A DNA stretch of 35,920 bases, taken from positions 1 through 35,920 of the forward strand of contig JANXRL010000029.1 in assembly GCA_025352985.1 (NCBI GenBank). Reading direction: 5' to 3'. The notes beneath the pieces are model-generated. The model saw only the letters and a program-made list of their open reading frames with translations, did no database searches and was not told the origin of the DNA. Of the stretch, positions 1 through 35,920 are shown one piece after another. The first letter of the stretch is position 1. Each line of letters begins with the position of its first letter. The stretch is from Verrucomicrobiota bacterium (lineage in GTDB: Bacteria > Verrucomicrobiota > Verrucomicrobiia > Opitutales > Opitutaceae). Position numbers and translations under genes: made by a program.

Positions 1-125
1 CCAACAAGGTCGCCGTCGACGACCCCGCCGTGCGCGCCCGTCGCCTTATGCTGTGCGCCCGCACTCTCCTTATGCTCGAGACCGGCCTCAACCTGCTCGG
101 CCTGCGCACCGTGAACCGCATGTAA
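1..125 (+). CDS. argS: Arginyl-tRNA synthetase, C-terminal fragment
   Basis: Only the last 40 codons lie in the window, in the frame whose first complete codon is at position 3, ending in TAA at 123-125. The visible peptide has the closing pattern of the DALR anticodon-binding domain of ArgRS: RARRLMLCARTLLMLETGL, then LLGLRTVNRM at the terminus. In the family this helix packs against the anticodon stem-loop of tRNA-Arg, and the protein almost always ends in a short LLGI/LxxxERM-like tail. The catalytic domain is outside the window, so the call rests on the tail alone. Confidence 0.8.
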   Translation, partial: NKVAVDDPAVRARRLMLCARTLLMLETGLNLLGLRTVNRM

Positions 126-212
126 CCCGTCGCGGCGCACGCCCAGCCCGCCGCCCTGCAAAACACTCTTGCCGCCACCTTTCCGTCTGCGCACTTTATC
201 CTCATCAATCAA

Positions 213-962
213 ATGGTCACGCAGGAATTCTACGTTCGTAGCGCGTCTGAAACCGAAGCCCGCGGCCCGTTTACGCAGGAGCATCTCGTGTCGTTGGCCG
301 AGAACGGCCAAATCACCAAGGAAACGTTGTTTTACGATGCCACCACCGAGCAGTGGGTGCGCATCGGCGACAACGCCGAGCTTTCTAAGCTGATATTCCC
401 CGAACGACAGACCCTCAAGCTCAATGCTCGCGACAACATCAAAACGCTCAACGTGCGCAAGGAGGAGGACGCCCCGATTTCCGTCGAGGACATGCTCGCC
501 GCCGCCGAAGGCCGCACCGCCGAAACCAAGGATAAGCTCGATCCCGCCATCGCCCGCGAACGCGCCGCCGCCATCGGCCTCTACGCGGCCATCGTGCTGC
601 TCTTAATCAGTTCCGCTTCGCATGCCCTCCCGTCCATCGACGTCTTGATAAAACTTGATCCGGTTGAAATCATCCAGCACCCGCTGGCGATTTTGGGCGT
701 GTTTCAGGCCGTGCTCGCTGCACTACTGGTCCTCCAGGTCACACAGATTTATCCTCTCGTCCGCTTCGCCGCCTCCCTCGGGCTGGGCTTCGCCGGATTT
801 TTGTTGTGGACCGAAGGCCGTCTCGTGCCGCTGGCCGCCCTCGCCGCAGGCTCGACCGGGCTTTATTTCTGCACCGTCTTCATCAATTTTCTCGGCGTCG
901 GACTAGCGACCGGTCTGGGCTTGGCCGGCATGCTCGGCTATGCCTTCTACGCGCTGACTTGA
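213..962 (+). CDS. GYF_2 (DUF4339) domain membrane protein
   Basis: The protein has 249 residues. Residues about 5-60 match the GYF_2 pattern: FYVR, then GPFTQEHLVSLAENGQI, then W in EQWVRIGD. This small domain is thought to bind proline-rich or other peptides and often sits at the cytoplasmic N-terminus of bacterial membrane proteins. A charged linker (residues about 62-115) leads to hydrophobic segments near residues 118-138, 158-178, 186-204 and 210-248, so about four or five membrane spans. No catalytic motif is visible. The ATG at 213 has no evident Shine-Dalgarno site. The BrkB-like gene starts 17 bases after the stop, so the two may be co-transcribed. The specific function is unknown. 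Confidence 0.75.
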   Translation: MVTQEFYVRSASETEARGPFTQEHLVSLAENGQITKETLFYDATTEQWVRIGDNAELSKLIFPERQTLKLNARDNIKTLNVRKEEDAPISVEDMLAAAEGRTAETKDKLDPAIARERAAAIGLYAAIVLLLISSASHALPSIDVLIKLDPVEIIQHPLAILGVFQAVLAALLVLQVTQIYPLVRFAASLGLGFAGFLLWTEGRLVPLAALAAGSTGLYFCTVFINFLGVGLATGLGLAGMLGYAFYALT

Positions 963-979
963 GTCCCGGCGGATTTGCC

Positions 980-2458
980 ATGGCCAGCCCCGCCCCCCTT
1001 TGGATCAAGCTGCTTGCCACCTACCGGCGAGAAATCTGGCAGCCGCAGTATCTCGGAGACAAATCCCCGCGCGGCCGCCTATACGCGGTGCTTCGCATCA
1101 TCTCGATTACCATCACCGGTCTCGAAGAAACCAAGTCCGCCAGCCGCGCCGCCGCCCTCAGTTTCAGTTCGTTGCTTGGCCTCGGCCCCCTCGTCGCCAT
1201 CACCATGCTGGTCGCGGGCTTCATGCTCGACAAACAGGACCCCGCACTTGCCGCCAAGTCCCTCAGCCGCGTCATCGAGCGAATCGCCCCGCAGCTTCGC
1301 CAGCTCCAGAACTCCGGCCAGCTTCCCTCGGCCCCGGATGCCACGCCGAATACCAATCCCGCCTACGCCCACGCAGTGACGCCATCGCCCGCGGCCGACC
1401 CCGAGCTGGTGCAGATGATAAACGGCTTCATCGCCGGCTCGCGCAACGGCGCGGTCGGCACGCTGGGAGCGATCACCCTTATCGTGATTGTCCTCCAGCT
1501 TTTCACCTCCGTGGAAACGTCTTTCAACGAAATCTGGGGCGTGCGCCGCGGCCGTTCCTGGCTCATGCGCATCGTGTTTTATTGGACGCTCCTCACGCTC
1601 GGCTCGGTGCTTTTTTTTGCGGCGGTCACCGGCATTTCCGCTGGCGCGCTCTTCAACGCCTTTGAGAAAATCCCCTTCGGCGACGAGGTGATGTCCGTGC
1701 TCCGGTTCTTCCTTCCGGCCGGCTCCGTTCTCCTGCTCGTCGCGATGCTCACCGTCTTTTACCGCACGATCCCTAACACCCACGTCTGGTGGCGCGCCGC
1801 CTTCATCGGCGCCGTCGTTGTGGCCGCATTGCTCGTGCTGAACAACTTTCTCGCCTTCCTTTATCTAAAGCGCGTCGTCCTCCAACGCAGCCTCTACGGC
1901 TCGCTCGGCATCCTACCCATCCTGATGTTCGGCCTCTACGTGTTCTGGTTCTTCGTCCTGCTGGGAGGCCAAGTCAGCTATGCGGTTCAAAACGTCAACT
2001 TCCGCAACAGCCAGGCCGCCTGGAGCAGCCTCGCCGAATCCATGCGTGAGCGCCTCTCCCTCATCGTTCTCCTCACCATCGGACGCCGCTTCCAAAATTG
2101 CCTCCCTCCCTGCACCGCCACGCAGCTCGGCATCCGCCTGAAAGTCCCCACCCAGATCCTCAACGAGTGCATCAACCGCCTCGTCAAGATGAACCTCGTC
2201 ACCCCCATCCCGCCTGCCGACGGTGCCGACGCCGCCGACCATCTCTATCAACCCGCCCGACCGCTCAACCGCATCACCCTCGGCGAGTTCAAACGACTCG
2301 ACGACGACTTCGGCGGCGACCCCGCCGCCGGCCCCCTGCTCGCCGACCTCGATCCCGTCGTGAAACGCTACAACGACACCATCGAGGGTCTCGAACGCAC
2401 CGAGCTTTTCAAAAAGCCCCTCGACCAGTTGCTCCTCGAATATCCCGTCGCCTCGTAA
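980..2458 (+). CDS. YihY/virulence factor BrkB family membrane protein
   Basis: The protein has 492 residues from the ATG at 980. The frame is open back to 806, but that stretch overlaps the upstream gene and reads as arginine-rich shadow sequence. The N-terminal half has the YihY/BrkB hallmarks: SASRAAALSFSSLLGLGPLV, a loop, then VETSFNEIWGVRRGRSW before further membrane segments. About six spans are predicted to about residue 330. The family was once annotated as ribonuclease BN, and its transport or envelope role is unsettled. The soluble tail (from about residue 350) has a winged-helix-like stretch, ATQLGIRLKVPTQILNECI, followed by a linker and an acidic helix. This tail is common in one branch of the family. 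Confidence 0.88.
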   Translation: MASPAPLWIKLLATYRREIWQPQYLGDKSPRGRLYAVLRIISITITGLEETKSASRAAALSFSSLLGLGPLVAITMLVAGFMLDKQDPALAAKSLSRVIERIAPQLRQLQNSGQLPSAPDATPNTNPAYAHAVTPSPAADPELVQMINGFIAGSRNGAVGTLGAITLIVIVLQLFTSVETSFNEIWGVRRGRSWLMRIVFYWTLLTLGSVLFFAAVTGISAGALFNAFEKIPFGDEVMSVLRFFLPAGSVLLLVAMLTVFYRTIPNTHVWWRAAFIGAVVVAALLVLNNFLAFLYLKRVVLQRSLYGSLGILPILMFGLYVFWFFVLLGGQVSYAVQNVNFRNSQAAWSSLAESMRERLSLIVLLTIGRRFQNCLPPCTATQLGIRLKVPTQILNECINRLVKMNLVTPIPPADGADAADHLYQPARPLNRITLGEFKRLDDDFGGDPAAGPLLADLDPVVKRYNDTIEGLERTELFKKPLDQLLLEYPVAS

Positions 2459-2599
2459 AAACCGGGAAGCGGCAACCGGAGACCGGAAAGCCCCGCCCCA
2501 CTTCGCCCTAGCTCCCCGCTCTCCGCCCTCCGGTTTTCCTACCGCCGCTCTTCCGTTGACAGCCCTCCCGCCCGCCCCACCATCGTCCCTTTTCCCCCT

Positions 2600-4255
2600 A
2601 TGATTTCTTGGATTCAGAAAACCTTCCAGCGTCACTTCCGCCTGATTTTCTTGGGCATGTTGATCATCATCGTCGTCCCGTTCGTGTTCACGTTCGGCCC
2701 CTCCTCCGGCATTGGCCAAGGCGGACATAAAACCGTCAACCGCACCTTTTTCGGCCTCAACCTAGGCTCTTCCGGCGATCAGCAGCGCCTCGTGGACGAC
2801 GCCGGCCTCAGCGTCATGCTCCAAGCCGGTTACAACGCCCTGCAAGGCGAGCAATTCCAGCAATACGCCTTTCAACGCTACGCCGCCCTCCACCTCGCCG
2901 AACAGCTCCACCTCCCCGGCCCCACCGACCAGGAAATCGCCGCCCACGTCCAGACCCTCCGAGCCTTCGCCGGCCAGGACGGCAAGTTCGACGCGAAAAC
3001 CTACGCCACCTTCCGCGACAGCCTCAAAACCAATCCCCGCATCCACGAGAGCGACGTGCTCCGCGTCATCTCCGACGACGTCACCTACAACAACGTCCAG
3101 AAACTCCTCTCAGGTCCCGGCTACGTTCTCCCCGGCGACGTCAAAAACCAGCTCATCCGCGCCGACTCCCTCTGGACCATCGCCTCCATCGACGTGGACT
3201 ACGCCAGCTTCAACCCCACGCTCACCCCAGCCGAAACCGAGCTGACAAAATATTTTGAAGACAACTCCTTCCGCTACGAAATCGCCCCCAAAGTCAGCCT
3301 CGATTATCTCGATTTCCCCGCTGCCGATTTCCTCTCCAAGGTCACCCTGACCGACGCCGAGGTCCGTGCTTACTACAACGCCAACGCCACCCGCTTCCCC
3401 AAACCGACCGATGCCAAGATCGCCGCGCCCGGCGCCGATGCTGATTTCGCGGCCGTGCGTCCGCAGGTTGAAGCCGCCGTAAAGCTCGAACAGGCCAAAC
3501 GCCTCGCCGCCGAAGCCTCCTCCGACGTCTCCGTCGCCCTCTACGAAGGCAAGATCACCGCCGCCGGCCTCGACACCTTCCTGGCCGCGCGCAAACTCGC
3601 CCTCAAAACCGTCGCCCCCTTCGACCACGACAACGTCCCCGCCGAACTCGTCGGCGGCGCCCAAGTCGCCGACGAAGCCTTCAAGCTCGGCGCCGACCGC
3701 CTCTTCTCCGACGTTGTCTCCACCGCCCGCGGCGCAGCCATCCTCGTCTGGAAAGAAACCATCGCCGCCCGCAAACCCGCCTTCGCCGAGGTCAAGGCCC
3801 GCGTCACCGCCGACTACCTCGAAAACGAAAAACGCCGCCTCTTCGTCGAACTCGGCCAGGGCCTGCGCACCACGCTTGCTATTCTCCTCAAACTCGGAAC
3901 CCCCGTCGAAAAAGCCGTCGAGTCCGCCCGCGCCACCACCGCCGCGAAGATCAGCCTCAAAACTTGGCCCGCCTTCACCCTTGCCACGCCCCCGAAGGAC
4001 ATCGACTACTCCCTCTACGGCGCCATCGAGAACCTCCAAAAAGGCGGCCTCTCGCAGATGATCATCTCCGGCGACAAAGGCATCATCGCCTACGCCATCG
4101 ACAAACAGCTCCCCGACCTCGACCCGGCCGGCGCCAAATTCACCGAAACCAGCGCCAAGCTCGCCCGCTACACCGCCTCGCGCGACGCCAGCGAATACCT
4201 GGGCGAACTCGTCGAACGCGAACTCGCCAAATCCGCGCCTGCCGTCGCTCAATAA
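2600..4255 (+). CDS. PpiD/SurA-N-like membrane-anchored periplasmic chaperone
   Basis: The protein has 551 residues. The short cytoplasmic N-terminus MISWIQKTFQRHFR precedes one membrane span (about residues 13-32), the arrangement of PpiD. Residues about 60-230 resemble the SurA_N/PpiD chaperone arm, with a Q-rich helix followed by GPTDQEIAAHVQTLRAFAG and FDAKTYATFRDSL. PpiD helps newly exported proteins fold at the SecYEG exit. The parvulin domain expected near residues 260-360 is not recognisable. That stretch is alanine- and lysine-rich, and I find none of the conserved parvulin strand motifs, so it is probably a non-catalytic holdase. A second periplasmic helix-rich region follows to the C-terminus. 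A strong terminator closes the gene. Confidence 0.75.
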   Translation: MISWIQKTFQRHFRLIFLGMLIIIVVPFVFTFGPSSGIGQGGHKTVNRTFFGLNLGSSGDQQRLVDDAGLSVMLQAGYNALQGEQFQQYAFQRYAALHLAEQLHLPGPTDQEIAAHVQTLRAFAGQDGKFDAKTYATFRDSLKTNPRIHESDVLRVISDDVTYNNVQKLLSGPGYVLPGDVKNQLIRADSLWTIASIDVDYASFNPTLTPAETELTKYFEDNSFRYEIAPKVSLDYLDFPAADFLSKVTLTDAEVRAYYNANATRFPKPTDAKIAAPGADADFAAVRPQVEAAVKLEQAKRLAAEASSDVSVALYEGKITAAGLDTFLAARKLALKTVAPFDHDNVPAELVGGAQVADEAFKLGADRLFSDVVSTARGAAILVWKETIAARKPAFAEVKARVTADYLENEKRRLFVELGQGLRTTLAILLKLGTPVEKAVESARATTAAKISLKTWPAFTLATPPKDIDYSLYGAIENLQKGGLSQMIISGDKGIIAYAIDKQLPDLDPAGAKFTETSAKLARYTASRDASEYLGELVERELAKSAPAVAQ

Positions 4256-4279
4256 GCGGAACCAACCCCGCTCCCTCAA

Positions 4280-4307
4280 GCGGCCCCTAATACGGGCCGC
4301 TTTTTTT
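4280..4307 (+). terminator. Rho-independent terminator after the PpiD-like gene
   Basis: A 7-bp GC stem (GCGGCCC at 4280-4286, GGGCCGC at 4294-4300) with a 7-base loop is followed by seven T residues (4301-4307). It lies 25 bases after the stop codon. Confidence 0.9.
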
Positions 4308-4376
4308 GTCCTCGCCGGCGCAAACCTCCAGAATGCGACTGGCCAAATCTCACTCACCATGGTGGTTTGGTAACCC

Positions 4377-4625
4377 ATGCCTCTGTATCGTTACATCCCC
4401 GCCAAAGCCCCGTGCAAACTGTGTGGCGATGGATTCGAGCATCGCCAGAGCGCCCAAGATCCGGTGCTCGCCGCCTGCCCCACCTGCGGTCAAACCGTCT
4501 CCAGATCCATGCCGCAGCCCGTCAACAGCCCGAAACTTTTAGCCCCCCTGTCCGTCTCAAAAGCCAAGTCAGCCGGCTTCAGCATTCTCAAGCGCACCTC
4601 CAACGGTGACTTTGAAAAACAATAA
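4377..4625 (+). CDS. FmdB-type small zinc-ribbon protein
   Basis: The protein has 82 residues. It opens with MPLYRYIPA and contains two Cys-x2-Cys knuckles, CKLCG at residues about 13-17 and CPTCG at about 34-38, spaced as in the FmdB/CxxC_CXXC_SSSS regulatory family, which normally begins MPxYEY. The tail is serine- and lysine-rich and ends with a short polar segment. Family members probably fold around one zinc ion, and their biochemical role is largely unknown. The gene stands alone, with the PpiD terminator upstream and tolC 48 bases downstream. Confidence 0.75.
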   Translation: MPLYRYIPAKAPCKLCGDGFEHRQSAQDPVLAACPTCGQTVSRSMPQPVNSPKLLAPLSVSKAKSAGFSILKRTSNGDFEKQ

Positions 4626-4673
4626 ACGGCTCCTTCCTCGCATTCCGAAACCTTTCATTTTCCCCAAGCCATC

Positions 4674-6140
4674 ATGATCCGCCAGTCCGTGTTTCTCGCA
4701 ACCTTGGGGCTTTTCCTTTTCGCCCGCGTCTCCGCCGAGGAAAACGTGCCGCCCGTGCTGACACTTCAGGAATGCGTCGATCGCGCCCTCAACAAAAACT
4801 TCGACCTGCAGATCCAGCGTTTCTCCACCGAAAAAGCCCGTGACAGCGTGATCTCGGCCGACGCCGGCTACGACCCCGTCTTCGCCCTCAGCACCCTCCG
4901 CGCCGGCAGCAAAGACGCCAATGCTGCCCCCACGCGGACATCCCAGGAAGACCTGACCCGTTTTTCGGTCACGCAGAAACTCGTCACCGGCGCCTCGGTC
5001 ACCGCCGGCACCACCTTGGATCGCTACAAAGTCGGCCCCTACACCGCCCCCCCGCCCTACAATCCCATTTACAACAGCGGCCTTACGCTCTCCGTCAAAC
5101 AGCCCCTCCTTCAGGGCGCCGGCGTCACCATCAATCGCGCCGCCATCGCCCGCGCCAAGCTCGGCGTCACGCTCGCCAACTATTATTTTAAGGGCGTCCT
5201 GCTCAACGTCGTCCGCGACGTCGAGGGTGCCTTCTACAACCTCGCCTTCGCCCGCGAGCAGTTGAAGGTCTATCGGTTCAGCCTCGGGGTCGCGCAAAAG
5301 CTCCTCGACGAAAACAAGTCCCGCCGCACCGCCGGCGTCGCCACCGATCTTGAAGTCCTGCAATCGGAGGTCGGCGTGGCCGCCGCCCGCCGCAACATCC
5401 TCCTCGCGCAGCAGACCGTGCGCAACAACGAGGACTCGCTCCTCCGGCTTATCGGCCAGTTCGAGTTCGACTCCGCCCCGGGCGACGTGCGGCTCCCCGA
5501 CGATTCCCTGCCCCCGGTTTCCTTCGATCACTCCTACGCCCTCGCCCTCGCCAACCAGCCCGACTACGCTGCGGGCAAAACCTACGCCGAACAACTGAAG
5601 CTCGACGCCCTAGTCGCCAAAAGCAATCGCCTCCCCTCCCTCGATCTCGGCGGCGCCATCGGCTACAACGGCAACGACCGCGACTCCTACGGCAGCGCCG
5701 CCGGCAACGCCTGGTCGGGCGACGCCTACAACTGGCAGGTCGATCTCACCCTCACCTTCCCGTGGGGCCTGCGGGCCGAGCGCGCCGCCTACCGCCAGGC
5801 CATGTCGAACCTCAACCAGCAGGAGTCCTCCCTGCGCCAGCTCGACCAAAACATCTTCGTGCAAGTTCGCACCGCCATCCGCTCCTTCGAAACCAACCGC
5901 GAAAGCGTGGAGATTTCCTCTCTCTCCACCGAGTTGAGCGAGAAGCAGTTCGAGTTCGAGAAAGCCCGCTACGAAGCCGGCCTTTCCACCTTCCGCTTCG
6001 TGCAGCAGTCCCAAGCCGACCTCGACGCCGCCCGCGTCAACGAGCTCCAGGCACGCGTCAACCTGCACCTCTCCCTCGCCGACCTCGCCCGCCTCGAAGG
6101 CAGCTCGCTGGATCGCTACAAGATCAAACTGGAGGACTAA
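4674..6140 (+). CDS. TolC family outer-membrane efflux protein
   Basis: The protein has 488 residues, the normal length for the family. A signal peptide spans about residues 1-21 (VFLATLGLFLFARVSAEE). The mature protein opens with LTLQECVDRALNKNFDLQIQ, the typical start of the first OEP helix pair. Two OEP-type repeats follow, with long amphipathic helices and short beta-rich segments such as LSVKQPLLQGAGVTINRA and LTLTFPWGLRAERAAYRQAM. TolC proteins trimerise into an outer-membrane channel and periplasmic tunnel that works with RND, ABC or MFS pumps. No pump or membrane-fusion gene is adjacent, so the substrate cannot be inferred. The gene converges on miaA, leaving a 14-base gap. Confidence 0.9.
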   Translation: MIRQSVFLATLGLFLFARVSAEENVPPVLTLQECVDRALNKNFDLQIQRFSTEKARDSVISADAGYDPVFALSTLRAGSKDANAAPTRTSQEDLTRFSVTQKLVTGASVTAGTTLDRYKVGPYTAPPPYNPIYNSGLTLSVKQPLLQGAGVTINRAAIARAKLGVTLANYYFKGVLLNVVRDVEGAFYNLAFAREQLKVYRFSLGVAQKLLDENKSRRTAGVATDLEVLQSEVGVAAARRNILLAQQTVRNNEDSLLRLIGQFEFDSAPGDVRLPDDSLPPVSFDHSYALALANQPDYAAGKTYAEQLKLDALVAKSNRLPSLDLGGAIGYNGNDRDSYGSAAGNAWSGDAYNWQVDLTLTFPWGLRAERAAYRQAMSNLNQQESSLRQLDQNIFVQVRTAIRSFETNRESVEISSLSTELSEKQFEFEKARYEAGLSTFRFVQQSQADLDAARVNELQARVNLHLSLADLARLEGSSLDRYKIKLED

Positions 6141-6154
6141 ACCCTCCCAGTATC

Positions 6155-7066
6155 TCAGGCAAACAGCGTCTCCACCCTCGCCTCTGCCGCCGCGACGACG
6201 CGGTGCTCCGGCAACTGCGTGCGGAACCACGTCCGCTGCTTCTTCACCAGCGCACGCGTATTCTTCACGATCTCGCCCGCCAGCTCCGACTCCGGCAATT
6301 TCCCGTCCAGCATGGCGAAGGTCTCCCGATAACCAATCGCCCGCGATGCACTCGGATTTTCCTCCAATCCCGCCGCCCGCAGCCGCCGCACTTCCTCCGC
6401 CAACCCGCCCGCCAGCATCGCGTCAACGCGCGCCTTGATCCGCCGGTCCAGCTCATCCGGTGCGCGATCCAAACGCGTGCAACGCACCGTCCATCCATCG
6501 AACGCCCCCGGCTGGCGCGCGAAATCCTCCGCCAGCTCGCGCAACGTCCGCCCCGCGCTCCGGCATCGCTCCAACGCCCGCGTGACCCGTCGCGGGTTGT
6601 CCGTGTCCAGCCCCCCCAGCCCATCCGGATTCAGCCCGCGCAACTCAGCCACCAGCGACGCCAAACCCTCCACCGCCAGCTTTGCCTCGATCTCGGCGCG
6701 CAAAGCCGGCACTACCGCCACCGCATCGGCCACCGGCGCGAAAAACGCCTTCAGATAAAATCCGCTGCCGCCCGTGATCAAAACCTTCCGCCCCCGCGCC
6801 GCGATCTCCGATACCGCCGCCTGCGCCTTTGTCACGTAATAAGTGACATCCATCCGCTCATTTACCTCGCACACATCGATGAGATGATGCGGCACCCGCG
6901 CCCGTTCCGTCGCAGTCGGCTTGGCCGTGCCGATGTCCATGCCGCGGTAAAACAACAGCGCATCGCACGACACGATTTCCGCGTGATTGGCCACCGCCCA
7001 GCGCAGCGCCAGCTCGGTTTTCCCGACGGCCGTCGGCCCGGTCAGAACATGGAGGGTATGGCTCAT
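6155..7066 (-). CDS. miaA: tRNA dimethylallyltransferase
   Basis: The protein has 303 residues. It transfers a dimethylallyl group to N6 of A37 in tRNAs that read codons starting with U. The P-loop is GPTAVGKT (residues 10-17). Other hallmarks are the tRNA-contact motif YRGMDIGTAKPT, GGSGFYLKA, RAIGYRE and the C-terminal LVKKQRTWFR. The frame extends upstream to 7168, but the ATG at 7066 was chosen because it starts right before the P-loop strand and is preceded by AAGGAAAC, one of the few good Shine-Dalgarno sites here. It is divergent from the lipid kinase and convergent with the TolC gene. mutL or hfq, common neighbours elsewhere, are absent. Confidence 0.95.
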   Translation of the reverse strand: MSHTLHVLTGPTAVGKTELALRWAVANHAEIVSCDALLFYRGMDIGTAKPTATERARVPHHLIDVCEVNERMDVTYYVTKAQAAVSEIAARGRKVLITGGSGFYLKAFFAPVADAVAVVPALRAEIEAKLAVEGLASLVAELRGLNPDGLGGLDTDNPRRVTRALERCRSAGRTLRELAEDFARQPGAFDGWTVRCTRLDRAPDELDRRIKARVDAMLAGGLAEEVRRLRAAGLEENPSASRAIGYRETFAMLDGKLPESELAGEIVKNTRALVKKQRTWFRTQLPEHRVVAAAEARVETLFA

Positions 7067-7155
7067 ACGTTTCCTTATTCCTTCGTGCCGATTCATCCGT
7101 TCGCGAGACATTAGTGTTCTCGTCCCGGTTTTTCGCCCCGCCCGGCCGCACCCAT

Positions 7156-7168
7156 TTGACCGTGTCAA
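7156..7168. promoter_or_regulatory. 13-base dyad between miaA and the lipid kinase
   Basis: TTGAC-cgt-GTCAA is a perfect 5-bp inverted repeat 20 bases before the lipid-kinase start and 89 bases before the miaA start. The left arm could also serve as a -35 box, but no good -10 follows at 16-18 bases. It is a possible operator, on dyad symmetry only. Confidence 0.25.
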
Positions 7169-7188
7169 TCGCGTGATTCTTTGCCAGT

Positions 7189-8091
7189 ATGCGCGCGGTG
7201 GTCAAAACCCGCTTCATCTTCAACCCCCGCTCAGGGCACCACGTCGGCAGGCCGCCGCTGCTAGAGCTCACCCGTGCCTTCATGCGCGACCACGCCCCGC
7301 AGGCGAAACTCGTCCTCACGGAGCGCGCCCGCCATGCCAACGAACTCGCCCGCCAGGCAGTCAACGACGGCTGCGAACGAGTGGTCGCCATCGGCGGCGA
7401 CGGCACTCTGAACGAAGTCGCCGCCGCCCTCGTCGGCACCGGCGCGGTGCTCGGCCTCGTTCCCTGCGGCTCGGGTAACGGGCTCGGGCGGCACCTCGGC
7501 ATCCCGCACCCGGATCAGTTCGCCTTCGACACCCTGCGCCATGGCCGCGTGCACGCCATCGACACCGGCACCGCCAACGGGATTCCCTTTTTCAACGCCA
7601 TGGGCATGGGCTTCGATGCCGAGATCAGCCGGCGCTTCAACCAGCTCGCCCGACGCGGCCTCACGTCCTATGTCACAACGATCTGCGGTGCCTTCCCCCA
7701 TTATCGCCCGCAGACTTATCACATCCGCAGTGGCCCGGACTCCCTGATCACCCCGGCCTTCATCATAGCGGTCGCCAACTCCGACCAATACGGGAATAAC
7801 TGTATCATCGCCCCCGGCGCCCGCCTCGACGACGGCCTGCTCGATCTCACCGTCATCCGGCGCGTCTCCTGCCTCAACTCCCTTCCGCTCGTCGGCCGAC
7901 TCTTCACCGGATGCCTCGGCGAAGGCAAAAACATCTCCCGCCTTCGAGGTGCGCATTTCACCATCGGCCGGGCCGCCCCCGGGCTCATCCACACCGACGG
8001 CGAAGTCCACGAAACCGGTGCCATCGTCGAGATCGTCGTCCGCCCGCAGAGCCTGCGCGTCCTCGTCCCGGCCGCCGCCCCGTCGGCGTGA
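7189..8091 (+). CDS. Diacylglycerol kinase family lipid kinase (YegS/BmrU type)
   Basis: The protein has 300 residues. It opens with the nucleotide-binding strand RFIFNPRSG, then the DAGK catalytic motif GGDGTLNEVAAAL (GGDGT at residues 69-73), then VPCGSGNGLGRHLGI. The second domain has the conserved GMGFDAEISRRFNQL segment and DGLLDLTVIRRVS near the C-terminal sandwich. Enzymes of this family phosphorylate lipids such as diacylglycerol with ATP at the inner membrane face, and some use sphingoid or other lipid substrates. Which lipid cannot be told from sequence. The ATG at 7189 lacks a clear Shine-Dalgarno site, and a GTG 9 bases later is an alternative. Confidence 0.9.
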   Translation: MRAVVKTRFIFNPRSGHHVGRPPLLELTRAFMRDHAPQAKLVLTERARHANELARQAVNDGCERVVAIGGDGTLNEVAAALVGTGAVLGLVPCGSGNGLGRHLGIPHPDQFAFDTLRHGRVHAIDTGTANGIPFFNAMGMGFDAEISRRFNQLARRGLTSYVTTICGAFPHYRPQTYHIRSGPDSLITPAFIIAVANSDQYGNNCIIAPGARLDDGLLDLTVIRRVSCLNSLPLVGRLFTGCLGEGKNISRLRGAHFTIGRAAPGLIHTDGEVHETGAIVEIVVRPQSLRVLVPAAAPSA

Positions 8092-8118
8092 CGGTTGCGC
8101 GACAAATCGCCATCACAC

Positions 8119-8147
8119 TTGGCACGACGGCTGCATTGTGCTTTATT
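8119..8147 (+). promoter_or_regulatory. Sigma-70-like promoter upstream of the structured RNA and hsp20
   Basis: TTGGCA (8119-8124, 5 of 6 to the -35 consensus) is followed after exactly 17 bases by TTTATT (8142-8147, 4 of 6 to TATAAT). Initiation would fall near 8154, at the start of the base-paired region and about 270 bases before the hsp20 ATG. Confidence 0.5.
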
Positions 8148-8153
8148 GTTCAT

Positions 8154-8362
8154 GTCTCAATGATCCGGACCCACCAACATCTCCACGGCTACGCCAGCAC
8201 TTCGATCACGAAGGCTGTTGTGATTTGCTGCATCCAGATGCGTCCGTTCGTCGCCCAACAGTGGTCCAAATCCACTCAAGGCACGGGCTCTCAGGCCTAA
8301 ACCTCCGTCCAACGGAATAACGTTTAGCCCAACCTGAAGAAGCCCGTAGGCCCCCAGCCTAA
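8154..8362 (+). ncRNA. Candidate structured RNA: long hsp20 leader or independent small RNA
   Basis: No protein is convincing here, but the strand folds repeatedly. The hairpins are CTTCG-atca-CGAAG (8200-8213), GCATC-ca-GATGC (8230-8241) and AGTGG-7 nt-CCACT (8260-8276). A nested arm has CGGGCT (8284-8289) with AGCCCG (8341-8346), CAGG (8292-8295) with CCTG (8333-8336), CTAAAC (8297-8302) with GTTTAG (8322-8327), and CCGT-cca-ACGG (8305-8315). TAGGC-5 nt-GCCTA (8347-8361) closes the set. GCATCC near 8230 can alternatively pair with GGATGC at 8363-8368. No T-rich terminator follows, which favours a leader of the hsp20 mRNA over a free RNA. I do not recognise it as RNase P, tmRNA, SRP or 6S RNA. 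Confidence 0.5.
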
Positions 8363-8422
8363 GGATGCCACCGCGTATTCCCAACCCACCCGAAAACACC
8401 TTTTCAAATTTCCACTTTTGCC

Positions 8423-8836
8423 ATGAACACGATCATCCACCCGCTCGATCCCGCCCGCTCCGACACCCGCAGCCCAAACGCGACGGCACCCGTTGCCGCC
8501 GCCCGGAAGCCGCACTACGACTGCCGCGAGCAGGACGACACCCTCCAAGTTGTCATCTACGTGCCTGGCGTGGACGCCTCCGGGGTGGAGATCACCACGC
8601 GCGGCCCCGACCTCACCGTCACCGCGCGCAAGACCCACTTCGTCCGCATTAACTGGCAGTCGCTCCACCTCGAAGGCGCGCAGCGCGACTACGAGCTGCG
8701 CCTGCGGCTGGGTCACGGCTATGATTACACCGCCCTTCAGGCCGAAATCCGGGATGGTGTCCTCACCCTCACCCTGCCCCAAAAACAGCCAGCAGCCTTC
8801 GCCACGCGCACCAACCCTCCGCAAAAAGTCGCCTGA
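8423..8836 (+). CDS. Small heat-shock protein, Hsp20/alpha-crystallin family
   Basis: The protein has 137 residues. The alpha-crystallin domain covers about residues 33-118, with YDCREQDDTLQVVIYVPGVD, then VEITTRGPDLTVTARK, and the closing motif AEIRDGVLTLTLPQ, which is the conserved A-x-x-x-G-V-L signature. The C-terminal I-x-I oligomer motif is not evident. Such proteins hold unfolding clients as ATP-independent cytoplasmic chaperones. The 330 bases upstream contain a promoter-like element and a long structured leader, suggesting control at RNA level, but no ROSE or FourU element was recognised next to the start codon. Confidence 0.88.
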   Translation: MNTIIHPLDPARSDTRSPNATAPVAAARKPHYDCREQDDTLQVVIYVPGVDASGVEITTRGPDLTVTARKTHFVRINWQSLHLEGAQRDYELRLRLGHGYDYTALQAEIRDGVLTLTLPQKQPAAFATRTNPPQKVA

Positions 8837-8847
8837 GCCCCCTCCGC

Positions 8848-8876
8848 CCCGTCCCGCGCCCCACGCGCGGGACGGG
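8848..8876 (+). terminator. GC-rich hairpin after hsp20
   Basis: A perfect 12-bp stem (CCCGTCCCGCGC at 8848-8859, complement at 8865-8876) has a 5-base loop. It begins 11 bases after the hsp20 stop. There is no T-run, and its 3' arm runs into the outer end of the IS481-type inverted repeat, so the insertion may have cut a terminator from its U-tract. Confidence 0.55.
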
Positions 8877-10215
8877 TATGAATCCGGAGACCTAGGCGAC
8901 AAGTTGCCCGGGGACGTAGGTTACACTGTGGGGCATATGCCCTGGAAAATCACGACCCCAATGGAAGAGTTAACCCGATTCATCGCGCTGGCGCAGACGG
9001 AGCGTTTTGCGCTCACGGAGCTGTGCGAGCAGTTTGGCATCAGCCGGAAGACGGCCTTACAAGCATCTGGAACGCTACGCGCTCGGAGGCTTTAAAGCCC
9101 TGGCCCCGAGATCCTCGCGTCCGCTGCACAGTCCGGCCAGCGCCGAAGAAGCGATCACCGTCTTGATCCTCGCGGAGCGGCGTCTGCACCGCGCATGGGG
9201 GCCGAAGAAGCTGCGCGTGATGCTGGAGACCCGGCACGGCATCGCCCCGCCGGCCGGCGTGCACCACGATCACCGGGGTGCTGAAGCGACACGGCCCGAG
9301 TGTCCGCCGCCGACGGCGTCCCGGCGTTCATCACACCGACGCCCACGGCTGCACCCAGGCGACCCAGCCCAACCACGTCTGGACGGTGGACTTCAAAGGC
9401 TGGTTCACCCTCGGCGACGGGCAGTGCTGCGATCCTCTCACGGTCCGCGACCACTACATCCTCTGCACCGACGGCTCTGCCCAACCACCAATACAAGGGC
9501 ACGCTGCGCATCTTCCAAGGCCTGATGCGCCACCACAGACTGCCCGAGGTGATCCACTGCGACCTCGGTTCGCCCTTCGTCTCACGGCCTGGGCAGGCTC
9601 TCCGCCCTGAGCGCCTGGTGGGTTGGGCAAGGCGTCGAAGTCGAATTCAGTCGGCCAGCCTCTCCCCAGGACAACGGCACTCACGAACGCAGGCACCGGG
9701 ACCTCAAAGCCGAGGCTATCCAGCCACCTTCGGTCAACCTCCGCGCCCAACAACGCCGCTTCGAACGCTGGCGTCATGAGTTCAACCACGAACGTCCCCA
9801 CGAGTCGCTGGGCCAACGCACCCCGGCCTCGGTTTACCAGCCCAGAGCACGCCGTCTCAACGAGCATGACAGGCCTCTGGTCTATCTCTCCGGCCAGGAG
9901 GTTAAGACCGTGTCTTCCAGCGGATACCTCTGGCACGACGGCCATCACTACTTCGTCGGCGAAGTTTTCGCCGGCAAACAGCTCGCCCTTCATCAAAGCT
10001 GCGAGGGCACCACCGAACTCCACTTCGCCAATCTCCACCTCGGCAACCTCAACTACGAGCCGGAAGTCGCGCGATTCCGGCCTCCGGCCTACATCGCACG
10101 CCCTCCGATCCCACCCTCCCAACCACCAGAACCCAGCCTCGACTATCAAATCTATCTCGATCAAGTGGCACCCATGTCTCCGGACAGTTTGTCACCTAGG
10201 TCCGGATCATACCCG
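8873..10215 (+). mobile_element. Decayed IS481-family insertion sequence
   Basis: The ends are long imperfect inverted repeats. The left end is 8873-8925. The right end is 10166-10215, whose complement starts CGGGTATGATCCGGACCTAG, matching the left end except for small gaps. Inside each end two copies of a CCTAGGT/CCCATGTCTCCGG-like box are spaced by about ten bases, the usual layout of IS481 transposase sites. The only gene inside is the broken transposase. No target-site duplication is evident, which fits an old insertion. Confidence 0.85.
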
Positions 10216-10266
10216 CTGGCGCAGACCCCCGTCAAAAGGGGTCTGGGCGAGTTTTATCAATTTTAG
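8937..10266 (+). pseudogene. IS481-family transposase, frameshifted remnant
   Basis: The start MPWKITTPMEE and helix-turn-helix LCEQFGISRKT are typical of IS481. The frame breaks about four times: an extra T at 9057-9058, a shift near 9255, a shift with apparent loss of several codons near 9477, and a shift near 9590. Read across them, the DDE core is present: VWTVDFKGWF (first D), VIHCDLGSPF (second D) and NGTHERRHRDLKAEA (E). Then comes the family C-terminal module SSGYLWHDGHHYFVGEVFAG. The last frame runs through the right inverted repeat to a stop at 10264-10266. No functional transposase can be made. Confidence 0.9.
10222..10254 (+). terminator. Hairpin just outside the IS right end
   Basis: CAGACCCC (10222-10229) pairs perfectly with GGGGTCTG (10238-10245) over an 8-base loop, followed by ggcgag and TTTT. 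It could be a terminator of the host DNA or of the element. The T-run is short and displaced. Confidence 0.4.
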
Positions 10267-10761
10267 CGCGCAGTTTCTCGAACGGCCTCCCTAAATTGGC
10301 CGTATCACAATCATCCCAAATAATCTTCTAGCCGAAGTCGCAGCCTAAACCAAAGCGAAACACTTCCATCTACCTCCACGTAGCTCTTCTTCGCGTCGCC
10401 TGCGCAGGAGTAGAGTTTCTAATTAGTTTGTTCACCCCCGCTTAATCGAATCGTCAAGGGCGCCAATTCCAGCCTTTTTTATCAAACACCCCATTACCCA
10501 TGTTTTGCCAAGCACCCTCCCCTGCACCCAAAGCCCAACCATTTCTGACCTTCGAGATCGCCTCGTTTGACGTCCAGTGGAACAAGCCCGTTTTTCGCGC
10601 CCCCGACCTGCCTGCGAGCGTCAACGTCTCCGCCGAAGTCCCATTCACATCCCTGCGCGCGACGGAAATCCGCAAGACCAGATAACGCGCAGGCATTGAT
10701 AGATTTTTGGTAGGGCGGGAGCGGTTAATCCCGGCTTGTCAGGGCTGGACCCGCGCGCAGG
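10267..10761. other. Gene-poor stretch after the IS
   Basis: There are about 495 bases between the IS remnant and the DUF4197 gene. Two short overlapping open frames (10454-10696 minus, 10500-10685 plus) look like neither known proteins nor each other's coding strand, and neither has a convincing start. Near 10710-10735 there is a GTAGGG-headed imperfect palindrome, CGGGA-8 nt-TCCCG, reminiscent of the REP-like units elsewhere in the window. Nothing else was recognised. Confidence 0.6.
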
Positions 10762-11496
10762 TCACTTTCTAATCAGGCTGAAAACCTTTTCGGAAAGAGC
10801 ATTTTTAAGCAGCGAAGGATTGGCGCGGATGACGGCCTCTTCCTTCGACATAAACTGAAAGCCTTTGCTGATTACCTGATCGCAAACGTAGCCATTGATG
10901 TCGGCAAGGCTCTTGCCGCCGGCGAGCGACGCCAAAGGTCCCACCGTGGCGAGCAAAGCCTTCGTCTTTGCTTCCACCCCAGCGGCGGCGACTGCTTCAT
11001 TCACCAAGGGCATCAGCTTCTCGCGCAAAGCCGGCCCCATCGTCTTTTGCAGGTATTGCGTGCCCCCGGCGGGAGCGTTGAGCAAAGCGGTCTTCGCATC
11101 CGCGATCTTCACTTCCTTGAAGGCAGCGCGCATCAACTCGGCCGCCTGCGGGGCTACTTTCGCGACCGCCGCATTCAACGCCACCGTCATGCCGTCGGCC
11201 TGCACGGCGTTTCCCGAGGCCGCCTCTATCTTCGCCAAAGCCTTCGGAGCCGAAATCGTGAGCGCGCCGGGCTGCACCATTTTCGCCAGCGCCGCTTCCA
11301 ACGCGGTTCCCAACCCGCTCTTCAGCCCGGCGGCCAGATCAGAACTTGAAAGCGATTCCAGAGCCGAGGCCATTGAAGACATCTGGGGCGCGGCCATCGT
11401 GTAGGCGGCGAAAACAACCGGAGTCATGGCAGCAGCCACACAGAAAGAGAATGCGCGAAAGGAAAAGCTCATGCCCAAAACCGTGAAGCTCCGCAT
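10762..11496 (-). CDS. DUF4197 domain secreted protein
   Basis: The protein has 244 residues from the ATG at 11496. A TTG at 11508 has a better-placed GGGAG ahead of it, and an ATG at 11472 is also possible. A signal peptide covers about the first 35 residues (hydrophobic AFSFCVAAAMTPVVFAAYTM). The mature part follows DUF4197: GLKSGLGTALEAALAKM, then ALNAAVAKVAPQAAELMRAA, KIADAKTALLNAPAGGTQYL, and the end motif ADINGYVCDQVISKGFQFM followed by IRANPSLLKNALSEKVF. The domain is a helical periplasmic fold of unknown function. The gene is the last of an apparent minus-strand operon, starting 24 bases after the rlmJ stop. Confidence 0.82.
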   Translation of the reverse strand: MRSFTVLGMSFSFRAFSFCVAAAMTPVVFAAYTMAAPQMSSMASALESLSSSDLAAGLKSGLGTALEAALAKMVQPGALTISAPKALAKIEAASGNAVQADGMTVALNAAVAKVAPQAAELMRAAFKEVKIADAKTALLNAPAGGTQYLQKTMGPALREKLMPLVNEAVAAAGVEAKTKALLATVGPLASLAGGKSLADINGYVCDQVISKGFQFMSKEEAVIRANPSLLKNALSEKVFSLIRK

Positions 11497-11520
11497 CGCC
11501 TGCGGCAAGCCCGCTCCCGC

Positions 11521-12390
11521 TCAATTCTCGCGGACGAGCCAGCGCAACGTCGCCCGGCCGCCCGGCGCCTGCGCCAGCACTTCCGCGAGCCACGAGTTCA
11601 TCGGCGCGAGCTCCTTGTCGATCTCCCAAGGCGGGTTGATCACCACGAGGCCGCAACCTTTCATCTTCAACGCGTGCTGCGGGTCCACGATCTCCAACTC
11701 CAGCGCAAACGCCGGCGGCAGTTTCAACGCCATCAACTCGTCAAAAAACATATCGACACGCGCCCGTTCGGTGAGCGGATACCAAATCGCAAACACCGCC
11801 GACGGCAGCCGGCCCAGCCCGTCCTCCACTGTTTTTACCACCCGCGAAAACTCGTCTTTTCCCTCAAATGGCGGATCGATCAGGACAAGCGCCCGTTTTT
11901 CCGGAGGAGGCAGTTGTCCGCGCAGACCTGCGTAGCCGTCCGCCGCCTGCACGCCCACGCCGCTCGAACGCGCGAACTCCGCCCGCAGCGCCGAAGCTTC
12001 CGTCGGTTGTTTTTCAAACAAAGCCAGCCGGTCCTGCGGACGCATCAGGAGGCGCATCAAGCGCGGCGAGCCGGGATAAAAACGCGGCTGCGGCTCCAGG
12101 TTACCCAGCTTCTGATCGTAGGCGCGCACCAGTCCGACGTAATCGGCGAGCGCCTCGGGCAGTTTCGCGCGGCTCCACAGGCGGCCGATGCCGTCCGGCC
12201 ACTCCGCCTTGCGCTCCAGCGTGTCGCCGCGCGCCGCCGTCTCGAGATCGTAGCGGCCGCGACCCGCGTGGGTATCGACATAGAGAAAACCCCTGGTCTT
12301 GCGTTGCATGGCGCGCACGAGGCGCACCAGCGCGGCATGTTTCATCACGTCGGCAAAATTGCCCGCGTGGTAGTGGTGACGGTAGTTCAA
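11521..12390 (-). CDS. rlmJ: 23S rRNA (adenine(2030)-N6)-methyltransferase
   Basis: The protein has 289 residues. The N-terminus MNYRHHYHAGNFADVMKHA is almost diagnostic for RlmJ, which methylates A2030 of 23S rRNA using S-adenosylmethionine. SAM-binding motif I is FLYVDTHAGRGRYDL and the catalytic N6-methylase tetrad is DPPF (residues 172-175, inside LVLIDPPFEGKDEF). The C-terminal GLVVINPPWEID is another family signature. The start codon overlaps the stop of the upstream YhcH-type gene by four bases (ATGA at 12387-12390), indicating translational coupling. Confidence 0.95.
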   Translation of the reverse strand: MNYRHHYHAGNFADVMKHAALVRLVRAMQRKTRGFLYVDTHAGRGRYDLETAARGDTLERKAEWPDGIGRLWSRAKLPEALADYVGLVRAYDQKLGNLEPQPRFYPGSPRLMRLLMRPQDRLALFEKQPTEASALRAEFARSSGVGVQAADGYAGLRGQLPPPEKRALVLIDPPFEGKDEFSRVVKTVEDGLGRLPSAVFAIWYPLTERARVDMFFDELMALKLPPAFALELEIVDPQHALKMKGCGLVVINPPWEIDKELAPMNSWLAEVLAQAPGGRATLRWLVREN

Positions 12391-12881
12391 GCGACAGGAA
12401 CCTTCACCACGGTTTTGCGCACCAGCGCGAGCGAACCTGCGGCCAGCGACGGTTTGTGCGCATCGATCGGGAAAAACACCGCCGCCTCACCCGCCTTGAT
12501 GCGCAGCACGGACCCGTCATCGAACGAATGATAAAACAGAACATCATTCGCAGGCGTGCGATCTTCTTGGATAGACAGCCGGTTCACGTCAGTCGCCTCC
12601 ATGAGCTCGTCGCCCTCCACAATCACTTGCACGTCGATGTAGGCGCGATGCGATTCCCAGCGACCCTCGGCGCGCGGCTTTGCTTGATAAGCCTGCTCCA
12701 ACGCGAACACCCCGCCGCCCAGCTCAACCCGCTCGGTATCGCCAACCTTCACCTTGTTTATTCGCCGGTGGGCGGCCGAGTCTGTCCGCAGACATTCCTC
12801 GACATAGGCAAACGCCCGCTCAAACGCCGGACTTGTTGTTAGTTGCGAGCGCAGGGTCTCAAGGGATCCGAAAAGAGCCAT
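12387..12881 (-). CDS. YhcH/YjgK/YiaL (DUF386) family protein
   Basis: The protein has 164 residues. The DUF386 cupin pattern is visible: RRINKVKVGDTERVELGGG, then EGRWESHRAYIDVQVIVEG with the conserved WESHRxYIDVQ, then FAIFFP-like AAVFFPIDAHKPSLA and a final VRKTVVKVPV, with the VxKxVxKV ending typical of the family. Relatives (YhcH, EbgC, TabA) are linked to sugar metabolism or biofilm dispersal, and the histidines and glutamates probably bind a metal. It heads the operon with rlmJ. The exact substrate is unknown. Confidence 0.88.
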   Translation of the reverse strand: MALFGSLETLRSQLTTSPAFERAFAYVEECLRTDSAAHRRINKVKVGDTERVELGGGVFALEQAYQAKPRAEGRWESHRAYIDVQVIVEGDELMEATDVNRLSIQEDRTPANDVLFYHSFDDGSVLRIKAGEAAVFFPIDAHKPSLAAGSLALVRKTVVKVPVA

Positions 12882-12971
12882 AGCGTGACTCCAACCCGCC
12901 GCCCCTCACGCTGGCAAGTGCCGAAACACCCCTCTTGCGACCGCGCCGGTCTCCCGTTAACACACTCCCTC

Positions 12972-13646
12972 ATGAAATTCCTGCCCGTGCTCGTAGGTCT
13001 GATGCTGTTCGTCGCTCCGCCTCTCCGCGCGACCGACCCCGGATTCGAGGGACGGATGGAAATCCGAATAAAGGATGCCGATGGAAGCCGCGCCGTTTCC
13101 TGCGCGATGAAACCGGATTTCTTGCGCGTCGAGATGACCATGCCATCGCCCGATAACGGCAAACTCATCGCCTTGGCGGATTTCGTTCGCGGCGAAGCTT
13201 CCATGCTCACCCTTGGCCAGCCGTTATATGCGGTCATGCCCATCCGCGACGCCGTCGGTAAGCTGATCACCACGCGGCAGACCCAAGGCAAGGCCACGCT
13301 TTTAAAAACCACGGAGACCCTCGTTTTACTCGGCCAGCCCTGCGTCAAATACCTCTACAAGGATCAAGACGGCGTCACCGAAATCTGGATCGCGCCCGGC
13401 TTCGGTTCGCCCCGCGCCGCCGCCACCCTCCAGCCTTTGGCGCACGGCGCGGTCGAGCGGGAACTGATAAACCAAGGAGGTTTCCCGATGCGTGTCATCG
13501 GCAAGACCCCCCAAGGCGTGACCAATTTTCGCATGGAGGTCGTGTCCATGGAAAAATCACCGCAGGCAGAAGCCGTCTTCAACCCTCCGGCCGGCTATCA
13601 CAAGCTCGATATCAGCGGCCTGTCTTCACTTCTGGGCGGACGCTGA
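12972..13646 (+). CDS. DUF4412 / LolA-fold-like exported protein
   Basis: The protein has 224 residues from the ATG at 12972. The open frame reaches 12843, but the signal peptide MKFLPVLVGLMLFVAPPLRA fixes the start. The mature protein has FEGRMEIRIKDADG, KPDFLRVEM, then a strand-rich region with TEIWIAPGFG and the ending EAVFNPPAGYHKLDI, the common C-terminus of DUF4412 (V-F-x-x-P-x-G-Y). These proteins adopt a LolA-like half-barrel in the periplasm, with no proven ligand. Its last 21 bases overlap the 3' end of the opposite-strand LolA-like gene. Confidence 0.72.
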   Translation: MKFLPVLVGLMLFVAPPLRATDPGFEGRMEIRIKDADGSRAVSCAMKPDFLRVEMTMPSPDNGKLIALADFVRGEASMLTLGQPLYAVMPIRDAVGKLITTRQTQGKATLLKTTETLVLLGQPCVKYLYKDQDGVTEIWIAPGFGSPRAAATLQPLAHGAVERELINQGGFPMRVIGKTPQGVTNFRMEVVSMEKSPQAEAVFNPPAGYHKLDISGLSSLLGGR

Positions 13647-14381
13647 TCCCTGAGGTTTCACCGCGACAAGCGGCCGAGAAAAAAGCCCGGGGGTGATCAG
13701 AGGGTTGGCGTCGATCTGCTCCAACAAGGTTTCGTAATACACCCGCCCCGCCACCTTTTGAACAATGCGGTGCGGCAGCATGACGCCGTTCACCGGGCTG
13801 AACTCCTGGTATTCGGTGATCACGATCTCCTTACCGTGGACACCCGGCTTTTCCATGTCGCGCCGGATGATGAAATAGGTTGAACGATCCAGATAGATGA
13901 CGAACGACTCCGTGAAATTCTCCGTCACCAGCAATTTGAAAACCAGTTTGCCGTCGATTTCGGTCTCGCCCGCGTAATCCACCGATATCCGCCGCGATCC
14001 TTTCAGCACCAGCGGATCGTCAAACTCCGCATCCGCATCGAAAGCGCGCGCCGCCACCGCCCCCATTTCACGGATGCCGCCGTTCTTGGAATCCATCAGC
14101 CAAGGCGGATTCACGCCGTCCCAGCCCTGCGTCAACACGCGCCCCTTCGACGTGGTTTCCGTGCGGATCAGGTTGGGCCGCGCCGCCCACATCACAAAAC
14201 GCAGATCCTCACCGTCGATCTTGGTGACGCCGGTCGCCCTCAGCGCCTTGAGCATAACCAGGTTTTCAAACCCTCCGATCGCCTCCATGTGGATCCTCGC
14301 CAAGTCGTCTGCAAAATCCGCGCGCACCAACGTGCCCCAAGTCAAAACGAAAACTATGAAAATCTTGATGAAAAGTGACAT
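13626..14381 (-). CDS. Outer-membrane lipoprotein-sorting-like (LolA-fold) protein
   Basis: The protein has 251 residues from the ATG at 14381. The frame continues to 14507, but MSLFIKIFIVFVLTWGTLVRA is a clear signal peptide. It then reads HMEAIGGFENLVMLKALRAT, KRPN-like ARPNLIRTET, GWDGVNPPWLMD, and later YAGETEIDGKLVFKLLVTE and YFIIRRDMEKP, the repeating strand pattern of the LolA/MucB-like clan. This subgroup is usually annotated outer membrane lipoprotein-sorting protein, but the true LolA tryptophan and arginine contacts cannot be judged by eye. It converges on the DUF4412 gene. Confidence 0.7.
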   Translation of the reverse strand: MSLFIKIFIVFVLTWGTLVRADFADDLARIHMEAIGGFENLVMLKALRATGVTKIDGEDLRFVMWAARPNLIRTETTSKGRVLTQGWDGVNPPWLMDSKNGGIREMGAVAARAFDADAEFDDPLVLKGSRRISVDYAGETEIDGKLVFKLLVTENFTESFVIYLDRSTYFIIRRDMEKPGVHGKEIVITEYQEFSPVNGVMLPHRIVQKVAGRVYYETLLEQIDANPLITPGLFSRPLVAVKPQGSASAQK

Positions 14382-14513
14382 CACGAGCTTATCCCCGCAC
14401 CGATCCGCCCCGACGACAAGCCCATCTCCGTTCCCGATTCCCCGAGTTCCAAATAAAACTACCCTCCGTTTCCGCTGGCGGAAGCCCCACCCTGAGCCTT
14501 TAATCACTCACCT

Positions 14514-14798
14514 ATGGCGATGGAGTTTGGCTGGTGGGACAAAACCCCCGAAGACGGGAAATATCAGATCTGTGTGCGCATCCACGGCGGCAAAGCCGAG
14601 TGGACGCGAAAGCAGGGTCACCACACCTCGTGGGAAACCTACCCTCCCTCAGAAACAGATTGGGACAAACTTATCGACGAGGCCAACCGCCGCGTCCCCC
14701 GCCGCCTGATCTCGCCCAAGCAGTTCGCGGAGATCGAGGCCCTGCGGGACAAGCCCGTCTTCATCTCGAAACCATCCCGGCCCGGACCATCCAGATAA
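14514..14798 (+). CDS. Small hypothetical protein
   Basis: The protein has 94 residues and no family I recognise. It is soluble, with an aromatic N-terminus EFGWWDKTPEDGKYQICVRI, the central GKAEWTRKQGHHTSWETYPP and a basic helix-forming end, LIDEANRRVPRRLISPKQF. The tryptophan/histidine-rich first half looks like a small beta domain. The last 38 bases overlap the end of the opposite-strand NUDIX gene. An ATG 6 bases downstream is an alternative start. Confidence 0.6.
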   Translation: MAMEFGWWDKTPEDGKYQICVRIHGGKAEWTRKQGHHTSWETYPPSETDWDKLIDEANRRVPRRLISPKQFAEIEALRDKPVFISKPSRPGPSR

Positions 14799-15300
14799 AC
14801 TTGAATGAACGTGTGAATTCCTTGGGTCGCTCGACGATCCCTTGAGTCACCTCGTCGGTGGTGAACCACGCGCCGTCCTCTACCTCTGCCGGATGAAGTT
14901 CAAACGGACCCTCGCTTTCCAGACAGTAAACCCACACGAACTCCCAGCCCGTTTCCCGGCGCGCCTCCACTTTGAAAACAGCCTTGAGCCCGTTCTCCGC
15001 TTTCACCGCGAGTCCGATCTCCTCGCCCAGTTCGCGCACCACCGCCGCGTCGTAGCCTTCCCCGCTGTCGAGATGCCCCGAGCACGAGGAATCCCAACAC
15101 CCCGGCGAAGTGTCCTTGAGCATCGAGCGCTTCTGCAAAAACACCCTGCCGTCCCGCCCAAAGACTAGCGCGTGCACCGCCCTGTGCCACAGCCGTTTGG
15201 CGTGGACCTTTTTTCGCGTGGCCTGGCCGACAACCTCGTCCCGGTCATTGACTACGTCAAAGACCTCGTCGTCGCGCTGAGCTTTTAAAACCGTGTCCAT
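14761..15300 (-). CDS. NUDIX hydrolase
   Basis: The protein has 179 residues. A complete Nudix box covers residues 75-97: G at 75, E at 81, and RELGEEIGL at the end, giving the G-x5-E-x7-R-E-U-x-E-E-x-G-U pattern. Upstream lie EVFDVVNDRDEVVGQATR and HRAVHALVFGRDGRVFLQKR, the arrangement of the YfcD/IPP-isomerase-like Nudix branch. Such enzymes cleave nucleoside diphosphates linked to another group with magnesium, or isomerise IPP in the case of Idi. The true Idi cysteine and glutamate environment is not certain (GCWDSSCSGH is present), so the substrate is left open. Confidence 0.88.
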   Translation of the reverse strand: MDTVLKAQRDDEVFDVVNDRDEVVGQATRKKVHAKRLWHRAVHALVFGRDGRVFLQKRSMLKDTSPGCWDSSCSGHLDSGEGYDAAVVRELGEEIGLAVKAENGLKAVFKVEARRETGWEFVWVYCLESEGPFELHPAEVEDGAWFTTDEVTQGIVERPKEFTRSFKFIWMVRAGMVSR

Positions 15301-15361
15301 GTTTTTGTTGTCGCTTCAGGGGAAGCGTGCCCTTCGTGTGTCAAAACCGACCCAAAGTTCC

Positions 15362-15838
15362 ATGCCGAAAATCGACGTCAATAAGGTAGCCGAAATCCTC
15401 AAGCGAAACGAGATCGAACCCGCCCTCCTCCGCCAGATCGTCGAGGAGATGAACCTCCTCGTGCAACCCGAGTTGGACGAGGAGAAGCCGCCCACCGTAA
15501 AAAAACAGTTCGTCATCCTCATCTCCGATCCCGAAGGCCGCCTTCCCGAAGGCAACGACTTCGCCGGCTGGGTGCTCCAAGTTCCCGAAAACGAAAGCGT
15601 CCTTACCACGCAGGACCGCATTTTCAAGGCCGTCTACGAATTCAACACCACGAAGAAGGGCCGGCTCATGCCCGCCAAGACCGTGGGTGAGGCCCTCGAA
15701 AACGTCCCCGCCAAGCATTTCAAAGAGGTCGGCGTAAGCATCAAGACGAAGAACCCCGTCCTCATGCTAAAGACCGACAACGAAATCCCCACCGACCAAG
15801 CCAAGGGCAAAGACGCCCGCCGCGGCCGGCTGGAGTGA
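15362..15838 (+). CDS. Conserved-looking hypothetical protein
   Basis: The protein has 158 residues from the ATG at 15362. The frame is open to 15293, but that part overlaps the NUDIX start region. It begins with a helical segment (VNKVAEILKRNEIEPALLRQ), then a likely strand KKQFVILISDPEG, an acidic GNDFAGWVLQVPENESV, and a helix ending in TVGEALENVPAKHF. The tail is lysine-rich. No signal, membrane segment or catalytic motif is seen, and I do not recognise a family. It ends 4 bases from the stop of the convergent DUF192 gene. Confidence 0.7.
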   Translation: MPKIDVNKVAEILKRNEIEPALLRQIVEEMNLLVQPELDEEKPPTVKKQFVILISDPEGRLPEGNDFAGWVLQVPENESVLTTQDRIFKAVYEFNTTKKGRLMPAKTVGEALENVPAKHFKEVGVSIKTKNPVLMLKTDNEIPTDQAKGKDARRGRLE

Positions 15839-15842
15839 TTCG

Positions 15843-16388
15843 TCACTGGGCGCCCACATACGGCGCCGGATCAAAACCACGTGCCTGCAGCGCCGCCGCC
15901 AGTGCCTTGATGTCAAGCTTCGCGCCGGTCTTCACCTTGTGCATCGCGAACCACCCTTGGTTCATCTCCAGCGCAAACTTCAGCGCCTCGCTCCGCGACT
16001 TCACCGGCGTCTCGTCGAAGGGATACATCGGATAGATTTCTACCAGCACGCCGTTCGCGTCGAAAAAACCCACGTCCAGTGGCGTCGGCGTGTCGCGCAT
16101 CCAGAAACTCTGTTGCTGGGGCTTGTCATAGACAAAAATCATCCCTTGGTCCGGCTTCAGGTCGCGCCGCCCCATCAGGCCGTGCTGCATCTCGCCCATC
16201 CCCACCGCCAGTTCCATCTGCACCGTCTGGTCGCCCACCTTGATGGCAAAATAATCCGCCATTGTCTTTGCTGCCCTAGGCGTAGGCGTCTGCGGCGCGT
16301 CTCCACGTCCACAGCCGGTCACGGCCAGGAGCGCAACAGAGACCACCAGAAGACGAACGAGCGACGAAACCGGATTTGCGTTTTTCAC
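15843..16388 (-). CDS. DUF192 family lipoprotein
   Basis: The protein has 181 residues. An N-terminal hydrophobic segment ends in the lipobox VTGC, with C26 as the predicted lipidated cysteine, followed by a Pro/Thr linker. The DUF192 domain has the signature elements MQHGLMGRRDL, GMIFVYDKPQQQSFWMRDT, TPLDVGFFDANG, and ALEMNQGWFAMHKVKTGAKL. DUF192 is a small beta-barrel of unknown biochemical function, often periplasmic or membrane-tethered. It diverges from the M24 peptidase with 43 bases between starts. Confidence 0.9.
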   Translation of the reverse strand: MKNANPVSSLVRLLVVSVALLAVTGCGRGDAPQTPTPRAAKTMADYFAIKVGDQTVQMELAVGMGEMQHGLMGRRDLKPDQGMIFVYDKPQQQSFWMRDTPTPLDVGFFDANGVLVEIYPMYPFDETPVKSRSEALKFALEMNQGWFAMHKVKTGAKLDIKALAAALQARGFDPAPYVGAQ

Positions 16389-16431
16389 GGACTGGCTGAG
16401 TAGTCATCTCCCAGCCAAATACAACTTCATC

Positions 16432-17565
16432 GTGGCCCGCACCGACACCGCCTTCCTCCTCTACGCCGACACCGCCCGCAGCGCCGACATGCTCCACTTC
16501 GGGCATTTCAACGCGCCCGACCCGTTCATCGCCCTGGGCCTCGGCCGAAAAAAAATCGCCGTCCTCAACGCCCTCGAATTCGGCCGCGCCCGTAAATCCT
16601 CCAGCTTCGACATCGTGCTACCCTTGGAACCGTGGCTAAAAAAAGCCCGGGGACACCACCCAAAAACCAAAGTCGGCGCCGCCGAGGTCATCGCCCTCCT
16701 AGCCCGCCACTATCGGCAAAAATCCTTCGATATCTCGGACGATTTCCCCTCCGGCCTCTGCGACCGCCTCCGCGCCCTCGGCCTCAAACTCAAGCCCGTC
16801 GCTGCGCTCTTCCCCGAACGCGAGATCAAGACCGCCGTCGAAGCCGCCGCCATCCGCGAGGGCAACCGGTGCAGCGCCCTCGGTATCGCCGCCGCCGGAA
16901 AAGTTCTCCGCGCCAGCAAGATCAAAGCCGGAAAGCTCCTTCTCAACGGCTGCCCGCTCACCTCGCAAATCCTCAAGACCGCCGTCGAAATCGCTTGCCT
17001 TGAAGCCGGCGCACTCTCCATCGACACCATCGCCGCCGGCGGCGACCAAGCATGCGACCCTCACGAGCGCGGACACGGTCCGCTCCGCGCCAACGAGCTC
17101 ATCATCGTGGATGTTTTCCCCCGCGTCTCGGCCACCGGCTACCACGGAGACATGACGCGCACCTTCCTCAAAGGCCGCGCCAGCGAGGCTCAGCACAACC
17201 TCGTCGCCGCCGTTCGCACCGCGCAGCTCGCCGCGCTCCACGTCATCCGCGCCGGCGTCAACGGCCGCCACGTCCACCAGCAGTGCCTCGACACCTTCGC
17301 CCGCCACGGCTTCGAAACCAAACGGACATCCAAAGGCTCCGTGGGTTTTTTCCACGGCACCGGCCACGGCCTAGGCCTAGAAGTCCACGAAGCCCCGCGC
17401 CTCTCCGCCGTCGATTACATTTTAAAAAAAGGCTCCGTCGTCACCGTCGAGCCCGGCCTCTATTATCCCGGCCTCGGCGGCTGCCGCATCGAGGACGTCG
17501 TGCAGGTCACCGATGCAAAGCCTAGAATGCTTTCATCGTTCCACTACGACTGGGAAATCCGCTAA
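16432..17565 (+). CDS. M24 family metallopeptidase (Xaa-Pro peptidase-like)
   Basis: The protein has 377 residues from a GTG at 16432. The N-terminal creatinase-like domain includes RSADMLHFGHFNAPDPFIAL. The C-terminal pita-bread domain supplies the five metal ligands: Asp in LIIVDVFPR, Asp in YHGDMTRTF, His in FFHGTGHGLGLEVHEAP, Glu in VTVEPGLYYPG and Glu in CRIEDVVQV. This is the pattern of dinuclear Xaa-Pro aminopeptidase/prolidase-type enzymes. No ATG in frame upstream gives a better start, and the preceding bases overlap the divergent promoter region. A REP-like pair follows the stop. Confidence 0.9.
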   Translation: MARTDTAFLLYADTARSADMLHFGHFNAPDPFIALGLGRKKIAVLNALEFGRARKSSSFDIVLPLEPWLKKARGHHPKTKVGAAEVIALLARHYRQKSFDISDDFPSGLCDRLRALGLKLKPVAALFPEREIKTAVEAAAIREGNRCSALGIAAAGKVLRASKIKAGKLLLNGCPLTSQILKTAVEIACLEAGALSIDTIAAGGDQACDPHERGHGPLRANELIIVDVFPRVSATGYHGDMTRTFLKGRASEAQHNLVAAVRTAQLAALHVIRAGVNGRHVHQQCLDTFARHGFETKRTSKGSVGFFHGTGHGLGLEVHEAPRLSAVDYILKKGSVVTVEPGLYYPGLGGCRIEDVVQVTDAKPRMLSSFHYDWEIR

Positions 17566-17579
17566 TTCTGAAAATGTAG

Positions 17580-17644
17580 GAGCCCATTTATGGGCGATTA
17601 ACCCTCCGCCAACCCTCACGATTCTATCGCCCATAAATGGGCTC
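17580..17644. repeat. Inverted pair of REP-like palindromes
   Basis: GAGCCCATTTATGGGCGAT (17580-17598) recurs perfectly in reverse complement at 17626-17644, with 27 bases between. Each 19-base unit contains its own palindrome (GCCCAtttaTGGGC) and is headed by GTAG. This is the head-to-tail arrangement of paired REP units. The second copy ends 13 bases before the Fpg ATG. Confidence 0.75.
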
Positions 17645-17657
17645 ATACACCAAACCC

Positions 17658-18470
17658 ATGCCCGAACTCGCCGAAGTCGAATTCTTCCGCCGTCGCTGGA
17701 ATCCCGGCCTCGGCCACGCAATCGACCGCGTCCTCCTCCACGCCCACGCCGGCGTCTTCAAAACCTGCGACCCAGCGCTACTCGCCCACCGCCTCACCGG
17801 AGCGACGCTGCTCTCCTCTGAAGCCGCCGCGAAGCAGATGCTCTTCTGCGCCAGCGGCGATGCCTGGCTCGGCATTCACCTTGGCATGACCGGCGAACTC
17901 AACCTACAGCCGGCCGACTATGTCCCGCAAAAACGCGACCATCTCGTGCTCGTGCAAGGCGACCGCGCCCTTGTGTTCGCCGATTTCCGCATGTTCGGAC
18001 GCGTGCAGTTCCACGTCGGCCCTACCGCGCCCGACTGGTGGGCTAGCATCGCCCCCGCCGTTCTCTCCTCCGCTTTCACTATCGAAGCAGTCGCGACCTT
18101 CCTACGCCGTCGTGCCCGCACGCCCATCAAGGCCGTGTTGCTCATGCAGGAGCGTTTTCCCGGCATCGGCAATTGGATGGCCGACGAAATCCTCTGGCGC
18201 GCCGCCCTCCATCCCAGGCGCCTCGCCGGCTCCCTCACAGAAAAAGAAACCGCCGCCCTCCAGCACGAAACCCGCTGGGTCGCCGAGCACGCGATCAAGA
18301 TCATCGGCAACGCCGATTCACCCACCCTCGTCGATCCCCCGAAAACCTGGCTCTTCCGTCACCGCTGGGAAAACGGTGGCAAGTGCCCCAAGACCCGTGC
18401 ACTCCTCCTCCGCGAAACCGTGGGCGGACGCACCACCTGCTGGTCCCCCGCTCGTCAAAAACTCCGCTGA
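17658..18470 (+). CDS. Fpg/Nei family DNA glycosylase with degenerate zinc finger
   Basis: The protein has 270 residues from the ATG at 17658, chosen because the family needs Pro as the residue after Met: [10 protein letters not shown]. The enzyme excises oxidised bases and nicks the abasic site. Motifs are Lys59 in AAAKQMLF (the K57 equivalent), [18 protein letters not shown] and the helix-two-turn-helix segment [20 protein letters not shown]. The C-terminal finger keeps GGRTT with its Arg but has only GGKC and TTC. The second Cys of each pair is replaced (CPKT, then SPAR), so ordinary zinc binding is unlikely. tlyA starts 2 bases after the stop. Confidence 0.87.
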
Positions 18471-18472
18471 CC

Positions 18473-19222
18473 ATGGCCATGCCCAAACAACGCCTCGACG
18501 AACTCCTCGTCGCCCGCGGCCTGGCCGACTCCCGCTCGCAGGCCAAGGCATTGATCATGTCAGGCCGCGTTCTCCACGGCACCACCCGCCTCGACAAACC
18601 CGGCAAGGAGTTCCCCGCCGACCTCGACCTCCTCATCGAGCAACCTCCCCGCTACGTCTCCCGCGGCGGCGAAAAACTCCATGGCTTCATCGAAAAATTC
18701 TCCCTCAACCTGAGCGGCGCGCATCTGCTCGACGTCGGCGCATCCACGGGCGGCTTCACCGACTGTGCGCTCCAGGCCGGCGCCCTCGACGCCGTGTGCG
18801 TTGACGTGGGCCGCGCACAGTTGCACCCCAAACTTCAGGCCGACCCGCGCGTCATCAATCTCGAAAAAATCAACGCCCGCCACCTCACCCCAGGCGACCT
18901 GCCGCGCGCCGCGTTCGAGGCTGTCGTTATGGACCTGTCGTTCATCTCCCTCAAAAGCGTGCTGCCCGCAGTCTGGCCATTCGTCGCTCCGGGCGGCACG
19001 CTCGTCGCCCTCGTGAAACCCCAGTTCGAGGCCGGCAAAGCCGAGGTGGACAAAGGCCGAGGCATCATCCGCGACGCAGCCGTGCAGGACGCCGTCCTCG
19101 CCGACATCAAGAAGTTCGCCCTCACCCAACTTCCCGGCGCACAGCTCATCGGCACGATGGACAGCCCCATCACCGGCACCGACGGCAACCGCGAGTTTTT
19201 AATGGGATTGCAGAAAAAGTAG
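18473..19222 (+). CDS. TlyA family RNA methyltransferase (S4 domain)
   Basis: The protein has 249 residues. Residues about 5-66 form an S4 RNA-binding domain ([20 protein letters not shown], then GRVL). The methyltransferase part has [11 protein letters not shown], the SAM motif [31 protein letters not shown], the [13 protein letters not shown] strand and the catalytic [10 protein letters not shown]. TlyA proteins 2'-O-methylate rRNA, and the old name hemolysin A is misleading. The start ATG 2 bases after fpg implies co-transcription, and a second ATG at 18479 is possible. The stop TAG (19220-19222) is part of a REP-like palindrome. Confidence 0.92.
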
Positions 19223-19241
19223 GAGCCTGCGAGCAGGCTCC
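19219..19241. repeat. REP-like palindrome at the tlyA stop
   Basis: GTAG followed by GGAGCCTGC-ga-GCAGGCTCC (perfect 9-bp arms, 19222-19230 and 19233-19241). The head GTAGGAGC is the same as in the 17577-17598 unit. The TAG of the head is the tlyA stop codon. No T-run follows, so a terminator role is doubtful. Confidence 0.7.
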
Positions 19242-19351
19242 CACGTTCCTATCTCCGGTTCGGTTACTTTCGCATATTTCGCGTGTTTCGTGGTTTCACC
19301 TCATCCGAAATTAGTGCTCATTGATATTCGTCACTGGTTTCCACCTCCGCC

Positions 19352-20197
19352 ATGCCGCCCATCCGCAACCTCGCCTTTGTCGTCAACGATCAGAAAGCCG
19401 GCGCACCCGAGCTGGCGGCGACGTTGCGGGTCCTTGCCTCCGAGGCGGGCGTGACGGTCAAAAGCACCAGCACCTTTCCGATTCCCCTCGGTTTTCTTAA
19501 GGGACAGGACGCGTGCTGCGTGATCGGCGGCGACGGCACCCTCCTCGGCGTGGCCCGCGAGGCCGCCCGCGAACAGGTTCCTATCATCGGCATCAACCGC
19601 GGCAGTCTCGGTTTCCTGACAACTTTCTCGGCCGACGAAGCGCGCAGCCAGTTTTCCGCCCTGCTCACCGGAGCATTTCAGGTGACCTACCGCACGATGC
19701 TCGAATGCTCGTCTGGTCCCGGCCAGCAGGACCTAGCCCTCAACGACGTGCTCATCAAAGAAGCGGTCAACTCACGCATCGTCCGCCTCGAAGTCTGGGC
19801 CGACGACGAACTCGTCACCGACTATTACTGCGATGGTCTCATTTTCGCGACGCCCACCGGATCGACCGCCTACAACCTCTCCGCCGGCGGACCATTGATA
19901 CACCCGGGCGCAAACGTCATCGCGATGACGCCCATCTGCCCGCACACGTTGAGCAACCGCTCGATCATCTTCCGCGAAGGCGTGAAACTAAGCATCTACA
20001 ACTGCAACGCCGAGTCCCGCCTGCTCGTCGCGATGGACGGCCAGCGCGATTTGAAAGTCTGCGCCGATTCACCCGTAGAAATCTCCGTCGCCGCCCAGCT
20101 TCTGCCGCTCGCGCAGCGCATTGGTTACTCCCACTTCGAGGTCGTCCGCGCCAAGCTCAAGTGGAGCGGCGGCTTCGCCGAACGCACCAAGTCGTGA
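19352..20197 (+). CDS. nadK: NAD kinase
   Basis: The protein has 281 residues. It phosphorylates NAD to NADP. The nucleotide motif is CVIGGDGTLLGVAR (GGDGT at residues 59-63), followed by IIGINRGSLGFLT. The NAD contact ALNDVLIKE (N131, D132) and the glycine-rich FATPTGSTAYNLSAGGP (from about residue 166) are all present, as are MTPICPHTLSNRSIIF and MDGQ. The ATG at 19352 follows a 129-base spacer containing a REP-like unit and a TTTCGCGTGTTTCGTGG stretch. The GH16 pseudogene begins 11 bases downstream. Confidence 0.95.
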   Translation: MPPIRNLAFVVNDQKAGAPELAATLRVLASEAGVTVKSTSTFPIPLGFLKGQDACCVIGGDGTLLGVAREAAREQVPIIGINRGSLGFLTTFSADEARSQFSALLTGAFQVTYRTMLECSSGPGQQDLALNDVLIKEAVNSRIVRLEVWADDELVTDYYCDGLIFATPTGSTAYNLSAGGPLIHPGANVIAMTPICPHTLSNRSIIFREGVKLSIYNCNAESRLLVAMDGQRDLKVCADSPVEISVAAQLLPLAQRIGYSHFEVVRAKLKWSGGFAERTKS

Positions 20198-20208
20198 CCA
20201 AACGACGG

Positions 20209-21075
20209 ATGCACGCTTTCGAGGCCGTGTATTCCCTGCGCCTCACTGCCCTGATTCTGATCGCTTCATCCGCTTTCGCCGCAGATCAACCCAAACCCTC
20301 CAACGGCCTGTCTGGCACCTCAGATTCAAAGTCCGAGAAAGTTCCCTTCAACCCGTCCCGATGGAAACTGGTATGGACTGACTAATTTAACCAAGACGGC
20401 ACGCCCGATCCCGCCGCGTGAAATCGCGAAGAGGGCTACCTGCGCAACAAAGAAAAACAGTATTACACTCGCGACCGTGCGGAAAACGCCCGCGTCGAAA
20501 ACGGAAATCTCGTGATCGATGGCCGGAACGACAACTGGACCGGCCACCCCATCACGACCGCCAGTCTCACCACCAAAGGCAAGCGCACCTTCCTTTACGG
20601 GCGCGTCGCCGTGCGGGCCAAAATCCCGGCGGGACGCGGCACCTGGCCCGCTATCTGGACGCTCGGCGAGAATGTGAAAAAGGTCGGATGGCCCGCCTGC
20701 GGCGAAATCGACATCATGGAAAACGTCGGTTTCTCTCCTCAAAAAATCCACGCCAACATCCACTGCACCGCCTACAATCACGTCCAACATACCGGACGAG
20801 GAGCCTCGCTTGATGCGGATACGCCTTGGGCGCAATTCCACGAGTATGCCGTAGAATGGTATGAGGATCGGCTGGAGTTTTTATTCGACGACACGCGCTA
20901 TTTCATCTTCCGCAAGGAATCAACCGACTCTGCGGTCTGGCCGTTTTCCAAACCGCAATACCTGATCCTCAATCTTGCGATCGGCGGATCATGGGGAGGC
21001 CAAAAGGGAATCGATGAAACCCTCTTCCCTTACCGCTTCGAAATCGACTACGTGCGCTACTACCAACGCCAATAA
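20209..21075 (+). pseudogene. GH16 family beta-glucanase with two in-frame stop codons
   Basis: A single continuous frame from the ATG at 20209 reads a signal peptide (LRLTALILIASSAFA), WKLVWTD, then TAA at 20383-20385, FNQDGTPDPAA, then TGA at 20419-20421, and then a full GH16 catalytic domain to 21075. Family members have DEFN and W at the two stops, so a Glu codon became TAA and a Trp codon became TGA. The domain keeps the catalytic E-x-D-x-x-E in CGEIDIMENVG, plus WPAIWTLGE, PQYLILNLAIGGSWGG and the ending IDYVRYY. Such enzymes cut beta-1,3- or mixed-linkage glucans such as laminarin. There is no frameshift. It is either a recently lost gene or a sequencing/assembly artefact. Confidence 0.85.
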
Positions 21076-21125
21076 TCGCCCGCACAGAAATCCCGGAAGA
21101 AACAAGAAACCCGGATACAAGACGA

Positions 21126-23696
21126 TCAGGATGGCCTTACGATCAACTGCACTCGCTGTGCACGCGTAAACCGCTTTTGGGCGAAGGCCTGAAGATCGCC
21201 GATCGTAACCGCGTCGATGCGTTCATCGTAGAGTTTCGCGTCATCCACCGGCTGGCCGTAGAGCGCGTTCAAACCGGCGTGCATCGCCCGGGCCGCGTTG
21301 GTTTGCAGGCCCATGCGGCGCCCGGCTTTCAACCGCACCTGACAGCGGTGCAACTCTTCGCCTGTCACCTCGCCCGCCTGCACGCGCACGATTTCCGCAT
21401 CAATCTCCGCGAGCACCGCATCCGCCGTGGCCGGAGCCGTGCCGGCGTAAAACGTGAACATGCCCGTATCAATGCCCGTCACGCGGCTCGAGCGCACGAA
21501 ATACGCCAGTCCCTTCTCTTCGCGCACACGTTCAAAAAGCCGCGACGACATCCCGCTGAACAACTCGTCGGCCACTTCGCCGGTGTAGTAATCTGCGGTC
21601 AAGAGCCCCGGCCCAGGAAACGCCTGGAAAACCACCGCTTGCTCGCGCGGTTGGTTCTCCACGAAATCGCCGACCTCGGCGGGCGCCGAAAACTTTGCCA
21701 TGCGCGCGGGTTGTTTCCCCTGTGGCAGACGCCCGAGAAACTCCTTCAGCTTCGGTAAAAGCACCTTTGGCTCAAAATCGCCCGTCGCCACCAGCACGAC
21801 ATTACCCGCCACACCAACGCGCTTCCACAGCGCAGTGAGGTCCGTTGGCTTCAGCGCGGCAAGCCCTTCGATGGTTCCCTGCGCGTCGATGGCAAACGGA
21901 TGCCCACCAAAGAATTTCTTCCGCAAGAGCTTCCGCCCGACCGTGACCACATCGTCGGCGTCCTGCTGCAACGCGGCTGTCTGAGCGTCCCGCTCGATTT
22001 CGAAGCTGGATTTCTTAAAAGCTGGCGCGAGCACGGCGTCGCCCAGCAAGGCAAGCGCGCGGTCCACATCGCCCGGCAGCACCTCGACCGCCAGTCCGAA
22101 GCTGTTGTTGCCCGAGAACGGATAAAATGATCCACCAACTTCCTCGATAAAACGGGCCACCTCGGCCGCCGTGCGTTTGCGAGTGTCTCGGGTCAGCAGC
22201 GTGGCCATCAGCGCGGTGGCTCCGCGTTGCCCGGGAAACTCGTGCAACGGTCCGCCTTCGAGTAGCAGCCGCAAGTGCAGATTCGGCAAACGCATGTCGG
22301 GCTTCGCGAGCAGGCGCGCGCCATTCGGCAGCGTTTGCATCGTGAAGGGTCTCGCCGCGTCTTCGTTTTTTACCGAGGCTTTCTTAGCGGCGAACGCGAG
22401 CTTCGGATTGAGCGAAATCTCGGTGAGACGCGAGGGCACGAGATAAGCCTTCAACACGCGGCGCAGTTCTACGTTGGTCACCTTCGCCAGCAGTCCGAAG
22501 TAAGTTTTACTGAAATCGAGATCGCCCACGACCACCTCGGCGACACCGAGTCGCGACGCTTGGCCGGACATGGTCTTGCGGGTGTTAATCTCGCCCACAA
22601 CCACCTGACGCAGCGCCTTGCGAAGCTGCGCCGCAGTAAAGCCGCGAGCCGCCACGCGGGCGAGTTCGCGATGGATCTCGGCCGCCGCCGCCTCGCGCTT
22701 TGCAGGCTCGCAGGTGAAAGAAATGTAGAACAACCCCGCGCTGCCGGGATTCCAGCAGCTCGCATCAATGGAGTGAACGAGGCGTTTTCCATCGCGGAGC
22801 GCCTGCCAGAGCACGGAACTGTCACCATTTCCGAGCAAAGTGCCCAAGAGATCGAGCGCCGGAGTGTCCGCGTGAGTGAGGCCGGGAGCCTGCCAGGCAA
22901 GTCCTGCGCGGGTGAGCTCGACATCTTCGAAGCGATGTTGGGCACGAGGCGCGAGTTGCGCGGGCTCGTCCGGCACCAGCACCGGCGCGAGGCGCGCGCG
23001 TGGCGCGGGGCCGAAATGCTGCTCGACCAGCGCACGAACCGCGTCCACGTCCACATCGCCGGCGACTACCACGACGAGATTGTTGGGCACGTAACGGGCC
23101 TGATAATACGCCAGCAAATCCTCGCGGGTCACGCCTGAGAAGACATCACGATGGCCGATGATCGGATAACGGTAAGGATGCTGACGGAATGCCGTGCTGA
23201 AAAGCGCTTCGCCCAGACGATCATCGGGGTCGTCCTGGCACATGGCGATTTCGCGGAGGATGACGTCCTTCTCCTTAATCACCTCGTCGGCGGGTAACGT
23301 GGAGTGCAGCACCGCATCGGCCAGAATATCCAACGCCACGCCCACGTGATCGGACGGCAGGTCAATGTAGTAAACCGTGCGATCAAAGGTCGTGTAGGCG
23401 TTGATGTTACCGCCGTGGGCCTGGACCGTCGTGGAAATCTCGCGCCCCGCCCTGCGCACCGTGCCTTTGAAAAGCATGTGTTCAAGATAGTGCGACAACC
23501 CGCCTCCGAGCAGCGCGTCTTCATGAATACTCCCCGTCTTAACCCAAACCTGCACGGAGACGACTGGTGCCGAACAGTCTCGTTGAACGAGCAAAACAAG
23601 TCCATTGGCAAGAACGATGCGTTCAGCAGGCCGCCGCCAGAAGGACTCTAAAAGTCGCAGATCGACGGCGACAGATGAAACAGCAGATTTAGTCAT
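21126..23696 (-). CDS. M16 family zinc protease, two-domain
   Basis: The protein has 856 residues from the ATG at 23696. The frame continues to a TTG at 23738. The N-terminal M16 domain has the inverted zinc motif HYLEH (H69, E72, H73) in GLSHYLEHMLFKGT, then NAYTTFDRTVYYIDLP and the third-ligand region KEKDVILREIAM. The second half repeats the fold without the zinc motif (GPLHEFPGQRGATALMATLL) and ends with the substrate-side GLAYFVRSSRVTGIDTGMF. Such proteases degrade peptides in a clam-shell chamber. No signal peptide is clear, so the location is uncertain. It converges on the GH16 pseudogene. Confidence 0.92.
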   Translation of the reverse strand: MTKSAVSSVAVDLRLLESFWRRPAERIVLANGLVLLVQRDCSAPVVSVQVWVKTGSIHEDALLGGGLSHYLEHMLFKGTVRRAGREISTTVQAHGGNINAYTTFDRTVYYIDLPSDHVGVALDILADAVLHSTLPADEVIKEKDVILREIAMCQDDPDDRLGEALFSTAFRQHPYRYPIIGHRDVFSGVTREDLLAYYQARYVPNNLVVVVAGDVDVDAVRALVEQHFGPAPRARLAPVLVPDEPAQLAPRAQHRFEDVELTRAGLAWQAPGLTHADTPALDLLGTLLGNGDSSVLWQALRDGKRLVHSIDASCWNPGSAGLFYISFTCEPAKREAAAAEIHRELARVAARGFTAAQLRKALRQVVVGEINTRKTMSGQASRLGVAEVVVGDLDFSKTYFGLLAKVTNVELRRVLKAYLVPSRLTEISLNPKLAFAAKKASVKNEDAARPFTMQTLPNGARLLAKPDMRLPNLHLRLLLEGGPLHEFPGQRGATALMATLLTRDTRKRTAAEVARFIEEVGGSFYPFSGNNSFGLAVEVLPGDVDRALALLGDAVLAPAFKKSSFEIERDAQTAALQQDADDVVTVGRKLLRKKFFGGHPFAIDAQGTIEGLAALKPTDLTALWKRVGVAGNVVLVATGDFEPKVLLPKLKEFLGRLPQGKQPARMAKFSAPAEVGDFVENQPREQAVVFQAFPGPGLLTADYYTGEVADELFSGMSSRLFERVREEKGLAYFVRSSRVTGIDTGMFTFYAGTAPATADAVLAEIDAEIVRVQAGEVTGEELHRCQVRLKAGRRMGLQTNAARAMHAGLNALYGQPVDDAKLYDERIDAVTIGDLQAFAQKRFTRAQRVQLIVRPS

Positions 23697-23768
23697 GACA
23701 ATGAGTATTTTGGACAGAATATGACGCAGTCGAAACAATCGATTTCCGGCATGACGGCCGGTTAGGCA

Positions 23769-24209
23769 TTACCGCGCATCAATCCGCGAAGTGGATTCCG
23801 AATGGGACTTTCTAGGATTTCTAGGCAAGAACGGTTTAACAAAAGCGTCCTTAAAGGTGTAAATCTCGGCAAAATCCTCTTTTTTATCCTGATCAGTCTT
23901 ACTGAACACGTTATATTCGATAAGATTGAAAACCATATCCCCAAAATCAATGCAGCGAGTAAGCCCCCACGATTCCAACACAGTCATAGCTAATGGACCG
24001 TATTGATCCAAAGCATAGACTCTTAATCCCATTAAAAGCTCGGCTCCAGTGATATGGAGAGAACTTTTTGCCCGCTCAGTATCCTTTTTTTTAAGTTCTT
24101 TAACGGCGTAATCAAGCCCTTCGCGTAAAAATACATACGCCTTGCGGTCGTAACGCGGATCTTCTTTGCAAATAAGACCTACAATTTCGTTAAAATCTAA
24201 ATCCTGCAT
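23769..24209 (-). CDS. Minf_1886 family protein
   Basis: The protein has 146 residues from the ATG at 24209. The upstream frame to 24251 starts with TTG and is not conserved-looking. The pattern MQDLDFNEIVGLICKEDPRYD, YVFLREGLDYAVKEL, HITGAELLMGLRVYALDQYG, MTVLESWGLTRCIDFGDMVF and FKDAFVKPFLP matches this family, known mainly from Verrucomicrobia and Planctomycetes. The function is unknown. There is no signal peptide or membrane segment. It sits in DNA much less GC-rich than its surroundings and faces the Fur-like gene across a 171-base AT-rich gap. Confidence 0.8.
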   Translation of the reverse strand: MQDLDFNEIVGLICKEDPRYDRKAYVFLREGLDYAVKELKKKDTERAKSSLHITGAELLMGLRVYALDQYGPLAMTVLESWGLTRCIDFGDMVFNLIEYNVFSKTDQDKKEDFAEIYTFKDAFVKPFLPRNPRKSHSESTSRIDAR

Positions 24210-24292
24210 GGGTTCAAAGACTGAATGTGCACGACCATCGAGCAGGCGCAACTAACAAGCATACCTCTGAAACTTTAACGTCACTCCCATTT

Positions 24293-24328
24293 TGTAAAAA
24301 ATAAGTAAACTATAGAAAATATTTTACA
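24293..24328. promoter_or_regulatory. Inverted repeat in the AT-rich intergenic region
   Basis: TGTAAAA (24293-24299) and TTTTACA (24322-24328) form an inverted repeat in a very AT-rich stretch between two divergent genes, 53 bases before the Fur-like ATG. It could be a regulator site for either gene. It does not resemble the Fur box. Confidence 0.3.
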
Positions 24329-24380
24329 TTTTCGGCTTCTCTTATGGGTGTAATGGCATAACAAAACATAAATTAAATAT

Positions 24381-24908
24381 ATGACCTCAGCCACCCAAAC
24401 GAACCCTCCAATAATCGATTTGGAAAATTCCTCGCTTTCACTGGAGCAGTCGTTGGAGCAAGCATGCGCTCGATTAAAAAGTGCAGGACTTCGTATTACA
24501 CTTCCACGTATTGCTATCCTCACCACACTCTTTCGGCAAACACAACCAGTCACAATAGAACATATTCACGATAATCTAAGCAACCGTTCATGCGATCTTG
24601 TAACGGTCTATCGTTGTCTGGCTGCATTTGAGGAGCTGAACCTTGTGCGGCGATCGTATTTTCACAACGGCACTAGTTTGTATCAAATACAATTAGGAAC
24701 AAAACCTCTTTATCACGTTGTTAGTAAAACAGATAACACTGTAACCACTCTGCCTGAGGATCTTACGTCCGAACTACGGGCTGTAATTCAAAAAATAGAA
24801 GGTGAACTCACATCCCGTGGTTACACAGGGGTTTCCCACATGGCAGAATTTTTTGTGACAGGGCTCGACGATGGACACCACGGCGTCGGCGCACCCACCA
24901 AGGTCTGA
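24381..24908 (+). CDS. Fur family-like transcriptional regulator lacking canonical metal ligands
   Basis: The protein has 175 residues. The N-terminal winged helix is typical of Fur: ARLKSAGLRITLPRIAILTT, then HIHDNLSNRSCDLVTVYRCL and AFEELNLVRRSYFHNGTSLY. The dimerisation domain keeps a Fur-like spacing (LYHVVSKTDNTVTTLPEDL, then YTGVSHMAEFFVTGL), but the HHDH cluster and both Cys-x2-Cys pairs that hold iron/manganese and structural zinc are absent. It may therefore respond to another ligand or act constitutively. It is AT-richer than neighbouring genes. It diverges from the Minf_1886 gene and converges on gatB. Confidence 0.8.
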   Translation: MTSATQTNPPIIDLENSSLSLEQSLEQACARLKSAGLRITLPRIAILTTLFRQTQPVTIEHIHDNLSNRSCDLVTVYRCLAAFEELNLVRRSYFHNGTSLYQIQLGTKPLYHVVSKTDNTVTTLPEDLTSELRAVIQKIEGELTSRGYTGVSHMAEFFVTGLDDGHHGVGAPTKV

Positions 24909-24922
24909 TTGCTTTCACTTCA

Positions 24923-24957
24923 AAAACCACGCTACTGGCTCGCGGCGGCGGTTTTTG
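24923..24957. terminator. Bidirectional terminator between the Fur-like gene and gatB
   Basis: AAAAACC (24923-24929) pairs with GGTTTTT (24951-24957), with extra imperfect CG pairs inside. T-runs flank the stem on both strands, and it lies between two convergent genes. Confidence 0.55.
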
Positions 24958-24988
24958 AGAAAAGTTAAGAACGTAATTGAGGAAATTC

Positions 24989-26446
24989 CTAAAAAACGGC
25001 TAAGCATCTGCGTAAGGTCTCATCGACCAACTTAGGATTGGCCTTGCCCTTCGATGCTTTCATGATCGGTCCCTTTAGGCCGTTGATAGCACTTTCCTTG
25101 CCGGCTTTGAACTCAGCCACGGATTTCGCGTTGGCGGCGATGGCTTCGCGGCACCAGCCTTCGAGCTCGGTGCTGTCGGTCGGCACGGCAGCGAGGCCCT
25201 TCTTTGCAACGATGGCGGATGGCGTTTCACCCGTGGCTGCCATGTCGATGAATACTTCCTTGGCGGCGTTCGAAAGGAGCGTGCCAGCGTCGATGAGCTT
25301 TACCAACTCGGCGATGTGCGCGGGGCGGATTCTGGAGTCGGTGAGGTCGATCTTGGCGACACCGAGTTCGCGCTGGAGGTCGTTGACGATCCAGTTGCCC
25401 ACAGCCTGGGCCTTGCCGGAGCCGGCGAGCTTGGCGGCTTCCTCAAAGTAGTCGGCCAGCGCACGGTCCCAGACGAGGACGGACGTGAGCGTGTAGGGCA
25501 GCGCGTAGTCGGTCTGAAACCGGGTCTGCTTGGCGAAGGGCAACTCAGGGCACTCGGCCTGGATGCGGGCCTTCCACGCGGCGTCCACTTTCACCGGCAT
25601 GAGATCAGGATCGGGAAAGTAGCGATAGTCGTGCGCCATTTCTTTCGAGCGCAGAGACTGTGAAACGCCGGCTTCGCCGTCGTAGTCACGCGTCTCTTGA
25701 ACGATGGTGCCGCCGGCCTGGGTCACGGCAAGCTGGCGTTGGATTTCGTGAGCGATGCCGTCGCGCACGTAGGAAATCGAGTTGAGATTTTTCAGCTCAA
25801 CCTTGGTGCCGAGCTTGGTCTCGCCGACGGGGCGGATGGAGATGTTGGCGTCGCAGCGGAGCTGTCCCTTCTCCATGTCGCAGTCGGAGATGCCGCCGTA
25901 AATCATCGTCGCGCGCAGCGACGTGAGGTAGGCGTAGGCTTCCTCGGCGGATTTGATCACCGGCTCGGACACAATCTCCATGAGCGGGGTTCCGGCGCGG
26001 TTGTAGTCCACGAGGGAATCGAAGGCCTCGTGGTTGAGCTTGCCGACGTCTTCCTCGAGATGGATGCGGGTGAGCGCGATGGATTTGTGTTCGCCCTGGA
26101 TGTTGCGGGCGGCGCCGGGCAGTTCAATTTCGACAGAGCCGTTGAGGCAGATGGGCTGATCGAACTGAGAGATTTGGTAGTTCTTAGGCGAGTCGGGATA
26201 GAAGTAGTTTTTGCGGTCCCACTTGCAGATGGGCGCGATATCACAGCCGAGGAGGAGACCGGCCTTGATGATGGCGTCGATCGCAGCCTTGTTCATCACC
26301 GGCAGGACGCCGGGGAGTGCGAGGACGACGGGATCGGTAAGCGTGTTCGAGGGATGTCCATAGCCGGCGGCAACGCGGGTGAACATCTTGGACTTGGTCT
26401 TGATCTGGACGTGAACCTCAAGACCGATGACGGCTTCGTATTTCAT
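24989..26446 (-). CDS. gatB: Asp-tRNA(Asn)/Glu-tRNA(Gln) amidotransferase subunit B
   Basis: The protein has 485 residues, normal length. It starts YEAVIGLEVHVQIKTKSKMF, followed by LALPGVLPVMNK, CDIAPICKWDRKNYFYPDSPKNYQ in overlapping conserved segments, and the tRNA-binding GatB/YqeY tail ending KANPKLVDETLRRCLA. GatB phosphorylates the mischarged Glu- or Asp-tRNA so ammonia from GatA can amidate it. It lies 10 bases after gatA in gatC-gatA-gatB order, an operon, and its terminator is shared with the Fur-like gene. Confidence 0.97.
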   Translation of the reverse strand: MKYEAVIGLEVHVQIKTKSKMFTRVAAGYGHPSNTLTDPVVLALPGVLPVMNKAAIDAIIKAGLLLGCDIAPICKWDRKNYFYPDSPKNYQISQFDQPICLNGSVEIELPGAARNIQGEHKSIALTRIHLEEDVGKLNHEAFDSLVDYNRAGTPLMEIVSEPVIKSAEEAYAYLTSLRATMIYGGISDCDMEKGQLRCDANISIRPVGETKLGTKVELKNLNSISYVRDGIAHEIQRQLAVTQAGGTIVQETRDYDGEAGVSQSLRSKEMAHDYRYFPDPDLMPVKVDAAWKARIQAECPELPFAKQTRFQTDYALPYTLTSVLVWDRALADYFEEAAKLAGSGKAQAVGNWIVNDLQRELGVAKIDLTDSRIRPAHIAELVKLIDAGTLLSNAAKEVFIDMAATGETPSAIVAKKGLAAVPTDSTELEGWCREAIAANAKSVAEFKAGKESAINGLKGPIMKASKGKANPKLVDETLRRCLAVF

Positions 26447-26456
26447 TTTTCAGCTC

Positions 26457-27935
26457 TCAGAGATTAGGCGTCCGCTTCGACCAGTCGTGGGCGGAGTCGT
26501 AGGCGTTCGCAATGGCGAGGAGGTCGGCCTCTTTGAACGGCTGGCCGATGAGTTGCATACCGATGGGCAACCCGCCCGACGAGAAACCGCAGGGCACGCT
26601 CATGCCGGGGAGACCGGCGAGGTTCACGCCAATGGTGTAAACGTCGCAGAGATACATCGCCAGCGGGTCGGCCTTGGCGCCGCGCTTGAACGCGGGCGTA
26701 GGCGTCGTCGGCGTGATGATCGCATCGACTTCATTGTAGGCGTTAAGGAAGTCCTGACGGATCAGCGTGCGGACTTTTTGCGCGCGCAGGTAATACGCGT
26801 CGTAGTAGCCGCTGCTCAGCACGTAGGTGCCGAGGATGATGCGGCGTTTGACCTCGGGACCGAAGCCTTCGGCACGCGATTTGTAGTAGAGATCAACGAT
26901 GTCCTTGGCGTTGGCCGAACGGTGCCCGTAGCGGATGCCGTCGTAACGGCTCAGGTTCGAAGAGCACTCGGCGGTGGCGATAATGTAGTAAACACCCACG
27001 CCATACTCGGTGTGCGGCAGCGACACCGATTTGATTTCACAGCCGATGGACTTGTAGAACTCGATGGCTTTCTCGACGGCGGCGGCGACCTCGGGGTCGA
27101 GGCCTTCGCCGAAGTATTCCTTGGGGATACCGATACGCCACGGACCTTTTTTCTCCTTAAGCGCGGCACGATAGTCGGGGATCTCAATTTTGACGGAGGT
27201 CGAATCGTTCTCGTCGTAACCGGCGATGGCTTGGAGCGTGATCGCGGCATCTTCGACCGTGCGATTGAAAGGACCGATCTGGTCGAGCGACGAGGCGAAG
27301 GCGATCAGGCCAAAACGTGATACCAGCCCGTAGGTGGGCTTGAGACCGACAACGTTGCAAAGTGCGGCGGGTTGGCGGATGGACCCGCCGGTGTCGGAAC
27401 CGAGCGTGGCAATGGCTTCGCCGGCCGCGAGGGCGGCGGCGCTGCCACCCGAGGAACCGCCGGGGACACAATCGAGGTTGTAGGGATTACGCGTGGTGTG
27501 GAACGCGGAGTTTTCCGTGGAGGAACCCATCGCGAATTCGTCGAGATTCAAACGTCCCCAGATGACCGCGCCGGCCTTCTTAAGTTTTTGGGTGACGGTC
27601 GCGTCATAGGGCGAGACGAAATTCGCCAGCATCTTCGATGACGCAGTGAGCGGCTGACCGGTAACGGCAATCACGTCTTTGATGCCGATGGGAATACCAT
27701 CGAGCGGCCCGAGCGCCTGGCCGGCGGCGCGGCGGGCGTCGGACGCGGCGGCCTGGGAGAGAGCGTCGGCGGTGTCGAAGGAATTAAACGCCTTGACGCG
27801 CTCCTCGACATCCTGAGTGCGGGCGATGACGGCCTCGGTGAGTTGCACCGACGTGATCGTCTTGGCTTCGAGCAGCGCGGCGAGTTCGGTTATAGTTTTG
27901 TTGAAAAGTTCGGAGGTCATGGCGGCTTGGCTCAT
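26457..27935 (-). CDS. gatA: Asp-tRNA(Asn)/Glu-tRNA(Gln) amidotransferase subunit A
   Basis: The protein has 492 residues. It is an amidase-signature enzyme that releases ammonia from glutamine. The Ser-cisSer-Lys triad is K86 in [10 protein letters not shown]161 in [11 protein letters not shown] and S185 in [11 protein letters not shown], at the family spacing of 75 and 24 residues. Other motifs are [20 protein letters not shown] and [10 protein letters not shown]. The ATG at 27935 overlaps the gatC stop by four bases (ATGA), and a second ATG 15 bases in is an alternative. Confidence 0.97.
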
Positions 27936-28222
27936 TCGACGACCTTGGGGACGACGACCATGTTATCGCGCTGGGCGGGAGCATTTCGCAGGGCGTCTTC
28001 AACGGAGAGGCCGGGTTTGGCGACGTCATCGGCCCAGACGTTGTAGATCGGGAATGCGTGCGCGGTAGGTTCAACGCCATCAACGTTCACCTGCTTGAGC
28101 TTTTCGATGTTGGTGAGCACCTCGGCAAGCTGGGCGCTGAATTTGACATTTTCCTCAGGCGTGAGCGCGAGCCGGGCAAGGTTCGCGATGCGGTCAATGT
28201 TGAGATCTTCGTTGGCAGCCAT
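27932..28222 (-). CDS. gatC: Asp-tRNA(Asn)/Glu-tRNA(Gln) amidotransferase subunit C
   Basis: The protein has 96 residues from the ATG at 28222. The frame runs on to 28276 with no conserved sequence. It reads [16 protein letters not shown], then [31 protein letters not shown] and [19 protein letters not shown], the standard GatC pattern. GatC wraps around the GatA-GatB interface and stabilises the complex. It is the first gene of gatCAB, divergent from the DUF3127 gene. Confidence 0.95.
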
Positions 28223-28342
28223 GGAGTTTGAATAAACAACTAAGATGCAAGCCAAGGCCCCCCGAGTGCAAGCCATGCCTATCTACAAAGTAAGGGTAAA
28301 AGTGGCTGGCCCCCGCCCGCCGGAACCGTTCATCGTAGCAGC

Positions 28343-28699
28343 ATGTTTGAAATCACAGGCACGGTCAAAAAAGTCTTCGAAGAGCAAACGTTCGGCAGCG
28401 GCTTCAACAAGCGCGAGTTCGTGCTGACTATCGAGTCGGGCAAGTTCCCGCAGGACATCAAATTTGAGTGTGTTAAGGACAAGGTCGCCCTCGTCGACGC
28501 CCTCAAGCCCGGCGCGAAGGCCAAGGTTTTCTTCGACCTGCGCGGGCGTGAATGGAAAGAGAGCTATTTCGTGAACCTCAACTGCTGGAAAATCGAATCG
28601 CTCGGCGGCGGCACGCCTGACGCTTCGGCGACGGACGACGACGGCGCTCCCCTACCCGAAGAGCCCGGCCAGGCGGTCGACGAAGACGTGCCGTTCTGA
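28343..28699 (+). CDS. DUF3127 protein with SSB-like acidic C-terminus
   Basis: The protein has 118 residues. The DUF3127 core is visible: [71 protein letters not shown] and [11 protein letters not shown]3127 proteins are small OB-fold-like proteins. The last third is a disordered acidic tail ending VDEDVPF, nearly the D-D-D-I-P-F tip of single-strand DNA-binding proteins that recruits repair and replication partners. A DNA-related role is therefore plausible, but I know of no proven function. A strong terminator follows. Confidence 0.82.
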
Positions 28700-28712
28700 A
28701 CCGGCTGACATT

Positions 28713-28747
28713 AAAAAGGGCGCTCATTGTAATAAGCGCCCTTTTTT
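28713..28747 (+). terminator. Rho-independent terminator after the DUF3127 gene
   Basis: GGGCGCT (28718-28724) pairs with AGCGCCC (28735-28741), framed by AAAAA before and TTTTTT after (28742-28747), so it could work on both strands, also for the convergent LuxR-type gene. Confidence 0.92.
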
Positions 28748-28754
28748 ATTCTGC

Positions 28755-29561
28755 CTATACGCGCCAGACATCGGCACCTCGTGACGGCTCCAATCGCCGC
28801 CATGACAGCGCCGCGCCCGAAAGCCGCGACTCCACCCCGAGCTTCGCCAGTAAATTTCGCACATGCGTGCTCACCGTCATGGCACTTAAGCCCATGATCA
28901 ACGCGATCTCCCCGTCACGTTTCCCTTCACACACCCACGCCAATACTTCGGCCTCGCGCCGGGTCAGCACTGGCAACACCGCTCGCAACGCCTCCGCCGA
29001 AGGTGCCGTCTGGCTCCGCCTTACCATCCGCTCAGTCGCCATCATCCGCCCCCATACCCGCCCTAGATGACTGCGGAGCAAATCAACCACTTGTCTGTCC
29101 CGGTCGGTAAAATCCATCCGGGAGCGCAAAATCGCCACGCCCGCAAAACCCGACCCCGTTGCACCCGGTGTCGTCGCGTCCAACTCATAATCTAAATGCA
29201 TCCGACGCCCCCCCGACTCCACGTAAAACTCGTGCTCTCGCCAGGTGTTTAGCGGCATCAATTGCGACACCGTTATCGGCCCCACATCCCCTTTTTCCAC
29301 CGCTATGGCCCCGACCGGATGCTGGACCGCGTGTTCCTGCACATACGCGAACTCCGCCGCGGTATAGCTGCCGGGCGTGGTTATGTATAAATTATCCTCC
29401 GGCGTCGCCGCCCCCACGATCATCATCTCGTGTAAATCCGCCGGCACCAAACACTGGAGTGTTTCCCGAGTGGCCCTCTCCAACTCGGCGCGCGTGTTAG
29501 CAGAGTAAAGGCAATCCAACCCGTTTAAAATTAGCCAATAATCCGCCGATAAAAGCGCCAT
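28755..29561 (-). CDS. LuxR-type HTH transcriptional regulator
   Basis: The protein has 268 residues. The C-terminal LuxR helix-turn-helix lies at about residues 199-246: LTRREAEVLAWVCEGKRDGE, then IALIMGLSAMTVSTHVRNLL and AKLGVESR, all with the usual conserved positions. The N-terminal 190 residues look like a GAF-type sensor domain (VGAIAVEKGDVGPI, RSRMDFTDRDRQVVDLLRSH). No receiver Asp motif is present, so it is probably ligand-sensing rather than a phosphorelay partner. It is divergent from the PEP-CTERM gene, a pairing commonly seen in Opitutaceae (recollection), which suggests that gene as its target. Confidence 0.88.
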   Translation of the reverse strand: MALLSADYWLILNGLDCLYSANTRAELERATRETLQCLVPADLHEMMIVGAATPEDNLYITTPGSYTAAEFAYVQEHAVQHPVGAIAVEKGDVGPITVSQLMPLNTWREHEFYVESGGRRMHLDYELDATTPGATGSGFAGVAILRSRMDFTDRDRQVVDLLRSHLGRVWGRMMATERMVRRSQTAPSAEALRAVLPVLTRREAEVLAWVCEGKRDGEIALIMGLSAMTVSTHVRNLLAKLGVESRLSGAALSWRRLEPSRGADVWRV

Positions 29562-29603
29562 AGTTTTAGAGATTCAGCGCAACAAAGCTCGGGCAATGCC
29601 AAA

Positions 29604-29621
29604 ATACCATGTCCTAGGTAT
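29604..29621. promoter_or_regulatory. 18-bp dyad between the LuxR-type and PEP-CTERM genes
   Basis: ATACC-atgtccta-GGTAT is a perfect 5-bp inverted repeat with 8 bases between, 43 bases from the LuxR start and 112 from the PEP-CTERM start. The length and dyad fit a dimeric LuxR-type operator. The sequence shows symmetry only. Confidence 0.35.
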
Positions 29622-29732
29622 ATGCGGAAAATCCCGCTTAGACTACTGTATGGCGCAATCTTCGCTCAAATTCGTCTACACCGCCGCAGCCGCCTTTCCC
29701 ACTCTTTGGCCTCAATCCAGACCAACCAAAAC

Positions 29733-30500
29733 ATGCACATCATCCCGGCCGTTCTTCGCCGTTTACGCAACGCCAGCATCGCGCTCGGCCTCACCGCCCT
29801 GTGCGGCGTTTCCGTCCTCCGCGCCCAAACCGCCACCATCGGCTACGATCCCCTCGCAAACACCGGTGGGTTTATCTTCAAATCGTTTACCGCCAGCACC
29901 GCCTACGTCGTCCCCTTTCAGTTCAACACCCTCGGCGACTACTCGATCAACTCCGTTTCCCTGCTCCTCCGCGGCGATGCCGACCTCGCCGACTTCACGC
30001 TCTCCGTCTCCACCACCCTCCCCTCCGATCTCACTGCACCCACCTCGCTCACGACCTTCTCCACCACCGGCACCTTGAGCGGCAGCGACGTCGTTTACAG
30101 CTTCAGCTCAGGTGCCACCCCCACCCTCGCGGCCAACACCACCTACTATCTGCGCGTCGGCTACAACGGCGCCAACACCGCCAACTGGATCGCAACGAGT
30201 GGGGGTGGCGTAGGAGTGAACAACTACGGCGCCTTCGTCTTCAACCCCGTGAGCGGCGCAGTTTTTGGTGGAACCGCCGGCTACGGCGGCCTCAATGCCG
30301 ACCCGATCACCTACCGTTCCCTAACCAGTGGCGGCTTTAACGATTCCGAGGCGACGATGGGCGGCTTCTCCCTCACCGCCTCCGCCGTGAGCGTAATCCC
30401 CGAGCCCGCCGCTTACGCCAGCCTCGTCGGAGCCGTCACCCTCGCCGCCGCCCTCTTCGTCCGCCGCCGCCGTCAAAATTCTTCCGGCCCGGCGTCCTGA
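29733..30500 (+). CDS. PEP-CTERM sorting domain protein
   Basis: The protein has 255 residues from the ATG at 29733. The open frame starts at 29622, but the signal peptide (ASIALGLTALCGVSVLRAQ) fixes the start. The middle resembles choice-of-anchor repeats: GGFIFKSFTASTAYVVPFQF, YSINSVSLLLRGDADLADFT, NTTYYLRVGYNGANTANW. The C-terminus is the sorting signal VIPEPAAYASL, a membrane helix and the basic RRRRQ. An exosortase would cleave it and place it outside the cell, but none is in this window. The role is probably matrix or extracellular. It lies opposite the LuxR-type regulator. Confidence 0.9.
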   Translation: MHIIPAVLRRLRNASIALGLTALCGVSVLRAQTATIGYDPLANTGGFIFKSFTASTAYVVPFQFNTLGDYSINSVSLLLRGDADLADFTLSVSTTLPSDLTAPTSLTTFSTTGTLSGSDVVYSFSSGATPTLAANTTYYLRVGYNGANTANWIATSGGGVGVNNYGAFVFNPVSGAVFGGTAGYGGLNADPITYRSLTSGGFNDSEATMGGFSLTASAVSVIPEPAAYASLVGAVTLAAALFVRRRRQNSSGPAS

Positions 30501-30509
30501 AAAACCTTT

Positions 30510-30568
30510 CTCTTACTCTTTCTCCCGCCTGCGCCGGCCTCCCCTCAATCCAAGCGAAAGAGTAAGAG
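30510..30568. repeat. 13-bp perfect inverted repeat with 33-base loop
   Basis: CTCTTACTCTTTC (30510-30522) matches GAAAGAGTAAGAG (30556-30568) in reverse complement. It lies just after the PEP-CTERM stop and just before the PAP2-gene leader. There is no T-run, so it is a possible processing or attenuation hairpin. Confidence 0.6.
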
Positions 30569-30625
30569 TTGGAGTGGAGAAAAAGTAAGATCGAAGAGAA
30601 AGATCGCACCCCCGCCTCCGGCTTC

Positions 30626-31948
30626 ATGCGTCGCTTATCTCCCCGCCATCTCCTCCGCCCCGAGTGGGGCCTCGCCGCCCTCCTCCTCCTTGGCGCACTT
30701 ATCGTCAAGGTGGTCGTCAATCCGCCCGACGCTCCACTCCGCTTCGCGCTCTACTACCAGCTCGCCTCGGCCTTCACCTCCGGCATCGCCGCCGCGCTGC
30801 TGTTCATCCTTGGCGAGCGCCTCCTCGCCAACCTCGCCCCCGTCGCGCGCTCTCGCGGTCACTGGCTCTGGCTCACCGCCGCTGCCACGATCACTCTCGC
30901 TCTTTTTCTGACGATCCACCCCCCGCGCGCCACCCCGCTTACCCGCCTCCTTGAAGCCACTGCGCTCAGCCTTGCCGGCACTGTCGCCCTCCTCGCGCTT
31001 TTCCTGCCCGCTTCCGGCCTGCTCCGCTTCCGCGATCTCGCCCGCGCCAGCACCGAGATCCTCGGGCGCTGGGCCCCGCTCCTTGCCTACCTCGCCGCCG
31101 TCGCGCCGCTCATGTCCGCGACGCTCTCCCGCACCCCGCTCGTGCTCGACCCCATCCTCCTCCGCATGGATCTCTCTCTCGGCTTTAGCCCGAGCGAGGC
31201 GATTTTCGCCTGGGAGTTCGATCTCGGTTGGGTGCGCCTTGTCAGCAACTGGGGTTACCCGCTGCTCGGCCTCTTCCTCGCCGCCATCGCCGCCACCCTC
31301 CACCTCGCCGGAGCCGCCGCCCAATGCCGCCGCTGCTTGCTCGCCCTCACTCTCGTCGCGAGCGGAGGCCTCGTCTGTTACCAACTCGCCCCCGCCCTAG
31401 GCCCGCTTCACGCCTTCCCCGGGCTTTTCCAAACTCCCGCCGACACCCCCGAGCTTGCCGCCCGTGCCGCCGAACTTCGCGCCGCCATCGTCGCCGGCCC
31501 CGACCGCATCCCAGGCAGCCTCGCGCACCCGCGCAACGTCATGCCTTCGCTGCACACGGCCTTCACGCTCGTGACGCTCGCCGCCGCCTGGTCCTGGCGC
31601 CGGCGCCTGTTCTGGCTCTGCCTGCCAGTCGGCATCGTGCAGGTCTTCACCGCTCTTACGCTCTGTGTGCACTACGTCGTGGACATCGTAGCCGCCGTCC
31701 CGTTCGCTGCCGCCTGTTGGGCGTTAGCCGATTGGCTCATCCGCCGCTCACCGCTCGTCGGCGAGGAACCGCTCTCCTCGCAGGCCGACTACCGCCCGCG
31801 TCCGTTTCTACTCTCCCTCGCCGCCGCGCTCGCCCTCCTCCTGCTTTGGGCGAAACTTGCCCCCCTGCCGCCCATCGTGGCCTGGCCGCTGGTCGCCGTA
31901 ATCGCCGGTATCCCGGCGTCGCTCGGCATAAGGCTGCACGCACGATAG
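30626..31948 (+). CDS. PAP2 superfamily membrane phosphatase (Aur1/Ipt1-like)
   Basis: The protein has 440 residues from the ATG at 30626. The frame reaches a TTG at 30569. It is very hydrophobic, with about ten membrane spans. The PAP2 catalytic parts are in the C-terminal half: RNVMPSLHTAFTLV (the SxxHxxF/phosphatase motif 2, with His) and CVHYVVDIVAAVPFA (motif 3, HxxxD). Motif 1 is not clear. This arrangement is that of the PAP2_3 or inositolphosphotransferase Aur1-like branch, which handles lipid phosphates at the membrane. The substrate is unknown. Confidence 0.82.
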   Translation: MRRLSPRHLLRPEWGLAALLLLGALIVKVVVNPPDAPLRFALYYQLASAFTSGIAAALLFILGERLLANLAPVARSRGHWLWLTAAATITLALFLTIHPPRATPLTRLLEATALSLAGTVALLALFLPASGLLRFRDLARASTEILGRWAPLLAYLAAVAPLMSATLSRTPLVLDPILLRMDLSLGFSPSEAIFAWEFDLGWVRLVSNWGYPLLGLFLAAIAATLHLAGAAAQCRRCLLALTLVASGGLVCYQLAPALGPLHAFPGLFQTPADTPELAARAAELRAAIVAGPDRIPGSLAHPRNVMPSLHTAFTLVTLAAAWSWRRRLFWLCLPVGIVQVFTALTLCVHYVVDIVAAVPFAAACWALADWLIRRSPLVGEEPLSSQADYRPRPFLLSLAAALALLLLWAKLAPLPPIVAWPLVAVIAGIPASLGIRLHAR

Positions 31949-31965
31949 CTCCAGCCCCGGGCGGA

Positions 31966-31990
31966 CCGGTGGACGAAGACGTGCCGCTCC
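31966..31990 (+). repeat. Stray copy of the DUF3127 3' end
   Basis: GACGAAGACGTGCCG (31972-31986) is identical to 28679-28693, the codons for DEDVP in the DUF3127 acidic tip, and the flanking bases also match partly. No open reading frame continues upstream. A hairpin resembling the DUF3127 terminator follows within 25 bases, as in the first copy. Confidence 0.55.
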
Positions 31991-32007
31991 GCACAAAACG
32001 GCGGATG

Positions 32008-32036
32008 CAAAAAGGCGCTCATTTGGTGAGCGCTTT
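32008..32036 (-). terminator. Rho-independent terminator of pheT
   Basis: On the minus strand GCGCTC pairs with GAGCGC over a 7-base loop and is followed by CCTTTTT. It lies just past the pheT stop. Confidence 0.85.
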
Positions 32037-32042
32037 GGGGGC

Positions 32043-34508
32043 TTACTTGCGGATCTGGTAGCCGGTGGCTTTTACCAGTTCATCCTGAATCTTGGTGAAA
32101 ACCACGTTGACCTCGTCGTCGGTCAGCGTGCGGTCGGCGGCGCGGAAGACCAGGCTGTAGGCCAGGCTCTTGGTTCCTTCGGGCAGGCCTTTGCCTTGGT
32201 AAACGTCGAACACGTTCACGGCTTCGAGTGCGAAGGTGTTGCCCGCGGCGGCGCGGGCGACTTTGGCGAGGGCTTTCTGGACTTCGGAGGATGACGTCGC
32301 CTCGGGCACGATGAGCGCGAGATCGCGGAGCGCGGCGGGTTGCAGGCCGAAGGGCTTATAGCTGCGGCGGTCGGCGTCGGCGGTGACTTTCTCCGAGACG
32401 ATGGCAAAGAAGCCGGCGTAAACTTTGCCCGTGATGCCGAGGGCCTTAAGATGCGCAAGGCTCACGAGGCCGAAGGTGGACGTCCATCCGTGCTGGATGT
32501 TTCCGGCGGTGGCTGCGTGGCCTTCCTGCCAGCCGAGCGCGGGCGCGGCGACGAGCGACGTGGGCTGGCGCTCCAGCTCGATGCCGACGAAGGACGCGAT
32601 GGTCGCGGTGTGGCGCTTGGCGGTGTAGAAGTCGGCGGCTTCGCGCGTGCGCCAGCTACGTTCGCCGGTGTCTTCGGCGATGATGAAGGCAGCGGCGACG
32701 CACTCGGAAAGTGATCCGTTGCGCTCAATGAAGACGCGGCCGGTCTCGAAGAAGTGCGAGGCGGCTACCCCGCGGGATTGGTTGAGCTTCAGCGACTCGA
32801 GCAGACCCGAGACGAGATTGTTGCGCAGGTGCGACTGGTCTTCGACGAACGGATTCGACAGCGCGAGGTCGGCGATGGCGGCGGGCGTGGCCCACGCGGC
32901 GAGTTCCTTGGCAGGGCGCAGGGTGTAGTTGACGCACTCGTTAAAACCCTGGCCGACGAGGGAGGAGGTCACGGCACGGTTGAAGAGCACGATGGGGTCG
33001 TCGTTGCCGACGAGTCCGGGCGCGCTGACGACCGACGAGGGAATTTTCTCGGCACCGTAGAGGCGCACGACTTCCTCGACGAGGTCGATAGGGCGGTCGA
33101 GGTCGTCGCGCCAGCTGGGGATGGAGAACGTCCAGGCGGGGCCGCGGTTTTCGGTGGGCTCTTCGCGGACGACGGCGAGTTCGAGGGATTCGAGCGCGGC
33201 GCGTTGTTCGGCGGCGGGGATTTCGAAGCCGAGCTTTTCGTTGATATAGGCGGGCGTGACGGTGATCTCGCGCTGCCAAGGAATGTCGGCTCCGACGCGG
33301 TGGATCGGACCGGCGACGGTGCCGCCGGCGTGCGCGAGGATGAGGTCTATGAAGCGGTGGGCGGCTTCGTCGAGCGAGTGAACATCGACGCCGCGCTCGT
33401 AGCGGTAGGACGAATCGGAGGAGAGCACGAGGCGCTTGGCGGTGGCGCGCACGGACTGGCGTTTGAAGTAGGCGACTTCGAGGACGAGGTCGGTGGTGTC
33501 GGCGGAGACACCGGAGTTTTCCGCGCCCATGATGCCCGCGATGACAACAGACTTCTCGGCGTCAGCGATCACGAGCATACCGGCGGTGAGCGTGCGTTCC
33601 TTCTTGTCGAGCGTGGTGATCTTTTCGCCCTCGGTGGCGTGGCGGACAATGATCTCGGCACCGGCGATTTTTTTGGCGTCGAAGGCGTGCACGGGCTGAC
33701 CGTATTCTAGCATCAAGTAGTTGCCGATATCGACGACGTTGTTGATCGGACGCAGACCGACGGCGGCGAGGCGCGCCTGCATCCAGTCGGGCGACGGGCC
33801 GACTTTGACGCCGGTGACGACGGTCGCGGTGTAGAGCGGGCAATCGGTCGCGGCTTCGACACGGACGGACTTGAGCAAGTCGATGCGCGGGTCAGCGGTG
33901 ATGGCGGCGGGCGTGAAACTGACCGTCGGATACGTGAGTTCTTTTTTGAACCACGCGGCGAGTTCGCGAGCGACGCCGAGATGGGACAGCGCATCGGGGC
34001 GGTTGGGTGTGATCTCGATGTCGAACACGGTGTCGCCGGCGGGGAGAATGTCGTTGATGGGCGTGCCGACGGCGGGTTCACCGGAGAGGAGGAGCAGGCC
34101 TTGGGAGTCTTCGGCGAGGGTGAGTTCCTTGGCGGAGCACAGCATGCCGGACGAGGGTTGTCCGCGGACCTTGGCTTCTTTGATGACGAAGTCGCCGGGG
34201 AGGACGGCGCCGGGGAGTGCGACGGGGACGCGGTTGCCGATGTCGCAGTTGGGCGCGCCGCAGACGATGGTGCGGATGCCGCCGTTGGCCGAGCCGACGT
34301 CCACGGTGCAGACGGAGAGCTTGTCGGCGTTGGGGTGTTTGTCGCGCGTGAGGATGTGGCCGACGACGACGTGGTTGAAGGTCGGGGCACCGGTGCGGAT
34401 GACCTGCTCGACTTCGAAGCCGAGGAACGTGATCGCGCGCGAAATGTCATCGGCGGTGATGCCGGCGAGATCGACGTAGGACTGGAGCCAGGAGAGGGAA
34501 ACTTTCAT
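32043..34508 (-). CDS. pheT: Phenylalanyl-tRNA synthetase beta subunit
   Basis: The protein has 821 residues, full length. It has the N-terminal MKVSLSWLQSYVDLAGITAD segment, the EMAP-like tRNA-binding domain (FNHVVVGHILTRDKHPNADK), B3/B4 core motifs such as CVNYTLRPAKEL, the B5 region with PSWRDDLDRPIDLVEEVVRL, and the FDX-ACB anticodon domain at the C-terminus (SLAYSLVFRAADRTLTDDEV). It forms an alpha2-beta2 enzyme with PheS. The 150 bases before it (toward pheS) hold an unusual repeat instead of an obvious ribosome site. Confidence 0.97.
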   Translation of the reverse strand: MKVSLSWLQSYVDLAGITADDISRAITFLGFEVEQVIRTGAPTFNHVVVGHILTRDKHPNADKLSVCTVDVGSANGGIRTIVCGAPNCDIGNRVPVALPGAVLPGDFVIKEAKVRGQPSSGMLCSAKELTLAEDSQGLLLLSGEPAVGTPINDILPAGDTVFDIEITPNRPDALSHLGVARELAAWFKKELTYPTVSFTPAAITADPRIDLLKSVRVEAATDCPLYTATVVTGVKVGPSPDWMQARLAAVGLRPINNVVDIGNYLMLEYGQPVHAFDAKKIAGAEIIVRHATEGEKITTLDKKERTLTAGMLVIADAEKSVVIAGIMGAENSGVSADTTDLVLEVAYFKRQSVRATAKRLVLSSDSSYRYERGVDVHSLDEAAHRFIDLILAHAGGTVAGPIHRVGADIPWQREITVTPAYINEKLGFEIPAAEQRAALESLELAVVREEPTENRGPAWTFSIPSWRDDLDRPIDLVEEVVRLYGAEKIPSSVVSAPGLVGNDDPIVLFNRAVTSSLVGQGFNECVNYTLRPAKELAAWATPAAIADLALSNPFVEDQSHLRNNLVSGLLESLKLNQSRGVAASHFFETGRVFIERNGSLSECVAAAFIIAEDTGERSWRTREAADFYTAKRHTATIASFVGIELERQPTSLVAAPALGWQEGHAATAGNIQHGWTSTFGLVSLAHLKALGITGKVYAGFFAIVSEKVTADADRRSYKPFGLQPAALRDLALIVPEATSSSEVQKALAKVARAAAGNTFALEAVNVFDVYQGKGLPEGTKSLAYSLVFRAADRTLTDDEVNVVFTKIQDELVKATGYQIRK

Positions 34509-34541
34509 CGGAGGAAAATACGGGAAGAATTTTTAGTCACA

Positions 34542-34617
34542 GAGATCACAGAGCCCGGAAGAGTTCACAGAGCGAAGCCAGGGGCAGGTGATGCTTTGGT
34601 TTGAGCTCTGTGATCTC
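34542..34617. repeat. Inverted repeat between pheS and pheT
   Basis: GAGATCACAGAGC (34542-34554) is a perfect 13-bp inverted repeat of GCTCTGTGATCTC (34605-34617). CACAGAG occurs three times in one orientation (34538, 34548, 34566) and CTCTGTG twice in the other (34606, 34637), and similar strings are common in Verrucomicrobia intergenic DNA in my recollection. Confidence 0.7.
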
Positions 34618-34658
34618 AATTCCGGAACTATGTGTTCTCTGTGTCGAAGATCGGTTCC

Positions 34659-35702
34659 TTACGCGAATTGGCGGAGGAAGCGGGCGTCGTTGTGGTAGAA
34701 ATAACGGATGTCATCGATGCCGTAGAGGAGCATCGCGAGGCGTTCGAGGCCCATGCCGAAGGCGTAGCCGCTCCAGACTTCGGGGTCGTAGCCGACGTCT
34801 TTGAAGACGATCGGATCAACCATGCCGCAGCCGCCGATTTCGATCCACGGCTTGTTGACCTTGGGGAGATGCGTGGCGGAGAGATCCACCTCAAAGCTGG
34901 GCTCGGTGTAGCCGAAGTAGTGCGGGCGGAAACGAGTCTTGGTGTCTTTGCCGAGGAGCGAGGCGAAGATGTAATCAAGAAGCGCCTTCAGGTCGCGGAC
35001 GGTGACGTTTTTGTCCACGTAGAGACACTCGAGCTGATGGAAATTGGCGGAGTGCGTGGCGTCGGTCGTGTCACGGCGATAGACGCGGCCGGGCGAAACG
35101 ATGCGGATGGGCGGCTCGCCTTTGAGCATCGTGCGGATCTGCACGGACGAGGTGTGCGTGCGGAGGAGGTATTTCTCGGTCGGGTTCTTTTTGGAGACGT
35201 TGCAGAAACGGGCGGACTCGGGGAGATAGAAGGTGTCCTGCGCGTCACGGGCCGGGTGGTCGGCGGGCGTGTTGAGCGCGTCGAAGCAGTAATACTCGGT
35301 CTCGACCTCGGGGCCCTCGACGACGGAGAAACCGACTTTGCGGAGGATGCGGGTCATCTCCTCGCGAACGAGGGTGAGCGGGTGCTGCGTGCCGAGGGCG
35401 CGGTCGGGCGACGGCAGCGTGGGATCGACGGCGGGCCCAAGCTGGGCGGCAAGCGCGGCGGCCTCGATGCGGGCGAGCGCGGCGTCGAGATGGGCTTGGA
35501 GGGCGGTCTTGGCTTCGTTGACGAGTTTGCCGACGACGGGCTTCTGCTCCTTGGGCACGGAGCCCATCTGCTTCATGAGCGCGGTGAGTTCGCCGTTGGG
35601 TCCGACGAAGCGGGCCTTGGCTGCCTCGAAGTCGGGGCGCGTGACCACGGCGGGGAATTCGACGGCGGCTTTGGCGAGAAGGGAGGAGAGCTGGTCTTGC
35701 AT
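34659..35702 (-). CDS. pheS: Phenylalanyl-tRNA synthetase alpha subunit
   Basis: The protein has 347 residues. The N-terminal coiled-coil arm is followed by the class II catalytic core: motif 2-type FDALNTPADHPARDAQDTFY, the ATP/Phe pocket THTSSVQIRTM, GRVYRRDTTDATHSANFHQL, GYTEPSFEVDLSATHLPKVN, GCGMVDPIVF and motif 3 GMGLERLAMLLYGIDDIRYF. It activates phenylalanine and with PheT charges tRNA-Phe. Order rplT-pheS-pheT is widespread. The 150-base gap to pheT holds the inverted repeat noted separately. Confidence 0.97.
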   Translation of the reverse strand: MQDQLSSLLAKAAVEFPAVVTRPDFEAAKARFVGPNGELTALMKQMGSVPKEQKPVVGKLVNEAKTALQAHLDAALARIEAAALAAQLGPAVDPTLPSPDRALGTQHPLTLVREEMTRILRKVGFSVVEGPEVETEYYCFDALNTPADHPARDAQDTFYLPESARFCNVSKKNPTEKYLLRTHTSSVQIRTMLKGEPPIRIVSPGRVYRRDTTDATHSANFHQLECLYVDKNVTVRDLKALLDYIFASLLGKDTKTRFRPHYFGYTEPSFEVDLSATHLPKVNKPWIEIGGCGMVDPIVFKDVGYDPEVWSGYAFGMGLERLAMLLYGIDDIRYFYHNDARFLRQFA

Positions 35703-35762
35703 AGAAGAAGGTTAAATCAGACTGACCGGCGAGGTGGAGGGCGATTCCCGATTTACAAAAAC

Positions 35763-35797
35763 AAAAAAGGACGGCACCTCGTGAGAGGCCCGTCCTT
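35763..35797 (-). terminator. Rho-independent terminator upstream of pheS (after the L20 gene)
   Basis: On the minus strand AAGGACGG pairs with CCGTCCTT, with an inner CTC/GAG pair, and six T follow the stem at 35768-35763. It would end the rplT transcript before pheS, so pheS probably has its own promoter or relies on read-through. Confidence 0.85.
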
Positions 35798-35836
35798 GGG
35801 AGGAAAACACGCATTGCAACGCGTCTTTCCTTGGGA

Positions 35837-35861
35837 GCGAGCCAGGGAGGCTCGCGTTTTT
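35837..35861 (+). terminator. Hairpin GCGAGCC/GGCTCGC with T-run
   Basis: GCGAGCC (35837-35843) pairs with GGCTCGC (35849-35855), with five T at 35857-35861 on the plus strand. It lies 7 bases after the L20 stop as read on the minus strand, so it may instead stabilise that transcript's 3' end. Confidence 0.4.
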
Positions 35862-35867
35862 AAGAGC

Positions 35868-35920
35868 TTAAGCCTTCGCCTGAGCGGCGGTGGCGGCCTT
35901 GGTCTTCAACGCGTCTTTCA
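35868..35920 (-). CDS. rplT: Probable 50S ribosomal protein L20, C-terminal fragment
   Basis: Only the last 16 codons plus a TAA (35868-35870) are inside the window, reading KDALKTKAATAAQAKA. A lysine/alanine-rich end like this is common for L20 in this group, and rplT is the usual neighbour upstream of pheS. The main support is context, so the identity is inferred. Confidence 0.5.
   Translation of the reverse strand, partial: KDALKTKAATAAQAKA

Follow-up and report, generated by a model that had tools for sequence, protein, structure and literature searches.

The intergenic stretch at positions 8119-8422 of the window (the whole 35,920-nt stretch of DNA analysed here, to which all coordinates refer) separates a diacylglycerol-kinase-like gene (7189-8091, Pfam DAGK_cat) from the small heat-shock gene hsp20, and raises the question of how it might govern the chaperone gene that it precedes. 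An initial annotation, made from the sequence alone, placed here a promoter followed by a densely base-paired RNA into which no protein fitted, and offered a temperature-responsive leader, an attenuating leader or an independent RNA as its identity. Comparison with relatives supports a structured regulatory leader of hsp20, on the strength of conservation, covariation and invariable linkage to hsp20. We also find what that annotation did not see, a short ORF whose reading frame is kept across the family while its peptide is not. From these comparisons, the region probably acts in cis, as a translated mRNA leader through which the passage of ribosomes is coupled to hsp20 expression. Its parts are the following.

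8119-8135, + strand: sigma-54-type core promoter, TTGGCACGACGGCTGCA, with GG at 8121-8122 and GC at 8133-8134 (motif counts in 127 leaders).
8137-8146, + strand: second conserved promoter block, family consensus TGTGCATGGT, in the window the TTGTGCTTTAT region (per-position counts).
About 8146, + strand: transcript start, predicted from the sigma-54-type motif.
8160-8300, + strand: leader ORF of 46 codons, MIRTHQHLHGYASTSITKAVVICCIQMRPFVAQQWSKSTQGTGSQA (from translation), with frame, start and stop kept.
8160-8251, + strand: RNA domain I, comprising P0, P1 and P2 (covariation).
P0, + strand: helix of the start-codon region, CGGAC 8166-8170 with GTCCG 8242-8246 and AUGA 8160-8163 with UCGU 8248-8251.
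P1, + strand: CATCT 8178-8182 with AGATG 8236-8240.
P2, + strand: AGC and CTTCG 8196-8204 with CGAAG and GCT 8209-8216.
8284-8346, + strand: compound hairpin around the ORF stop codon (TAA 8298-8300), with helices CGGGCT/AGCCCG, CAGG/CCTG, CTAAAC/GTTTAG and TCCGT/ACGGA (covariation).
8348-8360, + strand: small hairpin AGGC/GCCT (predicted folds).
8363-8381, + strand: small hairpin GGAxGC-CACY-GCxTATTCC with a Shine-Dalgarno-like purine run, seen in genus members and variable elsewhere.
8382-8422, + strand: C-rich, G-poor unstructured segment before hsp20 (composition; family positions).
8423-8836, + strand: hsp20, encoding an Hsp20/alpha-crystallin family small heat-shock protein (PF00011, E 1.9e-11).

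In a first alignment, the block conserved among relatives starts at TTGGCACG-N4-CTGCA and extends through the 46-codon ORF. This starting motif supplies a GG-N10-GC core that is present in 112/127 leaders aligned on TGG, and the strict sigma-54-type motif occurs in 98 of these 127 compared with 10/1300 random 43-nt windows. It sits 38-46 nt 5′ of the ORF start in nearly all leaders, is followed by the second conserved block, and is present in 10/10 loci picked by an RNA model alone. The exact word TTGGCACGN5TGCW has only two occurrences in the 2.88 Mb genome that contains the window. This genome encodes RpoN as two pieces (Sigma54_DBD) at two contig ends, along with several sigma-54 activators (enhancer-binding, Sigma54_activat proteins). 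Judged by its motif, the leader promoter is of the sigma-54-like class. The TTGGCA/TTTATT pair with 17 bases between, earlier read as the promoter, is present in the sequence, and its first hexamer is shared with the sigma-54-type motif. As a sigma-70 promoter it does not hold up: a sigma-70 scan of the leader returned no site, and the TTTATT -10 hexamer is not conserved among the 127 leaders. A search for an upstream activator site for sigma-54 gave no convincing candidate, with the enriched words apparently deriving from a conserved neighbouring gene. In many leaders, two TGCA words (TGCA-N3-TGCA, window 8131-8146) overlap the -12 region, a possible operator or second promoter element.

The impression of a densely base-paired RNA is borne out by folding. 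The segment 8154-8425 folds at -75.1 kcal/mol (z -3.73), and none of 200 shuffles was as stable. Across the family, leader folding has a mean z of -4.5, with 125/126 leaders below -1, and the stop-codon hairpin on its own has a mean z of -3.4. The nested arm of CGGGCT/AGCCCG, CAGG/CCTG, CTAAAC/GTTTAG and CCGT/ACGG that had been picked out by eye lies in the predicted fold of 8284-8346, covaries, and recurs in relatives, where the hairpin encloses the stop codon in 129/130 leaders; the stop codon is enclosed with at least two of its bases paired in 93% of leaders compared with 30% of shuffles. Among 87 aligned sequences, 95.6% of the hairpin's cells pair and two-sided changes occur at 12 of 16 pairs, counts that lean towards the hairpin since the alignment was fitted to the structure, and with which single folds agree. 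Its covariation score is 0.156, compared with 0.057 for shuffled alignments and at most 0.041 for slid partners.

Single folds supplied domain I, which we then tested on 73 leaders in a plain sequence alignment, where 83.8% of cells are paired, 10 of 23 pairs show two-sided changes, and cells with such changes number 59 compared with 18.6 expected. Its covariation score of 0.127 likewise exceeds the shuffled value (0.070) and those of slid partners (at most 0.065), so that in the comparison with hsp20 upstream regions of relatives, which the initial annotation had proposed, both domains beat their controls. We regard domain I as less certain than the stop-codon hairpin because RNAalifold, run on the same 73-leader alignment, returned 4 pairs only and did not propose it, and because our own tree-based, R-scape-like test of all columns against all found no pair below E 0.05. 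The top-ranked pairs of that test include real helix pairs. We relied instead on explicit structures with shuffled and slid controls, since the null of the tree-based test distributes substitutions uniformly among columns whose rates differ greatly. An arm-swap energy test favoured native pairs in 97% of cases and was not used as proof, being biased by the choice of arms from the native fold. Searches of Rfam with the leader gave no family at gathering score, and one chance CRISPR-repeat match with E values allowed up to 10. A switch between alternative pairings of GCATCC with GGATGC, once suspected here, is not conserved in relatives: the two are complementary in only 2/10 genus members, and in the conserved structure AGATG pairs with CATCT (P1).

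No protein was thought to fit the region, yet the family preserves the frame of the 46-codon ORF at 8160-8300. Start, stop and frame are conserved in 130 leaders, with lengths mostly of 43-50 codons and a stop codon that may be TAA (94), TGA (31) or TAG (5). Gaps counted between independent close pairs of leaders are multiples of three in 27/29 cases within the ORF compared with 10/87 in the 75 nt past its stop (Fisher 6e-16). Frame 0 lacks an internal stop in 130/130 sequences, and the other frames are stopped in 122 and 60. These 130 sequences came from a protein profile, which favours intact frames, and we therefore also checked ten loci picked with the RNA model; nine of them had escaped the protein profile at E 0.001. 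An ORF of 44-48 codons with its end in the hairpin region is present in each of the ten. For eight it could be read off directly, for one (L225) once the model was shifted by one base, and for one (L223) from the printed sequence, the last having 48 codons with its stop four codons later. The N-terminal peptides are unrecognisable in most of the ten. At three further loci (L047, L049 and L186) the ORF frame or start appears broken, through real loss or assembly error.

What is conserved in this ORF is not the amino acid sequence, since pN and pS are about equal and third codon positions are not more variable than the others. Among genus members the ORF has a pN of 0.213 and a pS of 0.215, and hsp20 a pN of 0.169 and a pS of 0.455; synonymous sites are thus about twice as constrained in the ORF as in hsp20, and purifying selection on ORF amino acids was not detected. 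Family-wide, variability is flat over codon positions, and between distant members the third position is among the least variable. The few near-invariant residues include W, K and G, and invariant residues use single codons despite available synonyms (GGC 124/126, ACG 115/126, AAG 112/126) and coincide with RNA stems. The peptide matched nothing in Pfam or NCBIfam. Synonymous sites of the ORF are, on these comparisons, held by something other than the peptide, and selection acts on its frame, start and stop but not on its amino acids, a pattern which suggests that it is the act of translating the leader ORF, rather than its product, that controls hsp20. A good Shine-Dalgarno sequence is absent at both the ORF and the hsp20 starts in most genomes. 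Coding on the opposite strand was considered and rejected: within the ORF, two antisense frames are closed in 115-118/126 leaders, the third is open in 111/126 but, once a further 60 nt are included with the ORF, in only 62/126, and there is no periodicity over codon positions.

By comparison of hsp20, the window genome groups with named relatives, Rariglobus and other Opitutaceae, in the Verrucomicrobiota. The leader region was found by DNA search in about 20 of 94 related genomes at E below 1e-8, and the ORF profile matches 140/250 sampled family genomes, spanning 34/49 genera. About 110 of the 250 have no ORF-profile match, in part through incompleteness or divergence, many of the genomes being draft metagenome assemblies. 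In 188 genomes of the class outside the family, the ORF profile yielded nothing but three weak partial matches. A model of the stop-codon hairpin matches 121/250 family genomes at one place per genome, and phylum-wide (240 genomes) it recovers 12 family members and one marginal match outside the family (G465:C20:23406-23487, E 0.003). With rare exceptions the element is single-copy per genome. At every fetched locus with the ORF, hsp20 is the next gene on the same strand, mostly after a gap of 70-160 nt, and no plasmid-borne relative was found. As far as these searches reach, the element is essentially confined to Opitutaceae and always lies upstream of hsp20.

Three genomes of the same genus (loci L039, L042 and L043, in G002, G012 and G007) match neither the RNA nor the ORF model. 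They keep hsp20 and the sigma-54 motif with a different ORF of 33 codons, which suggests a leader that has been replaced or evolves fast. The window genome itself has a second, distant Hsp20 (G000:C116:13909-14244) without this leader, the RNA model matching this genome once.

We propose that a sigma-54 RNA polymerase would transcribe the leader together with hsp20 into a single mRNA. To start on the leader ORF, a ribosome would have to open domain I; it would then cross this domain and terminate within the hairpin that holds the stop codon. Its passage, and the speed of that passage, could decide how the downstream segment folds, and whether the C-rich stretch is exposed to nucleases or Rho or can be used by the next ribosome. 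The possible outputs are accordingly a new fold ahead of hsp20, an exposed C-rich stretch, or re-initiation, and any of them would make hsp20 output depend on how translation fares under stress. If ribosome movement is the signal, one would expect just such an ORF, bound to be translated yet almost free in its sequence. A bolder version, which we put forward tentatively and hold at less than even confidence, is that the leader acts as a chaperone-specific sensor of translation: with an ORF selected for its translation but free in sequence, a start codon that is closed and a stop codon held in a hairpin, hsp20 synthesis would register how ribosomes initiate and terminate during proteotoxic stress, at a step that follows sigma-54 control.

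The earlier suggestion of an attenuating leader for hsp20 may hold, and a Rho-type attenuator would be a specific form of the translated leader. If the ORF were left untranslated, Rho would load on the C-rich stretch and halt transcription before hsp20; translation of the ORF would protect the RNA, which would explain a conserved frame without a conserved peptide. C makes up 42% and G 7% of window positions 8368-8422. Family-wide, however, the excess of C over G is moderate (median C:G 2.3, above 3 in 34/126) and the C-rich stretch is short in many genomes, and we consider a Rho-type attenuator somewhat unlikely. Attenuation by an intrinsic terminator would call for a GC hairpin with a U run, and none was found after the stop-codon hairpin on the + strand, where the hairpin is followed by GTAGGCCCCC with no U run.

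An RNA thermometer, in which heat would open the leader, is attractive at this position because small heat-shock genes are classic thermometer targets (review PMC9111926). A temperature response at the hsp20 start is not what folding predicts: most of the region from -12 to +3 stays open (pairing 0.37), with little difference between the values at 20 °C (0.41) and 48 °C (0.33) in 63 leaders. The likeliest target would be the ORF start codon within P0, affecting hsp20 indirectly. This codon is predicted to be paired for the most part (0.74 at 37 °C), in a helix with compensatory changes, and in our folding model it is more likely than the hsp20 start to be the temperature-sensitive point, but its predicted pairing moves only from 0.79 to 0.69 between 20 and 48 °C. 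With no match to ROSE or fourU either, a thermometer seems unlikely to be the main explanation.

A functional small protein, encoded by the ORF and produced alongside Hsp20, with RNA structure of secondary importance, might seem the natural reading of a start, stop, frame and length kept in about 130 genomes, of a protein profile that finds the family, and of near-invariant W, K and G residues. Invariant residues, however, are written in single codons where synonyms exist and coincide with RNA stems, the peptides of RNA-selected relatives have drifted at their N-termini, and pN equals pS where a selected protein should show constraint relative to synonymous sites, all of which makes a small protein very unlikely. 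More doubtful still is that the hsp20 leader is processed into a small RNA with a trans-acting or dual role: this is a conserved, highly structured and stable 200-nt RNA with conserved loop sequences, and sigma-54 promoters drive several known sRNAs, but a U-rich terminator is absent after the hairpin, and an independent RNA, as once entertained for this locus, is disfavoured because the leader is attached to hsp20 at every locus examined.

Small heat-shock genes are usually under heat-shock sigma factors and simple RNA thermometers. If the translated-leader model is true, a chaperone would here be controlled in a further way, by a leader in which a sigma-54-type promoter is combined with two covarying domains and an ORF whose frame is conserved but whose sequence is free. 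In working, the leader is closest to translated leaders and attenuators; in position, it is closest to the thermometers of small heat-shock genes, without their defining features. ROSE and fourU thermometers are likewise structured 5′ leaders directly before an hsp20-family gene, but they hide the heat-shock gene's own Shine-Dalgarno sequence, whereas here the hsp20 start is predicted to be mostly unpaired, the structure lies instead in a translated ORF further upstream, and the leader lacks an Rfam match. Attenuators and the erm-type, tnaC-type and Rho-acting leader ORFs, in which translating a short ORF determines how the RNA downstream folds, share with it a short translated ORF in a structured leader before the regulated gene, its stop codon lying in a hairpin or adjacent to one. 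Unlike these leader-peptide systems, it lacks a run of regulatory codons, a conserved stalling peptide and an intrinsic terminator; its amino acids drift freely, and its start codon lies in a covarying domain. A sigma-54-type promoter for a small heat-shock protein has a counterpart in E. coli ibpB, whose sigma-54 transcription is cited in PMC4370416, and the IbpA COG is listed in the sigma-54 regulon survey PMC12316311; the passages of these two papers that concern ibpB and IbpA do not describe a comparable translated leader. Our search of the open-licence literature found no description of the Opitutaceae hsp20 leader. An ORF of this kind is rejected by standard tests (dN/dS, protein families) although its translation is, by its frame, clearly selected, and the model is directly testable in cultivable Opitutaceae.

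The surroundings of the unit vary. In 98/129 loci the upstream neighbour carries a MazG-like motif (REWEQFH) in place of the window's diacylglycerol kinase, and in one of the loci (L096, 139-516, - strand) the MazG-like neighbour is divergent. Because most of the family has this other neighbour, the promoter, leader and hsp20 appear to form a unit independent of upstream context. Just past hsp20 in the window, at 9007-9776 (+ strand), frameshifted remnants with a weak HTH_32 match under the curated cut-off resemble a transposase, and apparently represent a decayed insertion element.
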